DNA from: Firmicutes bacterium HGW-Firmicutes-2
GTDB lineage: Bacteria; Bacillota; Clostridia; Lachnospirales; Vallitaleaceae
NCBI GenBank assembly: GCA_002841495.1
Contig: PGZV01000014.1
Span: 29,745-93,744, forward strand
Length of the DNA: 64,000 nt
Direction of reading: 5' to 3'
Shown: in pieces, positions 1 through 64,000 of the stretch
How the letters are laid out: each line of letters starts with the position of its first letter
Position numbering within the stretch: the first letter of the stretch is position 1
Notes under the pieces: model-generated
The model's database searches: none
What the model was told of the DNA's origin: nothing
What the model saw: only the letters and a program-made list of their open reading frames with translations
Made by a program: the position numbers and the translations under genes

Positions 1-3
1 ATC

Positions 4-131
4 ACCAACGCAATTATTTATTTTAAAAGTATTAGAGAAACTTAGTAATGATCGTTAACCATAATGGTTAAGGGTCAGATGATCCACAACCAACCTAATT
101 ATTTATTTTAAAGTATTAGAGAAACCTAGTA
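4..131. repeat. Two-copy direct repeat upstream of miaB
   Basis: Two near-identical copies of about 43 bp lie at 4-47 and 89-131, a period of about 85 bp. They differ by a one-base indel in an A run and a few substitutions. The shared core begins AATTATTTATTTTAAA and ends in GTATTAGAGAAAC. A short inverted repeat (TTAACCAT / ATGGTTAA, about 55-70) sits between them. The second copy ends about 35 bp before the miaB start, so the region may hold a duplicated promoter or operator. I see no clear -35/-10 pair, so the function is unknown. Confidence 0.6.
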
Positions 132-166
132 TGTAGTAAATATAGAAAATTTTTGAGGTGAATCAA

Positions 167-1576
167 TTGAAGAGGACAAATTCAGTGGCCGTAAGCCATG
201 AGGAAGCTTCTAGACAAAAAGTTATTATTAAGAAGCTTAAAGATAGATTAAAAGATAAACAATTAACTTACTATATTACGACTTTCGGATGTCAAATGAA
301 TGCTCATGATTCGGAAATGATTAAAGGCATACTGGAAGATATTGGCTATAGGGAAGCAAAACAGGAGTTGGAAGCCGATTTTGTAATCTATAATACCTGT
401 GCTGTACGCGAAAATGCAGAACAGAGAGTATATGGCCGTATCGGCCATTTGAAAAGTATTAAGAGAAAAAAACCGGATATGATGATTGCATTATGTGGGT
501 GCATGATGCAACAACCGACCGTCATCCAAGAGCTGAAAAAGAAACATAAACATATAGATTTAGTATTTGGAACGCATAATCTCTACAAGCTGGCAGAGTT
601 GCTTGAAACCAGACTAGATAGTGGAAATACTGTATATGATATATGGGATGCCCATCAGGAAATTGTAGAAGATCTTCCAAGCATTAGGAAACATAAATTC
701 AAAGCATCGGTAAACATTATGTATGGTTGCAATAACTTTTGTACTTACTGCATCGTGCCATATGTGAGAGGTAGGGAAAGAAGCCGTCACCCTGAAGATA
801 TTCTAAAAGAGGTAAAAGATCTGGTGAAAGACGGCGTGGTGGAAATCGTCTTACTTGGACAAAACGTCAACTCTTATGGAACCGGTCTTGATACACCTAT
901 GACGTTTGCAGAACTTATTCATGAAGTAGAAAAGGTTGAAGGTCTAAAACGTATTCGTTTTATGACGCCCCATCCTAAGGATTTGTCAGACGATCTTATA
1001 AGGGTGATGGCCGCATCACAGAAAATCTGTCATCATGTTCACTTGCCCATTCAATCCGGTAGCTCCAGACTTTTAAAAGCAATGAACCGACATTATACCA
1101 AAGAGTCTTATCTGGATTTGGTATCTAGAATCAAAAAAATGATGCCGGATGTAGCCATAACGACGGACCTAATTATTGGCTTTCCTACTGAAACAGAAGC
1201 AGATAATGAAGATACCATCGATGTGATTCACCAAGTCGAGTATAATACAGCTTATACCTTTATTTATTCAAAAAGAACGGGCACACCGGCAGCCAATATG
1301 GATGATCAGGTTCCGGAAGCAGTTGTGAAAGAACGTTTTAATAAAATACTCGAGGCGATGGATATCGTGAGTCTCAAAAATAGCGAAAAACATATGGGCA
1401 ATACCTATGAACTACTTGTCGAAGAAGTGAATCATAAAAAAGCAAATTGGGTTAGTGGACGTCTTGAAGATAATCACTTGGTTCATATCCAAGGAGATGA
1501 AAGTCTGATCGGTACATTTGTTAATGTGAAAATTACCGGATCAAAAACCTATTACCTTGTTGGTGAAATCATTTAG
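167..1576 (+). CDS. miaB: tRNA-2-methylthio-N6-dimethylallyladenosine synthase (MiaB)
   Basis: This radical-SAM methylthiotransferase converts i6A37 to ms2i6A37 in tRNAs that read UNN codons. The N-terminal domain carries the three auxiliary-cluster cysteines, in TFGCQMNAHDSE, YNTCAVREN and CGCMMQQ. The radical-SAM motif CNNFCTYC (C-x3-C-x2-C) is near residue 187, and a TRAM-like domain ends the protein. I prefer the TTG at 167 because GAGG at 155-158 is well spaced for it; a GTG nine bases upstream has no ribosome binding site of its own. The next gene follows within 15 bp. miaA, which makes the MiaB substrate, is three genes downstream, so both steps of ms2i6A synthesis sit in this cluster. 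Confidence 0.95.
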   Translation: MKRTNSVAVSHEEASRQKVIIKKLKDRLKDKQLTYYITTFGCQMNAHDSEMIKGILEDIGYREAKQELEADFVIYNTCAVRENAEQRVYGRIGHLKSIKRKKPDMMIALCGCMMQQPTVIQELKKKHKHIDLVFGTHNLYKLAELLETRLDSGNTVYDIWDAHQEIVEDLPSIRKHKFKASVNIMYGCNNFCTYCIVPYVRGRERSRHPEDILKEVKDLVKDGVVEIVLLGQNVNSYGTGLDTPMTFAELIHEVEKVEGLKRIRFMTPHPKDLSDDLIRVMAASQKICHHVHLPIQSGSSRLLKAMNRHYTKESYLDLVSRIKKMMPDVAITTDLIIGFPTETEADNEDTIDVIHQVEYNTAYTFIYSKRTGTPAANMDDQVPEAVVKERFNKILEAMDIVSLKNSEKHMGNTYELLVEEVNHKKANWVSGRLEDNHLVHIQGDESLIGTFVNVKITGSKTYYLVGEII

Positions 1577-1589
1577 CAGAGGGGATATT

Positions 1590-4205
1590 ATGGCAGAAAA
1601 ACTCACACCTATGATGCAACAGTATGTGGATATCAAAAAACAGTATAAGGACGCCATCCTATTTTTTCGGTTGGGCGATTTTTATGAGATGTTTTTTGAG
1701 GATGCAATCACCGCTTCTAGAGAACTTGAGATAACCTTAACAGCGAAAAGCTGCGGAATGGATGAGAAAGCGCCTATGTGTGGTGTTCCTCACCATGCGG
1801 TAGAAGGATATATTGATAAGCTCATTGACAAAGGCTATAAGGTTGCCATAGGAGAACAGTTAGAGGATCCTAAGTTGGTAAAAGGTATTGTAAAGCGGGA
1901 TGTGGTTCGGGTTGTAACGCCGGGAACCAATATGAACCTACAATCCTTAGAAGCCGGAAAACACAATTATCTTGTAACCCTATATCAAAACATCGCAAAT
2001 TATGGCATCGCTTATGTTGATATTACAACGGGTGATTTTTATGTCACCCAGGTTCAGGGTTATGAAAAAGTATTGGATGAACTGGCAAAAGTTCAGCCAC
2101 GTGAGGTCATATGTAATAATACGGCTTTATGTAATGAGCCTTTAATGGATGGGGTTAAGAATCGATTTAAAAGCTTTGTATCGGTTAGAGAAGATTGGTA
2201 CTTCGACCTTGAGCGTTCCGGAGAATCTATTAAGAAGCAGCTAAAAGTAGGATCTATGGAAGGCTTAGGTTTTGCGGACAAAATAGAAGCCATTAAAGCA
2301 TCCGGTGCTCTAATAGAATATTTGAATGAAACACAAAAAAGCCAATTACAACATTTGTCCCATATCCGCTATTATGCCACAGAAGATTATATGTTACTGG
2401 ATTTGTCCACACGACGTAATCTGGAACTGGTAGAGACTTTGAGGGAAAAAGAACGACGAGGGTCCTTACTATGGGTCGTGGATAAAACCAAAACCGCTAT
2501 GGGCGCCAGATTACTAAGACAATATATTGAACAACCATTGATTCAGATAGACGAGATCAATCAACGACTGGATGGTGTTGCCAACTTATATGATGAACCT
2601 ATGTATTTGATGGAGTTAAAAGAATACTTAACACCTATATACGACATTGAAAGACTGATGAGCAGAATAAGCTGTCAAACAGCGAATGGTAGAGATTTAC
2701 AAGCCTTTAAGCAATCTATTGATATGATTGGACCTATTAAAGTCTTACTTGAGAATCTAGAGGCAGATTATTTCAATACAATCAGAGAAGACCTAGATGA
2801 CTTAAGGGATCTATATGAATTGATTGATTCTGCTTTAATGGAAGAGCCACCGATAGCCATTACGGAAGGTAAACTAATTCTAAAAGGGTTCAATGAAGAA
2901 GTGGATTTACTAAGGTCTGCGACAACGGACGGTAAGGAATGGCTTGCAAAGTTAGAGTCTAAGGAAAGAGAACGTACAGGCATTAAGAACCTTAAAGTCA
3001 AGTATAATAAAATCTTTGGCTATTATATAGAAGTGACCAACTCTTACTTGAACCTAGTACCGGAGGATTATACGAGGAAACAGACCATGTCAAATGGTGA
3101 AAGGTATATTACGCCGGAATTAAAAGAAATGGAAAATACCATACTGGGTGCTCAGGAAAAACTTGAAGCATTGGAGTATGAATTGTTTGTTCAGATACGA
3201 GACACTCTAAAAGCAGCTGTTGGAAGAATCAAAGCATCAGCCGATCAAATCGCTAAATTGGATGTCATGCAAAGTCTAGCAGACACAGCTCTTAAGGAAA
3301 ATTTTGTTCGGCCACAGGTTCACAATGACGGTACCATTGATATTGTTGAAGGACGACATCCGGTCGTTGAAAAGATGATGCCCCATGACCAGTTTATTAG
3401 TAACAATACCTACTTAGATCAACATGAGCATCGGTTTTCCATAATAACCGGACCTAATATGGCCGGAAAATCCACTTATATGCGTCAGGTAGCTTTAATC
3501 ACTTTATTGGCTCAAGTAGGAAGTTTTGTACCGGCCAAATCAGCAAATATATCCGTGTGTGACCGAATATTTACAAGAGTCGGTGCATCCGATGACTTAT
3601 CTTCCGGTCAAAGTACATTTATGGTCGAAATGACGGAAGTGGCTAATATATTAAGAAACGGTACGAAGAAATCCTTAATCATATTAGATGAAATCGGTCG
3701 TGGTACCTCTACCTTTGATGGTCTGAGTATAGCATGGGCAGTAGTAGAATACATAGTTAACATCCAGACTATGGGAGCAAAAACCTTATTTGCCACCCAT
3801 TATCATGAATTAACTGAACTTGAAGGTAAGATTGAAGGGGTGCAGAACTATTGTATTTCTGTGAAAGAACAGGGAGATGACATCATCTTCCTTAGGAAAA
3901 TCATACCCGGTGGTGCCAATAACAGTTATGGTATTCAAGTGGCCAAGTTAGCGGGTGTACCGGACTTTGTCATAAAACGTGCCAAAATGATACTTGAAGA
4001 ATTGGATCAAGCGGATATAACCAAACACGCTGAAAGCATCAAAGTTATGGAGAAACCTGAGAAAATAGAAGACACACAACTAAGTCTTTTTGAAAATATC
4101 TCAGAAGATGTGGTTGAAGAATTAAAGGGCCTTGATGTTAATGCCCTAACACCTCTTGAAGCACTGAATAAACTGGCACAACTTAAAAAACGTCTTAATG
4201 GATAA
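1590..4205 (+). CDS. mutS: DNA mismatch repair protein MutS
   Basis: MutS recognises mismatches and insertion/deletion loops and recruits MutL. The protein is 871 aa, normal for the family. The N-terminal mismatch-reading motif GDFYEMF places the wedge Phe and Glu of F-x-E at about residues 31 and 33. The ATPase domain has Walker A GPNMAGKST (about residue 620) and Walker B DEIGRGTSTFDG (about 699), then THYHEL. The start is ATG 1590, behind AGAGGGG at 1578-1584. The open frame extends upstream into miaB, but that part lacks a ribosome binding site. mutL follows after 14 bp, so the two are almost certainly co-transcribed. Confidence 0.97.
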   Translation: MAEKLTPMMQQYVDIKKQYKDAILFFRLGDFYEMFFEDAITASRELEITLTAKSCGMDEKAPMCGVPHHAVEGYIDKLIDKGYKVAIGEQLEDPKLVKGIVKRDVVRVVTPGTNMNLQSLEAGKHNYLVTLYQNIANYGIAYVDITTGDFYVTQVQGYEKVLDELAKVQPREVICNNTALCNEPLMDGVKNRFKSFVSVREDWYFDLERSGESIKKQLKVGSMEGLGFADKIEAIKASGALIEYLNETQKSQLQHLSHIRYYATEDYMLLDLSTRRNLELVETLREKERRGSLLWVVDKTKTAMGARLLRQYIEQPLIQIDEINQRLDGVANLYDEPMYLMELKEYLTPIYDIERLMSRISCQTANGRDLQAFKQSIDMIGPIKVLLENLEADYFNTIREDLDDLRDLYELIDSALMEEPPIAITEGKLILKGFNEEVDLLRSATTDGKEWLAKLESKERERTGIKNLKVKYNKIFGYYIEVTNSYLNLVPEDYTRKQTMSNGERYITPELKEMENTILGAQEKLEALEYELFVQIRDTLKAAVGRIKASADQIAKLDVMQSLADTALKENFVRPQVHNDGTIDIVEGRHPVVEKMMPHDQFISNNTYLDQHEHRFSIITGPNMAGKSTYMRQVALITLLAQVGSFVPAKSANISVCDRIFTRVGASDDLSSGQSTFMVEMTEVANILRNGTKKSLIILDEIGRGTSTFDGLSIAWAVVEYIVNIQTMGAKTLFATHYHELTELEGKIEGVQNYCISVKEQGDDIIFLRKIIPGGANNSYGIQVAKLAGVPDFVIKRAKMILEELDQADITKHAESIKVMEKPEKIEDTQLSLFENISEDVVEELKGLDVNALTPLEALNKLAQLKKRLNG

Positions 4206-4219
4206 GGTAGGTGTTAGAC

Positions 4220-6127
4220 TTGAGCATATTATTGCTGGATCAAAATACAATTAATAAAATAGCAGCTGGCGAGGTCGTTGAACGGCCGGCATCTGTCATT
4301 AAAGAATTGGTAGAAAATGCAATCGATGCAAAAGCGGATGCTATCACCATAGAAGTAAAAGAGGGTGGACTTAAGTTTATTCGTATTACAGATAATGGTT
4401 TCGGAATACATAAGGAAGATGTCAAATCAGCATTTCTTAGACATAGCACCAGTAAAATCAAAAATGAAGAAGACCTTGCCAGCATTATGTCTTTAGGGTT
4501 TCGTGGTGAAGCCTTGGCCAGTATTGCATCTGTCGGAAGGGTTGAACTGATCACAAAACAAGAGGCTGAGCTGGTAGGTGTACGCTATGTTATAGAAGGT
4601 GGTAATGAAAAAACTTTTGAAGATGTGGGAAGTCCAAGAGGGACGACGTTTATCGTTAAAGACTTATTCTATAATACCCCTGCAAGAAGAAAGTTCATGA
4701 AAACAGCCGGTACTGAGCTTGGTTATATTTCCGATCTGGTACATAAACTGGCTATGGGCCATCCTGAAATTAGTTTTAAGTTTATAAGTGATGGTAAGAT
4801 TAAGCTTCAAACCTCTGGTAATAATAAGTTAAAAGATTGTATCTTTAGTGTGTATGGTATGGAAGTTGCCAAAAACTTAATTGAAATTAACTGGCATTAT
4901 GAAGGTATGCGCCTTGAAGGATTTATAGGAAAACCACATCTGAGTCGTGGTAATCGAACTTACGAAAACTACTTTTTAAATGGCCGTTATATTAAAAGTA
5001 AGGTCATAGAAAGAGCTATTGAAGACGGTTATAAGTCTAAGTTAACGCTTCATCAATATCCCTTTGTTACTTTTCATCTCCATGTAGATGCTAAGGATGT
5101 AGATGTAAATGTCCATCCTACAAAAATGGAAGTACGATTCATGGAAGAAGCTATGGTTTTTCAGTTGGTTTATAAAGGGATTGAAATGGCTCTAGGTCGA
5201 GAAGCACTAATTCCTCAGGTTAACTTTGAAAAAGAGAAAAAAGAAGTGAGTAGAGTCTATGAACCGGTACCGGAACCCTTTGAGGAAAAAAGAAAAATTC
5301 AGGAACAAAGCGCGATGCCTAAGCCTCTTATAAATCAAAATGAACCACCAATAGCTTTAACAATCGAAACGTTTTCTGAAGAAAAGCAAGAAGAAGAAGA
5401 AGAAAAACAAAAAGAAAAACAAAAAGAAAAACAAAAAGAAATGCTTGAGAAAAAGCCGGTAGATCAGCCAATTGACATACCATCAATAAACTATAAAGGT
5501 GACCAAGTGGCTATGTCACTAGAGGCATTTAGAGGTTCATCTGCCGTCAAATCTCATAAAGTGGTAGGGCAGCTTTTCGATACTTATTGGATTGTTGAAC
5601 TTGAAGACGAGTATTATATGATTGATCAACATGCCGCTCATGAGAAAGTGCTGTATGAACGCATGGTCAAAAAATTAAAAGATAAAGTTGAGTTTTCACA
5701 ACGGTTACTTGAACCGGTTGTAGTCAATTTATCCCTACAGGAAATGAGCAGGTATGAAATACATCAGCGACTTTTTGTGGATTTGGGATTTGAAGTGGAA
5801 CTCTTTGGTGAGGAGGCTTTAATCATTCGGTCCGTGCCCTTTGTTTTTGGTAAGAGCCTAGAAGCCAATCAGTTTCTACAGATTCTGGATGGGTTAGCAG
5901 ATAGCTTTATTGAGGATAAATATGACATCCTTCTGGATGATATTGCTTCTATGGCGTGCAAAGCAGCGGTAAAGGGTAATGATCGACTTTCTAAGGGTGA
6001 ATACATTCAGTTAATCGACGATCTGTTGACACTTGAAAATCCATTTCATTGTCCTCACGGTAGACCGACCATTATTGCCATGACCAAATATGAGCTTGAA
6101 AAGAAATTTAAGAGGATACAAGGATGA
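4220..6127 (+). CDS. mutL: DNA mismatch repair protein MutL (endonuclease type)
   Basis: MutL is a GHKL ATPase that couples mismatch recognition to strand incision. The N-terminal ATPase motifs are visible: INKIAAGEVVERPASV, ELVENAIDA, DNGFGI, RGEALASI and GTTFIVKDLFYNTPARR. The C-terminal domain has the metal-binding DQHAAHEKVLYE motif (about residue 468) and CPHGRP (about 611), which mark MutLs with intrinsic nicking activity in bacteria without MutH. TTG 4220 is preferred because translation from it begins MSILLLDQ, as in the family, and GGTAGGTG precedes it. The linker near 5380-5442 is a low-complexity Glu/Lys/Gln stretch built on a 12-bp tandem repeat. The stop codon overlaps the miaA start by 4 bp (ATGA). 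Confidence 0.96.
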   Translation: MSILLLDQNTINKIAAGEVVERPASVIKELVENAIDAKADAITIEVKEGGLKFIRITDNGFGIHKEDVKSAFLRHSTSKIKNEEDLASIMSLGFRGEALASIASVGRVELITKQEAELVGVRYVIEGGNEKTFEDVGSPRGTTFIVKDLFYNTPARRKFMKTAGTELGYISDLVHKLAMGHPEISFKFISDGKIKLQTSGNNKLKDCIFSVYGMEVAKNLIEINWHYEGMRLEGFIGKPHLSRGNRTYENYFLNGRYIKSKVIERAIEDGYKSKLTLHQYPFVTFHLHVDAKDVDVNVHPTKMEVRFMEEAMVFQLVYKGIEMALGREALIPQVNFEKEKKEVSRVYEPVPEPFEEKRKIQEQSAMPKPLINQNEPPIALTIETFSEEKQEEEEEKQKEKQKEKQKEMLEKKPVDQPIDIPSINYKGDQVAMSLEAFRGSSAVKSHKVVGQLFDTYWIVELEDEYYMIDQHAAHEKVLYERMVKKLKDKVEFSQRLLEPVVVNLSLQEMSRYEIHQRLFVDLGFEVELFGEEALIIRSVPFVFGKSLEANQFLQILDGLADSFIEDKYDILLDDIASMACKAAVKGNDRLSKGEYIQLIDDLLTLENPFHCPHGRPTIIAMTKYELEKKFKRIQG

Positions 6128-7065
6128 AACCATTGATTGTCATTGCAGGACCAACTGCAACAGGAAAAAGTAAATTAGCGGTTCGATTGGCCAATGAAAT
6201 TCAAGGTGAGATTATATCTGCTGATTCCATGCAGGTCTACAAAGGCATGGATATTGGTACAGCTAAAGTCACACGCGAAGAAATGGATGGTATTAGACAC
6301 CATCTTATAGATGTTTTAAATCCGGATCAAGCATGTAGTATTGCATGGTTTCAGAAAATGGTAAAAGAGGCAATGGCAGATATATATGCAAGAGGAAAAG
6401 TACCGATTCTAGCCGGAGGAACAGGTTTTTATATTCAATCTATTATATATGACATAGCATTTATGGACCATGAACCAGACCATAGCTATAGGGACAGTCT
6501 AGAAAAAATGGCTCATCGTGGTGACAAAGCTTTATTGTTTTCAATGTTAGAAGCTGTGGATCCGGAATCGGCAAAGAGCATTCATATTAACAATACTAAA
6601 AGGGTGATTCGCGCATTGGAGTATTACCATATGACTCAAGAACCCATATCAATCCATAATGCGAGAGAAAAAGAAAAACAATCCCCATATAATCTATGCT
6701 TCTATGTATTAAACATGGACAGGGATCTACTGTATGCACGCATCAATCATCGTGTGGATCAGATGATTGAGGAAGGCTTGGTACAAGAAGTGAAGACACT
6801 CTTAGAAGAAGGTTATGATAAGTCCCTAGTCTCAATGCAAGGTCTTGGCTACAAAGAAATCATCGGACATTTGGAAGGTGAATATGATCTGGATTATGCC
6901 GTTGATCTTTTAAAAAAGGGTACGAGGCATTTTGCCAAACGTCAGTTGACTTGGTTTAAGCGAGAAGAGAGTGTAACATGGGTGAACTTGCAAGATTACA
7001 ATCTTGACTTGACACAAGTTGTAAAATATATTGTAAAAGATATTGAAGTACAGAAGTTTTTGTAA
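6124..7065 (+). CDS. miaA: tRNA dimethylallyltransferase (MiaA)
   Basis: MiaA adds a dimethylallyl group to N6 of A37 in tRNA, giving i6A, the substrate of MiaB. The P-loop GPTATGKSKLA is at residues 8-18, followed by the conserved SADSMQVYKGMDIGTAK and AGGTGFYI motifs. At 313 aa it has normal family length. Translation is probably coupled to mutL through the ATGA overlap. hfq follows 121 bp later, as in many bacteria. Confidence 0.97.
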   Translation: MKPLIVIAGPTATGKSKLAVRLANEIQGEIISADSMQVYKGMDIGTAKVTREEMDGIRHHLIDVLNPDQACSIAWFQKMVKEAMADIYARGKVPILAGGTGFYIQSIIYDIAFMDHEPDHSYRDSLEKMAHRGDKALLFSMLEAVDPESAKSIHINNTKRVIRALEYYHMTQEPISIHNAREKEKQSPYNLCFYVLNMDRDLLYARINHRVDQMIEEGLVQEVKTLLEEGYDKSLVSMQGLGYKEIIGHLEGEYDLDYAVDLLKKGTRHFAKRQLTWFKREESVTWVNLQDYNLDLTQVVKYIVKDIEVQKFL

Positions 7066-7078
7066 TACAATGAAGATG

Positions 7079-7101
7079 TGGTTAAAGGGTCAAAACTAAG
7101 T
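7079..7101 (+). repeat. Dispersed intergenic repeat, partial copy upstream of hfq
   Basis: These 23 bp match 17290-17312 with one mismatch (core GGGTCAAAACTAAGT). A related copy, inverted on the map, is at 38256-38284. All three copies lie upstream of a gene and read in that gene's direction. Here hfq starts 85 bp downstream. Between them, GATATATT (7152-7159) and AATATATC (7163-7170) could form a small hairpin just before the hfq ribosome binding site. Confidence 0.55.
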
Positions 7102-7186
7102 GATGCCTTAACAAAAGTATTCAATAAAAATCAAATCGCTGTTTGATAAGAGATATATTGAAAATATATCATAAGGGGGCAAGAAT

Positions 7187-7417
7187 ATGAGCAAACCAAT
7201 CAATTTGCAAGATGTATTTTTAAATCAGGTTAGAAAAGATAAAATTACGGTTGTGGTTTATTTGACCAATGGTTTTCAACTTAAAGGCATCGTTAGAGGT
7301 TTTGACAACTTTATCGTCATCCTTGAGGCAGAAACCAAACAACAAATGATCTACAAGCATGCTATTTCAACGATAATACCTGCTAAAGAAGTACAATTAA
7401 TGACAGAAGAGCGCTAG
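7187..7417 (+). CDS. hfq: RNA chaperone Hfq
   Basis: Hfq is a hexameric Sm-like RNA chaperone that helps small RNAs pair with mRNAs. The 76-aa protein has the Sm1 segment ([18 protein letters not shown]) and the Sm2 segment IYKHAISTI, including the conserved K-H pair. The N-terminus [12 protein letters not shown] is typical. AAGGGGGC precedes the ATG. Its position after miaA is the conserved bacterial order. It has a short tail, as in most Firmicute Hfq proteins. Confidence 0.97.
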
Positions 7418-7430
7418 AGAGGAAGTCCTT

Positions 7431-8732
7431 ATGACAGACAAGATCTATAAACGTCTTGGTATCTGTGATGATGTGATTTCGCATGTTAAAAAGATTGAAG
7501 TCGCGCTACTTGATAGGTTTAATCAAATAGATCAAATAGCCGAAATCAATCAACTGAAAGTTTTAAAGGCGATGCAAGACAATAGAGTCAGTGATACGCA
7601 TTTTGCAGCAACCACTGGCTATGGCTATAATGATCTAGGTAGAGATACCTTAGAAAATGTGTATGCTTCCGTATTTAATGCGGAAGCTGCTTTAGTTCGT
7701 CCACAGATAATTTCAGGTACCCATGCGTTACACATTGCTTTAGCAAGTCATCTAAGACCGGGCGATGAAATATTATCACCTATTGGAAAACCCTATGACA
7801 CCTTAGAAGAAGTTATAGGTATAAGAAAGACACCGGGTTCACTTGCTGAATATGGTATTACCTATAGACAGGTGGATTTTATCGATAATATGAACATTGA
7901 TTACCCGAGTATCAAAGCGGCTATACATGAAAAAACAAAGCTGATTGCCATACAAAGATCTAAAGGTTACGACATACGTCCTACTTTATCTCCGGAAACC
8001 ATTGGTGAAATCATTTGTTTTGTTAAGAATATTAAACCGGATGTTATTTGTATGGTGGACAATTGTTATGGTGAATTTGTAACGGCTACAGAGCCATCAC
8101 AATATGGTGCAGATATGGTGGTGGGCTCACTGATAAAAAATCCAGGTGGTGGTTTAGCACCTACCGGTGGCTATATTGTCGGGACAAAAGCATGTGTTGA
8201 TATGGCTTCCTACCGCTTAACCGCGCCCGGCCTGGGCAAAGAAGTAGGTGCGACCTTAGGCATTAATCAGAGCCTATTTCAAGGTCTTTTTTTAGCACCC
8301 ACAGTCGTTGCAGCTGCGCATAAAAGTGCTTTGTTTGCAGCAGCCGTTTTTGAAAGTCTTGGCTATGAAGTTATACCGTCCAGTCAGACAGAACGCTATG
8401 ATATAATTCAAGCTATCTCCATGAAAACGCCTGAGGCGGTGATCGCCTTTTGTCAAGGCATACAGATGGCAGCACCTGTAGACAGTCATGTGGTGCCGAT
8501 TCCTTGGGATATGCCTGGGTATGACGCACCGGTAATTATGGCGGCAGGCTCCTTTATTCAAGGTTCCAGCATTGAGTTAAGTGCAGATGCACCCATCAAA
8601 CCACCTTATACAGCTTATTTTCAAGGTGGTCTCACATGGTACCATGGCAAATATGGGGTAATGTGCGCATTGCAGAATATGGTGAATCAAAATATTATAA
8701 AGATAGAGAAGCAATCAAAGGATAGAATTTAA
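7431..8732 (+). CDS. PLP-dependent methionine gamma-lyase/aluminium-resistance family protein (YnbB-like)
   Basis: This fold-type I PLP enzyme of 433 aa belongs to the family called aluminium resistance or cystathionine beta-lyase-like protein (Bacillus YnbB). Visible features are SGTHALHIAL in the cofactor region, the CMVDNCYGEF segment with the Asp that would contact the PLP nitrogen, and the probable Schiff-base lysine in SLIKNPGGGLAPTGGY. It starts 13 bp after hfq and is probably co-transcribed; this gene commonly follows hfq in clostridia. The physiological substrate of the family is not established, so the activity is a family-level guess. Confidence 0.85.
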   Translation: MTDKIYKRLGICDDVISHVKKIEVALLDRFNQIDQIAEINQLKVLKAMQDNRVSDTHFAATTGYGYNDLGRDTLENVYASVFNAEAALVRPQIISGTHALHIALASHLRPGDEILSPIGKPYDTLEEVIGIRKTPGSLAEYGITYRQVDFIDNMNIDYPSIKAAIHEKTKLIAIQRSKGYDIRPTLSPETIGEIICFVKNIKPDVICMVDNCYGEFVTATEPSQYGADMVVGSLIKNPGGGLAPTGGYIVGTKACVDMASYRLTAPGLGKEVGATLGINQSLFQGLFLAPTVVAAAHKSALFAAAVFESLGYEVIPSSQTERYDIIQAISMKTPEAVIAFCQGIQMAAPVDSHVVPIPWDMPGYDAPVIMAAGSFIQGSSIELSADAPIKPPYTAYFQGGLTWYHGKYGVMCALQNMVNQNIIKIEKQSKDRI

Positions 8733-8798
8733 CTACTTTAAACAATTTGCAAGCAAAACGAGGCACAGTCACTTTGTTTGTTGAGGGAGGTAATATGT

Positions 8799-11465
8799 AT
8801 GAGTATGAAGATAGAAAAACCATACACACTAGCGAAAGACGACATACTAAAAAAACTAGAAGTCACTATAGACTCAGGTCTAAGTGATGAAGAGGTCACT
8901 AAAAGACGAACAGAATATGGAGAAAATGTTCTTGAGGCTAAAGAAAAGGTGTCAGCCTTAAAAATATTCTTGCACAACGCTAATAACATTATCGTCTATC
9001 TATTAATAGTGGCATCCGGAGTTTCTTTTGTAATGGATGAACCTGTTGAAGGTTTTGCAGTAATCGTTGCGATTTTGATCGCGGTTTTGTCCGGATTTAT
9101 ATCAGAATATAAAGCTCAAAAATCAGTTGAATCCTTGCAAAAGATGACGAAAACGGTTGCAAAAGTCAGACGCAACGGTAAGATTATGGAAATAGAGTCT
9201 CAACAATTGGTCCTCGGAGATATTCTATATATTGAAGAAGGCGATCTTGTTACAGCTGATAGTTATATTATCGAAGACAAAAATTTCGCGACCATCGAAT
9301 CTGCATTAACGGGAGAATCCGAATCAATGGATAAGACTTCAGACTTTGTAGGAGAAGATGATACGTCTATTGGAGATCGTAAGAACATGGTTTTTACAGG
9401 GACAGCTGCAACCAGAGGAAATACCTATGCCGTTGTAACTGCAATAGGTATGGATACAGAGATTGGGAAAATTAGTAACATGATTCGTACGGATGAAAAA
9501 ACCGTAACACCTCTTGAAGCTCAATTGAATAGTTTAGGAAAAACATTAATACTTTTCTCAGCTGTTGTGGCATTAGCGGTGACAGTCCTGGGAATTTCTT
9601 ATGGTGAAGATCTGTATGCTATGATAAAAATAGGTATCATTCTAGCGATTGCTGCAGTACCGGAAGCTTTACCAGCAGTCTCGACCATAACACTAGCCAT
9701 TGGTATGAAAACCATGGCATCTCACAATGCTTTGGTAAAGAGCTTGCCGGCTGTAGAGACTTTAGGTTCTACTACGGTTATATGTACAGATAAGACAGGA
9801 ACCCTAACAGAGAATCAAATGACAGTCAAACATATATACCATACTTCTTTAGACCGTACCTTTGAAGTTGAAGGTGACGGGTATGACCCGGATGGAGCGA
9901 TTGTGGATTATGATCAAGCCCTTGAAGAACTTATTATTGCTGGCGTCTTATGTAGCAACGCAACACTCGTAAAAGAAGAAAATGATTATAAGATCATTGG
10001 TGATCCTACGGAAGGTGGTATTGTTGTTCTTGGAGAAAAGGCATCTTTAACAAGAGATGAACTTGAGAAAAACAGTTATACACGTATAGGAGAAGTACCC
10101 TTTAATTCCAAAGATAAATATATGGTTACGGCTTATGATATGAAAGATGATGAAAAACGTCTTTTTATAAAAGGTGCACCGGATGTCCTCATGAAGATGG
10201 CTAAGGCAGAGCAAAGCGATCTTGATCAGTGGAATAAGGTGAATGAGGACATGACCCATGAAGGCATGCGGGTTCTGGCCATAGCACAAATTAGAAACTA
10301 TCAGGACGCTACAGATGAAGCTTCTATGAGTAAGGCTCTGAAACAAGGTATAGAGATTCTCGGCTTTGTTGGGATTATAGATCCTCCAAGAGAAGATGTT
10401 AAAGAAGCCATTCGGGTGGCTCAAGAAGCTGGTATTCGTGTGATTATGATTACAGGTGACCATCCCGGAACAGCCAGTATTATTGCTCAGAAAATCGGTA
10501 TGAACAATATAGATAAGGTTATAACCGGTAAAGAAATGGATCTTATGTCAGATGAAGCATTGGCCGAAGAAATTATGACCACTTCTGTGTTTGCACGGGT
10601 TTCCCCTGAAAATAAATTGCAAATTGTAAGAGCGTTAAATCTGGACGATGAAGTCACAGCCATGACTGGAGACGGGGTTAATGATGCACCGGCCCTTAAT
10701 GGTGCAGATATTGGTATTGCTATGGGCATAAGAGGTACAGAAGTGGCTAAAGAAGCTTCGGATATGATTTTGATCGATGACCGTTTTTCTACAATTGTAG
10801 ATGCGGTTAAAGAAGGACGTGTCATCTTTGATAATATGGAGAAATTCATTTACTTTCTATTCTCCTGTAATGTTGTGGAGATTTTAGCTATATTTTTAAG
10901 TATTCTGTTTAAGCTTCCTATTCCGATTCTTGCGCTACAAATCCTATGGCTGAACTTGGTTGTAGACGTTCTACCGGCAATGTCTTTTGCTTGGGAAACC
11001 GGTGAAGGGGATATTATGAAGCGCATGCCAAGAGATCCTAAGCAGGCGATTGTTAATAAAGCTTTTTTAGCAAAGATTTCTGTAAGTGGTATCTTAATCG
11101 GTGTGGGTTCACTAGCTGCTTTTGCATATGGATTATCTCGAGGTTATGATATTGATACAGCTAGAACCATAGCATTTGCTACCATGGCTTTTGGACAGCT
11201 CTTTCATGTGCTTAATGTGAGAAGACAACATACTTTTGGATTGGATAAAAGCATTCTTAAGAATCCATTTCTAATTGGTGCATTGGTAATAGCGGCCTCA
11301 CTGATGTTACTCGTTATATACCTGCCATTCTTTAATGAAGTTATGTATACCAAACCACTGGATGCTTATAAATGGTGGGTAATCATATTAAGTGCTTCTA
11401 TACCAACTGTTTTGATTCAAACTTTTGGTATTATAAAGCGCCGATTACAGCATAGCTTATCTTGA
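8799..11465 (+). CDS. P2-type cation-transporting ATPase, probable Ca2+ exporter
   Basis: This 888-aa membrane pump has a complete P2 ATPase architecture. It carries an N-terminal cation ATPase domain, an actuator motif TGES (about residue 171), an M4 motif AVPEALPAV, the phosphorylation site DKTGTLT with Asp331, and the hinge TGDGVNDAPAL. M6 contains LWLNLVVDVLPA, with the Asn and Asp that bind Ca2+ in SERCA-type pumps. ATG 8799 follows GGGAGG at 8785-8790; the longer open frame has no ribosome binding site. Unlike the second ATPase at 14642, it has no visible riboswitch, and only 66 bp separate it from the previous gene. Ca2+ is the likely cargo, but Mn2+ or another cation cannot be excluded. 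Confidence 0.9.
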   Translation: MSMKIEKPYTLAKDDILKKLEVTIDSGLSDEEVTKRRTEYGENVLEAKEKVSALKIFLHNANNIIVYLLIVASGVSFVMDEPVEGFAVIVAILIAVLSGFISEYKAQKSVESLQKMTKTVAKVRRNGKIMEIESQQLVLGDILYIEEGDLVTADSYIIEDKNFATIESALTGESESMDKTSDFVGEDDTSIGDRKNMVFTGTAATRGNTYAVVTAIGMDTEIGKISNMIRTDEKTVTPLEAQLNSLGKTLILFSAVVALAVTVLGISYGEDLYAMIKIGIILAIAAVPEALPAVSTITLAIGMKTMASHNALVKSLPAVETLGSTTVICTDKTGTLTENQMTVKHIYHTSLDRTFEVEGDGYDPDGAIVDYDQALEELIIAGVLCSNATLVKEENDYKIIGDPTEGGIVVLGEKASLTRDELEKNSYTRIGEVPFNSKDKYMVTAYDMKDDEKRLFIKGAPDVLMKMAKAEQSDLDQWNKVNEDMTHEGMRVLAIAQIRNYQDATDEASMSKALKQGIEILGFVGIIDPPREDVKEAIRVAQEAGIRVIMITGDHPGTASIIAQKIGMNNIDKVITGKEMDLMSDEALAEEIMTTSVFARVSPENKLQIVRALNLDDEVTAMTGDGVNDAPALNGADIGIAMGIRGTEVAKEASDMILIDDRFSTIVDAVKEGRVIFDNMEKFIYFLFSCNVVEILAIFLSILFKLPIPILALQILWLNLVVDVLPAMSFAWETGEGDIMKRMPRDPKQAIVNKAFLAKISVSGILIGVGSLAAFAYGLSRGYDIDTARTIAFATMAFGQLFHVLNVRRQHTFGLDKSILKNPFLIGALVIAASLMLLVIYLPFFNEVMYTKPLDAYKWWVIILSASIPTVLIQTFGIIKRRLQHSLS

Positions 11466-11490
11466 CAAAGATGGCTTATATCATTATAAT
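11462..11490 (+). promoter_or_regulatory. Sigma-A promoter of alaS
   Basis: A perfect TTGACA (11462-11467) and a perfect TATAAT (11485-11490) are separated by 17 bp. The -35 box overlaps the stop codon of the upstream ATPase gene. Transcription would begin near 11497, giving a leader of about 70 nt, which is too short for a T-box. Confidence 0.85.
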
Positions 11491-11565
11491 TTTAACGAGT
11501 GATTGAGAAAAAAAGATTATGTGAAGACTTTATTCAAAGGCACCATTATATTAGGAGGAACTATT

Positions 11566-14202
11566 GTGAAAAGTTACGGATTGAATGAACTTCGAAAAAT
11601 GTATTTAGACTTCTTTGAAAGTAAGGACCATTTAAGGGCGAACAGTTTTTCCTTGGTGCCGCATAACGATAAAAGTTTACTGTTGATCAATTCAGGTATG
11701 GCGCCTTTAAAGCCATATTTTACCGGACAAGAAACACCGCCAAGTAAAAGAATGACCACTTGTCAAAAATGTATACGTACAGGCGATATTGAAAACGTAG
11801 GTAAGACCGCTAGACATGGTACTTTTTTTGAGATGTTAGGTAATTTCTCATTTGGGGATTATTTTAAGAAAGAAGCCATTGCTTGGGCGTGGGAATTCTT
11901 TACGGAAGTACTTGAAGTACCGAAGGAACTCTTATATGTTTCTGTATATGAAGAAGATGATGAAGCAGAAAAAATATGGCATGAACAAGAAAAAGTGCCT
12001 ATGAATCATATTGTACGCATGGGTAAGAAGGATAACTTCTGGGAGCATGGTGCAGGACCTTGTGGACCTTGTTCAGAAATCTATATTGACCGTGGTGAGC
12101 AGTACGGTTGCGATGATCCAAACTGTGCTGTTGGTTGTGAATGCGATCGTTATGTAGAAATCTGGAATCTGGTCTTTACTCAGTTTGAGGCCACACCTGA
12201 AGGTGAATATATACCTCTAGCCTTCCCAAACATTGACACAGGTATGGGACTTGAGCGTTTGGCGGTTATGATGCAAGGGGTAGAATCTATTTTTGATGTG
12301 GATACCATCCGTGCCTTACGTGATGAAGTCTGCAAGATTGCCAAAGTGACATACAAAAAAGATCCTAAAACAGACATATCCATTCGTTTGATTACGGACC
12401 ATATTCGCTCTGTAACTTTTATGACTTCAGATGGCATACTGCCTTCTAATGAAGGTCGTGGTTATGTCCTAAGAAGACTCCTTAGAAGAGCTGCGCGTCA
12501 TGGTAAGCTACTTGGTATCGAGGGTGCTTTTTTAGCAAAGTTGGTTGAAGTGGTTATTGAGACATCTAAAGAAGCATATCCGGAATTATCGGACAAAGAA
12601 GCTTATATCTACAAAGTGATATCTATTGAAGAAGAACGTTTTGCAGAAACCATAGATCACGGTCTTAGTATCTTAAACGGTTATATAGAAGAAGTTAAAG
12701 AAGCCGGACTTACACAACTGGATGCAGAAAAAGCCTTTACTTTATATGACACTTATGGGTTTCCACTAGATTTAACCTTGGAGATCTTAAGTGAAGTCGG
12801 CCTGAATGTAGATGAAACTAAGTTCAAAGCTGCTATGGATGAGCAACGACAAAGAGCAAGATCAGCGCGTGAGGAATCCAACTATATGGGAGCTAAAGAG
12901 ACCGTGTATGATCAATTACCAGTAGAGCTTAGCTCCAATTTTATCGGTTATGAGCATCTTGAAGGCAAGTCCACCGTACGAGCACTGACTACAGATCAAG
13001 TTGTTCAAAAAGCAGTCAAAGGAGAAGAGGTATCTATATTTGTAGATGAGACACCTTTTTATCCTACCAGTGGTGGTCAACAAGCGGATAGAGGCACCAT
13101 AGTTTTTGAAAAAGGTGTTGTGGCGATTAAAGACGTTAAAAAGCTCATGGGTGAGAAGATTGCCCATATCGGTCATGTGGTTGAAGGTGAAGTGACAGTA
13201 GGCGATGAGGCTTTACTTAAAGTCGATGCCCCTTACAGACATGCGACGATGAAGAACCATAGTGCTACACACTTATTACAAAAGGCGTTAAAACATGTTC
13301 TTGGTGATCACATTGAACAAGCCGGTTCAGCGGTTAATAGTGAGCGCTTAAGATTTGACTTTACCCATTTCACAGGCATGACATCAGAAGAAATCAAAGC
13401 GGTTGAAGATGAAGTCAATGAGATGGTGATTAAAGAATTAAAAGTAAACATAGAAGAACTGCCCATAGATGTAGCAAAGAAAAAAGGTGCCATGGCACTT
13501 TTTGGAGAAAAGTACGGCGATGTGGTGAGAGTTGTATCTATGGGGGATTACACCGTTGAATTATGTGGTGGTACCCATCTACACAACACGATAGAAATCG
13601 GCACCTTCAAAATCATATCTGAAAATGGTGTGGCAGCTGGTGTCAGGAGGATAGAAGCTTTAACGGGAGAAAACGCTATTCGTTACTATAAGGATAAAGA
13701 AGCGACTGTAAAAGCGATAGCAGAAAAAATCAAAGTAGATCCTGCCAATGTGTTAAGTAAAGTTGAGAATCTTCTGGATGAGAACAAACAATTACAACAG
13801 GCTCTAGATCAATTAAAATCCAAGTTAGCCAGTGGTGCAGTGGATGATCTTATTAATACAAAGCAACAAATAGGAGACTTACAATTTTTGGGCGCTCAAG
13901 TAGATGGCGTGGATGTGGATCGTTTAAGAGATATGGGCGACAACTTTATAAATAAGCTGGATAATGGGGTTGTGGTTCTTGCAACATCCAATGACGGCAA
14001 AGTAAGCTTGTTGGTTATGGCATCAGAAGGCGCTATTAAGCATGGTGCTCATGCCGGTAATATGATTAAAGGTGCTGCAGCTGTTGTAGGCGGAGGCGGT
14101 GGCGGACGCCCTAATATGGCACAAGCAGGTGGTAAAGATCCAAGTAAGATTAAAGATGCTTTGTTAAAAGCAGAAGAAATACTGATGGCGCAGATGAAAT
14201 AA
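11566..14202 (+). CDS. alaS: Alanyl-tRNA synthetase
   Basis: AlaRS charges tRNA-Ala. The class II catalytic core begins YGLNELRKMYLDFFESKDH and includes the GRGYVLRRLLRRAARHG segment. The editing domain has HSATH and CGGTHLH, which supply the zinc-binding His and Cys residues. The C-Ala domain ends with the glycine-rich GGGGGGRPNMAQAGG. The product is 878 aa, the usual length. GTG 11566 is chosen because AGGAGG (11553-11558) lies 7 bp upstream; the frame is open for 21 more codons but without a binding site. A strong promoter just upstream (11462-11490) suggests it is transcribed on its own. Confidence 0.97.
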   Translation: MKSYGLNELRKMYLDFFESKDHLRANSFSLVPHNDKSLLLINSGMAPLKPYFTGQETPPSKRMTTCQKCIRTGDIENVGKTARHGTFFEMLGNFSFGDYFKKEAIAWAWEFFTEVLEVPKELLYVSVYEEDDEAEKIWHEQEKVPMNHIVRMGKKDNFWEHGAGPCGPCSEIYIDRGEQYGCDDPNCAVGCECDRYVEIWNLVFTQFEATPEGEYIPLAFPNIDTGMGLERLAVMMQGVESIFDVDTIRALRDEVCKIAKVTYKKDPKTDISIRLITDHIRSVTFMTSDGILPSNEGRGYVLRRLLRRAARHGKLLGIEGAFLAKLVEVVIETSKEAYPELSDKEAYIYKVISIEEERFAETIDHGLSILNGYIEEVKEAGLTQLDAEKAFTLYDTYGFPLDLTLEILSEVGLNVDETKFKAAMDEQRQRARSAREESNYMGAKETVYDQLPVELSSNFIGYEHLEGKSTVRALTTDQVVQKAVKGEEVSIFVDETPFYPTSGGQQADRGTIVFEKGVVAIKDVKKLMGEKIAHIGHVVEGEVTVGDEALLKVDAPYRHATMKNHSATHLLQKALKHVLGDHIEQAGSAVNSERLRFDFTHFTGMTSEEIKAVEDEVNEMVIKELKVNIEELPIDVAKKKGAMALFGEKYGDVVRVVSMGDYTVELCGGTHLHNTIEIGTFKIISENGVAAGVRRIEALTGENAIRYYKDKEATVKAIAEKIKVDPANVLSKVENLLDENKQLQQALDQLKSKLASGAVDDLINTKQQIGDLQFLGAQVDGVDVDRLRDMGDNFINKLDNGVVVLATSNDGKVSLLVMASEGAIKHGAHAGNMIKGAAAVVGGGGGGRPNMAQAGGKDPSKIKDALLKAEEILMAQMK

Positions 14203-14215
14203 GAGTTGTAGGTGG

Positions 14216-14416
14216 GGGTCCCATGAAAACCCTTCCAGCAACTGTATGATTACGGTCTCCAGTTGGTGCATCCATGCACCAAAAGTCGACGGTCAGCATC
14301 CATGCTGACGAACTCCATCATACAGTCTGCTTCCAGGAACTTCATGGTCGGTGTTGGTAGTTGGAGATAAAGATAAAGATAAAGATAAAGATGGGTCCCA
14401 TGAAAACCCTTCCAGC
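14216..14416. repeat. Structured non-coding element with flanking direct repeats
   Basis: This fills most of the alaS-to-ATPase gap. An identical 24-bp sequence lies at 14216-14239 and 14393-14416 (core CATGAAAACCCTTCCAGC). Inside, ACTGTATGAT (14241-14250) pairs with ATCATACAGT (14317-14326) and encloses two hairpins, at 14263-14282 and 14292-14309. Both hairpins share the tip GCATCCATGC. CCATGAA (14221-14227) can also pair with TTCATGG (14341-14347), giving a nested multi-branched fold. GATAAA is repeated four times at 14366-14389. A shorter relative of the 24-mer (ATGAAAACCCTTCCA) occurs near 36563, before another terminator. I see no open frame and no U-tract. Confidence 0.7.
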
Positions 14417-14426
14417 CTCTTTGCTA

Positions 14427-14455
14427 TTGACAAATAACTTTTGATTTGTTATCAT
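14427..14455 (+). promoter_or_regulatory. Promoter of the Mn2+ riboswitch-ATPase transcript
   Basis: TTGACA (14427-14432) and TATCAT (14450-14455) are spaced by 17 bp. The predicted start near 14462 is just before the riboswitch P1 stem. Confidence 0.8.
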
Positions 14456-14463
14456 TCATTTAA

Positions 14464-14565
14464 TTCATCTATGAGGGAGTAACTGCCTATATGGGATTTA
14501 TCATCGTCAAGACAGCGAAAGCTCGGTGATAAAGATACGACTTGTATTTTGTGAGACTCAATGAA
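14464..14565 (+). promoter_or_regulatory. yybP-ykoY (Mn2+) riboswitch aptamer
   Basis: The conserved blocks of this class appear in order: GAGGGAGTAAC (14473-14483), TCGTCAAGACA (14504-14514), the matching CTCGG (14522-14526), a short AUAC/GUAU hairpin (14535-14547), and GTGAGACTCA (14551-14560). P1 is formed by TTCAT (14464-14468) and TGAG (14472-14475) with CTCA and ATGAA (14557-14565). An outer stem of one arm pairs TTATCA (14498-14503) with TGATAA (14527-14532). Its 3' P1 strand is also the 5' arm of the terminator at 14554-14592, so ligand binding should favour read-through. The class is known to sense Mn2+ and often precedes P-type ATPases and MntP/TerC-like exporters. Confidence 0.88.
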
Positions 14566-14592
14566 GACCGAAAGGTTTTTTTGAGTCTTTTT
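14554..14592 (+). terminator. Riboswitch-controlled intrinsic terminator
   Basis: AGACTCAA (14554-14561) pairs with TTGAGTCT (14581-14588). An inner AAGACC-GAAA-GGTTTT hairpin and a T run at 14588-14592 complete it. The 5' arm overlaps the P1 strand of the aptamer, as expected for a transcriptional ON switch. Confidence 0.88.
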
Positions 14593-14641
14593 CTATGGAC
14601 TTTTCTAAACTTTCGGTATGCCAATCTAAGGAGAATCGTTT

Positions 14642-17251
14642 ATGAAAACTTTTTATCAGATGTCACCGGAAGAAACGAAAGTATATTTCAAAGTACTAGA
14701 TCTAGGTCTAACAAAGGCACAAGTCAGCGAAAGTATTGAAAAACATGGCGAGAATAAATTAGAAGAGGTTAAGTCGGTTCATCCGATGGTAATCTTTCTA
14801 TCCCAATTCAAAGATTTCTTAGTATGGATTTTATTGGTTGCAGCCATTGTTTCGGCTGTTATGGGCAAACTTGAAAGCACATTGGTCATCATAGCGGTAC
14901 TGATACTCAATGCCATCCTTGGAACAGTACAGCATGTCAAGGCAGAACAGTCTCTTAAAAGTCTTAAAGCACTGTCTTCTCCAAGTGCCAAAGTTATGCG
15001 AGAAGGACAAATCATGGAAATCCCATCAGCCGAGGTTGTTGTTGGGGACATTCTAATTGTTGATGCCGGAGACTTTATTGCAGCAGATGGACGCCTTATT
15101 GAAAGCTCTAGCTTACAGCTGAATGAAAGTGCACTCACAGGTGAGTCTGTTAGTGTCGATAAAATGATAGAGCCTATTAATAAAGATCATGTATCTTTAG
15201 GCGATCAGGTTAACATGCTGTTTTCCAGTAGTTATGTGACTTATGGACGGGGTAAAGCGGTTGTTACAGCTGTTGGTACCCAGTCAGAAATAGGACGCAT
15301 CGCAACACTGTTAAAAAGTGCTAAGGAAAAGTCTACGCCACTACAACGTAATCTGGATCAGTTTGGCAAGAAACTGGCGCTATTTATTATCTTAATCTCT
15401 GGGTTGGTGTTTGGTATGAGTATGTACCGAGGCACTGGGGTTATGGATGCTATGATGTTTGCCATCTCTCTAGCGGTTGCGGCTATTCCGGAAGCCTTAA
15501 GTTCCATCGTAACCATTGTATTGGCTCTAGGCACCAGAAAACTTGCAGATCAAAATGCCATTATTAGAAAACTGCATTCTGTAGAAAGTCTTGGTAGTGT
15601 TTCAATCATCTGTTCGGATAAAACAGGTACATTAACACAGAACAAAATGAAAGTTCAACATATCTATTCAAACGGCGTATTGGTAGATGTGGCAGAGATT
15701 AACAAAGAAGATAAATTACATTATAAGTTGGTCATGGCCGGTTTACTATGTAGTGATGCCATAACAACAGAGGATAAGAGAATTGGTGATCCAACAGAAA
15801 TTGCGCTTGTTGATTTGGGTGAAAATCTACATTTAGATGAGCTTGTGGTAAGGGAATCCATACCCAGATTATCCGAACTGCCTTTTGACAGTGATAGAAA
15901 GCTGATGACAACATTACAACATATCGATGGTGAGGCCATTGTCTTTACAAAAGGTGCCATTGATGTTTTACTGAAGAGGTCTAAGTTCATTGAAACCAAA
16001 GATGGCGTTCGACCTATCGGGGAAGCGGATGTTATAGCATATGAAGAGATTAATTATAGCTTATCCAATCAAGGACTGAGGGTTTTGGCTTTTGCATGGC
16101 GTAAAGTCGATGAGACTACTTTAACCTTGGAACATGAAGATGAGATGATCCTATTTGGTCTAGTAGCTATGATGGACCCACCAAGGGAAGAGTCAGCGGC
16201 AGCGGTAGAAGACTGTATTAAAGCAGGTATAAAGCCAATTATGATTACAGGAGACCATAAGATTACAGCCTCTGCGATTGCAAGACAGATTGGAATCTTA
16301 AGTGAGGGTGATTTGGCTTGTGAAGGGGCTGAGATTGAAAATCTTACTGAAGCAGAGTTGATTCAGTTGGTACCTAGTGTTTCTGTTTATGCAAGGGTAT
16401 CACCGGAACATAAGATTCGCATTGTTAGTGCTTGGCAGTCCCTTGGACATATTGTTGCTATGACAGGCGATGGTGTCAATGACGCACCGGCACTTAAACA
16501 AGCCGATATTGGCATTGCAATGGGTATTACGGGAACTGAAGTGGCTAAGGATGCTGCCAGTATGGTTCTAACCGATGATAACTTCTCTACGATAGTTAAG
16601 GCCATCAATAATGGTAGAAGTATCTATGACAATATTAAAAATGCGGTGAAGTTCTTGTTGTCCGGAAATACAGCCGGTATACTTGCTGTATTATACGCTT
16701 CAGTTGTGGGCTTGCAAGCACCTTTTGCACCTGTACACTTATTGTTTATCAACCTTTTGACAGACAGTCTACCTGCTATAGCCATCGGTGTTGAACCGGC
16801 TCATGGACAGTTAATGAAGAGAAAACCAAGAGATGCCAGTAAGCCAATACTAGACAGGGCTTTTGGAATAGAAGTACTTTTAGAAGGTATTGTAATTGCA
16901 ACAGTAACCATGACGGCATACTATTTAGGACTGAATCATGGTGGTCACGGTGTGGCGATGACCATGGCCTTTGCAACTTTGAGTTTGTCCAGATTGGTAC
17001 ACGGTATTAATTGTCGTATGGATGATCCTTTGACTTTTAAAACCCTTTTTATGAATCCTTTTACCTATATGGCGTTGATTTTGGGTATCGTGTTACTTGG
17101 ATCTGTCCTTTTACTAAAACCATTACAGGGTATCTTTGAAATCAGTCCATTAACAACGCCTCAGTTAACAAGTATTGGGATTTTATCCTTAGTACCTCTT
17201 GTGGTTGTACAACTGGGTAAACATGTTCAAAAAGGTTTACGACATAAATAA
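14642..17251 (+). CDS. P2-type cation ATPase, probable Mn2+ exporter
   Basis: This 869-aa P-type ATPase has TGES in the actuator domain, DKTGTLT with Asp326, TGDGVNDAPALKQADIG in the P domain, AAIPEALSSIV in M4 and FINLLTDSLPAIAIG in M6. AAGGAG at 14628-14633 precedes the ATG. It resembles Ca2+ ATPases overall. The Mn2+ riboswitch and terminator in its leader point to manganese efflux, as for the P-type ATPase YoaB of Lactococcus, which is controlled by the same riboswitch class. Mn2+ as cargo is inferred from this regulation, not from a diagnostic residue. It is a paralogue of the pump at 8799, and alaS lies between the two. Confidence 0.88.
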   Translation: MKTFYQMSPEETKVYFKVLDLGLTKAQVSESIEKHGENKLEEVKSVHPMVIFLSQFKDFLVWILLVAAIVSAVMGKLESTLVIIAVLILNAILGTVQHVKAEQSLKSLKALSSPSAKVMREGQIMEIPSAEVVVGDILIVDAGDFIAADGRLIESSSLQLNESALTGESVSVDKMIEPINKDHVSLGDQVNMLFSSSYVTYGRGKAVVTAVGTQSEIGRIATLLKSAKEKSTPLQRNLDQFGKKLALFIILISGLVFGMSMYRGTGVMDAMMFAISLAVAAIPEALSSIVTIVLALGTRKLADQNAIIRKLHSVESLGSVSIICSDKTGTLTQNKMKVQHIYSNGVLVDVAEINKEDKLHYKLVMAGLLCSDAITTEDKRIGDPTEIALVDLGENLHLDELVVRESIPRLSELPFDSDRKLMTTLQHIDGEAIVFTKGAIDVLLKRSKFIETKDGVRPIGEADVIAYEEINYSLSNQGLRVLAFAWRKVDETTLTLEHEDEMILFGLVAMMDPPREESAAAVEDCIKAGIKPIMITGDHKITASAIARQIGILSEGDLACEGAEIENLTEAELIQLVPSVSVYARVSPEHKIRIVSAWQSLGHIVAMTGDGVNDAPALKQADIGIAMGITGTEVAKDAASMVLTDDNFSTIVKAINNGRSIYDNIKNAVKFLLSGNTAGILAVLYASVVGLQAPFAPVHLLFINLLTDSLPAIAIGVEPAHGQLMKRKPRDASKPILDRAFGIEVLLEGIVIATVTMTAYYLGLNHGGHGVAMTMAFATLSLSRLVHGINCRMDDPLTFKTLFMNPFTYMALILGIVLLGSVLLLKPLQGIFEISPLTTPQLTSIGILSLVPLVVVQLGKHVQKGLRHK

Positions 17252-17289
17252 GTTCAACGACTTGACAAAAGATGCTTTTTCGTAAAAAA

Positions 17290-17328
17290 TGGTTATAGGG
17301 TCAAAACTAAGTTTCACTAAGTTCACAT
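17290..17328 (+). repeat. Dispersed intergenic repeat upstream of the capA-like gene
   Basis: Positions 17300-17328 match the reverse complement of 38256-38284 at 28 of 29 bases. Positions 17290-17312 match 7079-7101 at 22 of 23. It includes the direct sub-repeat CTAAGTTTCA / CTAAGTTCAC. The next gene begins 56 bp downstream. Confidence 0.65.
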
Positions 17329-17374
17329 ACAATATATAGATTACGTTGATACATTCATAACTATATATTGTATG
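17326..17374. repeat. 14-bp inverted repeat before the capA-like gene
   Basis: CATACAATATATAG (17326-17339) and CTATATATTGTATG (17361-17374) are perfect inverted copies around a 21-bp spacer. No U-tract follows, so this is not a terminator. It ends 10 bp before the ATG and covers the place where a ribosome binding site would lie; the intervening CGAAGATGAC is a poor one. It could be an operator or an mRNA hairpin that limits translation. Confidence 0.6.
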
Positions 17375-17384
17375 CGAAGATGAC

Positions 17385-18701
17385 ATGAGACTTATTAGAA
17401 TTTTGACTTTATGGCTTATGGTACTGGTTATTCTTTCGAGTTGTATTATGGGTAATCGTAAAGTAGTGGAGCCAAAAGAACCGATTAATCAGGCAAGTAC
17501 CAATTCTGAAGAAGTTCCTGTAAACGCGAGTCAAGAAGCAATTCAACAAGAAGAAATTCAAGTAGAAGCAATTAGTGAAACCAAACGAATATCACTTTTA
17601 TCCGTTGGAGATATTATGATGCATGTCTATCAATTGAGACGTGGTTATAATGGTGCCTCTTTTGACTTTTCTGAAGCTTTTAGGTATGTAGCACCTATTA
17701 TTCAGGCTGGAGATTTCGCAGTTGGTAACCTTGAGACGACTTTTGGTGGTGTAGGTACTCACAGGGTCAAGAATGAAAAAACTGGTTATAGAGGTTATAG
17801 CGGTTATCCAACCTTTAACACTCCGGATGTTTTAGCACAGAATATAAAAGATGCCGGTTTTGATTTGGTGTCAACAGCCAATAACCATTCTCTGGATACT
17901 GGGACAAAAGGATTACTTAGAACTTTAGAAGTATTAAATCAAAATGAAATAGACCATATAGGTACTTATGCCTCACAGGAAGATGAAGGTACCATCAAGA
18001 TTATTGATATTGATGGTATTGAATTTGCCATGATCAGCTATACCTATGGCATGAACGGTTTTACGCTTAAAGAAGATGAAGATTATATGGTGAATCATCT
18101 GAATATGTACGATGAAACCTATGTTGACGAAATGCTTGAGAAAGTTACTTTAGCCAAAAAAACTACCGATGGTCTTGTGGTGGTGATGCTTCATTATGGC
18201 AATGAATATAAAGCCTTACCGGATGAGAATTATCAAAAGCCTATAGTGAATCGGCTTTTTGAAGCCGGTGCCGACATTATATTAGGTGGTCACCCCCATG
18301 TGTTGCAACCAGTTGCCTTGAAAGAGATGGTTGAGGAAGACGGTAGTACAAGAGTTGGGGTTGTGATTTACTCATTGGGTAACTTTATTTCTTCACAACG
18401 GAATGTAGATGGTAGGGGCCCTCATAAGGATATTGGTTTGATTTTTGAAGTGGTGGTGGAGCAGGTGGATAATCAACGACCGGAAATCGTAGAAGTTGCC
18501 TATACACCAACTTATACCCACTGGTCGGAAAAAGTCATTTCGGTTGTACCAACATTTGATGTGCCGGACGACCTTATTCTTAAGGGAACTGATTCTCATA
18601 GAATTTCATATGCCAATACGACCATGATGGATCACATGAAGCATTATATGGAAGATGAGCCGACATTTGACGGGTTGTTTTATAGGTTTCAAATAAAGTA
18701 G
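17385..18701 (+). CDS. CapA-family lipoprotein (poly-gamma-glutamate synthesis/metallophosphatase-like)
   Basis: The 438-aa protein has a lipoprotein signal (hydrophobic segment ending LSSC), then a low-complexity linker rich in Glu and Gln to about residue 65. The CapA domain follows, with the metal-site motifs VGDIMMH, GNLETTF, ANNHSLDTG, LHYGNEY and GADIILGGHPHVLQP. CapA/PgsA proteins are linked to poly-gamma-glutamate capsules, but no pgsB or pgsC is nearby, so the substrate is open. It should be anchored outside the membrane. Its start lacks a good ribosome binding site and follows an inverted repeat. Its last 22 codons recur as a decayed copy at 26307-26372. Confidence 0.85.
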   Translation: MRLIRILTLWLMVLVILSSCIMGNRKVVEPKEPINQASTNSEEVPVNASQEAIQQEEIQVEAISETKRISLLSVGDIMMHVYQLRRGYNGASFDFSEAFRYVAPIIQAGDFAVGNLETTFGGVGTHRVKNEKTGYRGYSGYPTFNTPDVLAQNIKDAGFDLVSTANNHSLDTGTKGLLRTLEVLNQNEIDHIGTYASQEDEGTIKIIDIDGIEFAMISYTYGMNGFTLKEDEDYMVNHLNMYDETYVDEMLEKVTLAKKTTDGLVVVMLHYGNEYKALPDENYQKPIVNRLFEAGADIILGGHPHVLQPVALKEMVEEDGSTRVGVVIYSLGNFISSQRNVDGRGPHKDIGLIFEVVVEQVDNQRPEIVEVAYTPTYTHWSEKVISVVPTFDVPDDLILKGTDSHRISYANTTMMDHMKHYMEDEPTFDGLFYRFQIK

Positions 18702-18730
18702 GAACATGTTATACATGTTCTTATTTTTTT
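18702..18730 (+). terminator. Terminator of the capA-like gene
   Basis: GAACATG and CATGTTC form a 7-bp hairpin with a TTATA loop immediately after the stop codon. A T-rich tract follows at 18721-18730. Confidence 0.85.
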
Positions 18731-18948
18731 GTAAAAAAAGCAAACCAAAGATAATACGAAATAAATTTGCGTAATTAAAAAGCCCATATTGTGGGCTTGT
18801 TTGGAAGAGAATATGTAATAACGCATAAAGAAAACGGTTGAAACATCTGATTGAACATCATATAATTCATCTAATCCAAAAAACCGAGATTTATATTGAG
18901 AAGGTGTTATCTTATGAAAATCCTATGCTAATATCAAAATTAAATATT
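18731..18948. other. Intergenic stretch before the SAM riboswitch
   Basis: This AT-rich stretch has no convincing gene. The only clear structure is AAGCCCA (18780-18786) paired with TGGGCTT (18792-18798). It is flanked by A residues on the left, so it would read as a terminator for minus-strand transcription, although no minus-strand gene ends here. The promoter of the riboswitch transcript should lie in 18850-18945, but I cannot assign -35/-10 boxes with confidence. Confidence 0.5.
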
Positions 18949-19058
18949 ACTTATCAAGAGCGGTGGAGGGACTGGCCCTGTGAAGCCCTGCAACAACTAT
19001 GAGGTTAAGCTCATAGTCATGTGCAAATTCCTACAATGTGTATCATTGAAAGATAAGT
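18949..19058 (+). promoter_or_regulatory. SAM-I (S-box) riboswitch aptamer
   Basis: The S-box consensus is plain: AGAGCGGTGGAGGGACTGGC (18957-18976), GAAGCCC, GCAAC, the GTGCAAATTCCT-like block and GAAAGATAAG. P1 pairs ACTTATC (18949-18955) with GATAAGT (19052-19058). Its 3' strand AAAGATAAGTG can also pair imperfectly with CATTCATCTTT, the 5' part of the terminator at 19078-19111; that is the antiterminator. SAM binding should therefore end transcription, and SAM shortage should switch on the sulfate assimilation genes downstream. Confidence 0.95.
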
Positions 19059-19077
19059 GTGACCTATAATCTCAATA

Positions 19078-19111
19078 GGTACCATTCATCTTTGATGATT
19101 GGTGCTTTTTT
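19078..19111 (+). terminator. SAM-controlled terminator
   Basis: GGTACCATTCATC pairs with GATGATTGGTGC around TTT and is followed by six T residues. It lies between the aptamer and the sulfite reductase ribosome binding site. Confidence 0.88.
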
Positions 19112-19184
19112 AATATCTAGGTATTCCTAATTTAGAAAGACATCAAGGACAGAGTTACTTATGTTCAAATTAAGGAGGCTTCAT

Positions 19185-20750
19185 ATGATAACAATAACTC
19201 AAAAAATGCATGAAAACCAACAAAGATATAGAGACGAATTAGTACGAGCGATTGAACAAAAACTAAAGGGTCATGAATTTAAGAAAACGAGTGGTGCTTA
19301 CGGGGTATACCCTCAAAGAGGTGCTGGTCATTATATGATGCGTCCTAGAATTATATCGGGGATGGTAACTTCAAATCAACTTAGAGGCATAAGTGCAATC
19401 GGTAAAAGTTACTCCAAAGGATGGATCCACTTAACCACTCGGCAGGATATTCAATTTCATAAAATTCGTCTAGAAGATACGTGGGAAATTATGAAACGAT
19501 TATTGGATCTTGATATTGTGACCTATGGCGCAGGAGGTAACAGCATTCGTAATATTACATGTCCGGCTTTATCAGGCGTGAACCCGCATGAAGTATTTGA
19601 TGTTACACCTCATGCAATTGAGGCTACCAAGTTTGTTTTTGAGTTAGATGAGACGGTTACATTACCAAGAAAATTCAAGATAGGTTTCTCAAATACTGAA
19701 GAAGATGAAGGCTTAGCAACGATTGCTGATTTGGGTTTTATTGCAAAAATTAAAAATGGTCGAAGAGGTTTTGCCATATATGGTGGTGGTGGATTTGGTA
19801 GTAATCCGGAAGTAAGTGTCAAATTGGCAGAATGGATAGATGAAACTCAAATCCTATATTCGATTCTAGCTATGAAGCAACTTTTTGAAGCACATGGTAA
19901 TCGTGAGGATCGAAACATAGCGCGTATAAGATATATTCTGAAAAATCTTGGGGAAGAAAAATTTAGAGATTTATATGAGCATCATCTAAAGACTGTATCT
20001 GATAATTTCCAATATGATATAGGTAACTTTGAAGACCTGAAAGACTTCAGTGAACAAGATGAAGAACCCATGTATGGGCTACCAAATACCAGTTCAAGGA
20101 TGAGGCAGAAACAAAGGCGTTTATATAGCCTTTATCTACATCCCAGTCATGGAGACTTATCTTGTGAACAATTGGATCGATTATTGGATATGACAGAAAA
20201 TTTTGGCGATGAAATTGAATATCGATTGAGCATAACTCAAGGACTTTATGTTAGGAACTTGAGTGAGGAACAACTATTGGTACTAGAAAAAGCATTTAAA
20301 GAAATAACTCCATCCACAAGATTTGAAACATCTATATCTTGCACAGGTGCAAATAATTGTAGTATAGGACTTATGGATGGACAAAAGATGCTCATGAACT
20401 TACACACACAATTTGATATGACGGAGAAGTTACCTTTTATCAGAATATCAGGCTGTAGGAATTCATGTGCGTTACATCAGTTGGCGTCAATTGGGCTAGA
20501 GGGAACAAGACTAAGAAATGAGAACAAAGCATACCCAGCTTATAAAGTCTATATTGGAGGGAGAATCAAGAGAGAGGGTACTCAAATAGGAACACATCTG
20601 GCTACAATAGCAGAAAAAAATATTATTAACATGTTTAAGGAACTTTATATATTAGGTAATCAAAAAGATTGTCAAGACTGGGATACCTTATATGATAACT
20701 ACAAAGAGGATATTGAGAAGATTGTCATTGGATATGGAGGGAATGTTTAA
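19185..20750 (+). CDS. Assimilatory siroheme nitrite/sulfite reductase
   Basis: The 521-aa protein has two ferredoxin-like half domains and the siroheme/4Fe-4S ligands CTGANNC (C-x5-C) and GCRNSC (C-x3-C). HLTTRQDIQFH is the typical N-terminal siroheme-pocket segment. It reduces sulfite (or nitrite) with six electrons. The SAM riboswitch and the APS-pathway genes behind it argue for sulfite. No flavoprotein partner (CysJ) is present, so ferredoxin or a similar donor is likely. ATG 19185 follows AAGGAGG (19172-19178); an ATG eight codons upstream lacks such a site. Confidence 0.92.
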   Translation: MITITQKMHENQQRYRDELVRAIEQKLKGHEFKKTSGAYGVYPQRGAGHYMMRPRIISGMVTSNQLRGISAIGKSYSKGWIHLTTRQDIQFHKIRLEDTWEIMKRLLDLDIVTYGAGGNSIRNITCPALSGVNPHEVFDVTPHAIEATKFVFELDETVTLPRKFKIGFSNTEEDEGLATIADLGFIAKIKNGRRGFAIYGGGGFGSNPEVSVKLAEWIDETQILYSILAMKQLFEAHGNREDRNIARIRYILKNLGEEKFRDLYEHHLKTVSDNFQYDIGNFEDLKDFSEQDEEPMYGLPNTSSRMRQKQRRLYSLYLHPSHGDLSCEQLDRLLDMTENFGDEIEYRLSITQGLYVRNLSEEQLLVLEKAFKEITPSTRFETSISCTGANNCSIGLMDGQKMLMNLHTQFDMTEKLPFIRISGCRNSCALHQLASIGLEGTRLRNENKAYPAYKVYIGGRIKREGTQIGTHLATIAEKNIINMFKELYILGNQKDCQDWDTLYDNYKEDIEKIVIGYGGNV

Positions 20751-20751
20751 G

Positions 20752-21345
20752 ATGAATGAAGAAAAATGCAACAACCTGACGAGCCACCCAACAACTGTTA
20801 ATCAGGATGATAGAGAGAAACTTTTGGGTCAAAAAGGTCAAGTCATTCTATTAACAGGCTTATCGGGAGCAGGGAAATCAACCATTGCCTATGCAGTTGA
20901 AAAAAAGCTCCATGACTTATCAAAATTAACCTATGTTTTAGATGGGGATAGTATTCGGTTGGGACTGAATGAAGATTTAGGTTTTTCAAAAGAAGACAGA
21001 ATAGAGAACATGCGAAGGATGAAAGAAATTAGTATCATTCTATCTCAGACAGGGGTCATTGTGTTATTGAGTTTTATAGCACCAATAGAAAAAGAACGGC
21101 TTATATTTGCAGATACCTTTAGGGAACGTTATACAGAAGTTTATGTCACATGCCCTCTGGAAATATGTCGAGAAAGAGATCCTAAGGGGCTCTATGAAAA
21201 GGTTGAACGTGGCATGATTAAGGAGTTTACAGGTGTTGCCTCAGTATATGAGCCGCCAAAGTCACCTCACATAGTGATTAATACGCATGAGCTATCCCTT
21301 GAAGCTTCAGTCGAAGTTGTTGTTGAGCATATATTAAGTCTATAG
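20752..21345 (+). CDS. cysC: Adenylylsulfate kinase (CysC)
   Basis: This 197-aa kinase phosphorylates APS to PAPS. The P-loop GLSGAGKST is near residue 37, followed by LDGDSIRLGLNEDLGFS, a standard APS-binding region, and ENMRRMKEI. It starts directly after the sulfite reductase stop. GGAGG at 20736-20740 is the only binding site, 11 bp upstream. No PAPS reductase is in the operon; reduction instead appears to go through AprA/AprB from APS. PAPS may therefore serve sulfation here, or use a reductase elsewhere. The next enzyme of interest, CysN, carries a second but degenerate copy of this domain. Confidence 0.93.
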   Translation: MNEEKCNNLTSHPTTVNQDDREKLLGQKGQVILLTGLSGAGKSTIAYAVEKKLHDLSKLTYVLDGDSIRLGLNEDLGFSKEDRIENMRRMKEISIILSQTGVIVLLSFIAPIEKERLIFADTFRERYTEVYVTCPLEICRERDPKGLYEKVERGMIKEFTGVASVYEPPKSPHIVINTHELSLEASVEVVVEHILSL

Positions 21346-21357
21346 AGGGAGTGAAAT

Positions 21358-23040
21358 ATGAAAATCAAACATTTAGAAACAGATATTTTAATCATTGGTG
21401 GTGGAACTTCAGGGTGCATAGCTGCAAAAGTTGCCGCAGAATCATCAGATTATAAGATCGTTGTTTGTGACCGTAGCTATATAAATCGTAGCGGTTGTTT
21501 GGCTGCAGGTGTTAATGCTTTAAATGCATATATTGGCCCGGATGAAACGGTAGAATCATGCTTAAGTTACATTAAAGAAGAATTTGACGGCATTATTAGA
21601 GAAGATTTGGTTGTATCAATCTTGGAAAAATTAAATGACATGGTTAGCATTCTTGAAGATATGGGATTACCTATGTTAAAAAATACGAATGGTAGCTATG
21701 CAATGCGAGGTAAACATAGTATCAAGATTAATGGCGAAAACATTAAGCCAATACTTGCTAAACCTCTCATAGAAGAAGATAAGATTACGTTGCTTGAAGA
21801 AGTATACATACTTGACTTGTTAACTCATAGTGGTGCAGTAGTTGGCGGTATAGGCTACTCAAAAAGGAAAAAAAGTTTATATATTATTAAAGCGAAAGCC
21901 ACTTTATGTACGGCAGGAGGTGCTGCTGGCATATATCTTCCCAATAATCAGGGCCAAAATGCACATAAGATGTGGTACAGTCCTTTTAACTGTGGTAGTG
22001 GTTATGCAATGGGTATTAGGGCTGGTGCTGAAATGACAGGTTTTGAAATGAGATTTATTGCTCTTCGGATTAAAAACACGATTGCACCTACGGGAACTAT
22101 TGCTCAGAGCTTGCATTCGGTTCATCGCAATAGATTAGGTGAAGATTACTTAAAAGACTACGATAGAGTCACCACGGAACTTAGATTACATGCCACAACA
22201 CAAGAAGAAGAAGAAGGACGAGGTCCTTGTTATCTAGATACAGTAGGTATAGATAAGAAAGTATCTAGTTTACTTGAAAAGGCATACTTAAACATGGCGC
22301 CGTCACAGACCTTGGACTGGTACGATAAGCAGATGCCAACAGACCTAGGTGTTGAGATAACAGGCACAGAACCCTATATCGTTGGTGGTCATAGTGGTAG
22401 TGGGTACTGGGTAGATCATAAAAGAAGAACAACGCTTAAGTATTTGTATGCTGCCGGTGATGTTTGCGGTGGTAGTCCCAAAAAATATGTCACCGGATGT
22501 ATGGCAGAAAGTGTTATAGCCATTGAGACATTAATTGAGGACTTAAATGGGTCAAAGGGAATAGAGTTATCTGAAGTAAGTGCTATAGAAAAAATCACAA
22601 ATTTTGCCAATAGAATCGATGAAGCATCACCAAATGATTCGAAAAAGCTGGAAGTATTAGAACTGCAAATGCAAAAAATCATGGATACACATGCAGGAGG
22701 TAAAAGCACAAGTTATCGTTATAAGTCAGATAACTTACGAATGGCTCAAGCAGAGATCATTTCCTTGATCGAAATCACAGAAGATATGGTTGTTAAGAAT
22801 GGTGAAGTGCTAGTAAGCCTTGCCGAACTAAGAGATCGGTTGATGGTTGCAATGGTTGTAATAGCACATCTTTTAGAAAGAAAAGAGACAAGATGGCAAT
22901 GCTATCAAAGCAATGCAGATTATCCCCAAAAAGATGAAACCTATCTATGTTATATTAATTCAAGATATGAAGGCAATCAAATTAAAATGTATCATCGCCC
23001 TCTAGTAAGAAAGGGGTTCGGTTATGAGCATACGAATTGA
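21358..23040 (+). CDS. aprA: Adenylylsulfate reductase alpha subunit-like flavoprotein (AprA)
   Basis: The 560-aa FAD enzyme of the fumarate reductase/AprA family would reduce APS to sulfite and AMP. The dinucleotide-binding motif GGGTSG is at residues 16-21. NRSGCLAAGVNALNAYIG and GSGYAMGIRAGAEMTGFEMR match the AprA pattern. It is shorter than AprA of sulfate reducers (roughly 650 aa). Its place in a SAM-controlled operon with CysDN rather than Sat indicates an assimilatory role. The gene overlaps the ferredoxin-like aprB by 17 bp. Confidence 0.88.
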   Translation: MKIKHLETDILIIGGGTSGCIAAKVAAESSDYKIVVCDRSYINRSGCLAAGVNALNAYIGPDETVESCLSYIKEEFDGIIREDLVVSILEKLNDMVSILEDMGLPMLKNTNGSYAMRGKHSIKINGENIKPILAKPLIEEDKITLLEEVYILDLLTHSGAVVGGIGYSKRKKSLYIIKAKATLCTAGGAAGIYLPNNQGQNAHKMWYSPFNCGSGYAMGIRAGAEMTGFEMRFIALRIKNTIAPTGTIAQSLHSVHRNRLGEDYLKDYDRVTTELRLHATTQEEEEGRGPCYLDTVGIDKKVSSLLEKAYLNMAPSQTLDWYDKQMPTDLGVEITGTEPYIVGGHSGSGYWVDHKRRTTLKYLYAAGDVCGGSPKKYVTGCMAESVIAIETLIEDLNGSKGIELSEVSAIEKITNFANRIDEASPNDSKKLEVLELQMQKIMDTHAGGKSTSYRYKSDNLRMAQAEIISLIEITEDMVVKNGEVLVSLAELRDRLMVAMVVIAHLLERKETRWQCYQSNADYPQKDETYLCYINSRYEGNQIKMYHRPLVRKGFGYEHTN

Positions 23041-23380
23041 TAAATCAAAGTGTATAAAATGTAGAGCTTGTTTGGCAATATGCCCTGGTGATTTGATTGA
23101 GTTTGATGAGAATTTAGGAGCAACGATGGATAAGCAACAGAGGTGTTGGGGGTGTTCAGCGTGTATGAAAATGTGTACTAATGGTGCTATAGAACTTGTT
23201 GCCACTGATTATAAGGTGTGTTCATCAATAATCGAACAGGACAATAATCAAACCTGTCATCATAGAATGTCAACTATGACGACGCAAACATCAGATGATA
23301 AAGTGACATGGATTATCACGAAATCAGATGGTGAAAAAATTATAATTGAAACATTAAAATCTGAATCAAATCAATATTAA
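23024..23380 (+). CDS. aprB: Adenylylsulfate reductase beta subunit-like ferredoxin (AprB)
   Basis: The 118-aa iron-sulfur protein has two cysteine clusters. The first is CIKCRACLAICP near residue 10. The second is CWGCSACMKMC near residue 42. These would bind two 4Fe-4S centres that pass electrons to the AprA flavin. The C-terminal 50 residues lack cysteine clusters and may be a shortened version of the tail that wraps AprA in sulfate reducers. Translational overlap with aprA supports a complex. Confidence 0.88.
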   Translation: MSIRIDKSKCIKCRACLAICPGDLIEFDENLGATMDKQQRCWGCSACMKMCTNGAIELVATDYKVCSSIIEQDNNQTCHHRMSTMTTQTSDDKVTWIITKSDGEKIIIETLKSESNQY

Positions 23381-23396
23381 ATCAGGAGGTAGTTAA

Positions 23397-24278
23397 ATGA
23401 ATCATTTAGATCAATTAGAGAATAAAAGTATACATATCATTCGAGAAGCTTATGCATCCTTTAAAAACCTAGGAATGCTATGGTCTATTGGTAAAGATTC
23501 TACAGTATTATTGTGGTTAGCAAGAAAAGCTTTTTTTGGTCACGTACCCATTCCTTTGATTCATATAGACACAAGTTACAAAATTCCGGAAATGATTGAA
23601 TATAGAGATAATCTAGCACTAAAATGGTCTCTGGACATGATTTATGGAACCAATGAAGAAGCTTTGTCGGCAAAACAAACCTACCCGGATGGCAATAGCA
23701 CAAGGTTACAATGCTGTAAAGATCTAAAAGCGGATGCCCTTAAGAACACGTTAAACGGTGAATGGAAGAGATACCGTATGAATCACAATACGAGAGTCTA
23801 TGATGTGGATCATAGTACTGAGGCGTACACAGGTGTTATCGTTGGTGTAAGAGCTGATGAAGAAGGTAGTCGCTCAAAAGAAAGATATTTTTCACCTAGA
23901 AATCAACATAATGATTGGGCAATCAGTGAACAACCCCCTGAATTTTGGAATCAGTATAAAACAGACTTTGCACCTGGAACCCATGTACGTATTCATCCTT
24001 TGTTAGATTGGACAGAACTGGATATATGGGAATATATTGAACGTGAAAAAATAGAGATGGTTTCGTTATATTTTGACCAAGGAACCGGAAGACGATATCG
24101 ATCTCTTGGGTGTTACCCATGTACCAGCCCCGTAGAATCAACAGCATCAAACGTACAGGAAATTATCGAAGAACTAAAAAACGGAAAGTTTGCCAATATT
24201 GCAGAACGCTCAGGTAGAGAACAGGATAAAGAAGATGGTGGCGGCCTAGAAGATCTAAGAAAAGATGGATACATGTAA
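23397..24278 (+). CDS. cysD: Sulfate adenylyltransferase subunit 2 (CysD)
   Basis: CysD is the ATP-pyrophosphatase subunit that joins sulfate to ATP, forming APS. The PP-loop reads [16 protein letters not shown], and [14 protein letters not shown] is the conserved C-terminal signature. At 293 aa it has normal length. CAGGAGG precedes the ATG. It lies 14 bp before cysN, whose GTPase activity drives the reaction. Confidence 0.95.
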
Positions 24279-24292
24279 CAGAAAGGTGGACA

Positions 24293-26095
24293 ATGAATAT
24301 GAATAAAGAAAATAGACATATGAATATTGTTATAGTCGGTCATGTAGACCATGGAAAAAGTACGGTTATCGGAAGGTTACTTGCAGATACCAATTCACTA
24401 CCGGAGGGTAAATTAGAATCCGTAAAAGAGAAATGTCGTAAAAATTCAAAACCATTTGAGTATGCATTTTTATTGGATGCCCTAAAAGACGAACAAGCAC
24501 AAGGTATAACCATTGATTCAGCAAGATGTTTTTTTAAATCAAAAGCTAGAGATTATATTATCATAGATGCTCCTGGTCATATTGAGTTTTTAAGAAATAT
24601 GGTCACAGGAGCATCAAGAGCAGAAGCTGCGCTCTTAGTGATTGATGCAAAAGAAGGTATTAAAGAGAATTCAAAACGACATGGCTACTTATTGTCCATG
24701 CTCGGTATTACGCAAATAGTCGTGCTTGTAAACAAAATGGATTTAGTAGGCTATGATGAAGTGGTATATCAACAGATTGTCAAAGAGTATAGTGCGTTTT
24801 TAGCATCGATTAACCTTAAATCCATAGCATTTATTCCGATTAGTGCATTCAATGGGGACAATCTGATTGATTCTTCGATACAAATGTCTTGGTACGGTGG
24901 GTGTGATGTACTGCAAACTCTAGATAAACTAGAGGTTAAACAATCAATTGAAAGGCAACCATTTAGAATGCCGGTTCAAGGTGTTTACAAATTCACAAAT
25001 AATGGTGACGATCGCCGAATTATTGCGGGTACCATTGAATCTGGCACCATAAGTGTAGGAGATGAAATTACCTTCTACCCTTCCGGTAAACAGACAAGAG
25101 TCAAAACGATTGAAGGTTTTAATGAGGAAGAAGTGACAACTAAAAACGAAGGTCAGTCCATTGGTTTCACAACTGAGGAACAACTTTATATAAAAAGAGG
25201 AGAAATGGTCGTAAAAGCAGATGAATCCATAATTCATAGTGGTATATCTTTTAAAGCGAATGTTTTTTGGCTAGGGAAACAACCATTGATACTTAATAAG
25301 ACGTATATATTTAAGATTGGTTCAGCAAGTGTGAAGGGCCACATTGAACGTATTGTCAGAGTGCTTGACGCTTCAAACTTAAGTACAAGTATAAAAAATG
25401 AAGTGCATCAACACGAAGTTGCTGAAATAATTGTTGTGACCAACGACAGTATCGCCTATGATCTGACTCATGAGCTTCCAAAGACAAGTCGATTTGTTAT
25501 AGTAGATGACTATGAAATATCGGGTGGGGGTATTGTCATTGAAGAGGTTGTTGGATTTGATCATGGTGAAGTAGCACATACCATTCACAAGAATACATTT
25601 TGGCAACGCAGCTATATTAGGCGACAAGAGCGTATTGAAAGACATAGCCAACTTCCTGTTTGGATTCTCATTGCTGGTGAAGCACATGTGGGCAAGAAAC
25701 CGTTAGCTAAGGCTTTAGAGAATTACTTGTTCCAACAGGGACGACTCGTTTATTTCTTAAGCACAGGTAACGTAAAGCATGGACTATCAAATATTTACCC
25801 TGAACAAGAGCGACACACCCATGTACAAATGCTGACAGAAGTTGCAAATATTTTACTCGACAGCGGCCATATAACTATTTCTACGGCCACAAATCTTGAC
25901 AAAGACAATTATCATACCATACATAATATTATTGATGGTCATAGAGTTATTCGCGTATGGTTAGGTGACAATCCTTTCAATATGGAAATCGATATCTTGC
26001 TAAAGCCGGAAGATACGAACTATAATGTACAGAAAATTGTAAACTATCTCAAAAATAATGGGGTGATGTACAAGGGGGAATTTGATGCTGTCTAA
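24293..26095 (+). CDS. cysN: Sulfate adenylyltransferase subunit 1 (CysN) with a degenerate APS kinase-like domain
   Basis: The GTPase half has G1 GHVDHGKS, switch-like [16 protein letters not shown] and NKMD, then two beta-barrel domains. From about residue 450 a further 150 residues align with APS kinases (compare CysC at 20752), giving CysNC architecture. In that domain the P-loop is GEAHVGKKP instead of GLSGAGKST, and the LDGDSIR equivalent reads LSTGNVK. The second domain therefore looks catalytically dead and may be regulatory or structural. An intact CysC in the same operon fits that loss. DUF2061 overlaps its 3' end by 11 bp. Confidence 0.92.
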
Positions 26096-26297
26096 AAGAA
26101 AAACCATCATAAAAACCATATCATATCGTGTAACTGGGACAATAACGACTCTTTTAATTGTATTTTTTATGACAGGAGAAATAGTAATCGCTTCAGGTGT
26201 TGCTTCTATTGAAGTCATATTGAAAATGTTAATCTATTATATCCATGAAAGGATTTGGCATAAATTTGCTGTTGAGGAACCGGAATATCATTTATAA
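26085..26297 (+). CDS. DUF2061 small membrane protein
   Basis: The 70-aa protein has two hydrophobic stretches and the family pattern [13 protein letters not shown] near the N-terminus and [11 protein letters not shown] near the end. DUF2061 proteins often neighbour or are fused to sulfate adenylyltransferase genes; their function is not known. AAGGGGG (26071-26077) serves the ATG at 26085. It overlaps cysN, so it belongs to the SAM-controlled operon and is its last gene. Confidence 0.85.
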
Positions 26298-26306
26298 AAC
26301 GAGGAT

Positions 26307-26372
26307 ATGAAACAATATATGGGGGGGTAAGTCGATTTTGTCGGGTTATTTTATCGGTTCCAAATAAAGTAG
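26307..26372 (+). pseudogene. Remnant of a capA-like 3' end
   Basis: These 66 bp align without gaps to the last 22 codons of the capA-like gene (18636-18701), with 48 identities. The final 11 codons, including the stop, are nearly intact (GLFYRFQIK). The three differences in the last 31 bp are all synonymous. An in-frame TAA and an unrelated patch lie in the middle. It begins 9 bp after the DUF2061 stop and has no start of its own. It looks like the stranded end of another capA allele and marks the right edge of the sulfur module. Confidence 0.75.
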
Positions 26373-26390
26373 ACAAAACCCAATATTTTT
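26336..26390 (+). terminator. Possible terminator of the sulfate operon
   Basis: TTTTGTC (26336-26342) pairs with GACAAAA (26372-26378), with an inner TTATTT/AAATAA stem, and is followed by CCCAATATTTTTG. The long internal loop and spaced T-tract make this a weak call. It is formed largely from the capA remnant. Confidence 0.35.
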
Positions 26391-26400
26391 GTAAATTAGG

Positions 26401-26428
26401 TTGACGAATAATATTATTGTGGTATAAT
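26401..26428 (+). promoter_or_regulatory. Promoter of rpsU
   Basis: TTGACG (26401-26406) and TATAAT (26423-26428) are 16 bp apart, about 75 bp before the rpsU start. Confidence 0.8.
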
Positions 26429-26503
26429 CATCTATAGTGCTAAATTATTACCTTTAGTTGTAGGACAAGCACAATACGCAACTGGAGGGAGGTTGAAATT
26501 GCT

Positions 26504-26677
26504 ATGTCTAATGTAACGATTAGAGACAACGAAACTCTTGATAGTGCTCTTAGAAGATTTAAGAGAAACTGCGCCAAAGCAGGTATCATGCAAGAAATCA
26601 GAAAAAGAGAACATTACGAAAAACCTAGTGTTAAACGTAAGAAGAAATCAGAAGCAGCTAGAAAACGTAAATTCTAA
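26504..26677 (+). CDS. rpsU: 30S ribosomal protein S21
   Basis: A 57-aa basic protein begins [20 protein letters not shown] and continues with [12 protein letters not shown] and a lysine/arginine-rich tail, matching bS21. GGAGGGAGG precedes the ATG. S21 sits on the 30S platform near the anti-Shine-Dalgarno region. Its position before yqeY and phoH is the usual Firmicute order. Confidence 0.96.
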
Positions 26678-26699
26678 TTTATTTGAATAGGATGGTTGA

Positions 26700-27146
26700 A
26701 TGAGTTTAAAAGATCAATTGTTTCTTGATTTTAAGGAAGCAATGAAGAAAAAAGAGACTCTACGCAAGAATACGATTCAATCCATACGTACAGCAGCTCT
26801 TCAGATGGAAAAAGATCAAAAGATCGATGTTTCGGAAGAAGATTATGTAAAAATCATTGCAAACCTGGTTAAAAAGCGCACAAGCGCCTTACCTGAGTTT
26901 GAAAAGAGTGGTCGTTTAGACCTCATCGACGAATTGAAGTCAGAGATTGATATTCTCATGACTTATTTACCTAAGCAATTATCTGATGATGAAGTCTATG
27001 AGATTGTATCGAAGACAATTGAAGAACTAGGTGCCACATCTATGAAAGATATGGGAAAAGTTATGGGTGTTCTTACGGATGAATTATCCGGTAAAGCAGA
27101 TACCAAACTGGTGAGTCAATTGGTCAAAAAGCGTTTAAGTCAATAG
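26700..27146 (+). CDS. GatB/YqeY domain protein
   Basis: This 148-aa protein consists of a YqeY domain alone (SLKDQLFLDFKEAMKKKE start, ELKSEIDILMTYLPKQLSDDE in the middle). The domain is related to the tRNA-binding tail of GatB. Its free-standing role is not settled. It lies 22 bp after rpsU and is probably co-transcribed with it. Confidence 0.93.
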   Translation: MSLKDQLFLDFKEAMKKKETLRKNTIQSIRTAALQMEKDQKIDVSEEDYVKIIANLVKKRTSALPEFEKSGRLDLIDELKSEIDILMTYLPKQLSDDEVYEIVSKTIEELGATSMKDMGKVMGVLTDELSGKADTKLVSQLVKKRLSQ

Positions 27147-27163
27147 AATAAACAAACTAAAGT

Positions 27164-27192
27164 AGTGCTGTGGACATCCATGGCACTTTTTT
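27164..27192 (+). terminator. Terminator after yqeY
   Basis: AGTGCTGTGG (27164-27173) pairs with CCATGGCACT (27178-27187), with two wobble pairs. Six T residues follow. Confidence 0.8.
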
Positions 27193-27331
27193 AATTTAAA
27201 TTTAAACAGTAAAACATGAAGTCATGCTTCTTATTTATAAAAAACTTCAAAAGACTGGTCATCTAAAACATAATTATGTTAAAATAGATAGGCGCCCAAC
27301 TTTAATGGGTGTAATGGGAGGTTGTATAACT

Positions 27332-28300
27332 TTGGTTTTTGGTGACTATGATGTTAACATTAAACATATAGAAAAGTCTTTAAAAGTCAGTATTGTCAAT
27401 CGTGATAATGATATAAGAATTACAGGTGATGAAGCCGATACCATCAAGGCCAGAAAGGTACTTAAGCAGTTGATGAAAAGTAGCCTTAAAGGTGTGGAGA
27501 TTAATGAACAAATCGTTAATTATGCACTCGATATGATTCATAAAGAAAAGGAAGATGTACTGAATCAGATCAAAGATGATTTTGTCTGTATGACCATGCG
27601 TGGTAAATATATTCGTGCCAAAACCGCCGGTCAGAGTGCCTATATTGAGGCCATTAAGAATAAGATGATCGTTTTTGGAATCGGACCTGCAGGTACTGGA
27701 AAGACTTATCTTGCTATGGCCCATGCAATTACAGCATTTAAGAAAAAAGAAGTTAATAGGATTATCATGACCAGACCGGCGATTGAGGCTGGTGAAAAAT
27801 TAGGTTTTTTACCTGGGGATCTGCAAAGTAAGGTGGACCCATATCTTAGGCCTCTATACGATGCGCTCCATGAGATTATGGGGGCGGATGCCTATCAAGC
27901 CAATATGGAAAAAGGCCTAATAGAAGTGGCACCCTTGGCGTACATGCGAGGAAGGACCTTAGATAATGCGTTTATCATATTGGATGAAGCCCAAAATACC
28001 ACGCCGGAACAGATGAAGATGTTCCTTACTAGAATTGGCTATGGTTCTAAGGCTATTATTACAGGTGATATCACTCAGAAGGATTTACCTGAAAACAAAG
28101 TGTCGGGATTGGAAGTGGCCAGTAAAATACTCAAAAATGTTGAAGAAATAGGCATAATTGAATTAACACAGGCAGATGTGGTACGCCATCCATTGGTTCA
28201 GAAGATTGTAAACGCTTATGAAACTTACGAGAAGAATCAGAAATTACATAAAGAAAAGTATAAAACCAATATTAGTACAAAAAAACATTACGGAAAGTAG
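27332..28300 (+). CDS. phoH: PhoH-family ATPase
   Basis: The protein has 322 aa from TTG 27332, which lies 10 bp after GGGAGG (27316-27321); the frame is open upstream but without a good binding site. It has the Walker A motif GPAGTGKTYLAMAHA, a Walker B-like FIILDEAQN, and TGDITQKDLP, all typical of PhoH. The N-terminal KH-like region (RDNDIRITGD) is also typical. PhoH proteins are cytosolic RNA-associated ATPases, often linked to YbeY, which is two genes downstream here. Confidence 0.93.
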   Translation: MVFGDYDVNIKHIEKSLKVSIVNRDNDIRITGDEADTIKARKVLKQLMKSSLKGVEINEQIVNYALDMIHKEKEDVLNQIKDDFVCMTMRGKYIRAKTAGQSAYIEAIKNKMIVFGIGPAGTGKTYLAMAHAITAFKKKEVNRIIMTRPAIEAGEKLGFLPGDLQSKVDPYLRPLYDALHEIMGADAYQANMEKGLIEVAPLAYMRGRTLDNAFIILDEAQNTTPEQMKMFLTRIGYGSKAIITGDITQKDLPENKVSGLEVASKILKNVEEIGIIELTQADVVRHPLVQKIVNAYETYEKNQKLHKEKYKTNISTKKHYGK

Positions 28301-28307
28301 GGATAAG

Positions 28308-29660
28308 GTGAAACTTCAAAATAACTTCAGAAGTTTTTTGTTGATACTGGCAGTCCTTACGATGCTTGTAATAATGAATGTCTTCATGGTATACAATCAA
28401 ATCGATATCGGTTCGATCATCGGGCGTAATCTCATCATTCTATGTTTATTCTCCATATATGGTTATTATATTTTCTTGTTTTACAAAGAGATTCCTTTTA
28501 ATCAGAAACTATTTTTAGTACTGATTACATCTTCCTTATGGACAGCATCCATTTTTATAGGTGAAAGCGCATTTTTTTACATGCCTATCTTAGTTGGGGT
28601 CATGCTTATATCAATCAACATAGATCAACAATTGGCTATTATAACCCATATTCTTGGTATTGCCCTTATTGGCATTATTCTGACATTGCCTATGATATTT
28701 TATCTCTTTTATTTACCGGTAGGTGTTTTTTCGGCTTTGGTGATTGTTGAAGCAAAAGAGCGAAAAAAAATCATATATGTAGCAGGATTAACATCGTTAT
28801 TTGGTGTATTATTCTATATTCTAATTGTATTTATGCTAGGAGTAGAACTTAGTGTCATTGAACCACTATTGATTTTTGCAAACATTGTTCTGACCATTAT
28901 TATTGTTATTGGATCCATGCCTTTGTGGGAAGCTATTTTTCAATTTGTTACACCTTCAAAACTATTAGAGTTGATCAGTGAAGACCATAAATTACTTCAA
29001 AGATTAATGGAAGAAGCACCCGGAACGTTTCATCATTCAAAAATGGTATCCAATCTGGCTCAAAGAGCGGCAAAAGCTGTTGGGTGCGATGTTATGATGA
29101 CCAGGATTGGTGCGCTTTATCATGACGTAGGTAAGTTGAAAGAGCCGGAGTATTTCATTGAAAATCAAAATGGCGGTCCCAATCCTCACGATCAGATAGC
29201 GGCTGAGTCCAGTGCTCAAATTATTATTGAACATGTGGCTTTTGGTGTTAAGTTGGCAAAAGAACATAAATTACCTAAAGGGATTATTGAACTTATTAGT
29301 GAGCATCATGGAACATCTCTTGTAGGGTATTTTTATCACAAAGCCAATCAATATGATGATGGTATAATATACGGAGAAGCCGCTTTTAGGTATCCTGGTC
29401 CGAAACCGAGTACCAAGGAAGCCGCTATTATTATGTTGGCCGATTGTGTTGAAGCTTATGTCAGATCCCTTGATGAAGAAGATCGGCACCTAGAACGCAT
29501 CAAAGAAATTATTAAAGAAATATCAAATCAGAAATTTATGGAAGCACAATTGGATGCAAGTCCACTTAAAATGAAAGAATTACCCCTCATTGCAGAAGCG
29601 TTTATCCAAGTTTATAATGGTATGTATCATGAGCGGGTAAAATATCCTACGAATAGGTGA
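28308..29660 (+). CDS. 7TM-HD family membrane phosphohydrolase (PgpH-like, without extracellular domain)
   Basis: The 450-aa protein starts at GTG 28308, seven bases after phoH. It has six to seven hydrophobic segments up to about residue 215, then a cytoplasmic HD domain with HHSKMVSNLAQ, YHDVGKL and SEHHG. The HD domain matches PgpH, which hydrolyses c-di-AMP in Firmicutes. Classical PgpH/YqfF proteins are around 700 aa, with a large extracellular 7TMR-HDED domain before the membrane region. That domain is absent here. The phoH-HD-ybeY order is the normal place for this gene. Confidence 0.88.
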   Translation: MKLQNNFRSFLLILAVLTMLVIMNVFMVYNQIDIGSIIGRNLIILCLFSIYGYYIFLFYKEIPFNQKLFLVLITSSLWTASIFIGESAFFYMPILVGVMLISINIDQQLAIITHILGIALIGIILTLPMIFYLFYLPVGVFSALVIVEAKERKKIIYVAGLTSLFGVLFYILIVFMLGVELSVIEPLLIFANIVLTIIIVIGSMPLWEAIFQFVTPSKLLELISEDHKLLQRLMEEAPGTFHHSKMVSNLAQRAAKAVGCDVMMTRIGALYHDVGKLKEPEYFIENQNGGPNPHDQIAAESSAQIIIEHVAFGVKLAKEHKLPKGIIELISEHHGTSLVGYFYHKANQYDDGIIYGEAAFRYPGPKPSTKEAAIIMLADCVEAYVRSLDEEDRHLERIKEIIKEISNQKFMEAQLDASPLKMKELPLIAEAFIQVYNGMYHERVKYPTNR

Positions 29661-29665
29661 AGCAT

Positions 29666-30154
29666 ATGAGTGTCTATATTGAATGGCTATATGGTGAAAA
29701 AACAACCGCATTAAATGCGATTATTGAAAATGCAATAAGTAGCAGTCTGACTTATGAAGGTGTTACTGAAGCGGTGGAATTGAGTGTGACAATTATGTCC
29801 AGCGACGAGATTCAAGAGATTAATCAGGATCAAAGAGGAATAGATCAGCCTACAGATGTACTTTCTTTTCCAATGGTAACCATCATGATTGGGGAAGACT
29901 TCAATCAGTCTATACAACATGAACCTAAGAATCCCGAGACTGGTGAAGTATATATGGGTGATATTGTGATTTCATGGGACAAGATTTTAGAGCAAAGCAT
30001 ACTCTATGGACATAGCAAGGAACGGGAACTTAGCTTTTTAGTGGTGCACAGTATGTTACATCTAATGGGTTACGACCATGAGACAGAAACGGATGAAATC
30101 ATTATGTTCCAAAAACAAAAAGAGATTCTAGAGGATATGGGGATGAAACGATGA
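29666..30154 (+). CDS. ybeY: Endoribonuclease YbeY (rRNA maturation factor)
   Basis: The zinc site HSMLHLMGYDH (H-x3-H-x5-H) identifies YbeY, which takes part in 16S rRNA 3' processing and ribosome quality control. The product is 162 aa. ATG 29666 is chosen over a GTG at 29657 because AGGTGA lies just upstream. Its end overlaps dgkA by 4 bp. Confidence 0.95.
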   Translation: MSVYIEWLYGEKTTALNAIIENAISSSLTYEGVTEAVELSVTIMSSDEIQEINQDQRGIDQPTDVLSFPMVTIMIGEDFNQSIQHEPKNPETGEVYMGDIVISWDKILEQSILYGHSKERELSFLVVHSMLHLMGYDHETETDEIIMFQKQKEILEDMGMKR

Positions 30155-30507
30155 AAAACAGAAACCTAAGGTCGAGTTTTTCTCATGCTTTTAATGGTAT
30201 CTTTCAAGCATTCAAAACAGAGAAAAACATTAAACTTCACACAATGTTTGGTTTGCTTGCTATACTTTTTGGTGCCTATTATAAGATCAGTGTTCTAGAA
30301 TGGTTGATTGTTGTCTTAACCATCGGATTTGTTATTGTAGCCGAATTACTGAACACAGCCATTGAGTACACGGTTGATATGGTTTGCGGTAATAACTACA
30401 ATGAACTGGCAAAGTACTCTAAAGATATTGCTGCAGGAGCAACACTCGTTGCAGCAATCGTGGCAGTTATTATTGGTGCGATTATATTTATACCGAAAAT
30501 TATTTGA
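30151..30507 (+). CDS. dgkA: Diacylglycerol/undecaprenol kinase family protein
   Basis: This small integral membrane kinase (118 aa, three hydrophobic segments) has the family signature ELLNTAIEYTVDMV. In Firmicutes such proteins mainly phosphorylate undecaprenol for envelope recycling. It is translationally coupled to ybeY (ATGA overlap), as in the Bacillus order ybeY-dgkA-cdd. Confidence 0.92.
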   Translation: MKNRNLRSSFSHAFNGIFQAFKTEKNIKLHTMFGLLAILFGAYYKISVLEWLIVVLTIGFVIVAELLNTAIEYTVDMVCGNNYNELAKYSKDIAAGATLVAAIVAVIIGAIIFIPKII

Positions 30508-30597
30508 AGATTTAAGGTTTCAATAAATAAACATGACGACATGATGATACTAAAAATGAGCTGAAATGTGACAGAAATGAGACTAAAGGAGTCAAGG

Positions 30598-31686
30598 ATG
30601 AAAAGACAAGTATATATATGGATTCTATTAGGGTTACTGATTCTATCTGTAGGTTGTAAAAAAGAAGTAATACCGGAGCCTGATATTGTTGAAGAAGAAG
30701 TCATAGAAGAATTGCCGGAAGAAGTAGAAGAAGTGGAAGAAGTGGAGGATCTGACAGGTAAAGCCTTGAATCCATTAACAGGTCTCTACATTGATGAAAA
30801 TGTAATTAACAGACGTCCTGTTGGGATTGTCATCAGCAACATTCACAATGCTATTCCTCAGATCGGTATCGAAGAAGCAGATGTCATCTATGAGACACTG
30901 GTTGAAGGTGGAATCACCAGACTTTATGCTGTGTATCAGGATTTTACAGGAGAAAAAATAGGACCGGTTAGAAGCGCCAGACATTATCAGCTAGATTTTG
31001 CTTTTGATTTTGATGCTATTTTTGTACATATAGGTGGTAGCCCTCAAGCTTATAATGCTATAAAAAATCTAAGGTCCCCCAATCTGGATGCGATGTCCTC
31101 TGGCGTGGCTTATAAAGACTCAAGTAGAAAAAGTCCCCATAGTACTTATGCGACAAAAGAAAGAATCATGGAAGTATGGGCACAGAAGGGTTACCGAACG
31201 GATAAAGAACCTTCATTTGTCAATAAATTCGACTTTGCAGAAGAAATAAAACTGAATGAACCGAAAAAAGTAGAAAAAGTCATACTGGATTTTTCGAACT
31301 ATCATTATGCTTGGTTTGATTATGACGCCGACGCCATGAATTATAAAAGATTTCAATACTTGAATTATAAAAATACCGGTACAGGAGAACATATAGATGA
31401 TGGGACAGGACAGCAACTGGCTTTTGACAATATTATCATACAACTCGCCAGTATTTGGACGATCAAAGGTGATTCAGCCGGGCGTATGGACATGAACCTC
31501 TTAACACAAGGTGATGGTTATTATCTGACAAGAGGTGAAATGGTTCCTATAACATGGTCTAAAAAAAGTCACAATGAACCGACCAGATATTTTGATGTGA
31601 ATGGTGACCCACTTATAATGTACCCGGGAAAAACATGGATTTCCGTTTTTCCGACAAACCGCACAGATAAGTTACTTTTTGAATAA
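30598..31686 (+). CDS. DUF3048 lipoprotein (YerB-like)
   Basis: The 362-aa protein has a lipoprotein signal ending in LSVGC, an acidic Glu/Val linker to about residue 50, then a DUF3048 N-terminal region (NPLTGLYIDENV, RPVGIVISN, GPVRSARHY) and its C-terminal part (GQQLAFDNIIIQL). ATG 30598 follows AAAGGAG. YerB-type proteins are surface-anchored and of unknown role. Its place between dgkA and cdd is a departure from the usual order, where cdd and era follow dgkA. Confidence 0.9.
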   Translation: MKRQVYIWILLGLLILSVGCKKEVIPEPDIVEEEVIEELPEEVEEVEEVEDLTGKALNPLTGLYIDENVINRRPVGIVISNIHNAIPQIGIEEADVIYETLVEGGITRLYAVYQDFTGEKIGPVRSARHYQLDFAFDFDAIFVHIGGSPQAYNAIKNLRSPNLDAMSSGVAYKDSSRKSPHSTYATKERIMEVWAQKGYRTDKEPSFVNKFDFAEEIKLNEPKKVEKVILDFSNYHYAWFDYDADAMNYKRFQYLNYKNTGTGEHIDDGTGQQLAFDNIIIQLASIWTIKGDSAGRMDMNLLTQGDGYYLTRGEMVPITWSKKSHNEPTRYFDVNGDPLIMYPGKTWISVFPTNRTDKLLFE

Positions 31687-31705
31687 AAAGAGAATAGAGG
31701 CTATT

Positions 31706-32086
31706 ATGACAAACGATAAATTAATACAAATGGCTTATGAAGCTATGGAAAACGCATATGTACCTTACTCGAAGTTCCAGGTAGGTGCTGCCTTATTAAC
31801 TAAAAGCGGTAGAGTTTATAAAGGTTGCAACATAGAGAATGCATCTTTTGGCGCAACCAATTGTGCTGAAAGAACAGCCATTTTTAAAGCAATATCTGAA
31901 GGTGAGAAGGAATTTCTGAAACTGGCTGTGGTTAGTAACAGCAAAAAATTTACTTATCCATGCGGCATATGCCGCCAAGTTATGAGTGAATTTATGATGG
32001 ATGCAGTTATGCTTTTTGATGATCAGGATCAAGGGATTATAGAAATTCCTATGACAGAAATACTACCCTATAAGTTTGATTTATAA
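31706..32086 (+). CDS. cdd: Cytidine deaminase
   Basis: The zinc-dependent enzyme deaminates cytidine and deoxycytidine. The motifs are NIENASFGATNCAERTA (with catalytic Glu and zinc Cys) and YPCGICRQV (two zinc Cys). The product is 126 aa from ATG 31706, behind an AGAGG site; the longer frame lacks one. era, which often follows, is absent here. Confidence 0.95.
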   Translation: MTNDKLIQMAYEAMENAYVPYSKFQVGAALLTKSGRVYKGCNIENASFGATNCAERTAIFKAISEGEKEFLKLAVVSNSKKFTYPCGICRQVMSEFMMDAVMLFDDQDQGIIEIPMTEILPYKFDL

Positions 32087-32116
32087 TTAAAAGATTAAGG
32101 AAGTTGAGGGTGGGTT

Positions 32117-33733
32117 ATGGTATCAACTAAAAAGTCATCCAATCATATGGTTGTACAGGGTGGTATTCTTGCCTCGGCATCATTGATAGTGCGTCTAATC
32201 GGTTTCTTTTATAGAATACCTTTGGTCAATATTCTTGGGATAGAAGGTATGGGTTACTACAGCAGTTCTTTTGAGATTTACTCTTTTATGTTGATTATAT
32301 CATCCTATGCTTTACCGGCCGCATTGTCCAAGATTATTTCTAAGAAAATCACATTGAAAAAATATAAGGAAGCCCACCAGATTTTTAAGGCGGGCTTGCT
32401 TCTTGGCGCTTTTGTAGGCTTAATTACTTCTTCCATCATGTATTTTCAAGCTCAGAATCTGGCATCCCTTATTGGTTCATCCGGTAGTGTTCATGCTATG
32501 AAAGCATTGGCACCGGCGCTGTTGATTTTTTCTGTCCTTGCTGTCTTTAGAGGTTATTTTCAAGGCATGAATACAATGGTTCCAACAGCCATTTCACAAA
32601 TCATTGAACAGGTATTTAACGCCATATTCAGCCTTGTCATGGCTTATACCTTACTAAGTCAAGGGGTCGCCATGGGAGCGGCTGGTGGTACGCTAGGGAC
32701 GGGCATAGGCACCTTGTTTGGATTGTTGTTTCTTATATTTGTTTATAGAATGGCCAGACCGTATTTTGGAAAACGCATGGCGCGTGACACTGTATCTGCA
32801 GAAGAGGAAGGGTTATTTGACTATTGGCAGATTATTGTCATGACTTCAGTCCCTATGTTAATTGGTTCAACGGCTTATAACCTTTCAGGCCTTGTAGACA
32901 TGGTCTTGTTTCAACGTGGTCTTCTGTTTCAAGGTTATGAAGCGGATTTCGTAGCCGGTCAATATGGGATCTTGGCTTCTAAATACAAATTAATATTAAC
33001 CTTGCCCATATCCATTGCATCTGCACTAGCAGCAGCTTCTATTCCGGGTATTACGTCTCTTATGGCCAAGAAAGAATATAAAGCGGTTCAGCACAGGGGA
33101 AAACAAGCCATTAAGATGGTGCTACTGGTTTCCATACCATCAGCTTTTGGCTTAGGTTTTTTGGCGGAGCCTATTCTACTGATGCTCTTTGGCTCAAAGA
33201 ACATAGAGATTGCAACCTTACTTATGAGACTGGGTGCTATGACAGTTATTTTCTATAGTGTATCAGCTATTTGTATTGGTATTTTACAAGGTTTGGGTAT
33301 GATTAAAGTACCGGTGCGTCATTCATTAGTGGCTCTCGGCGTAAAAGTGGTGTTTATGTTGATTTTCATATATTTATTTGACTTTGGGTTGATTGGCGCG
33401 GTTTTATCTAATATTATATTTAGCGGTTTGGTGGCATCAATGAATTATCTTAGTATAGAAAGTAAAATCCATATGCAGTTGGATTATAAAATATCGGTGA
33501 TGTATCCGTTAATTGCAGGCTTAATAATGGGTGTCTTAGCTATGTTGGTTCATAGGATGGTTATGGTGATGAGTCAATCAAACATCCTAGCTACTCTGAT
33601 TGCAATTATGGTTGGTGGTTTATTTTATGTCATTTTACTTATTAAGATTGGTGGCATAACAGAAGCGGAGCTCTTAATATTCCCCAAAGGTACTAAGCTG
33701 GTAGCTCTAGCAAAAAGATTAAGATTGATGTAG
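32117..33733 (+). CDS. Polysaccharide/lipid flippase of the MATE-like SpoVB/YtgP group
   Basis: The 538-aa protein has about 14 hydrophobic segments. It starts with GGILASASLIVRLIGFFYR and has PTAISQIIEQ, as in SpoVB and YtgP (MurJ-superfamily flippases). These move lipid-linked cell-wall or cortex precursors. SpoVB itself is a spore cortex protein, which would suit a spore former, but the group has several paralogues and I cannot tell which this is. Confidence 0.88.
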   Translation: MVSTKKSSNHMVVQGGILASASLIVRLIGFFYRIPLVNILGIEGMGYYSSSFEIYSFMLIISSYALPAALSKIISKKITLKKYKEAHQIFKAGLLLGAFVGLITSSIMYFQAQNLASLIGSSGSVHAMKALAPALLIFSVLAVFRGYFQGMNTMVPTAISQIIEQVFNAIFSLVMAYTLLSQGVAMGAAGGTLGTGIGTLFGLLFLIFVYRMARPYFGKRMARDTVSAEEEGLFDYWQIIVMTSVPMLIGSTAYNLSGLVDMVLFQRGLLFQGYEADFVAGQYGILASKYKLILTLPISIASALAAASIPGITSLMAKKEYKAVQHRGKQAIKMVLLVSIPSAFGLGFLAEPILLMLFGSKNIEIATLLMRLGAMTVIFYSVSAICIGILQGLGMIKVPVRHSLVALGVKVVFMLIFIYLFDFGLIGAVLSNIIFSGLVASMNYLSIESKIHMQLDYKISVMYPLIAGLIMGVLAMLVHRMVMVMSQSNILATLIAIMVGGLFYVILLIKIGGITEAELLIFPKGTKLVALAKRLRLM

Positions 33734-33741
33734 GTGATGGT

Positions 33742-34971
33742 ATGGGTAAGAACAAAGTGATAATTATTGGTGGTGGTGCATCCGGTATTATGGCCGCTAT
33801 AACCGCTGCACGACTAGGACAAAAAGTAATATTATTGGAACGTAAAGACCGTATCGGCAAAAAGATACTGGCGACAGGGAATGGACGTTGCAATATTTCA
33901 AACAGATTTATAGAGGAGCGTCGATTCCACTCAGATAGTCTGAATTTATATAATCAAATATACCCTCAGTTTGATCTAAATAAAACCTTAGAATTTTTTG
34001 AAGAATTAGGTATTCCTATTCTAGAACTTGAGGAAGGGAAGCTTTATCCGTATTCCCTTCAGGCAGCATCCGTTCTAAATGTTCTGCTCTATGAACTGGA
34101 GCGACAGAAAGTACAAGTCTTGTGTAATGAAGACGTGATTCGTGTTGAAACAGGTCAGCGGGTGGTGGTACATACCAAAAAGAATAAGTATTATGGTGAT
34201 TATGTGATTCTGGCATGCGGCGGAAAATCAACACCGGATCTTGGTTCTAACGGTAGCGGCTTTCAAATAGCAAAGGATCTAGGAATGAAATTAATAGAGC
34301 CTTACCCATCGCTTATTCAACTAGAATCAGATTATGCCTATTTAAAACATCTTAAAGGAACTAAAGTGATGGCCAAGGTGGCTTTGGTCGTTGATGAAAT
34401 ACCTGTGAAAAGCGTTTATGGTGAACTTCTTTTTACAGACTATGGTCTCTCGGGACCGCCTATACTTGACATAAGCCGAGCCGCGGCACATGCCATTAAG
34501 ACACATAAGAAGAATATCGAGATTCATGGAGATTTGGTGCCATTACTGGATAGAGCAGCGTTAGATCAGATGTTATTAAAACGTATTGATAGAATGTCCT
34601 ATAAAGTTTTGGAGGATTTTTTTGTTGGTTTACTACCCAAGCAAATGATTATTCCCTTAATCAAAGATTGCGGTATGAATCCAAGAGACAAAGGGGCGCA
34701 AATCACTTCTAAGCAACGGGAAATGATTGTAAATTGGCTTAAAGCTTTAAGGCTTAGTATTACTGGAACCAGGCAATGGAATCAATCACAGGTTACTGCT
34801 GGAGGTGTTGATTGCCATGAAGTAGATGGAACAACACTTACATGTGTAAAACACCCAAAGATCATTCTATGCGGAGAAATACTGGATATGGATGGGGATT
34901 GCGGTGGGTTTAATCTGCAATGGGCATGGAGCTCAGGATATGTGGCAGGCGTAAGTGCCGGTAAGGAATAA
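33742..34971 (+). CDS. HI0933/BaiN-family flavoprotein oxidoreductase
   Basis: The 409-aa protein begins with a Rossmann motif IIGGGASGIMAAI and has RKDRIGKKILATGNGRCNISN, the hallmark of this flavoprotein family. The C-terminal GEILDMDGDCGGFNLQWAWSSG binds FAD. The family includes BaiN, proposed to act in bile-acid dehydroxylation, but most members have no known substrate. It starts 8 bp after the flippase gene and ends 2 bp before the next flavoprotein. Confidence 0.9.
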   Translation: MGKNKVIIIGGGASGIMAAITAARLGQKVILLERKDRIGKKILATGNGRCNISNRFIEERRFHSDSLNLYNQIYPQFDLNKTLEFFEELGIPILELEEGKLYPYSLQAASVLNVLLYELERQKVQVLCNEDVIRVETGQRVVVHTKKNKYYGDYVILACGGKSTPDLGSNGSGFQIAKDLGMKLIEPYPSLIQLESDYAYLKHLKGTKVMAKVALVVDEIPVKSVYGELLFTDYGLSGPPILDISRAAAHAIKTHKKNIEIHGDLVPLLDRAALDQMLLKRIDRMSYKVLEDFFVGLLPKQMIIPLIKDCGMNPRDKGAQITSKQREMIVNWLKALRLSITGTRQWNQSQVTAGGVDCHEVDGTTLTCVKHPKIILCGEILDMDGDCGGFNLQWAWSSGYVAGVSAGKE

Positions 34972-34973
34972 AT

Positions 34974-36554
34974 ATGGGTTATTATAGAATCGAGCAAATA
35001 AAAATGCCATTGGATCATAAAGTTGATGATTTATATAAGTTGGTCAAAACTATCTATGGGTTTGAACCAAAAACAGAGATTAAAATCACTAAAAAATCTG
35101 TAGATGCCAGAAAAAAAGACGCTATAAAAATCGTCTATACTGTCGATGTCATGATGGAGGCGTCCTCCAATAAAAAACTAGCAAAATTGATATACATAGA
35201 AGAAAATTCATCTTATGCATTAAAAGGGCCAATAAATTTACCTGATAAACGACCGGTAGTTATCGGTGCCGGACCGGCAGGTCTTTTTGCAGCACTCATT
35301 CTGGCAGAACAAGGGGCTAGACCCATATTACTAGAGCGTGGACGTGCGGTTGATGAACGCATTAAAGATGTAGAGACCTACTTCAAAACCGGAAAACTGG
35401 ATGTAGAATCTAATATACAGTTTGGTGAAGGTGGTGCCGGTACCTATTCAGATGGAAAAATCAACACTGGGGTAAAAGACAAATTCTATCGAATAGACAA
35501 AATATTAGATACCTTTATTGAGGCGGGCGCACCGGAAGAAATTCGCTATGTGAACAAGCCTCATATCGGTACAGATTATCTGATTAAAGTCGTTGAAAAC
35601 ATACGCCTTAAAATCATTGCACTTGGTGGTGAGGTTCATTTTAGCAGGAGAATGACCGAACTGGTTATTGAAAATGGCGCTGTAATAGGTGTCAGAGACC
35701 AGTTGGGTAATCTCATTGCTACAAATCATGTAGTTTTGGCCATTGGTCATAGTGCAAGAGATACATTCCAGCGTCTCATAATAGATAAGATTCCTATGGA
35801 GAAAAAAGCTTTCGCCATTGGGTTACGGATTGAACATCCCCAAGAGATGATCTCAAAGAAACAATATGGTTTAGGCCATCATCATCCAAATCTTCCAGTA
35901 GCGGATTACAAGTTAACGTATCGAACAGGTGAGGGACGTGCGGTCTATACTTTTTGTATGTGCCCGGGTGGCTTTGTGGTGAACTCTGCTTCTGAGATTG
36001 GCCATGTTGTTTGTAATGGTATGAGTAATTTTAATAGAGATGAAGTCAATGCAAACAGTGCATTGTTGGTCAATGTACTACCTGAGGACTTTGGTGGTGA
36101 TGATTTATTAGCCGGTGTTCATTTTCAAAGAAAATGGGAGAAAAAGGCTTTTGAGATTGCCGGTTCTAATTACAGCCTACCTGTTCAAAAATTAGACGAC
36201 TTCTTTAGCGGTAGAATCACAACAGCCTTTGGAGCAGTTAAACCTAATATTAAAGGTCCATATACCATGGCGGATCTAAATCAAGCTTTACCTGATTTTG
36301 TAGCAGAAGCCTTAAAAGAAGGCATTCAAGCATTCGGTAAGAAAATCAAAGATTTTGACCGAAAGGATGCTGTTTTAACAGGTGTTGAGACAAGAACATC
36401 TTCTCCCATACGTATTTTAAGAGATGAGGCCTATATGAGTTCGGTTAAAGGTCTCTATCCTTGTGGTGAGGGGGCAGGTTATGCGGGTGGTATTATGTCG
36501 GCAGCACTGGATGGTATGAAGGTGGCGGAGTCGATATTGAATGTTATAATTTAA
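34974..36554 (+). CDS. Uncharacterised FAD-dependent dehydrogenase (COG2509 type)
   Basis: The 526-aa protein has an N-terminal region of about 90 residues (IEQIKMPLDH), then VIGAGPAGLFAALILAEQG and LLERG, and FGEGGAGTYSDGKINTG, characteristic of this group. The C-terminus has PCGEGAGYAGGIMSAALDG. Substrate and partner are unknown. It ends the plus-strand run that starts at 32117 and converges on the peptidase gene across a shared terminator. Confidence 0.9.
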   Translation: MGYYRIEQIKMPLDHKVDDLYKLVKTIYGFEPKTEIKITKKSVDARKKDAIKIVYTVDVMMEASSNKKLAKLIYIEENSSYALKGPINLPDKRPVVIGAGPAGLFAALILAEQGARPILLERGRAVDERIKDVETYFKTGKLDVESNIQFGEGGAGTYSDGKINTGVKDKFYRIDKILDTFIEAGAPEEIRYVNKPHIGTDYLIKVVENIRLKIIALGGEVHFSRRMTELVIENGAVIGVRDQLGNLIATNHVVLAIGHSARDTFQRLIIDKIPMEKKAFAIGLRIEHPQEMISKKQYGLGHHHPNLPVADYKLTYRTGEGRAVYTFCMCPGGFVVNSASEIGHVVCNGMSNFNRDEVNANSALLVNVLPEDFGGDDLLAGVHFQRKWEKKAFEIAGSNYSLPVQKLDDFFSGRITTAFGAVKPNIKGPYTMADLNQALPDFVAEALKEGIQAFGKKIKDFDRKDAVLTGVETRTSSPIRILRDEAYMSSVKGLYPCGEGAGYAGGIMSAALDGMKVAESILNVII

Positions 36555-36593
36555 TTTGGAACTATGAAAACCCTTCCATAGACAATAAGGTTA

Positions 36594-36629
36594 AATAAAA
36601 AAAGCATCCAGAATTGGACGCTTTTTTTT
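36594..36629. terminator. Bidirectional terminator
   Basis: AGCATCCA (36603-36610) and TGGACGCT (36615-36622) form a hairpin with one mismatch. An A run on the left and eight T residues on the right let it work for both converging genes. Confidence 0.88.
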
Positions 36630-36635
36630 AATACT

Positions 36636-38162
36636 TTAACCTAAATTATATAAATTACTGTATTTCTTTAACAAATAATCAGTAAAATACTTCGGATTAA
36701 AGGGTTCGCCGGTAGCGATTAGAAGGATTTCTTCCGGCGTCTTAGTCGATCCGTATTTGTGGATTTTATCGGCGAGCCAATTCTTAATAAGGATCAGTTG
36801 ATCGTCAGCGATGGCTTTGTTAACATCAAAATCTCGGTTCATAGCAACTTCAAACTGCGCTGCATAAGCACTACCAAGGGCATAGGAAGGGAAGTAGCCA
36901 AATAGGCCCTCTGACCAGTGAACATCTTGTAAAACGCCTTTAGCATCAGAATCTGGTGTAATACCTAGATAGTTTTGATAGAGTTCATTCCATGCGCTTG
37001 GTAAATCTTTCGCATTTAACTTGCCCTCAAAAATCTGTTTTTCCAACTCGTAGCGTATCATAATGTGCAAAGCATAAGTTAATTCATCCGCTTCGATACG
37101 AATTAAAGTGGGGCGTACATAATTGCTGGCTTTGTAACAGATTTCAGGTGTAGCATCACCCAATTGGTCTTTATAAAGATCTTGTAGTAAGGGGAAATAC
37201 GTCTCCCAGAAAACCCGTGAACGACCAATGTTGTTTTCATAGATTCTAGACTGAGATTCATGAATGCCCATTGTGGTTCCGGTTGCTAATCGACTAAAGC
37301 CTAAAGCCACATCTATATCTTGTTCATATAATGCATGACCACATTCGTGAATGGTACTGTAGATGCTTGACAGAATATTGTCTTCATAATAATGGGTTGT
37401 AATACGAACATCATCTTTGGTGATGTTCATGGTAAAAGGATGAACACTTTCCGCAATAATGCCGCTATCGTTGTTGAAACCCAGTTTCTCAAGTAGTAAA
37501 TCAGACAATCGCTTTTGGTTTTTTACATCGTATTTAACACCTTCAAAAGGAGAATGCACCGTGACACCACTGTCCTTAATCTTCTGAACAAGGGGGACAA
37601 CAACCGCTCTAAGTTGGTCAAAAAACTGATCAGCAATTTCTACCGTCAGATCACGTTCATAGTCTTGAAGCAAAGTGTCATAGGGGTGTCCATCTTTGTT
37701 TCTATATTCGATGTATTTACGCTGAAAATCAATGACTTTTTGGAGATAAGGTTCAAAAATAGTAAAATCATTTTTCTCTTTTGCTTCTTCCCAAGCATCG
37801 GAGGATAAGGCTTGCAGACCTTTAAAAGCGGCATATTCATCTACAGGTACACAGGCCACTTTATCATATTCTTCTTTAAAAAATTGAAGCTTAGATTTTT
37901 CTAAATCACTTAGGTCATTTTTATGGGTTTCTAGATCATCTAGTACCTGTTGGATTCTAGGACTCACCAATGTGTTGTAATAGAACTCAGAAAGATGAAC
38001 AAGCGTCTGGGATCTACCGTTAACAGCATTCTTCGGTGCAAGTGTTGCAGAATCCCAGAATATAAGTGCTTCTGAAAAGCCCAGTGCGCTAAGACTTTGA
38101 TCTAATTTTTCCAGTTGTTCTATAGGGGTTAAGTCTTTGGTATGTGTTGTAATCGATGTCAT
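36636..38162 (-). CDS. M32-family metallocarboxypeptidase
   Basis: The 508-aa zinc carboxypeptidase has the active-site motif HECGH in STIHECGHALYEQ, then GIHESQSR and YVRPTLIRIEADELTY, all typical of thermostable carboxypeptidase 1. It removes C-terminal residues from cytosolic peptides. It is transcribed alone on the minus strand. A TATAAT on that strand at 38204-38199 is a likely -10, and a copy of the dispersed repeat lies further upstream at 38256-38284, reading toward this gene. Confidence 0.95.
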   Translation of the reverse strand: MTSITTHTKDLTPIEQLEKLDQSLSALGFSEALIFWDSATLAPKNAVNGRSQTLVHLSEFYYNTLVSPRIQQVLDDLETHKNDLSDLEKSKLQFFKEEYDKVACVPVDEYAAFKGLQALSSDAWEEAKEKNDFTIFEPYLQKVIDFQRKYIEYRNKDGHPYDTLLQDYERDLTVEIADQFFDQLRAVVVPLVQKIKDSGVTVHSPFEGVKYDVKNQKRLSDLLLEKLGFNNDSGIIAESVHPFTMNITKDDVRITTHYYEDNILSSIYSTIHECGHALYEQDIDVALGFSRLATGTTMGIHESQSRIYENNIGRSRVFWETYFPLLQDLYKDQLGDATPEICYKASNYVRPTLIRIEADELTYALHIMIRYELEKQIFEGKLNAKDLPSAWNELYQNYLGITPDSDAKGVLQDVHWSEGLFGYFPSYALGSAYAAQFEVAMNRDFDVNKAIADDQLILIKNWLADKIHKYGSTKTPEEILLIATGEPFNPKYFTDYLLKKYSNLYNLG

Positions 38163-38255
38163 AAAATACCGCCTTTCTATTATGTTGACTATAAAATTAT
38201 TATAACATAGGTTAAAGCACCAAAACTATATAGTTGAACTTTTACATTCATTTGA

Positions 38256-38284
38256 ATGTGAACTTAGTGAAACTTAATTTTGAC
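38256..38284 (-). repeat. Dispersed intergenic repeat, copy upstream of the M32 peptidase
   Basis: Its reverse complement matches 17300-17328 at 28 of 29 bases. The adjoining ACATTCA/TGAATGT (38244-38259) is an inverted repeat, just as an inverted repeat follows the copy before the capA-like gene. It lies about 94 bp upstream of the peptidase and also upstream of the divergent DUF4349 gene. Confidence 0.65.
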
Positions 38285-38323
38285 GCTTTAGCAAACGAAT
38301 AAAAGTGGAAAATGGAACAAAAA

Positions 38324-38352
38324 TCGACTATTTACGTCAGAATGATTATAAT
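38324..38352 (+). promoter_or_regulatory. Probable promoter of the DUF4349 gene
   Basis: TCGACT (38324-38329) and a perfect TATAAT (38347-38352) are 17 bp apart, about 50 bp before the start codon. Confidence 0.6.
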
Positions 38353-38400
38353 AGATAATATAAGATACATCAAGGGATAGTGAGAGAAAAGGAGAGATCG

Positions 38401-39417
38401 ATGATGAAAAAATTCAAAGGATTAAAGATTGGGATTATAAGTGTGTTGGTGATGGTACTTGTTTTGTCCGCATGTGGTGCTCAAAAACTTAGTATGACAG
38501 AGGATTCTGCGACCAGTTCAAATGGATCCGGCTTTATGGACTATGGAGAAAGTTCACCCGCAATGCCCCAAGAAGCCAGAGAAGAAGCTGGTATAGAAAT
38601 GGAAATGACGGTTGAAGAATCAAAAAGCTTTGATAACGGAGAAACCATACCAGAGTCCATGGTTGTCAATGAGCGTAAAATTATTAAAACCGGTTATATG
38701 TCCTTAGAAACCCTAGAATACGATGATACTTTAATGGCCATAAAAGAATCAATAGGGAAATACAATGCTTATGTGGAAAGTTCGGAAAGTTATGGCGGTC
38801 AGATTTATGAAAGTGGTGCCGAAAGACGATCCAGTCGTTATGCCATTAAAGTTCCGGCAGAACAGTTTGAAGCTATGTTTGAAGAACTTAAGACCATAGG
38901 TCAAGTGCTCAATGCCAATGAAGGTCGTGAAGATATAACAAGCCAATTTGTTGATATAGAATCCAGACTGGAAACACTTAAAGTACAAGAAGATCGACTT
39001 TTAGCCATTTTAGAAAAATCTGAAAAACTTGAAGATGTGATTCAACTGGAGTATGCACTTCAGAATGTTCGGTATGAGATTGAACGTTATACAAGCAATC
39101 TTAGAAATATGAGTGAAAGTGTTAGGTATTCAACCATACATGTTAATATTCAGGAAGTTCTAAAACCAACTGTTATAGTAAAAGAGCCTATAACCCTTAC
39201 TGAACGTATAAGTCAAGGTATAAGAAATACATTTACGGATATCAAAGAAGGTTTTGAAGACTTAATCGTCTACGTTATAGCTAATTCTCCTTATTTGTTA
39301 TTTACAGCCTTCATGATTTTCATAGGTGTTAAAATCTACAAAAAGAGTATCAAGAAGAGCAAAATCATGAAGCAAATCGATGCAGCAAAGAAGGATGATC
39401 ATCATCCAAGTGTGTAG
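38401..39417 (+). CDS. DUF4349 membrane lipoprotein
   Basis: The 338-aa protein has a lipoprotein signal ending in LSACG, a serine/glutamate-rich linker, a DUF4349 domain (KIIKTGYMSLET, ITSQFVDIESRLETLKVQEDRL, VIQLEYALQNVRYEIERY) with coiled-coil character, and a single membrane segment near residue 300 followed by a basic tail. It would be anchored at both ends in the outer leaflet and membrane. Function unknown. AAAGGAGAG precedes the ATG. Confidence 0.88.
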   Translation: MMKKFKGLKIGIISVLVMVLVLSACGAQKLSMTEDSATSSNGSGFMDYGESSPAMPQEAREEAGIEMEMTVEESKSFDNGETIPESMVVNERKIIKTGYMSLETLEYDDTLMAIKESIGKYNAYVESSESYGGQIYESGAERRSSRYAIKVPAEQFEAMFEELKTIGQVLNANEGREDITSQFVDIESRLETLKVQEDRLLAILEKSEKLEDVIQLEYALQNVRYEIERYTSNLRNMSESVRYSTIHVNIQEVLKPTVIVKEPITLTERISQGIRNTFTDIKEGFEDLIVYVIANSPYLLFTAFMIFIGVKIYKKSIKKSKIMKQIDAAKKDDHHPSV

Positions 39418-39452
39418 CTGATTACAGCTTGCACAGTTTACACATATAAATC

Positions 39453-39496
39453 GGTAGGTTTTACTTGAGTGATTAAGTAGAACCTACCTTATTTTT
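39453..39496 (+). terminator. Terminator after the DUF4349 gene
   Basis: GGTAGGTT (39453-39460) pairs with AACCTACC (39481-39488), continued by TACTT/AAGTA, and is followed by TTATTTTT. Confidence 0.85.
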
Positions 39497-39556
39497 ACCT
39501 ATTCAAGCGTATTTTTTGTTACTTATCATGAAACTTTTCAAAATAAGTCTAAAAGA

Positions 39557-39585
39557 TTGATTAGACTCACGTATTGTTGTAAAAT
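39557..39585 (+). promoter_or_regulatory. Promoter of proB
   Basis: TTGATT (39557-39562) and TAAAAT (39580-39585) are 17 bp apart, 37 bp before the start codon. Confidence 0.65.
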
Positions 39586-39621
39586 AAAACAGATTACATC
39601 ATGACATAGGAGCTGTGGGAT

Positions 39622-40419
39622 ATGGCGGATAGAAAAGCACTGGTCAATAAAAAAAGAGTTGTTGTAAAAGTAGGTTCATCATCATTGACTTACAAAGATA
39701 CCGGACATATTAATTTAACGAAAATGGAAAAACTCATTCGTCAACTGGCGGACATGAAACACAGTGGACTGGATGTGATTTTAGTTTCATCCGGTGCTCA
39801 GGCGGCAGGTATTAGCGTATTAAATCTAGAAAGTAAACCATTGGAAATGGAAAAGAAACAAGCAGTTGCATCAGTAGGACAAGCATCCTTGATGCGCATG
39901 TATCAGAAATTTTTCAGAGAATATAATATCATAGCGGGACAAGTACTAATAACAAAAGAGATTACCATGGAAGAAAAAAGTAGAAATAATGTTATAAACA
40001 CTTTTAATGCTTTGTTGGATTATGGAACTATTCCTATTGTTAATGAGAACGATACTGTAGCCACAGATGAGATTGAATTCGGCGATAACGATACTTTATC
40101 AGCAATTGTTGCCACTTTAGTCAAAGCAGATTTGCTTATACTGCTTTCAGATATTGATGGTTTACATACAATGGATCCTGTGCGTTATGAAGAGGCAGAG
40201 TTGATTTCAAAAGTAAATGAAATCAACGGTGATATACTAAAAATGGCAACCGGCTCAAGCACCCTTGTTGGAACGGGCGGTATGGTGACGAAGTTACAAG
40301 CGGCTATGATAGCAACCGAAGCACATATTGATATGGTTATTGCAAATGCAGATCGACCCTATGTTTTACTAGATATACTAGCGGGTGAGAATGTTGGAAC
40401 CTTATTTAAAGCGTTATAA
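39622..40419 (+). CDS. proB: Glutamate 5-kinase (ProB), form without PUA domain
   Basis: ProB phosphorylates glutamate in the first step of proline synthesis. The amino-acid-kinase fold shows VVVKVGSSSLT, LVSSGAQAAG, IVNENDTVATDEI, FGDNDTLSA and GTGGMVTKLQAA. At 265 aa it has only the kinase domain and lacks the C-terminal PUA domain of longer ProBs such as that of E. coli. No proA is next to it. The start is ATG 39622; a strong-looking promoter sits directly upstream. Confidence 0.95.
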   Translation: MADRKALVNKKRVVVKVGSSSLTYKDTGHINLTKMEKLIRQLADMKHSGLDVILVSSGAQAAGISVLNLESKPLEMEKKQAVASVGQASLMRMYQKFFREYNIIAGQVLITKEITMEEKSRNNVINTFNALLDYGTIPIVNENDTVATDEIEFGDNDTLSAIVATLVKADLLILLSDIDGLHTMDPVRYEEAELISKVNEINGDILKMATGSSTLVGTGGMVTKLQAAMIATEAHIDMVIANADRPYVLLDILAGENVGTLFKAL

Positions 40420-40433
40420 AAAGGAGGTTTGAA

Positions 40434-40643
40434 ATGGATCAATCTCAAATAGAACGTATCAATTTTTTAGCCAAAAAATCAAAATCAGAAGGCTTAAATA
40501 TTAAGGAGAAAGAAGAACAACAGGTATTAAGAAAGGCTTATATTGAAAGTTGGAAAAATGGCGTCAAGGCAACTTTAAGTCAAGCAAGTTTTGTAGAAGC
40601 CGATGGAAGCTTAACGCCCATCAGAAGGAAAAGTGATGGATAA
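40434..40643 (+). CDS. DUF896 protein (YnzC-like)
   Basis: The 69-aa protein starts MDQSQIERINFLAKKSKSEG and has LRKAYIESWKNGVKATL, the DUF896 pattern. Family members are small helical cytosolic proteins of unknown role. AAGGAGG precedes the ATG. The stop overlaps the next start by 8 bp. Confidence 0.93.
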   Translation: MDQSQIERINFLAKKSKSEGLNIKEKEEQQVLRKAYIESWKNGVKATLSQASFVEADGSLTPIRRKSDG

Positions 40644-41202
40644 AACAAACTATAGAGCAAAACATTTATTTATTAGGCAGCAGATGTATTTTTCAGATGT
40701 AACGCGTAAAAGTGAGAAAATCGCCAAACGTATTATGGAAGCAGATTTTTTTAACCAATCCTGTAATGTTTTTGGTTATATAGCTATGAAAAATGAAGTG
40801 GATTGTCTTTTTATAAAAGATATGGTTAACCATAGAGGCTATGATTTCCTTGTACCAAGGGTATTGGAACATGAGGGTATGGCTTTCTCACCTTATATTG
40901 GTACGGAGCAGCTAAAGCAAAGTGCTTTCGGTATTATGGAACCAAAGATTGGTAGCGCTGTTATAGAGCCTAAAGAAGGTGACTTAATTCTTGTACCTGG
41001 TTGCTGTTTTGATCTTAAGGGCAATAGAATTGGATATGGTGGCGGTTATTATGATGCTTATCTTACAGCTCACCCAAATCAGATAAAAGTTGGATTGGCC
41101 TATGAGAATCAACTTGAAAATCAACTGCCTTATGAGAGTAAGGACCAAGTCATGGACTATATCGTTACAGAAGACCGTGTGATCAAGATTAAGAAAAATT
41201 AA
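40636..41202 (+). CDS. 5-formyltetrahydrofolate cyclo-ligase
   Basis: The enzyme converts 5-formyl-THF to 5,10-methenyl-THF with ATP. The signature LVPGCCFDLKGNRIGYGGGYYDAYL is complete, and the N-terminal basic segment YRAKHLFIRQQ is as expected. The product is 188 aa from ATG 40636. It overlaps DUF896 and is probably co-transcribed from the proB promoter. Confidence 0.94.
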   Translation: MDKTNYRAKHLFIRQQMYFSDVTRKSEKIAKRIMEADFFNQSCNVFGYIAMKNEVDCLFIKDMVNHRGYDFLVPRVLEHEGMAFSPYIGTEQLKQSAFGIMEPKIGSAVIEPKEGDLILVPGCCFDLKGNRIGYGGGYYDAYLTAHPNQIKVGLAYENQLENQLPYESKDQVMDYIVTEDRVIKIKKN

Positions 41203-41211
41203 AGAGATTGA

Positions 41212-41254
41212 AAACAAGCGATCTTGATTTTACTAAAGGTCGCTTGTTTATTTA
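41212..41254 (+). terminator. Terminator after the folate cyclo-ligase gene
   Basis: AAACAAGCGA (41212-41221) pairs with TCGCTTGTTT (41240-41249) and is followed by a T-rich tract. Confidence 0.82.
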
Positions 41255-41320
41255 TACATAGCGTTTATATAAAGTATTTGGACATGCTCACATGAAAAAC
41301 TGTCCCCTTTTAAACTTAAT

Positions 41321-41372
41321 ATACTGTCGTTCTAAAAACGACAGTAGTCGTCGTATACTGTCATTCAAAAAC
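41321..41372. repeat. REP-like hairpin and half-copy in a 370-bp gap
   Basis: ACTGTCGTT (41323-41331) and AACGACAGT (41337-41345) are perfect inverted copies around CTAAA. A second ATACTGTC-ATTC-AAAAAC sequence begins at 41354. Just upstream, AAAACTGTCCCC (about 41297) contains another ACTGTC. The gap from 41255 to 41628 holds no convincing gene: a 68-codon plus-strand frame (41292-41498) has no good ribosome binding site, and a minus-strand frame of about 60 codons ends at 41400. The region may be debris of a REP/IS200-type element. Confidence 0.45.
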
Positions 41373-41628
41373 AGCTTTTCAACAAGTGCCAGTTTACCGT
41401 TAATTTCGCAAAATCAGGTTGAACTGATTTTTATCCGAGAACCCTATATACATAAAGTCGAGCCATTCGTCCAAATTATTAACGTTATTTATACTTGAAA
41501 CATCAATATAATGTTTGTTTTTCAGGTAAATATGTAGAGCTTTGTGACATAATATAGTACAATTATGGCTAGGTAAAATAATTATATAGTTGAACTAACA
41601 TATACTGTATAAAAGGGGAGGAATTTAA

Positions 41629-41991
41629 ATGAAGTATGATTGGGTAGATGGATACTGTTTGGCAAAGACGGGTACGGTTAGAGACTATAAAGTAGAGTGG
41701 GAAGCCACACGCTATTTAGTAGGCAATAAGATGTTTGTGATGATTGGTACCAATAAAGAAAAGAAAAAAATTATAACAGTTAAATGTGAGCCAATCTTTG
41801 GCCAGTCATTACGAGATCAATATTCAGATATTATTCCTGGATATTATATGAATAAGACCCATTGGAATTCTGTATTTTTAGAAGGGGATGTTCCGGATGA
41901 GATACTAAAAACCATGTTGGATATGTCCTATGATCTTGTCTTTAAAGCTTTGACGCAAAAACAACAAAAAAGTATACTTGAAAATGAATAA
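41629..41991 (+). CDS. MmcQ/YjbR-family protein
   Basis: The 120-aa protein has the alpha/beta MmcQ/YjbR fold pattern: [52 protein letters not shown]. The family folds like a DNA-binding cyanate-lyase-type domain, but its function is not established. GGGGAGG precedes the ATG. Confidence 0.9.
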
Positions 41992-42032
41992 ATGCTCAAG
42001 TTTTACTCATGAAGCAATTAGGAGGCTTATGT

Positions 42033-43502
42033 ATGAATTACAATTTAAATAGAGCAATCAAAGCGAATATTGCATTTATATGGTTTTTTGCTTTCTTTCT
42101 AAGCTTAACAGCCTATATAAATGGCGGTTTTTCTTACGGATTGAAAGCATTAATTGCTACATCAGTAACAGCTATGCTCGTAACTTTAATTTATTGGATA
42201 CCTATGTCAATTGTTATAAAAAGTGAGTTGGTGATTTTTTTACCATTTTTTGCTTCCATTGGTTTATCAGTTGTTAATGGTGGCGTTGCACGCATGTTTA
42301 ACATCTATATGTTGGCACTTGTCATGCAAGGCTTGTATTTTAATTATAAGCGCATGGTTACTGTAGGTGCAGCAATAATGGGGATTTTAGTTATTCTTTA
42401 TATAATCAATCCCAATCTACTCATTGATCCTGGTATGGGAATAGGGGATTTCATTCCTAGAATAGGAGCGATTATTAGTGCCTACTTTGTACTTGTTTTA
42501 TTGAGTAAATGGGGGCAAGAAATGGTGAAGAACGCAGAAATAGAAGCAGAAAAAAGTCTAAATGCTTTCGAAGCTTTAAACAACATTTTCAATGAAGTTA
42601 AGAGTTCTTCGTTACAATTAAAAGAATCTACCGAGAGTAGCACGAAAAAAATGAAAGACAATAGAGATGGAAATAGCGTCATTAATACCGCTATACAAGA
42701 ACTTGCACAAAGTGTTGACGAGGCTGCGTCAACCGTTTCGGAAATTAACACCAGTGTTAGTGTTTCAGGTCAAAATGTGGAAAAAACATATCAAATCATG
42801 TCTCAAGTGGATTCTCTATTTAACAATCTTGAAACGGCTTTTTCCGAGAGTTCACAATCAATAGATATTATGTCAGGTGCAATTTCTAAGATGGATGAAA
42901 CGATGACAGAAAGCTTTTCGACGATTAAAGATTTGTCCAATCGGATGCTAGATATTCAGCTTCATCTCGATGGTATTGTAACGATTGCAGATCAGACCAA
43001 TCTTTTGGCCTTAAACGCTTCAATAGAAGCTGCAAGGGCTGGTGAACATGGTCGTGGTTTTTCTGTTGTTGCTGATGAAATTAGAAAGCTGTCTATTGAG
43101 AGTAGAACATTTGCAGACGATATTCGAGTGATAACATCACAATTAATGGAAGCGACTCAATCAGCAATGAATAAAGCGGAAATAGGTCAAGTGGCGACTT
43201 CAGAAGGCGTTGAAGCCATGAATCGACTAAATGATCATTTTTCTATTGTTAATCGTGATTTCAAACATGCAGGAGACAATTTAGATGATGAATCAAAGTA
43301 TATTAAGAAAATCCATAGCGAATTTTCTAAAATCGAGGATGCGATTTCGAGCATTGCAGCAATTCTCGAAGAAAATGCTGCACATTTTCAAGAAATTGCA
43401 TCAAGAGTCGGCGTCCAATCTGAGATAACAAATGCAGTAACAGAAGAAATTGCTAGTGTTGCTCATATTGGCAAACAACTATATGAGAGGGTAAGTCGGT
43501 AA
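42033..43502 (+). CDS. Methyl-accepting chemotaxis protein without periplasmic domain
   Basis: The 489-aa receptor has about six tightly packed membrane segments in the first 165 residues and essentially no extracellular loop. It has no obvious HAMP domain. A long cytoplasmic signalling coiled coil follows, with the hairpin tip [21 protein letters not shown] and [15 protein letters not shown]. It would couple to CheW/CheA. With so little outside the membrane it may sense a membrane or internal signal. ATG 42033 follows AGGAGG; the upstream ATG at 42009 lacks a binding site. Confidence 0.92.
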
Positions 43503-43503
43503 G

Positions 43504-44058
43504 ATGGATATTTTATTACAACAAGGTACAGTATTAGATTTGGAAATGATATTACCTAGTTACGTCGATTTATTTCCGGAACAAGAACGGAAAACGACTT
43601 CAGTGTTGAAAAAACTTTTAGGTACAAGAGATTACATTTTATATAAAATAGTTAATGAACAAAACAGCGCTTATATGGGCTTTATCTTATTACTCCAGCT
43701 AGAGGATTTAAGTGCGATTTGGCTTGATTTTATTGGTATTGACAAGATGTATCAAGGTTATGGCATAGGTTCGAAAGTTTTGGATCTTTTGAAAAAAAAG
43801 TATTCTAAGGTATATAAGGGCATGTATTTTGAAGTGGAATGTTTAGATGAGAATCCTGATACAGCCCGTCGCATCAAATTCTATGAAAAGTCTGGTGCTA
43901 AAAATTTAAAGGTTGACTATACTTTGCCGACACAACAAGGAGATTTACCCATGTTGTTGTATTATCAACCCCTTTCTAGTGAAAAACTACCGTTTCAAAA
44001 AGAAGTCGATGAAGTTATTAGAGAAGCCCATCAATTCATACATTTTGATTTATTGTAA
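43504..44058 (+). CDS. GNAT-family N-acetyltransferase
   Basis: The 184-aa protein has the acetyl-CoA-binding motif YQGYGIGSKVLDLLKK and a following FEVECLDENPDTARRIKFYEKSGA, typical of GNAT enzymes. The substrate is unknown. It begins one base after the chemotaxis receptor stop, so the two are probably co-expressed. Confidence 0.88.
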   Translation: MDILLQQGTVLDLEMILPSYVDLFPEQERKTTSVLKKLLGTRDYILYKIVNEQNSAYMGFILLLQLEDLSAIWLDFIGIDKMYQGYGIGSKVLDLLKKKYSKVYKGMYFEVECLDENPDTARRIKFYEKSGAKNLKVDYTLPTQQGDLPMLLYYQPLSSEKLPFQKEVDEVIREAHQFIHFDLL

Positions 44059-44133
44059 AGTTAAAGTGTCAAAACATTATAGTTAAAATAGAGAATCATA
44101 GTTTTGGATTTTTACTATTATATGAAAATCTTA

Positions 44134-44829
44134 TTACTCCTCAACGAATCTATAGCCAATACCAATTTCCGTCAATATAAAACGGGGGGATGATGTATCA
44201 CTTTCAATTTTGCGCCTTAGATTCGCCATATAGACACGAATGGATGTTGTATCACTCGTTTCACTATAGCCCCATATTTTTCTTAGAATATAGTTATGGG
44301 TTAAAACTTTGCCTTTGTTTTCGACAAGCAACAATAAGAGTCGGTACTCAATAGGCGTAAGATGCACTTCTTCATCATGAATAAGAACCAATCGTTTCTC
44401 ATAATTAATGGTTAGATAGTCTAAAGTAAAGATTTCTGTATTTTCTGAAGAGGAATCTTTTTTTGTTTTTCTCTGAGCAACCCTTATCCTAGCCATGAGT
44501 TCACCCATGTGAAAAGGTTTTGTGACATAGTCATTGGCTCCATAATCTAAAGCTGTTATTTTCTCGCTTTCCTGACCTCTAGCAGATACGACAATAATGG
44601 GTACTTCAGAGGACAATCTTATGGCTTGAATGATTTCAAGACCGTCGATATCCGGAAGACCTAGATCGAGTATGATGAGATTAGGAGGATTAAGGTTAAA
44701 TAAAGACAGACCAATCAAACCGGTATTTGCTGTTTCAAAGTGATAGCCACTAGCCTTTAATGACAGTGATAAAAAGTTCAGGATATATTTGTCGTCTTCA
44801 ATAATGAGTATTTTAAAATCTTGATCCAT
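44134..44829 (-). CDS. OmpR/KdpE-like response regulator
   Basis: The 231-aa regulator has a receiver domain with acidic pocket EDD near residue 11 and phospho-acceptor Asp55 in LDLGLPDIDG, then a winged-helix DNA-binding domain (LTPIEYRLLLLLVENKG, RVYMANLRRKIE). It most resembles KdpE. Its start shares one base with the kinase stop (TAATG). The operon encodes KtrAB-like potassium uptake rather than the Kdp ATPase. Confidence 0.92.
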   Translation of the reverse strand: MDQDFKILIIEDDKYILNFLSLSLKASGYHFETANTGLIGLSLFNLNPPNLIILDLGLPDIDGLEIIQAIRLSSEVPIIVVSARGQESEKITALDYGANDYVTKPFHMGELMARIRVAQRKTKKDSSSENTEIFTLDYLTINYEKRLVLIHDEEVHLTPIEYRLLLLLVENKGKVLTHNYILRKIWGYSETSDTTSIRVYMANLRRKIESDTSSPRFILTEIGIGYRFVEE

Positions 44830-46238
44830 TAGACTTCCTCCGTAAGTGGAATTGTAAATTCGAATAATGCACCACCTTCAGGTGCTTGACCGGATGATAT
44901 GGAACCACCATGGGCTTCGACAATAGATTTACATATGGCTAGACCCAATCCCATATCTTTTTTACCATCCACAGTTTTACTGGAAAGGGTCACAAAACTT
45001 TCAAATAAATCATCCTGAATACTGGGATCGATACCTTTTCCGTCATCAGCAACTTGAAAGATTACAAATCCCTTTATCGTATACACTCTTAAAAAAATAC
45101 GACTGTAATCAAGTGTATGTTTGATAGCATTGTCCAGTAAGTTAATAAGAACTTGTACAATAAGCTTACCATCTATCAATAAAGTCGTAACGGTATCAGG
45201 CAAAGAAACAGTAATTTTCTTATTTTTAGATAGATGTCTAACATGCTTGATTGCTTCAGAAATAACATCATCAACAACTTCATATTTTTTTTCTATAAGC
45301 AGCTTACCTTCGCCGATTCTGGTCATATTCAAAATGTTCTCAACAAGGTTGTTGAGCCATAACGCTTCTTCATTAATATCTGTTACCAATTCTTCAATAC
45401 TTGTTTTATCAAGAACGGATAGATTGTCAATGACAACCCGACTTGCACCAATAATCCCTGTGAGAGGGGTCCTTAAGTCATGAGAAATGGCTCTGAGTAA
45501 GCTTGTACGCAGTTCTTCTTTTTCCATGGCGATACATATTTTCTGTCTTTCATCATAAACAAATTCCCGGTCGAGTGATAGACCAACTTGTGCAGCAACT
45601 GTCTTTATTAAAAGCTCGTTTTCTAAAGAAAGTTTATAGTCAGGATAGTAAATACAGATAACACCTAATTGTTTGGTTAATCCAATGATAGGCACTTCCA
45701 TGAATATTATATTATTCTTATTTTGGATTTGGTCTTCGTCTTTAAACACTTCAGTGCGTTCGGATAAAACAATGTAATTATTAAAACCGGTATTGTCATA
45801 AATTGTCTTGATACCCTGTAATAGTATATTTTTTTTCCCTGTAATATTTAGAAAATTCTCTGTTACTTTGTAGAGTAACCTTGCTGTATGTTCATTTTGT
45901 TTTGAAATCAGCAATTGCTTTTGAAACATTTTAGTCATGGTTCCGGATAAGATTGAAGCAATCAGGAATGAAAACATTAAAATAACATCACTTGTATTAT
46001 ACGTGGTCAAAGTATGTACAGGATCCGTGAAAAAATAATTAAAAGTTAGGACGCTCATAATGGAGGCGAGAACACCATAAAGATAACCGCGTGTTGTCAC
46101 CGTCACCAGAAGTACACCTAACAAAAAAAGCATAATAATGCTCTCTTTGCCAATGCCAAGTTTACCGAAGAAAATAGAAATGATTGTGAAAAAAGCTATA
46201 ATAAATAGCAACTTGATTATGTGAATGATGTGTAACAT
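44829..46238 (-). CDS. KdpD-like sensor histidine kinase lacking the N-terminal sensor domain
   Basis: The 469-aa kinase has four membrane segments in the first 100 residues (DUF4118 type, with TRGYLYGVLASIMSVLTFNYFF), a GAF-like region to about 225, the H box ISHDLRTPLTG with His253, and an ATPase domain with NLLDNAIKHT and DMGLGLAICKSIVEAHGG. This is the C-terminal half of KdpD. The N-terminal KdpD/USP cytoplasmic module, about 400 residues, is missing. It probably senses potassium or turgor and acts on the regulator downstream. Confidence 0.92.
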   Translation of the reverse strand: MLHIIHIIKLLFIIAFFTIISIFFGKLGIGKESIIMLFLLGVLLVTVTTRGYLYGVLASIMSVLTFNYFFTDPVHTLTTYNTSDVILMFSFLIASILSGTMTKMFQKQLLISKQNEHTARLLYKVTENFLNITGKKNILLQGIKTIYDNTGFNNYIVLSERTEVFKDEDQIQNKNNIIFMEVPIIGLTKQLGVICIYYPDYKLSLENELLIKTVAAQVGLSLDREFVYDERQKICIAMEKEELRTSLLRAISHDLRTPLTGIIGASRVVIDNLSVLDKTSIEELVTDINEEALWLNNLVENILNMTRIGEGKLLIEKKYEVVDDVISEAIKHVRHLSKNKKITVSLPDTVTTLLIDGKLIVQVLINLLDNAIKHTLDYSRIFLRVYTIKGFVIFQVADDGKGIDPSIQDDLFESFVTLSSKTVDGKKDMGLGLAICKSIVEAHGGSISSGQAPEGGALFEFTIPLTEEV

Positions 46239-46291
46239 TTGATTTTTATTGATAAAATCACCTCTAAAGTATTATAACATGAAACCAATCA

Positions 46292-46948
46292 TTAGAACTT
46301 CTTAAAAAGTTTTTCTAGATCATTTTTTTCACCAGCTATGATAAGATGTTCCTCAGCTTTAAAAATATGTTTAGCACCAGGTAATGGAGAAATATGTTCT
46401 CCTTTTTTTGTAGCTAAAATTGTAATCTTATAGCTGTTACGTATACCGACTTGATTAATTGTTCGTCCAACCCAACTCTCTAGTGTGGGAATTTCAACGA
46501 TGGAGTAGTCTGGCGTCAACTCAATATAATCAAAGACCAGATGGGCACTTGTACGAATGGCTGTCTTTATTGCACTTTCTTTTTCAGGATAGACAACTTC
46601 ATCGGCACCATTTCGCAATAAAAACTTTTCATGTAGTTCACGATTGGCCTTTGAAATAACATAATGTGCACCAAGTTCTTTAAGTTGATAGGTGATTTCA
46701 ATTGCAGATTGAAAATTTGAACCGATACATACAAAGCAAATATCGAAGTTGGTGATGCCGAGGCTCTTTAATACATCAAGGTTGGTACAATCACCAATCT
46801 GAGCACTTGCTACGAAAGGTAATAAGTCGCTGACTCTTGATTCTGACTGGTCTACAATCATGACTTCATTGCCCAGTTCTGATAGTTTTTTTGCCATATG
46901 ACGGCCGAATCGACCGATTCCAATAATTAACACAGATTTTCTTTTCAT
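46292..46948 (-). CDS. ktrA: KtrA/TrkA-type potassium uptake regulator
   Basis: The 218-aa cytosolic protein has an RCK-N nucleotide-binding domain starting VLIIGIGRFGRHMAKKL (G-x-G-x-x-G) and an RCK-C domain from about residue 135. One RCK pair and this length fit KtrA better than the longer TrkA. RCK rings gate the membrane subunit in response to ATP/ADP, and RCK-C domains can bind c-di-AMP. It follows the ktrB-like gene by 30 bp. Confidence 0.93.
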   Translation of the reverse strand: MKRKSVLIIGIGRFGRHMAKKLSELGNEVMIVDQSESRVSDLLPFVASAQIGDCTNLDVLKSLGITNFDICFVCIGSNFQSAIEITYQLKELGAHYVISKANRELHEKFLLRNGADEVVYPEKESAIKTAIRTSAHLVFDYIELTPDYSIVEIPTLESWVGRTINQVGIRNSYKITILATKKGEHISPLPGAKHIFKAEEHLIIAGEKNDLEKLFKKF

Positions 46949-46978
46949 ACTTATATGTTCCTCTCTATTATGATTATA

Positions 46979-48325
46979 CTAACCTACGATTACCTTTTCA
47001 GATGGGTTTCTAACAGGTATTTTAGTTTTATTAGTGGCAATACTCATGACAACAATCAAACTACCTATTCTACCGGAATACATGAGTATTATAATGACCA
47101 TTTTTGATAGATCAGTAAGTTGTCGCGTTATACCGGTTGACATTCCGACGGTTCCAAGAGCAGATAAGACTTCAAAAGTCACATCAACCAAATTAAGTTC
47201 AGGTTGGAAGATTGTGATTACTAAAATCGCTACAAAAGCACCCAGAAGATAATTGGTGAGAATCGTATATGTTTTTTTTAAGGTAGTCGTATTAATTCTT
47301 CGGCCAAATAAGTTAATGTCCGATACATGTTTACCTGAAGCAATAATGGTTAACAAAGCTATGGCGAACGTGGTGGTTTTTATACCACCAGCGGTAGAAC
47401 CAGGACTTCCTCCTATTAACATCAATATCATGGTGAGCAGTTTTGAGCTTTCAGTTAAAGCCATAGTATCAATGGTATTAAAACCGGCTGTCCTTGGAGT
47501 GACGGCTGAAAACACTGAGGCCAATAGGGCATCAAATGTTTTCATATTAGACAGCAGATTATTTTTTTCCAGTAGGAAAAAGAGCAGTGTAGAGACAACG
47601 ATTAGTGAAAAGGTCGTCACTAGAACGATTTTTGTATGGAGTTTATAATGCTTAAAATGATATTTTGAACGGATCAAATCGTCCCATACGACAAATCCCA
47701 TGCCGCCAATAACAACAAGTGATACGATCACAATATTAACGAGTCTGTCTTGACTATAGTTAGTGAGTGAACTGAATGCTTCATGTCTACCCATTAGATC
47801 AAAACCGGCGTTACAAAAAGCTGAAACGGCATGAAATATACCGTTGTATATACCGGAATAAAAACCAAATTCAGGAATAAATCTAATGGACAATAGGAGT
47901 GCACCTATGCCTTCTAAGAGAAAGGTCCCAATGAGAATACGTTTTGTTAGTCGAACGATACCTCCAATATGCATACCACTAATAGACTCTTTTAATAGGC
48001 CACGCTCTCGTATACCGATTTTCTTATTAAGAATCAAAAGAAACAGTGTGGTTACAATCATAAAGCCAAGGCCACCAATTTGAATCATGATGAGTAAAAT
48101 AGTCTGACCAAAAAGTGAATAATGGGTATAGGTATCAAAGACAACAAGTCCGGTTATACACGTTGCTGAAGTGGCAGTAAAAAGTGCATCTATAAAAGGT
48201 GTATACGTACCACTTTTTGAAGAAATGGGTAGAGAAAGTAAAAATGCACCTATAAAAATAATCGCCAAAAAGCTTAAAGCACTTAACTTAGAATATGTCA
48301 GATTGAATTTTTTTATTATGGACAT
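46979..48325 (-). CDS. ktrB: KtrB/TrkH-type potassium transporter
   Basis: The 448-aa membrane protein has four pore repeats with selectivity-filter segments TATSATCITGL, SAFCNAGF, VTPRTAGFNT and SALGTVGMSTG. Size and the adjacent KtrA-like gene point to KtrB. ATG 48325 follows AAAGGAG on the minus strand. Its start lies inside the 3' end of the upstream gene (48288-48797), so translation is coupled to that small protein. Confidence 0.94.
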   Translation of the reverse strand: MSIIKKFNLTYSKLSALSFLAIIFIGAFLLSLPISSKSGTYTPFIDALFTATSATCITGLVVFDTYTHYSLFGQTILLIMIQIGGLGFMIVTTLFLLILNKKIGIRERGLLKESISGMHIGGIVRLTKRILIGTFLLEGIGALLLSIRFIPEFGFYSGIYNGIFHAVSAFCNAGFDLMGRHEAFSSLTNYSQDRLVNIVIVSLVVIGGMGFVVWDDLIRSKYHFKHYKLHTKIVLVTTFSLIVVSTLLFFLLEKNNLLSNMKTFDALLASVFSAVTPRTAGFNTIDTMALTESSKLLTMILMLIGGSPGSTAGGIKTTTFAIALLTIIASGKHVSDINLFGRRINTTTLKKTYTILTNYLLGAFVAILVITIFQPELNLVDVTFEVLSALGTVGMSTGITRQLTDLSKMVIIILMYSGRIGSLIVVMSIATNKTKIPVRNPSEKVIVG

Positions 48326-48797
48326 GATCAACTAACTCCTTTATTGATTCATATAGATATGGAAAGTCATTGTCTCTAAAGAGTATTTTGTAGAAATTAT
48401 ATTCTTTATAGATTTTCAGATGATCAGATAGATTACATAAAACAATTATTGTGGATAGATTGTATATTTTAGAAGCGATTGACCCTACCATAAGGTTGTT
48501 TGAATCTTTGTTGGAAAGCACCAATAAGGTAGATTCGGAATAATTAGGCTGAAATTCACTTACATCGGTTATTGTTTCATAAGGGTAGTGTTTCATAACA
48601 CAGTATTTTTTTGTCATATCGGCTATTTCATTATCCCCATAAATCAATATAATATCAGACGCAATAGACGTATTTGGCTCAGTATCTTTATCATCACTAA
48701 CAAAAGAATGACCAGCTAAATACTTATCTAGACGATGCATCATATAATAACCAATCACTAAAAAAATAATCATAAAAACGAACATTACTACAGTCAT
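48288..48797 (-). CDS. Small membrane-tethered protein, possible degenerate RCK-N domain
   Basis: I do not recognise a named family. The 169-aa protein has one N-terminal membrane segment (residues 1-20), a polar linker, and an alpha/beta domain. The pattern DIILIYGDNEIADMTKKYC, then LLVLSNKDSNNLMVGSIASK and IIVLCNLSDHLKIYKEYNFYKILF follows the strand-helix order of RCK-N domains (compare ktrA here). The glycine-rich G-x-G-x-x-G is replaced by YGDNEI. It is the first gene of the potassium operon and overlaps ktrB by 38 bp. An accessory or gating subunit of KtrB is my inference. Confidence 0.7.
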   Translation of the reverse strand: MTVVMFVFMIIFLVIGYYMMHRLDKYLAGHSFVSDDKDTEPNTSIASDIILIYGDNEIADMTKKYCVMKHYPYETITDVSEFQPNYSESTLLVLSNKDSNNLMVGSIASKIYNLSTIIVLCNLSDHLKIYKEYNFYKILFRDNDFPYLYESIKELVDHVHNKKIQSDIF

Positions 48798-48860
48798 AGT
48801 TGCACCCCTTTCTATAGTATTCTATTACGAAAACCATTAAGTTTGTGCTAATATTTATGA

Positions 48861-48894
48861 TTGTGCGTTAATTTTCTGTTAAAATAACGCACAA
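48861..48894. promoter_or_regulatory. Large palindrome in the divergent promoter region
   Basis: TTGTGCGTTA (48861-48870) and TAACGCACAA (48885-48894) are perfect inverted copies around 14 bp; the inner TTTT/AAAA extend the symmetry. A half site TTTGTGCTAA lies just left (48842-48851). It sits between the minus-strand potassium operon and the plus-strand sulfite gene cluster. It has no U-tract and looks like an operator. The centre is about 75 bp upstream of the predicted start of the plus-strand transcript. Confidence 0.6.
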
Positions 48895-48939
48895 CTATAA
48901 GAGGTAACATAGGATACCGAATTATTGTCTTTTTATGGC

Positions 48940-48945
48940 TATAAT
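48940..48945 (+). promoter_or_regulatory. Probable -10 box for the small sulfite reductase gene
   Basis: A perfect TATAAT lies 41 bp before the start codon. No good -35 is found 16-18 bp upstream (48917-48922 reads CCGAAT), which would fit an activator-dependent promoter using the palindrome upstream. Confidence 0.45.
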
Positions 48946-48986
48946 AAGTGCATAAGTTAAAGTGAAATTATAGAAAGGAGCCACAC

Positions 48987-49667
48987 ATGTCAAACCCTCA
49001 ATATGCAAATCTTCAAAAAGTAAGGAATGAAAAAAGAACCTATTCCATTACGCCAAGGATACCAGGTGGTTTTATCACACCGGATACCATGATACGCCTT
49101 GCGGAAGTGGCAAGAAAATATAAAGCAACACTTAAAATTACATCAGGACAAAGGGTGATGATCATTGGTCTTAAAGCAGAAGATGTGGATGCTGCTTGGG
49201 CGGAACTTGGGATGGAACCGGGTGTATTATCACCTTATTCTGTAAAAAATGTTGAGATGTGTCCAGCCTCATTTTGTAAAAGAGCGAAACAAAATTCGAT
49301 GAAAGTCAGTATGACTCTTGAAAAGCGTTATTACGGAAAAGCGGCCCCTAATAGAGTCAAAATAGCTGTAGCCGGTTGTCGTAATGCTTGTACAAGTGCC
49401 AATGCCAAAGATATAGCCGTTTTGGCGGATGTAGAAGGCTATATTGTCCGTGTCGGTGGTAGTGCAGGCTTTTATCCTAGACTACCTGATGAGATTGCAT
49501 GCAATCTTACTGAAGATGAAGTTTTTATTATGGTAGATGCCGTATTTGACACCTATTGTGAGATGGCAGATACCGGTGAAAAGCTGGGTATTATGATTGA
49601 CAGAGTTGGTTTTGATGAATATAAAAAAGTGGTATTAGCCACATATGAGAAAAGGAAGGAAGCATAA
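48987..49667 (+). CDS. Small siroheme sulfite/nitrite reductase-like protein
   Basis: The 226-aa protein is a single sulfite reductase half-unit with a ferredoxin-like segment (YSITPRIPGGFITPDTMIRLAEVA) and siroheme/4Fe-4S ligands. It resembles the small assimilatory-type reductase of Desulfovibrio. The second cysteine pair is GCRNAC (C-x3-C). The first reads CPASFC, a C-x4-C spacing, one residue shorter than the usual C-x5-C. GAAAGGAG precedes the ATG. It is followed at once by an unknown 209-aa gene and a DUF1858 gene, then by asrABC. Confidence 0.85.
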   Translation: MSNPQYANLQKVRNEKRTYSITPRIPGGFITPDTMIRLAEVARKYKATLKITSGQRVMIIGLKAEDVDAAWAELGMEPGVLSPYSVKNVEMCPASFCKRAKQNSMKVSMTLEKRYYGKAAPNRVKIAVAGCRNACTSANAKDIAVLADVEGYIVRVGGSAGFYPRLPDEIACNLTEDEVFIMVDAVFDTYCEMADTGEKLGIMIDRVGFDEYKKVVLATYEKRKEA

Positions 49668-49668
49668 T

Positions 49669-50298
49669 ATGAGTTTATTTTTAGCACCTGTACACACATG
49701 GTTATTTAACAAAATTAGATTATTTGAGGAGATTGAGCAAGATATCATTGAGCAGTTCCCGATGATATTAACGGAAGACTACTTAACGACAATCTATGAT
49801 GATTTTGGTTATCCTTTAGGGGATGAGCCAATAGAGACCTTAATTGATACCAGTAACATTCATGGTTGGCTACAAACCAGCATCAACAGAGCTGAAAAAA
49901 GACAAGCAACGATCATCAAGTTTCTTAATGAACAAGTTAAGGAAGCTATAGATACTGTTTGTGCAGTCTATTATAAAATGGGCAAAGAGAAGGCAGCTGA
50001 ACAAGAGGAAGCGTTCACAGAAGCAAATCAGATTTTTACTAAACTGAATGACTACTTACTAGAAGGCATGCCTTGTGATCGGGTTAATGTTGTTATTGAG
50101 CAGGATGACAACCAAGTTATATGGTTGACCAGTACCTGTGTCCATCAAGACAATTGGTCTTCTGTAGGTATGGATGTTGTTTATTATTATGATTTTAGAG
50201 CAGCTTTTATTAAAGGTTTTGTTGAAGGAAGCGAAAAATCCTTCAAGTACCATTACGAGAAAGAACCGGAGCAAAAGCATACAATCGTAAAAGTATAA
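49669..50298 (+). CDS. Uncharacterised protein partnered with the small sulfite reductase
   Basis: I do not recognise a family. The 209-aa protein is soluble, with no signal or membrane segment. The first 60 residues carry an HTWLFNKIRLFEEIEQDIIEQF motif, the middle is helical, and the end is beta-rich with WLTSTCVHQDNWSSVGMDV. Single Cys residues are present but no metal-binding cluster. The start is one base after the reductase stop, behind AGGAAGGA. Tight coupling suggests a partner, assembly factor or regulator of that reductase. Confidence 0.75.
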   Translation: MSLFLAPVHTWLFNKIRLFEEIEQDIIEQFPMILTEDYLTTIYDDFGYPLGDEPIETLIDTSNIHGWLQTSINRAEKRQATIIKFLNEQVKEAIDTVCAVYYKMGKEKAAEQEEAFTEANQIFTKLNDYLLEGMPCDRVNVVIEQDDNQVIWLTSTCVHQDNWSSVGMDVVYYYDFRAAFIKGFVEGSEKSFKYHYEKEPEQKHTIVKV

Positions 50299-50354
50299 CA
50301 CGGAATTATATGTAATTAAGGTACAATCACAATACGAATATAAAGGAGAACGAT

Positions 50355-50540
50355 ATGAACATTACAAAAGACATGTTAATCAGCGAAATATTAAGTACGA
50401 AAAAAGAGGCAGCAGGTATTCTAATATCAAATGGTATGGGATGCCTTGGATGTCCCTCTTCTCAAATGGAATCCCTAAGTCAAGCGGCGGAAATTCATGG
50501 TCTTAATATAGAAGATCTCATTGAACAACTTAATCAGTAG
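50355..50540 (+). CDS. DUF1858 protein
   Basis: The 61-aa protein has the DUF1858 fold (MNITKDMLISEILSTKKEA, ending HGLNIEDLIEQLN) with a CLGC motif in the middle, as expected. The domain is found alone or fused to redox and iron-sulfur proteins. Its cysteines may carry a metal, a persulfide or take part in cluster assembly. A terminator follows, so it closes this three-gene unit. Confidence 0.88.
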   Translation: MNITKDMLISEILSTKKEAAGILISNGMGCLGCPSSQMESLSQAAEIHGLNIEDLIEQLNQ

Positions 50541-50546
50541 AATTGG

Positions 50547-50598
50547 AAAAAAGCACTAGGCCATTATTACATCATTATTAATGGCTGACTGCTTTTTT
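50547..50598 (+). terminator. Terminator after the DUF1858 gene
   Basis: AAAAAAGCA (50547-50555) pairs with TGCTTTTTT (50590-50598), and GCCATTA (50560-50566) with TAATGGC (50579-50585), leaving a few unpaired bases between the stems. Confidence 0.8.
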
Positions 50599-50663
50599 CT
50601 AAAGGATTAAATCAGTGGAACATTTATTAAATATATGATAACTTTAGAGAGAAAGGTAATCTT

Positions 50664-51440
50664 ATGTATAAAGAAATCCTTATGTTGGTTGGGCAAGGGT
50701 CCGTCAACAAAATCAACTTCATGAAGAGTGGTATAGGTAAATATCTAGTGGCATCCGGATTGGCAGGTGCTTATGTAGGTATAGGTGTTATCCTCATAAT
50801 GGTTATTGGTAGCACGGCACAAATAGCCGGTAGTCCCTATGGTCGGATTTATATGGGACTTGGTTTTGGAATAGCCTTAAGCTTAGTTATTATGTCCGGA
50901 TCGGAGCTTTTTACAGGTAACAATCTGGTTCATATTATGGGTATTCTTGATAAAAAAATAACATTATTTGACGGTAGTAAAAGCTGGGGTTACAGTTATG
51001 TAGGCAATTTCATAGGTTCTATTGTTATAGGTACACTTTTTTATATGACCGGTATTGAAGGCAGCGCTGTTGGTGATTTTGTTCTTCAAGTATCTGAAGT
51101 GAAAATGAACGGTTCATTTATTGAACTATTTTTCAAAGGTATCTTATGCAATATCCTGGTATGCCTTGCAGTACTGTCTTCTATAAAGCTTAAGAGTGAA
51201 TCTGGGAAGCTTATTATGATTTTCTGGTGTCTGTTTGCTTTTATTGCGACAGGTATGGAACATAGCATCGCCAATATGACTATTTTTACCATAGGTTTAT
51301 GGTTGGAGCACCCTGAAACGGTATCGATACTTGGGGTCTTTAAGAACTTGATTCCGGTAACACTTGGGAATTTTGTTGGAGGTGGTCTGATTTTGGGTGG
51401 GAGTTATTACTTTATGGGGCGCGAAAAAATAAAAGGATAA
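50664..51440 (+). CDS. Formate/nitrite-family channel, probable hydrosulfide channel
   Basis: The 258-aa protein has six membrane segments and FNT signatures (SGSELFTGNNL, NFIGSIVIG, SVTLGNF-like LGNFVGGGLI). FNT pentamers move small monovalent anions. A clostridial FNT gene located with asrABC has been characterised as a hydrosulfide (HS-) channel. The same neighbourhood here suggests export of the sulfide made by Asr, possibly with sulfite or nitrite uptake as an alternative. It starts after a terminator and so has its own promoter, or is reached by read-through. It precedes asrA by 12 bp. Confidence 0.85.
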   Translation: MYKEILMLVGQGSVNKINFMKSGIGKYLVASGLAGAYVGIGVILIMVIGSTAQIAGSPYGRIYMGLGFGIALSLVIMSGSELFTGNNLVHIMGILDKKITLFDGSKSWGYSYVGNFIGSIVIGTLFYMTGIEGSAVGDFVLQVSEVKMNGSFIELFFKGILCNILVCLAVLSSIKLKSESGKLIMIFWCLFAFIATGMEHSIANMTIFTIGLWLEHPETVSILGVFKNLIPVTLGNFVGGGLILGGSYYFMGREKIKG

Positions 51441-51452
51441 AGGAGTAAAATT

Positions 51453-52472
51453 ATGGGGTATGCACTGACAAAGCAACAGCTAAATGAATATCTTAAGGCC
51501 TTAGGACGTCAATATCTTCTGGTGGGGCCAATTCGGGAGAAAGCTAAAGGCACTTTTTCGGATACGGACAAAATTGTTTATGGTGTTTTTGAAGCCTTTG
51601 AAGATTTGGTTTTGGAGGAAAAGGCATTTTATTCACCTAAAGAATTCTTGATGCCGATCAGAGAAACGTTGTTTCATTTTTTAGACGGACAGATTGTGGA
51701 ACCCAAAATTGATACCAAGCCGATTTTAATATTTGCTAGGCCTTGTGATTTAAACGGTATTAGGCGACTGGACACCATATTTCTTAAGAATGGGGATATT
51801 AAAGACTCTTATTATGAACGCAGAAGAAATCTGGTCAAATATGTGATGATTGAATGTACCGAAGGTTTTGATACCTGTTTTTGTGTTTCCATGGGATCTG
51901 GTACCTATAAAGATTATGAGGCGGCTATTCGCTTTGATGGTAATCAAACCTTGTTAGATGTTGTGGACTCTACGCTTGTTACCGAAGGTTTGAGTCAAGT
52001 AATCCGAAAAGATTTTGTTCCTGAATATATTAAAGAAAATAAAGTTAAAGTGGTTATACCACCAATAGACAAGGTTAACAACAGCATCTTTGAACACCCT
52101 ATATGGAAAGAATACACCAGAAGATGTATTGCTTGTGGCCGATGTAATACTTCCTGTATAACCTGTTCATGTTTTACCATGCAGGATGTTGAGATGAGTG
52201 ATGATGGTTTGTTAGGTGAACGCAGAAGGGTTTGGGCAAGTTGCCATATTAAAGGCTATACGGATATGGCAGGAGGGCATGGTTTTAGAAAACAAAATGG
52301 AGAAAGAATGCGTTTTAAAACTATGCATAAAATCAATGACTATCATAAAAGATTTGGTGAGAATATGTGTGTTGGCTGTGGTCGATGTGATGATGTTTGT
52401 CCGGAATACATCTCTTTTTCAAAATGCATCAATAAGTTATCTGAGATTATAAAGGAGGAAAGTCATGAATAA
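51453..52472 (+). CDS. asrA: Anaerobic sulfite reductase subunit A
   Basis: The 339-aa iron-sulfur protein has RPCDLNGIRRLDTIF in the middle and two C-terminal 4Fe-4S motifs, CIACGRCNTSCITC and CVGCGRCDDVC. AsrA carries electrons from AsrB to the siroheme subunit AsrC. AAAGGAG precedes the ATG. The stop overlaps asrB by 8 bp. Confidence 0.95.
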   Translation: MGYALTKQQLNEYLKALGRQYLLVGPIREKAKGTFSDTDKIVYGVFEAFEDLVLEEKAFYSPKEFLMPIRETLFHFLDGQIVEPKIDTKPILIFARPCDLNGIRRLDTIFLKNGDIKDSYYERRRNLVKYVMIECTEGFDTCFCVSMGSGTYKDYEAAIRFDGNQTLLDVVDSTLVTEGLSQVIRKDFVPEYIKENKVKVVIPPIDKVNNSIFEHPIWKEYTRRCIACGRCNTSCITCSCFTMQDVEMSDDGLLGERRRVWASCHIKGYTDMAGGHGFRKQNGERMRFKTMHKINDYHKRFGENMCVGCGRCDDVCPEYISFSKCINKLSEIIKEESHE

Positions 52473-53256
52473 TCCTTATATGCCAAGACCCTATACTTTA
52501 ATATCGACACAAAAAGAAACAGAAATTGATACCACTTTTGTTTTTGAAGCCAAAGACCGGTTTATTGGTGGTCAGTTTATGCAACTGTCCATTCCGGGTG
52601 TCGGTGAAGCACCTATATCTATATCTGATTTTGATGAGGATTCACTTACGATGACCATCCGTAAAGTAGGTCGCGTTACAGATCGACTTTTTGCAATGAA
52701 GCCGGGTGAAACTCTACATATGCGTGGACCATATGGGAATGGCTTTAAACAGGAATGGTTTAGAGATCATGACATGGTTGTCATTGCCGGGGGTACCGGA
52801 CTTGCACCTGTAAAAAATACCATTGATGCTTTCGTATCCAATCCAGAGAGTATAAAAAGCTTACAAATGATCGTCGGCTTTAAAAGCCCAAAAGATGTAC
52901 TTTTCAAACAGACACTGAATCAATGGCAAGAGAAAGTGCCTATGATCATCACCGTGGATCAAGGCGATGATACATGGCCTAATGAGGTTGGTCTTATCCC
53001 AAGCCATATTAAGAATCTGGATTTGACGAATGTCGCAAATAAGACGGTGATCGTTGTCGGTCCGCCTATGATGATGAAATTCACCACCCTTGAGTTGTTA
53101 CGTCTTGGTTTTGCTGAAGAAAATATTTGGGTATCTTTTGAACGTAAAATGAGTTGTGGTATCGGTAAATGCGGTCACTGTAAGATTGATGAAACTTATG
53201 TTTGCCTAGAAGGTCCTGTTTTTAACTATACCAAGGCAAAGACATTGTTGGACTAA
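52465..53256 (+). CDS. asrB: Anaerobic sulfite reductase subunit B
   Basis: The 263-aa FAD/NAD(P)-binding subunit has an FAD segment (PISISDF), GPYGNGF, an NAD-binding GGTGLAPVKNTI and a C-terminal 2Fe-2S motif SCGIGKCGHCKI. It accepts electrons from NADH. AAAGGAGG precedes the start. It lies between asrA and asrC in the standard asrABC order. Confidence 0.95.
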   Translation: MNNPYMPRPYTLISTQKETEIDTTFVFEAKDRFIGGQFMQLSIPGVGEAPISISDFDEDSLTMTIRKVGRVTDRLFAMKPGETLHMRGPYGNGFKQEWFRDHDMVVIAGGTGLAPVKNTIDAFVSNPESIKSLQMIVGFKSPKDVLFKQTLNQWQEKVPMIITVDQGDDTWPNEVGLIPSHIKNLDLTNVANKTVIVVGPPMMMKFTTLELLRLGFAEENIWVSFERKMSCGIGKCGHCKIDETYVCLEGPVFNYTKAKTLLD

Positions 53257-53268
53257 GGAGGCGTACTC

Positions 53269-54222
53269 ATGAGTATAGATCGAAAAATAGTGACAAAAAA
53301 TGCATATAGAATCACAAAAATTAGAAATAAAACCGCCCTTAGAGTACGTGTTCCGGGTGGCCATCTGGAAGCCAAATATTTTCAAATCATTCAAGAAGTA
53401 GCAGAAAAATTTGGTGACGGTACGGTTCATTTGACCACCAGACAAGGTTTTGAATGTCCTGGAATCGACTTTGATCGAATCCCGGAAATCAATAAGATGA
53501 TCCGTCCCCTAATTGAATCCCTTGGCCTTGATGTGGATTATGGTGATGGTGGCTATCCGGCAGCGGGAACAAGAAATATCTCGGCCTGCATTGGTAACCG
53601 TGTTTGTCCTTATGCCAATGATGACACGACCAGAATCGCAAACAGCCTTGAAAAAGCCGTATATCCTCATGATTTTCATTTCAAAATCGCTGTAACCGGT
53701 TGTCCTAATGATTGTATTAAAGCCCATATGCAGGACTTTGGTATTATCTGTTTAACTGAGCCTCAATACGAAAGCAAACGATGTATCACTTGCGAGGCAT
53801 GTGTGGACAACTGTAAGAAAAAAGTGACCGGTGCCTTAAGCGTTAAGGATTATAACATCGAAAGAGATATAGAAAAATGTATCGGATGCGGTGAATGTAT
53901 ACTAAAGTGTCCGGCAGGGGCATGGACGAGAAGTGAAGAAAAGTATTATAGAATGGTCATTATGGGCAGAACCGGTAAGAAAAACCCTAGATTGGCCATG
54001 CCTTTCATTAAGTGGGCAACAGAAGAAGAAATTACTCAAATCATAAAAAATACCTATGGTTTTGTAGAACGCTATATTGATACAAGTTTGCCGAAGGAGC
54101 ATATCGGTTATATTGTGGACCGTATGGGTTATCAAGTCTTTAAAATGAAGGTTTGTAGAAAAGGGGGTCTATATCATGCAAGAAATTTTTTTACTGGAAG
54201 ATCTACTGGATGTGCTCATTGA
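53269..54222 (+). CDS. asrC: Anaerobic sulfite reductase subunit C (siroheme subunit)
   Basis: The 317-aa catalytic subunit reduces sulfite to sulfide. Siroheme/4Fe-4S ligands are CIGNRVC (C-x5-C) and CPNDC (C-x3-C). Two further ferredoxin-type clusters, CITCEACVDNCK and CIGCGECILKCP, lie in the insertion typical of AsrC. VHLTTRQGFECPG marks the siroheme pocket. Its 3' end overlaps the ferritin-like gene by 47 bp. Confidence 0.95.
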   Translation: MSIDRKIVTKNAYRITKIRNKTALRVRVPGGHLEAKYFQIIQEVAEKFGDGTVHLTTRQGFECPGIDFDRIPEINKMIRPLIESLGLDVDYGDGGYPAAGTRNISACIGNRVCPYANDDTTRIANSLEKAVYPHDFHFKIAVTGCPNDCIKAHMQDFGIICLTEPQYESKRCITCEACVDNCKKKVTGALSVKDYNIERDIEKCIGCGECILKCPAGAWTRSEEKYYRMVIMGRTGKKNPRLAMPFIKWATEEEITQIIKNTYGFVERYIDTSLPKEHIGYIVDRMGYQVFKMKVCRKGGLYHARNFFTGRSTGCAH

Positions 54223-54637
54223 TATTGAGGTGATGGGTCAAGGGCATTATAAAGATTTGGCCAATCAAGCTGGAGATGAGAAGTTGACGGGACTTTTTAA
54301 GGCATTGGCCAAGCAGGAAGAAGCACATGAAAAACTCTATAAGTCCCTCAAAGAGCAATATGTGAATTTTACGACCAGTGACGTTGACGAAGAATATATG
54401 GCTTATCTAGATGCTTTAATTAAAGACAACATTGACTTTATGACTCAGAAAAAAGAGGTTATGAGTCTGGAGGAAGCTTTTGACTTGGCTTTTCGACTAG
54501 AAAAAGACACTATATTATTTCTTAGAGAGGCACAAAGACATCTACCAAAAGCTGAACATGACAAGATGGATGGTTTGGTGGCACAGGAACAATCTCACAT
54601 CGTCATGCTTAGACAATACAGATCTCAGATGATATAA
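54176..54637 (+). CDS. Ferritin-like/rubrerythrin-type diiron protein
   Basis: The 153-aa four-helix protein has carboxylate/histidine motifs EEAHEKLY and EQSHIVML, plus EKDTILF, as expected for a diiron ferritin-like fold. It lacks the rubredoxin cysteines of full rubrerythrin. AAGGGGG before ATG 54176 supports the start despite the 47-bp overlap with asrC. It may protect the oxygen-sensitive sulfite reductase from peroxide, or store iron for it. This is inferred from context. Confidence 0.82.
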   Translation: MQEIFLLEDLLDVLIDIEVMGQGHYKDLANQAGDEKLTGLFKALAKQEEAHEKLYKSLKEQYVNFTTSDVDEEYMAYLDALIKDNIDFMTQKKEVMSLEEAFDLAFRLEKDTILFLREAQRHLPKAEHDKMDGLVAQEQSHIVMLRQYRSQMI

Positions 54638-54640
54638 TAT

Positions 54641-54678
54641 AGGGCAAGGGTGCTTCGGTGTCCTTGCTCTTTATTTTT
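54641..54678 (+). terminator. Terminator of the asr operon
   Basis: AGGGCAAGG (54641-54649) pairs with CCTTGCTCT (54662-54670) around a UUCG-like tip, and is followed by TTTATTTTT. Confidence 0.85.
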
Positions 54679-54699
54679 GTTTTTTGGAAAGGATATACG

Positions 54700-55956
54700 A
54701 TGGTTGTAAATGTTGTGGGTGTAAGTTATAAAGAAATGGAAGTGGGTCTAAGAGAACAATTGGCTTGGACACAAACAAAGCGGATGGAATATCAGATTCA
54801 ATTGTTTGAATCGGTTGGTGGCAATGTCTTATTATCCACTTGTAACCGTTTTGAACTCTACTATACTGGCGCTGATACAGATGTATTAGAGGTCATTGAA
54901 GGCATTATTGACCAATTGAATCCGGAAGATGGGCCTATTTTTCGAGAACGTCTGTGGTCATTAACTGGAGACGCAGCCATCACCCATTTACTTAAAGTAA
55001 CAGCCGGTCTGGATTCTATGGTACTTGGTGAGGATCAGATTTTATCTCAGGTTAAAGACGCTTGGCTTTTGGCATCCAAAATGGGCATCAGCAATAAAAT
55101 ATTAAACCGTCTTTTCCAAGAAAGCATTCGTTTTTCTAAGGAAATCAGAACCAGAGTCGGTATATCTCATCTGCCCATTTCCGTTGCTTATCTGGCTTAT
55201 AAGCGCGCTATGGATTTTCTAAGGACAAACGGTGGTAAAGGAGTAATGATTGTCGGTCTTGGTGAAACAGGTCGTCTGGTCAAGAAGTATTTTGATGAAG
55301 TGGCTACTGAAGAAAGTCTGGTCATATATAAAACAAGCCGTTCCATATGTCAAATGAATGGTGTGGATCCGGATGACGGCACATTGCCCTATGAAGAGCG
55401 GTATGCTTTTTTAAGCCAAGTGGATTGTATCATCAGTGCTACCAGCAGTCCCCATTATATCTTTTCTTATGACCGATTGTTAGAAACCATGAACCTGTAT
55501 CAAGGTGAAGCAAAAAATCAGTTGTTCATAGACTTGGCGGTTCCTGCAGATATTGAACGCCGAATCGATACGATGGATCATATTCAAGTCCTTGGTATCG
55601 ATGAGATCGGAAAAACTATTGAAGACAACCTAGAAGTCAGACGAGAAATGGCCGATCGAATGATAGAAAAAATACCCCATGAAGTCGAAATGCTTAAAGA
55701 CTGGATGATGCGTTCAGTTGCTGATCCGACCATTGAAGGTCTTCACAACAAAGTTCAGACAGCCTACGGGGACGCTATGGACTTGATTCATAAAAAGATA
55801 CAACTGAGTCAAAAAGAAAGCGCATATATTGAAAAAGTCATTAAATCAGCGGTTCTTAGAGTGGTGAAAGAGCCCATTTTAGGATTAAAGAATATGGAAC
55901 AAGAAGAGCTTAAAGAGGCTTTGACCTTAATGAAAAAATTGTACGATTTGGAGTGA
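54700..55956 (+). CDS. hemA: Glutamyl-tRNA reductase
   Basis: HemA reduces glutamyl-tRNA to glutamate-1-semialdehyde, the first step of the C5 tetrapyrrole pathway. The 418-aa protein has VVGVSYKEMEVGLREQLA, LLSTCNRFELYY with the active-site Cys, ITHLLKVTAGLDSMVLGEDQILSQVKDA, and GLGETGRLVKKYF. GGAAAGGA precedes ATG 54700; the longer frame enters the terminator. It is the first gene of the tetrapyrrole run and is close to the asr genes. Confidence 0.95.
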   Translation: MVVNVVGVSYKEMEVGLREQLAWTQTKRMEYQIQLFESVGGNVLLSTCNRFELYYTGADTDVLEVIEGIIDQLNPEDGPIFRERLWSLTGDAAITHLLKVTAGLDSMVLGEDQILSQVKDAWLLASKMGISNKILNRLFQESIRFSKEIRTRVGISHLPISVAYLAYKRAMDFLRTNGGKGVMIVGLGETGRLVKKYFDEVATEESLVIYKTSRSICQMNGVDPDDGTLPYEERYAFLSQVDCIISATSSPHYIFSYDRLLETMNLYQGEAKNQLFIDLAVPADIERRIDTMDHIQVLGIDEIGKTIEDNLEVRREMADRMIEKIPHEVEMLKDWMMRSVADPTIEGLHNKVQTAYGDAMDLIHKKIQLSQKESAYIEKVIKSAVLRVVKEPILGLKNMEQEELKEALTLMKKLYDLE

Positions 55957-55960
55957 GGCT

Positions 55961-56560
55961 ATGTACTTACCGGTAATGTTGAACATAGAAGGAAAAAAGA
56001 TTGTGGTCATTGGTGGCGGATCCGTTGCCCTTGAAAAAATCCAAAAATTAATCGACTTTGGTGCAAGGGTTGAAGCGGTAAGCTTGAATTTTTTGCCAAG
56101 TCTATTAGAAATGGGTCCTAAGGTACAATGTAGGGTCGGTCCCTATCATAAAGACCATATTGAGGATGCTTTTTTAGTTATTTCTGCAACTAATGATGCA
56201 CTTGTTAATAAACAGGTCTATGAGGATTGCAAGGCACTTCATATTCTATGTAATGTGGTGGATCAACCGGATTTATGTGATGTGGTGTTTACCTCAGCCT
56301 TAAAGCGAGGTCAACTTATTTTTTCGGTGAGCACCAGTGGACAAAGCCCCATACTGGGTCAAAAAATCATTGGTAAGCTTAAAGAAGAATATGATGAAAG
56401 CTGGGAAGAAAAAATAAAGCTACTGGGAGCAATCAGAACAGTTTTTAAGGAAATGGAAAGAGATACGGTTAAGAGAAACAAGATGTTACGCGCCATCATT
56501 TATAAAGATACCGAGACCTTAAGACGTATTTTAGAGAAACTGACCGTAAACGGGGGATGA
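55961..56560 (+). CDS. Precorrin-2 dehydrogenase (siroheme synthase N-terminal type)
   Basis: The 199-aa protein has the NAD-binding motif VIGGGSVALEKIQKLIDFGA and VISATND, as in SirC/Met8/CysG-N. It oxidises precorrin-2 to sirohydrochlorin. Whether it also inserts iron, as Met8 and CysG do, cannot be decided by eye. No separate sirB ferrochelatase is in the window. It starts 4 bp after hemA and ends 1 bp before the fusion gene. Confidence 0.92.
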   Translation: MYLPVMLNIEGKKIVVIGGGSVALEKIQKLIDFGARVEAVSLNFLPSLLEMGPKVQCRVGPYHKDHIEDAFLVISATNDALVNKQVYEDCKALHILCNVVDQPDLCDVVFTSALKRGQLIFSVSTSGQSPILGQKIIGKLKEEYDESWEEKIKLLGAIRTVFKEMERDTVKRNKMLRAIIYKDTETLRRILEKLTVNGG

Positions 56561-56561
56561 C

Positions 56562-59156
56562 ATGAAAATAAGATTAGGAACACGGGGCAGTGCCCTTGCA
56601 CTTAAGCAGACAGAACTTGTAATGTCTCATCTACAAGAAGCCTATCAACAAAAAGTCGATCAACAAAGTTCTGACCCACCTAACACATCCATTTTACCCA
56701 ATGAACCCTTAGAACTTGAGTGTGTTATTATTGAAACCAAAGGGGACAGGGACCAAACAACGCCATTGTCTCAGATTGGCGGTCAAGGGCTTTTTATTAA
56801 AGAAATAGAACAGGCTCTTTTTGATAAGAGAATAGACCTGGCCGTTCATAGTCTTAAAGACATGCCGGCTAGGTTACCCCAAGGGCTGATTCTTGGTGGC
56901 ACGATCAAAAGAGAAAACCCTTTTGATTATCTCATTACAAAAGAGGCGGTAAGTCTGGATAACTTACCTCCAAAATTGATCATCGGTACAGGCAGCCCAA
57001 GACGTAGGGTTGAGCTTAAGCGTTTTTTCTCATGTTTGGGTATTGAGGTGGTCTTTGAGAATATCCGTGGGAACATTGATACAAGGCTTAAAAAGTTGGA
57101 TACTAAGGATGAAAATAATCAAGATAATAAAGATGGTAGTTATGAGAACAAGCTGGATGGGATTGTTTTGGCACAAGCCGGCATCCACCGTTTGGATTTA
57201 AAAAAAGAGTACCCACACCTAAACTTTATACCTTTAGATTATAAGGAAATGATACCGGCACCGTGTCAAGGCATACTGGGACTGGAGATTCGAGAAGAAG
57301 ATGAAGCTTTGTTTAGGCTTCTGGCATCGATTCAAGATCATAAAGCCACCTTACAGGCAAGACTGGAGCGCGCTTATCTAAAAGGCACACAAGGGTCTTG
57401 TCATATGGCGATTGGTGGTTACCTTGACCTATCCAAAGATCTTAACCTTACCTTTTATAGCCTATTAGGTGACGAGCATGGTCAAACAGCCCATAGAGAG
57501 ACTTTAAACCTTGGTAATATCCATGATTTGGACTTGGTCCAAAATGAACAACAGATGAAATTTTTGGAAGATCAACTGATCCATCATGGTCGCCATATGG
57601 TCAAAAAACTGAAACCTCAAACAAGAGGATTTGTTGCCTTGGTCGGTGCCGGTCCAGGAGATGTGGAACTGATTACCGTCAAAGGGATGCGCTATCTTAG
57701 TGAAGCGGACGTCATCGCTTATGACTATTTAAGTGGTAAGGCATTGTTGGACCTAGCACCTACATACGCAGAAAAAATATATGTGGGAAAAAAAGCCGGG
57801 GATCATACCATGACCCAAGAAAATATCAATGCCTTATTGATTGAAAAAGCTTTACTTGGACTTAAAGTGGTTCGTCTTAAAGGGGGCGACCCTTATGTTT
57901 TTGGCCGTGGTAGTGAAGAAGCCTTGGCCCTTAAAGAAGCAGGCGTAGATTACGATGTAGTACCGGGTATTACCTCTGCTATAGGTGGCTTGACCTACGC
58001 CGGTATTCCCATAACCCACAGGGGATTGTCCACATCCTTTCATGTGATGACAGGCCATTTATCTAAGTCGGGTGTACCTATGGACTATGAAGCTTTGACA
58101 AAAGCGGGAGGGACCTGTGTTATTTTGATGGGCATCGGACAAGCTAAGGCCATTGCTGAAGGATTTTTAAATGCAGGCAAATCAGCTAAGACCCCGGTTG
58201 CCATCATTTATCATGCAACAACACCCCAGCAAGCAACGGTCAGTATAAGGCTAGATGAACTTAGCACAGCTGTTGATAATCATGAAAGCCGTTCCGGTTT
58301 GATCGTCATTGGTGAAGTGGCAGGCTTTCATCATCAATTGGCAAATCTTGAAGCCAAGCCTTTATTTGGAAAAAAATTATTACTTACTTTGCCGACGCCT
58401 GAAGTGAAAAACGAGGTCGGATCTTCGGATAAGGACAAAACGACCAACCGAGCTAAGTTGCTTCAGCATCTAAAGGACCAAGGGGCAGAGGTGGTTGAAA
58501 TGCCTATGATTTCTCATAAAATATTGAGTCCGGATTTAGAGTATTTTACCAAAGACTGGTTTTCTGGGTTAGGTGCTATTATTTTTACCAGTCCTTTTGG
58601 TGTGACTTGTTTTTTTAAAGCCTTACAAGCACATAACCGGGACCTGCGCATCCTTGCAGGACCATCTATTATCAGTATAGGGACTTCTACCACAAAGGTC
58701 TTAAAGGACCATGGTATCCTACCGGACTATATGCCGGAGAAATTCACGACAAAAGAACTGTTGGACTTGATACAAAATAAGATGGACCGACAACAACTGA
58801 GTCAAGGTATTTGCTTTTATAGGTCCAAACTGGGGAATACAGAGATTATAAAGGCCTTAAGTGAAAAAACCCAAGTGACGGATGTTCATCTATATGAAGT
58901 GCTTCCCACAAAAACAAAAGTGGGCCTTCAGGAAGAGGGGTATGATGGGGTTGTTTTTACCAGCCGGTCTGCTGTAGAAGCCTTTATGGCCATAAATATT
59001 GAGGATTATAGGCAGATGTCTCGGTCAATACCGGCTTATTCCATCGGTCCCATGACCACAGAAGCGCTAAAGGAAAACCAGTGGTCCCTCATACATGAGG
59101 CAAGGATCCATACATATCAAGGCATATACGAAACGATTATGGAAGAAACTAAATAA
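56562..59156 (+). CDS. Trifunctional HemC-CobA-HemD fusion
   Basis: An 864-aa protein joins three enzymes. Residues 1 to about 350 are hydroxymethylbilane synthase: IRLGTRGSALALKQTE, VHSLKDMPARLPQG, GTGSPRRR, IRGNIDTRL, and GSCHMAIGGY with the cofactor-binding Cys. About 355-605 is uroporphyrinogen-III C-methyltransferase: LVGAGPGDVELITVKG, LKGGDPYVFGRG and VPGITSAIGG. About 605-864 is uroporphyrinogen-III synthase: LLLTLP, AIIFTSPFGVTCFFKAL, and VVFTSRSAVEAF. Together these turn porphobilinogen into precorrin-2. CobA-HemD fusions are common in Firmicutes; the extra HemC is less usual. The frame is unbroken and has internal linkers rich in Asp and Asn near residue 180. Confidence 0.93.
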   Translation: MKIRLGTRGSALALKQTELVMSHLQEAYQQKVDQQSSDPPNTSILPNEPLELECVIIETKGDRDQTTPLSQIGGQGLFIKEIEQALFDKRIDLAVHSLKDMPARLPQGLILGGTIKRENPFDYLITKEAVSLDNLPPKLIIGTGSPRRRVELKRFFSCLGIEVVFENIRGNIDTRLKKLDTKDENNQDNKDGSYENKLDGIVLAQAGIHRLDLKKEYPHLNFIPLDYKEMIPAPCQGILGLEIREEDEALFRLLASIQDHKATLQARLERAYLKGTQGSCHMAIGGYLDLSKDLNLTFYSLLGDEHGQTAHRETLNLGNIHDLDLVQNEQQMKFLEDQLIHHGRHMVKKLKPQTRGFVALVGAGPGDVELITVKGMRYLSEADVIAYDYLSGKALLDLAPTYAEKIYVGKKAGDHTMTQENINALLIEKALLGLKVVRLKGGDPYVFGRGSEEALALKEAGVDYDVVPGITSAIGGLTYAGIPITHRGLSTSFHVMTGHLSKSGVPMDYEALTKAGGTCVILMGIGQAKAIAEGFLNAGKSAKTPVAIIYHATTPQQATVSIRLDELSTAVDNHESRSGLIVIGEVAGFHHQLANLEAKPLFGKKLLLTLPTPEVKNEVGSSDKDKTTNRAKLLQHLKDQGAEVVEMPMISHKILSPDLEYFTKDWFSGLGAIIFTSPFGVTCFFKALQAHNRDLRILAGPSIISIGTSTTKVLKDHGILPDYMPEKFTTKELLDLIQNKMDRQQLSQGICFYRSKLGNTEIIKALSEKTQVTDVHLYEVLPTKTKVGLQEEGYDGVVFTSRSAVEAFMAINIEDYRQMSRSIPAYSIGPMTTEALKENQWSLIHEARIHTYQGIYETIMEETK

Positions 59157-59203
59157 GTTTAATAAACTAAATAATATAAATTTAAGTTAAATAGTTGAAA
59201 CGA

Positions 59204-59209
59204 TATAAT
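59204..59209 (+). promoter_or_regulatory. Possible internal promoter before hemB
   Basis: A perfect TATAAT lies 40 bp before hemB in a 93-bp AT-rich gap. The -35 position (59181-59186) reads TTTAAG, a poor match, so this is tentative. Confidence 0.35.
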
Positions 59210-59249
59210 GGGTTAAAAATTAGATCAATGAAGGGTAGGCGGAAGCAAT

Positions 59250-60224
59250 ATGGGATATTTACCAACACGATTAAGGCAACATGGTGTACTAAGAAAGATG
59301 GTTCGAAATGTACATTTGACCATGGATGATATGATTTACCCGATTTTTATGGTCGAAGGTGAGAACGTATATAAAGAAATAGAGTCCATGAAAGGTCAGT
59401 ACCACATTAGTGTGGATCAACTGGAACGATTGGTGCCCCAGTGGCAGTCCAAAGGGATTAAGAGTTTACTGATTTTTGGTGTGCCCGATGAAAAAGATGC
59501 TGAAGGGGTATGTGCCTATGACGATAACGGCATTGTTCAAAAAGCTTTAAGGGCCATTAAAGCTATCAGTCCTGAGATTTTTTTAATTACAGACATCTGC
59601 CTGTGCCAATACAAGTCGGATGGTCACTGCTGCTTCTTTGATCCACAAGGGAAAATCAAAAGAGAAGAAACCTTAAGAACTTTAGATAAGATTGCCATCA
59701 GTCATGGTAAAGCCGGTGCAGACATGGTGGCACCTTCGGATATGATGGACGGACGCATTAACAGTCTTAGAACCGCACTGGATAAAAACGGCTTTGAGCA
59801 TCTGCCTATTATGGCCTATAGTGCCAAATATGCGTCGTCTTTCTATGGACCCTTTAGAGATGCGGCCCATTCAGCTCCAGCAATGGGTGATCGACAAGCC
59901 TATCAGATGGATTTTCACCGAGCATCTGAAGCCATAAATGAATTTGAACTGGATGTTAAAGAAGGTGCGGACATTCTCATGGTCAAACCGGCCATGCCTT
60001 ATTTGGACATCGTTTCAAAGGCTTCTGAGCGCTTTAACAGGCCTATAGCAGCTTATCAAGTGAGTGGTGAATACGCGATGCTAGAACGGGCTGTTAGAGA
60101 AAATCTAATTGCTGAAAAAAGCATCTATGAGTCTTTAATCGCTATAAAAAGAGCAGGTGCGATTCTGATTCTGAGTTATTTTGCTCCTGTTGTAGAAGAA
60201 CTTATAGAAAAATACAGTGAATAG
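59250..60224 (+). CDS. hemB: Porphobilinogen synthase (delta-aminolevulinate dehydratase)
   Basis: HemB condenses two 5-aminolevulinates. The 324-aa protein has DICLCQYKSDGHCCF, a cysteine-rich zinc site, the Schiff-base lysine region MAYSAKYASSFYGPFRDAA, and DILMVKPAMPYLDI with the second active-site lysine. It follows the fusion gene in the tetrapyrrole operon. Confidence 0.97.
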   Translation: MGYLPTRLRQHGVLRKMVRNVHLTMDDMIYPIFMVEGENVYKEIESMKGQYHISVDQLERLVPQWQSKGIKSLLIFGVPDEKDAEGVCAYDDNGIVQKALRAIKAISPEIFLITDICLCQYKSDGHCCFFDPQGKIKREETLRTLDKIAISHGKAGADMVAPSDMMDGRINSLRTALDKNGFEHLPIMAYSAKYASSFYGPFRDAAHSAPAMGDRQAYQMDFHRASEAINEFELDVKEGADILMVKPAMPYLDIVSKASERFNRPIAAYQVSGEYAMLERAVRENLIAEKSIYESLIAIKRAGAILILSYFAPVVEELIEKYSE

Positions 60225-60235
60225 GTAGGTTGATT

Positions 60236-61513
60236 ATGAAAAATAAAGAACTTTTTGAAGCGGCAAAAAAAGTGATGCCGGGTGGTGTGAACAGCCCGGT
60301 ACGATCCTTTAGTTCTGTTACTAGTCCGCCAATTTTTGCTAAAAAAGCTTTAGGTGCTAAGGTATGGGACGTAGAAGACAAAGTGTATATTGATTTTATC
60401 GGCGGTTTTGGTCCCCATATCTTAGGACATGCCAATCCTGTAGTTTTAGAAGGCATAACAGAAGTTCTATCAGAAGGTATGAGCTTTGGTCTTTCAACAG
60501 CCATAGAAGTAGAAATGGCACAGACCATCAACCGTCTGATGCCTTCCATGGAAATGGTTAGAATGGTGAACTCAGGCACAGAAGCAACGATGAGTGCCAT
60601 TCGCTTAGCCAGAGGGTATACCAAGCGTGAAAAAATACTTAAGTTTGAAGGCTGTTATCATGGACACTCAGATGGCTTATTGATCAAATCCGGTTCAGGT
60701 GGACTGAGCTTTAATGTACCCACCAGTGCTGGCGTACTAGATGCTCTGATTGAACATACGTTGGTCGGACAAATCAATGATCTAGAAGGCCTTGAAGCAC
60801 TATGGGCAAAGTACGGACAAGAGTTGGCCGGTGTTATCGTAGAACCGGTTGCAGCCAATATGGGTATTGTACCCTTAGAGCAAGCGTTTCTTAAGCGCCT
60901 AAGAGACCTATCAACTTCTACAAAAACGGTACTGATCTTTGATGAAGTCATTACCGGATTCAGATTAGGTTTAGCCGGCGCGCAAGGCTACTTTAATATA
61001 CAACCGGATCTAACCTGTCTTGGGAAAATTATTGGTGGTGGTATGCCTGTTGGTGCGTACGGCGGACGGGCGGATATTATGGCCCATATATCACCTCTTG
61101 GTGATGTTTATCAAGCTGGGACCTTATCTGGCAATAGAGTGGCGATGGCCATGGGTCTTAATACCATAAACTATTTAGAAAAACATCCCGAGATTTATAA
61201 TAATTTGGAGGAAAAGGCGGTTTTCCTTGAAACAGCCATGATCAACAATCTGAAAGAAGCCGGTACCCAAGGCCAAGTAAACCGAGTCGGTTCTTTGCTG
61301 AGTCTATTTTTTACGAAAGAACCTGTGACAGATTATCATTCTGTTATGAAATCGGATACAGAATTATTTGGAAGATATTTTGCAAAAATGCTTGAAGCAG
61401 GTATTCTTTTAGCCCCTTCAACTTTTGAAGCCATGTTTTTATCCATGGCCCATGATGATGAGATACTAAAATCCTTTATAGAGATCCAAAAAGAAGTGTT
61501 GACAAGTTTATAA
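60236..61513 (+). CDS. hemL: Glutamate-1-semialdehyde 2,1-aminomutase
   Basis: HemL makes 5-aminolevulinate from the product of HemA. The 425-aa PLP enzyme starts ELFEAAKKVMPGGVNSPVRSF and has NSGTEATMSAIRLARG, FDEVITGFR and the PLP lysine in CLGKIIGGGMPVGAYGG. ATG 60236 follows a TAGGTAGG site. With hemA, hemB and the fusion it completes the route from glutamyl-tRNA to precorrin-2. Confidence 0.97.
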   Translation: MKNKELFEAAKKVMPGGVNSPVRSFSSVTSPPIFAKKALGAKVWDVEDKVYIDFIGGFGPHILGHANPVVLEGITEVLSEGMSFGLSTAIEVEMAQTINRLMPSMEMVRMVNSGTEATMSAIRLARGYTKREKILKFEGCYHGHSDGLLIKSGSGGLSFNVPTSAGVLDALIEHTLVGQINDLEGLEALWAKYGQELAGVIVEPVAANMGIVPLEQAFLKRLRDLSTSTKTVLIFDEVITGFRLGLAGAQGYFNIQPDLTCLGKIIGGGMPVGAYGGRADIMAHISPLGDVYQAGTLSGNRVAMAMGLNTINYLEKHPEIYNNLEEKAVFLETAMINNLKEAGTQGQVNRVGSLLSLFFTKEPVTDYHSVMKSDTELFGRYFAKMLEAGILLAPSTFEAMFLSMAHDDEILKSFIEIQKEVLTSL

Positions 61514-61561
61514 TTGAACGACTACTCAAATATATTTCTATCAAATATCAGGAGGTCTATC

Positions 61562-61999
61562 ATGACAAAAAATGAAAATGCTTTAGAATTATTTGCATGT
61601 GGTTATAACTGCGCCCAATCGGTCCTAGGTGCTTATTGCGATGAACTCGGTTTAAGCAGAGAGACGGCATTTAAGATTGCCAGCGGTTTTGGTGGTGGTA
61701 TGCGTCAAGGTGAAGTGTGCGGTGCCGTTACAGGTGCACTGATGGTTATCGGTTTAAAAGAAGGCTTTTATGCACAAGGTGACGTTGTTGGTAAGGCCCA
61801 TATAGCTGAAAGAATAATAGCTTTTGAAGCCATGTTTGAAGAAAAAAATGGCTCTTTACTTTGCAAAACTTTATTAGGTTATAACCCTTCTAATGAAGCC
61901 GACCTTAGGATTATTAAAGAAAAAGGATTGTTCACCAATCTATGTCCAAAATTTATTGATGATGGGGTTATCTTGACAGAAAAAGTTTTGATATCTTAA
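61562..61999 (+). CDS. C_GCAxxG_C_C family protein
   Basis: The 145-aa protein has the family cysteine pattern: FACGYNCAQSVLGAYC near the start, GFGGGMRQGEVCGAVTGAL in the middle and one or two later cysteines (SLLCKTLLG, NLCPKFI). Such proteins are suspected redox or metal-binding proteins, often near transporter or redox genes. AGGAGG precedes ATG 61562. A strong terminator follows, so it is the last gene of the hem run. Confidence 0.88.
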   Translation: MTKNENALELFACGYNCAQSVLGAYCDELGLSRETAFKIASGFGGGMRQGEVCGAVTGALMVIGLKEGFYAQGDVVGKAHIAERIIAFEAMFEEKNGSLLCKTLLGYNPSNEADLRIIKEKGLFTNLCPKFIDDGVILTEKVLIS

Positions 62000-62055
62000 C
62001 CCAATAAAGAGTTTACTTAGAACTATTCAATTTATAAATTGTAAATTTCGACTTT

Positions 62056-62100
62056 TAGCCCAATTAAACTATCAATTATAGTTTGATTGGGCTATACTTT
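62056..62100 (+). terminator. Strong terminator after the hem run
   Basis: A 17-bp stem (62056-62072 with 62078-62094, one T-G pair), containing TAGCCCAAT and ATTGGGCTA, is followed by a T-rich tract. Confidence 0.9.
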
Positions 62101-62234
62101 TATTTATAGTAATTTTAATAAAATATGATGAATTGTGTGACCATATACCCTTGGTTGTTAGAAGATTTACCTAAAGAAAAAGGATGTTTTAAGATTCTAT
62201 TCGGTATTTAACAACACAATAAAATTCTTAGAAA

Positions 62235-62262
62235 TTGTAGATAGCGATTTTATCAATATATT
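62235..62262 (+). promoter_or_regulatory. Possible promoter of the ABC transporter operon
   Basis: TTGTAG (62235-62240) and TATATT (62257-62262) are 16 bp apart. The rest of the gap from 62101 to 62354 is AT-rich with a small TTTATGT/ACATAAA hairpin near 62261-62280; I see no gene in it. Confidence 0.4.
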
Positions 62263-62354
62263 TATGTGTAAAACATAAAGCTACAAAGAAAGAAAAAGTC
62301 GTCATGCACTTTTTATGAATGCGTGAGGTAATGAGATTCTTAGGAGGTAATTCA

Positions 62355-63326
62355 TTGATTGAAATAGAGAACATATCTAAAAAATATGGTGGCAAACAAG
62401 CACTATCTAATATAAACTTAAGGATTAAACGAGGTGAAGTCGTTGGGCTTTTAGGACTAAATGGTGCAGGAAAATCAACTACGATGAATATTTTAACGGG
62501 GTATATGAGTGCAGATCAAGGTGCTGTAACCATCGGAGGGTATGACATAGCAAAAGAACCACTTGCAGCTAAGAAACTCATTGGGTACTTACCGGAACAA
62601 TTTTCTTTTTATAGTGACATGAAGGTCGTCGAATATTTAAGCTTTATATGTGATATTAAAAAAATAAAAAGTGGCCGAAAGGAACATATTGAAGACCTAT
62701 GTAATCGGGTTGGCATCTCGCACATAAAAAGTAGGATGATTAAGAACTTGTCCAAAGGATATCGTCAGCGTATAGGACTTGTACAGGCATTGCTTGGTAA
62801 TCCGGAAGTTGTGATTTTAGATGAACCAACTGTAGGCCTAGATCCATCCCAAGTGGTGGATATTCGATCTTTAATTAGAGAAATAGGGGAAAAGAGAACC
62901 GTGATTATCTCATCACATATACTTTCAGAAGTAGAGTTGGTCTGTTCTCGTGTAGTTTTGCTTCATGAGGGTAAGATTATTGCAGATGATACGCCAGACA
63001 ATTTGAGGAAATCTATGTGTGAATCCAATAAAGTGATTGCACATATAGAAGGAGGAATCGGACTTGTGACGAAAGCGTTGGGAGACAGAAACGTATTTGA
63101 AAAAGTAACGATTCTTAAACAAGTAGAGTTAGACACCTATGAATATTTGATTGAAGGAAAAAAGGACACTGATATAAGACGTCTATTATTCAACTGTTTG
63201 GCAAAGGCGAATTTACCGGCGCTGTCTATTCATAGCAGTGAATTTACATTGGAGGACTTTTTCTTGAAACATATTGAAAACAGCAATAACGTGGATAAGG
63301 AGGCTCACGATGTGGTCTATCCTTAA
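62355..63326 (+). CDS. ABC transporter ATP-binding protein (ABC-2 exporter type)
   Basis: The 323-aa ATPase has Walker A GLNGAGKST, the Q loop in YLPEQFSFY, signature LSKGYRQRIGLVQAL, Walker B VVILDEPTVGLD, and the H-loop SSHIL. A C-terminal extension of about 100 residues resembles those of GldA/NatA-type exporters. TTG 62355 is chosen because AGGAGG (62342-62347) is 7 bp upstream. It overlaps the permease gene by 17 bp. Confidence 0.92.
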   Translation: MIEIENISKKYGGKQALSNINLRIKRGEVVGLLGLNGAGKSTTMNILTGYMSADQGAVTIGGYDIAKEPLAAKKLIGYLPEQFSFYSDMKVVEYLSFICDIKKIKSGRKEHIEDLCNRVGISHIKSRMIKNLSKGYRQRIGLVQALLGNPEVVILDEPTVGLDPSQVVDIRSLIREIGEKRTVIISSHILSEVELVCSRVVLLHEGKIIADDTPDNLRKSMCESNKVIAHIEGGIGLVTKALGDRNVFEKVTILKQVELDTYEYLIEGKKDTDIRRLLFNCLAKANLPALSIHSSEFTLEDFFLKHIENSNNVDKEAHDVVYP

Positions 63327-64000
63327 AAGAGAAGTACGTGCATATTTTCATTCGCCACTTGGGTTTGTGTTTATTGGAGCAGTTTCTGTTTTTATTGGCT
63401 ATTACTTCTACTCTTATAATCTATCGGTTAATACTACCGATATGGAAACGCTGTTTTCATTGCTCTTTCCAATCATTATGTTTATGGTGCCAGTACTAAC
63501 GATGCGTTTGTTATCCGAAGACAAACGATTAAAGATTGACCAGCAGTTGTTTACATTACCGTTAACAAAAACCGGTGTTATCCTAGGTAAATATTTTGCA
63601 GCTGTTTTGATTTATACCATCGCCATTTCATTTACAATGATTGCAGCGGTTGTGATGACGTTTTATGGCAATGTTTTCTGGCCAGAAGTGATTGGTAATT
63701 TTATTGGCTTATTTCTATTAGGTGCAACGCTGATATCAATTTGCTTGTTCGTTTCATCATTGACGGAAAGTCAAGTGGTGGCGGCGGTACTTGGGTTTAT
63801 GATCAGCATGTTTTTGATGCTGACAGATGCCTTTGTCTACATTGTGGATAGCAATGCACTTAAATTATTCTTTTATGGCGCATCCATTCGAAAACGATAC
63901 ATGCCATTTACATATGGTGTCTTTGAGTTTTCAGGGTTCGTTTTCTTTATGAGTACATCCATACTTTTCATTTGCCTAACGATTGCAGTATTAGACAGAA
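63310..64000 (+). CDS. ABC-2 type permease, cut by the window end
   Basis: The first 230 codons of an integral membrane protein begin MWSILKREVRAYFHSPLGFV and continue with about six hydrophobic segments and no stop before the edge. The pattern (SEDKRLKIDQQLFTLPLTKTG) matches the GldF/ABC-2 permease group. It would pair with the ATPase it overlaps; cargo unknown. Only the 5' part is visible. Confidence 0.88.
   Translation, partial: MWSILKREVRAYFHSPLGFVFIGAVSVFIGYYFYSYNLSVNTTDMETLFSLLFPIIMFMVPVLTMRLLSEDKRLKIDQQLFTLPLTKTGVILGKYFAAVLIYTIAISFTMIAAVVMTFYGNVFWPEVIGNFIGLFLLGATLISICLFVSSLTESQVVAAVLGFMISMFLMLTDAFVYIVDSNALKLFFYGASIRKRYMPFTYGVFEFSGFVFFMSTSILFICLTIAVLDR

Follow-up and report, generated by a model that had tools for sequence, protein, structure and literature searches.

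The nearest relatives of the operon considered here are the AprBA-type assimilatory sulfate reduction operons of Clostridia (Clostridium zeae, Anaerovirgula, Thermincola and others). Like our locus, these operons mostly keep the order aprA-aprB-cysD-cysN (68 of the 80 best among 516 loci), and in 22 of the same best 80 of 516 cysC stands ahead of aprA. Further likenesses are a SAM riboswitch upstream of sir in Clostridium sp. OS1-26 (one of six such loci scanned) and a DUF2061 gene no more than 1.5 kb from sulfate genes, seen at 8 of 10 loci from other genomes of the phylum. Neighborhood and control differ: DUF2061, capA and rpsU were found next to AprA at none of the best 80 of 516 loci, and the SAM riboswitch is absent from the seven loci of the order that were scanned, six of them around AprA; such control is not required in all members of AprBA-type operons.

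Here we describe an operon of this kind in a Petrocella-like member of the Vallitaleaceae. The window denotes the whole 64,000-nucleotide stretch of DNA that was analyzed, and features lie on its plus strand unless stated otherwise. We consider it very likely that the 3′ end of a capA-like gene, ahead of rpsU, received a sulfate block of ~7.6 kb and that the last 66 bp of capA were duplicated by the event. The operon at this junction is old and was probably acquired laterally.

Content of the inserted block

The block comprises seven genes in the order sir-cysC-aprA-aprB-cysD-cysN-DUF2061, i.e. six sulfate-assimilation genes and a DUF2061 gene, without any transporter gene. Upstream of them lie a promoter-like TTGAAA-17-TATAAT (18838–18866; 11 of 12 consensus positions, yet weak, since the scan yields about as many in shuffles), a SAM (S-box) riboswitch aptamer (18948–19059; RF00162, 85.3 bits against a gathering threshold of 44.4) and, 3′ of the riboswitch, a terminator-like hairpin with a T-run (about 19077–19112, from folds). 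This agrees with the preliminary description of the locus, which had placed a SAM riboswitch and a sulfur operon between the two copies of a repeat.

The first gene, sir (19185–20750; listed ORF from 19161), encodes a siroheme sulfite/nitrite-type reductase that passes Pfam domain cut-offs only (PF01077, PF03460) and falls below those of all 10 NCBIfam models matched. It is followed by cysC for adenylylsulfate kinase (20752–21345, listed ORF from 20692; TIGR00455, 213.7 bits, cut-off 138.7), an aprA-like gene for the alpha subunit of adenylylsulfate reductase (21358–23040; NF005331, 741 bits, cut-off 557; below the TIGR02061 cut-off, 286 vs. 642) and a gene for an aprB-like ferredoxin subunit (23024–23380; Fer4 families; TIGR02060 33.7 bits, below the cut-off of 135.65). 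Downstream, cysD encodes sulfate adenylyltransferase subunit 2 (23397–24278; NF003587, 352.8 bits, cut-off 195), and cysN (24293–26095; TIGR02034, 348.4 bits, cut-off 336.1) a product with a C-terminal APS-kinase-like domain (PF01583 at residues 456–556). The products of aprA, cysC, cysD and cysN each exceed at least one NCBIfam cut-off and stay below others. The last gene specifies a small DUF2061 membrane protein (26085–26297; PF09834, 70.6 bits, cut-off 23.1) with no NCBIfam match. At low SAM, the operon may allow the cell to convert sulfate to sulfide.

The block holds 17 other ORFs of at least 50 aa, 10 of which were scanned with Pfam, all without a match. Neither among these 10 nor among the seven genes was a recombinase, integrase or transposase found, in keeping with the integrase-free block described previously. 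A transposon with a target-site duplication was rejected on the same grounds (no transposase among the block genes or the 10 of 17 other ORFs scanned) and because the duplication measures about 66 bp.

An empty site in Petrocella atlantisensis

The capA-like gene (17385–18701; PGA_cap, PF09587, 221.7 bits, cut-off 27) is intact and encodes 438 aa, 88.6% identical to the capA protein of Petrocella atlantisensis (G003), a complete genome from the same genus as the window genome. In P. atlantisensis the gene order is ATPase-capA-rpsU-yqeY, with 131 bp from the capA stop to the rpsU ATG. In the window, rpsU (26504–26677; PF01165; protein 100% identical to that of P. atlantisensis) lies beyond the block, and the native capA-rpsU spacer of exactly 131 bp (26373–26503) separates it from the right copy of the repeat. 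The two spacers differ at a single site, and that of the window contains a promoter-like TTGACG-16-TATAAT (26401–26428, consensus scan). The empty site together with the equal spacer thus indicates that ~7.6 kb were inserted and that the sequence from 26307 onward represents the native right flank. The preliminary description had read the block as an insertion and the right copy as an old gene end left behind, and had suggested searching for a relative with capA directly before rpsU; P. atlantisensis provides this relative, and its spacer to rpsU corroborates both readings.

Beyond this genome, rpsU was located within the 1.5-kb flank 3′ of capA in 20 of 29 relative loci (own genome excluded), with a gap of 124–280 bp in 17 of them and about 1.1 kb in three. 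Given this frequency and the mostly short gap, adjacency of capA and rpsU is most likely the ancestral state, with rpsU as the original right neighbor. In the other nine loci rpsU lies outside the flank, e.g. 4.1 kb downstream in G011, and it is absent from the 16–20 kb stretches around capA in G010, G057 and G044. Within the genus, the empty site is seen in P. atlantisensis only; the G001 and G002 assemblies are gapped across the capA locus.

Directly 3′ of the capA stop in the window, a hairpin with a T-run resembles an intrinsic terminator (18702–18736; fold of 18660–18745, z −3.8). This structure is missing at that position in P. atlantisensis, and a terminator scan after the stop returned a minus-strand terminator-like match at 18720–18702.

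The repeat at the block ends

The left copy of the repeat (18636–18701), the functional 3′ end of capA, recurs in gapless register at 26307–26372 with 48 of 66 bases identical. As a 66-mer scanned without gaps across the window, it scored 36 at the next-best place, and a 30-base IUPAC pattern of the repeat core, allowing up to three mismatches, gave two matches in the window and none in 100 shuffles; the repeat reported earlier hence stands far above chance. Identity is unevenly spread, however, amounting from 5′ to 3′ to 14/16, 6/19 and 28/31. The match across bases 17–35 is at chance level, being reached by 39% of random places, and the recognizable right copy consists of 16 + 31 bp flanking an unrecognizable 19-bp patch. 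The longest exact run is 12 bp, at the stop. As previously noted, the copies differ at three sites in the last 31 bp, all synonymous in the capA frame. The wider claim of an in-frame recurrence over 66 bp held for the gapless register but must be restricted in view of the overall identity and of an in-frame TAA at 26328–26330, which shows that the right copy is not an open frame. It is best described as a remnant of the native capA 3′ end.

Retention of this remnant by selection, through a role in rpsU regulation, is unlikely: five sites of its last 31 bp differ from P. atlantisensis against only one in the spacer, and it folds no better than shuffles.

Distribution, composition and donor

Full-length AprA was detected in two of 22 family genomes, those of the window (G000) and of G002 (HGW-Firmicutes-3), confirming a patchy distribution. 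Between the two carriers, four-fold-site identity was 0.78–0.94 for five operon genes vs. a median of 0.68 (range 0.55–0.84) for 18 core genes (Mann-Whitney p = 0.0002), with protein identity no higher for the operon. The lower silent divergence implies a late arrival of the block or a subsequent exchange, and the operon appears to have passed between lineages within the genus; given the assembly gap, the G002 operon may sit at the same site or elsewhere. We infer that the block was acquired horizontally. Of the earlier proposal that a sulfate module had been transferred by homologous recombination or by a since-lost site-specific element, the patchy spread is borne out and a transfer is probable, by either of the two routes.

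A composition check, likewise proposed earlier, gave a divided answer. Third-position GC was lower in the seven operon genes than in 17 flanking genes (median 0.279 vs. 0.327, p = 0.0006), six of the seven falling below every flanking gene, but codon choice given the amino acids was no different (p = 0.31). The lower third-position GC hints weakly at a different origin.

No close donor emerged from trees of AprA (88 rows) and CysD (77 rows). AprA of the window and G002 forms a long branch, with 47–53% identity to other loci and 53% for the best AprA outside G002 (among the best 80 of 516), and CysD falls in a clade with Clostridium zeae/muellerianum and their relatives (7 rows, support 97/83). 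Carriage on a known plasmid was discarded, as all 95 plasmid records with an AprA match showed <60% identity (best, Ilyobacter, 49.6%). A narrow literature search returned no title naming a sulfate-operon insertion between capA and rpsU.

Age and origin of the capA end

With P. atlantisensis as outgroup for the two window copies, the changes in the last 31 bp can be assigned to the coding copy at two of the three differing sites and to the remnant at the third; four further sites are common to both copies against P. atlantisensis. Under a rough model that assumes the rates, a duplication as old as the operon should have left 3.8 differences in the last 31 bp (three seen) and 1.9 in the first 16 bp (two seen). 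The shared states and the number of differences therefore fit an old duplication within this lineage. The preliminary description had argued that a simple recent duplication would not give three synonymous differences, which is true of a recent but not of an old one, and its inference that the end of a related allele came in with the new DNA is not needed to explain the four shared states and three differences. Duplication and drift fail to account for the 19-bp patch, where 13 differences contrast with 2.3 expected (same rough model, assumed rates).

The strongest competing mechanism, although rather unlikely, is that earlier one: homologous recombination with another strain's DNA, in which a foreign allele would have taken the place of the capA end while the old end stayed in the genome. 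It could draw on the three synonymous differences, two of them changes of the left copy relative to P. atlantisensis, and on the apparent movement of the operon between lineages of the genus. In addition, capA identity to P. atlantisensis is down to 0.77 over the final 150 bp, a dip that could fit a foreign allele. Four of nine other capA pairs show no less conserved C-terminus; five, however, dip likewise (pairs overlap and share genomes). Drift over the age of the operon would produce this same number of differences, and the four shared sites would place a donor allele nearer to this lineage than P. atlantisensis is. An allele from a close relative is possible, and any capA end brought in would have come from this lineage or such a relative.

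A site-specific integrative element, a rival in mechanism that is compatible with the insertion itself, appears unlikely. Here the element would have attached at the capA 3′ end, bringing its own synonymous end (left copy) and leaving the native end as attR (right copy), with integrase and mobile genes since lost. Such elements are expected to leave a gene-restoring direct repeat at a gene's 3′ end whose copies differ at synonymous sites, and the 28/31 identity and the exact run at the stop would suit this; there are known islands that occupy the 3′ end of protein-coding genes, e.g. SGI1 in trmE, as outlined in PMC8409611. Against this stand the missing recombinase (seven genes and 10 of 17 other ORFs scanned), the states that both copies share against P. 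atlantisensis, and homology that reaches 5′ beyond the putative core (14/16), more than an att core by itself would predict. Moreover, a degenerate GLFYRFQ(I/V)K-end pattern had no matches in viral contigs, and the two other insertions between capA and rpsU, in G011 and G012, came without a comparable repeat. We give little credence to a broader version, in which the capA 3′ end by rpsU would serve mobile DNA as an att-like landing site, with the sulfate block as a passenger moving between Petrocella-like lineages: its capA end and terminator would derive from mobile DNA, its recombinase would be lost, and it would now spread by homologous exchange through the conserved capA/rpsU flanks.

It is highly improbable that the operon was inserted in the ancestor of the genus and lost from P. 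atlantisensis by recombination between the 66-bp copies. Such direct-repeat recombination would yield exactly the arrangement of that genome, but if the duplication were as old as the split from P. atlantisensis, 7.8 differences would be expected in the last 31 bp, where three are seen (P = 0.03, rough model), and silent divergence of the operon between carriers is below that of the core. In addition, of the 15 sites in the first 35 bp at which the copies differ, P. atlantisensis has the base of the left copy at 14 and that of the right copy at one. Finally, the right copy as a decayed tandem capA paralogue, mostly replaced by the operon, is barely credible: it does represent the 3′ end of a capA and contains a stop codon, but P. 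atlantisensis has a single capA here, the native spacer length is kept exactly, and the stretches examined around 20 relative loci with nearby rpsU contain no second capA match (E 1e-5).

Proposed course of events

According to the preferred reading, an insertion with duplication of the native capA end, ~7.6 kb of DNA with a SAM-riboswitch-controlled sulfate-assimilation operon would have entered between capA and rpsU, and the same event would have duplicated the last 66 bp of capA or slightly more. The left copy would complete an intact capA, followed by a new terminator, and the right copy would keep the native rpsU spacer and promoter. Freed from selection, the right copy would have drifted and undergone one local scrambling of 19 bp. 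Physically, the incoming DNA may have been joined by one of its ends to the end of capA and by its second end 66 bp upstream, through one-sided homologous or illegitimate recombination or staggered-break repair; we tentatively favor this one-sided joining as the most likely route.

The event would amount to a roughly dated, fairly ordinary gene acquisition. Its value lies in the pairing of an occupied with an empty site for an entire metabolic module, marked by a molecular scar of roughly known date, in a family that has received little study, and it illustrates how a fermenter could gain sulfate assimilation with capA and the rpsU promoter undisturbed. It also urges caution: synonymous differences between copies of a flanking gene end are by themselves no evidence of a foreign allele, because an old duplication gives the same pattern.

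Comparison with known insertions

In islands of the SGI1-in-trmE type, as PMC8409611 outlines them, the target gene stays intact and a truncated copy of its 3′ end marks the far side, as observed here. Unlike such 3′-end islands, our block carries no mobility gene that we could see, and its repeat is partly scrambled and nowhere exactly matched beyond 12 bp. Homology-facilitated illegitimate recombination (PMC3240628) offers a second comparison, in that one homologous and one illegitimate junction could give this anatomy.

Insertion at the capA–rpsU junction

The evidence gives good support for the sulfate operon (sir-cysC-aprA-aprB-cysD-cysN-DUF2061) as an old insertion at the capA–rpsU junction that left a 66-bp scar and, on present evidence, is younger than the split from Petrocella atlantisensis. 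A check for a relative with capA directly before rpsU found this arrangement in the complete same-genus genome taken as that species (G003), whose capA-like protein is 89% identical to that of the window and whose capA is followed directly by rpsU and then yqeY. Its capA stop lies 131 bp from the rpsU start; the same distance separates the right-hand repeat copy (26307–26372) from rpsU in the window, and the two spacers differ by one base. P. atlantisensis 70B-A is assigned to the Vallitaleaceae, and sulfate does not serve it as an electron acceptor (PMC6647913), a trait separate from assimilation.

A capA-like protein is encoded in 42 of the 59 genomes searched, including the window's own (3.52 Mb, 35 contigs). 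Synteny was assessed at the best matches, comprising 29 non-own loci (L003–L031), one per genome, with 12 further match genomes outside this set. As rpsU fell inside the 1.5-kb flank of capA in 20 of the 29, capA–rpsU adjacency is most likely ancestral. The gap measured 124–280 bp in 17 of these 20 and ~1.1 kb in the other three, all of one genus, where an ORF resembling an AEC-type transporter (by-eye reading) occupies it. Of the nine loci lacking rpsU in the flank, four were extended: in G011, rpsU lies 4.1 kb downstream of capA with three ORFs between, and it was not found in 16–20-kb stretches of G010, G057 and G044. Given such occupied gaps, the junction has gained genes more than once. 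The G011 case (L117:3886–7993; ORFs of 132, 623 and 412 aa) is an independent 4.1-kb insertion, and no repeat comparable to the window's was found in G011 or G012. In the assembly of another same-genus genome, G001, capA was not found; contigs stop on each side of the locus (L214 end, L040), where some unassembled sequence may be present.

Two further features were noted around the junction. Short interspersed repeats at 17289–17378 (~90 bp) and 14216–14357 (~140 bp) recur many times in each of the four genus genomes (51–64 matches per genome to a query containing both); the former, just upstream of capA, is absent from that site in G003 and thus looks like a small mobile repeat. Four-fold-site identity of rpsU–yqeY (26504–27146) is 1.0 to G003, against ~0.6 in most other genes, and 0.94 and 0.90 to G001, reflecting either slow evolution or recent exchange.

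Anatomy and reading of the scar

The final 66 bp of the capA-like gene (18636–18701) align without gaps to 26307–26372 and match at 48 of 66 positions, compared with a next best gapless score of 36 on both strands of the whole window. Identity runs 14/16, 6/19 and 28/31 along the repeat; the middle level is equalled by 39% of random places, and the second copy contains an in-frame TAA. The preliminary description was right about both the gapless repeat and the three differences in the final 31 bp, all synonymous in the capA frame. It had ascribed these to incoming DNA supplying a related allele's end, an explanation that is not needed, as the counts match an old duplication with selection on the coding copy.

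With G003 as outgroup, the final 31 bp hold four sites at which the window copies share a base that differs from G003, two changes only in the coding copy and one only in the remnant. Changes in the coding copy are synonymous, as expected for a gene under selection; those private to the remnant cluster in its first 35 bp (14/35 vs. 1/31 in the remainder; Fisher p = 0.0003). In a model that assumes a per-lineage rate and leaves one third of the coding copy's sites free, a duplication dating from the spread of the operon should show ~3.8 differences in the final 31 bp (three observed), 1.9 in the first 16 bp (two observed) and 2.3 in the middle 19 bp (13 observed); for one dating from the G003 split, the expectation for the final 31 bp is 7.8. 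Both ends are therefore consistent with a plain duplication of some age, whereas the middle patch calls for an additional, local event. A foreign allele would also fit the dip in capA identity to G003 over the last 150 bp; however, a similar dip occurs in five of nine other capA pairs, so this feature does not discriminate.

Operon content and predicted function

A terminator-like hairpin directly follows the capA stop (fold z −3.8), and a SAM riboswitch with a terminator-like hairpin behind it precedes the seven genes. The block also contains a promoter-like site, the number of such sites being no better than chance. One or more curated NCBIfam cut-offs are exceeded by each of AprA, CysC, CysD and CysN, but none by AprB; for the sulfite/nitrite reductase, the cut-offs exceeded are those of Pfam domains only. 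Judged from these genes, the block likely yields sulfide from sulfate under SAM scarcity. P-loop motifs usually carry Ser/Thr after GK; by eye, the C-terminal APS-kinase-like domain of CysN (24293–26095) reads GEAHVGKK, with neither residue there, and the separate CysC beside it reads GLSGAGKST. DUF2061 is encoded by one of 59 relatives and by eight of 398 genomes across the phylum (own included in both). Eight of ten loci from other phylum genomes have it next to sulfate genes, and it is thus a member of such operons.

Elsewhere in the window (51453–54222), genes for the anaerobic sulfite reductase subunits AsrA and AsrC exceed curated cut-offs and flank an ORF that is a putative AsrB by position alone; AsrA and AsrC indicate a predicted second sulfite-reducing route.

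Distribution and age

Two of 22 family genomes, the window's own and the same-genus G002, encode full-length AprA, and three others gave weak partial matches; across the order the count is 41 of 392 genomes (E 1e-60). Two family loci, L124 (G008) and L125 (G013), carry a cysD-cysN pair without AprA, ~50–55% identical to the window's, which means that the family also has a different sulfate route.

The G002 operon contig (5,161 bp; reverse complement of PGZS01000166.1, MAG HGW-Firmicutes-3) ends inside the operon on both sides. Nothing apart from it was found between alaS and yqgF in G002, and its operon possibly occupies the same site as the window's. Across 22,380 core-gene columns, G002 is nearest to the window's genome (identity 0.895; G003, 0.872; G001, 0.851), a grouping favored by 555 sites vs. 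309 and 286 for the alternatives. Four-fold-site identity between these two genomes is 0.78–0.94 in five operon genes vs. a median of 0.68 (range 0.55–0.84) in 18 core genes (p = 0.0002), and protein identity is no higher in operon than in core genes; the operon's common ancestor is therefore younger than that of the core, a sign that the operon arrived late or was exchanged among members of the genus. A compositional distinction from the flanks held in part: operon genes have the lower third-position GC (p = 0.0006), whereas codon choice does not differ.

Source of the operon

Among the 80 of 516 AprA loci compared, the closest outside G002 is 53% identical, and the window and G002 sit on a long branch of the AprA tree. 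The CysD tree places the window's protein with Clostridium zeae/muellerianum and, in a wider grouping, with Anaerovirgula and Thermincola. No donor could be named from these AprA matches or the two trees, and in none of the 80 stretches around AprA was capA or rpsU found. The gene order aprA-aprB-cysD-cysN is common to the window and 68 of the 80 AprA loci.
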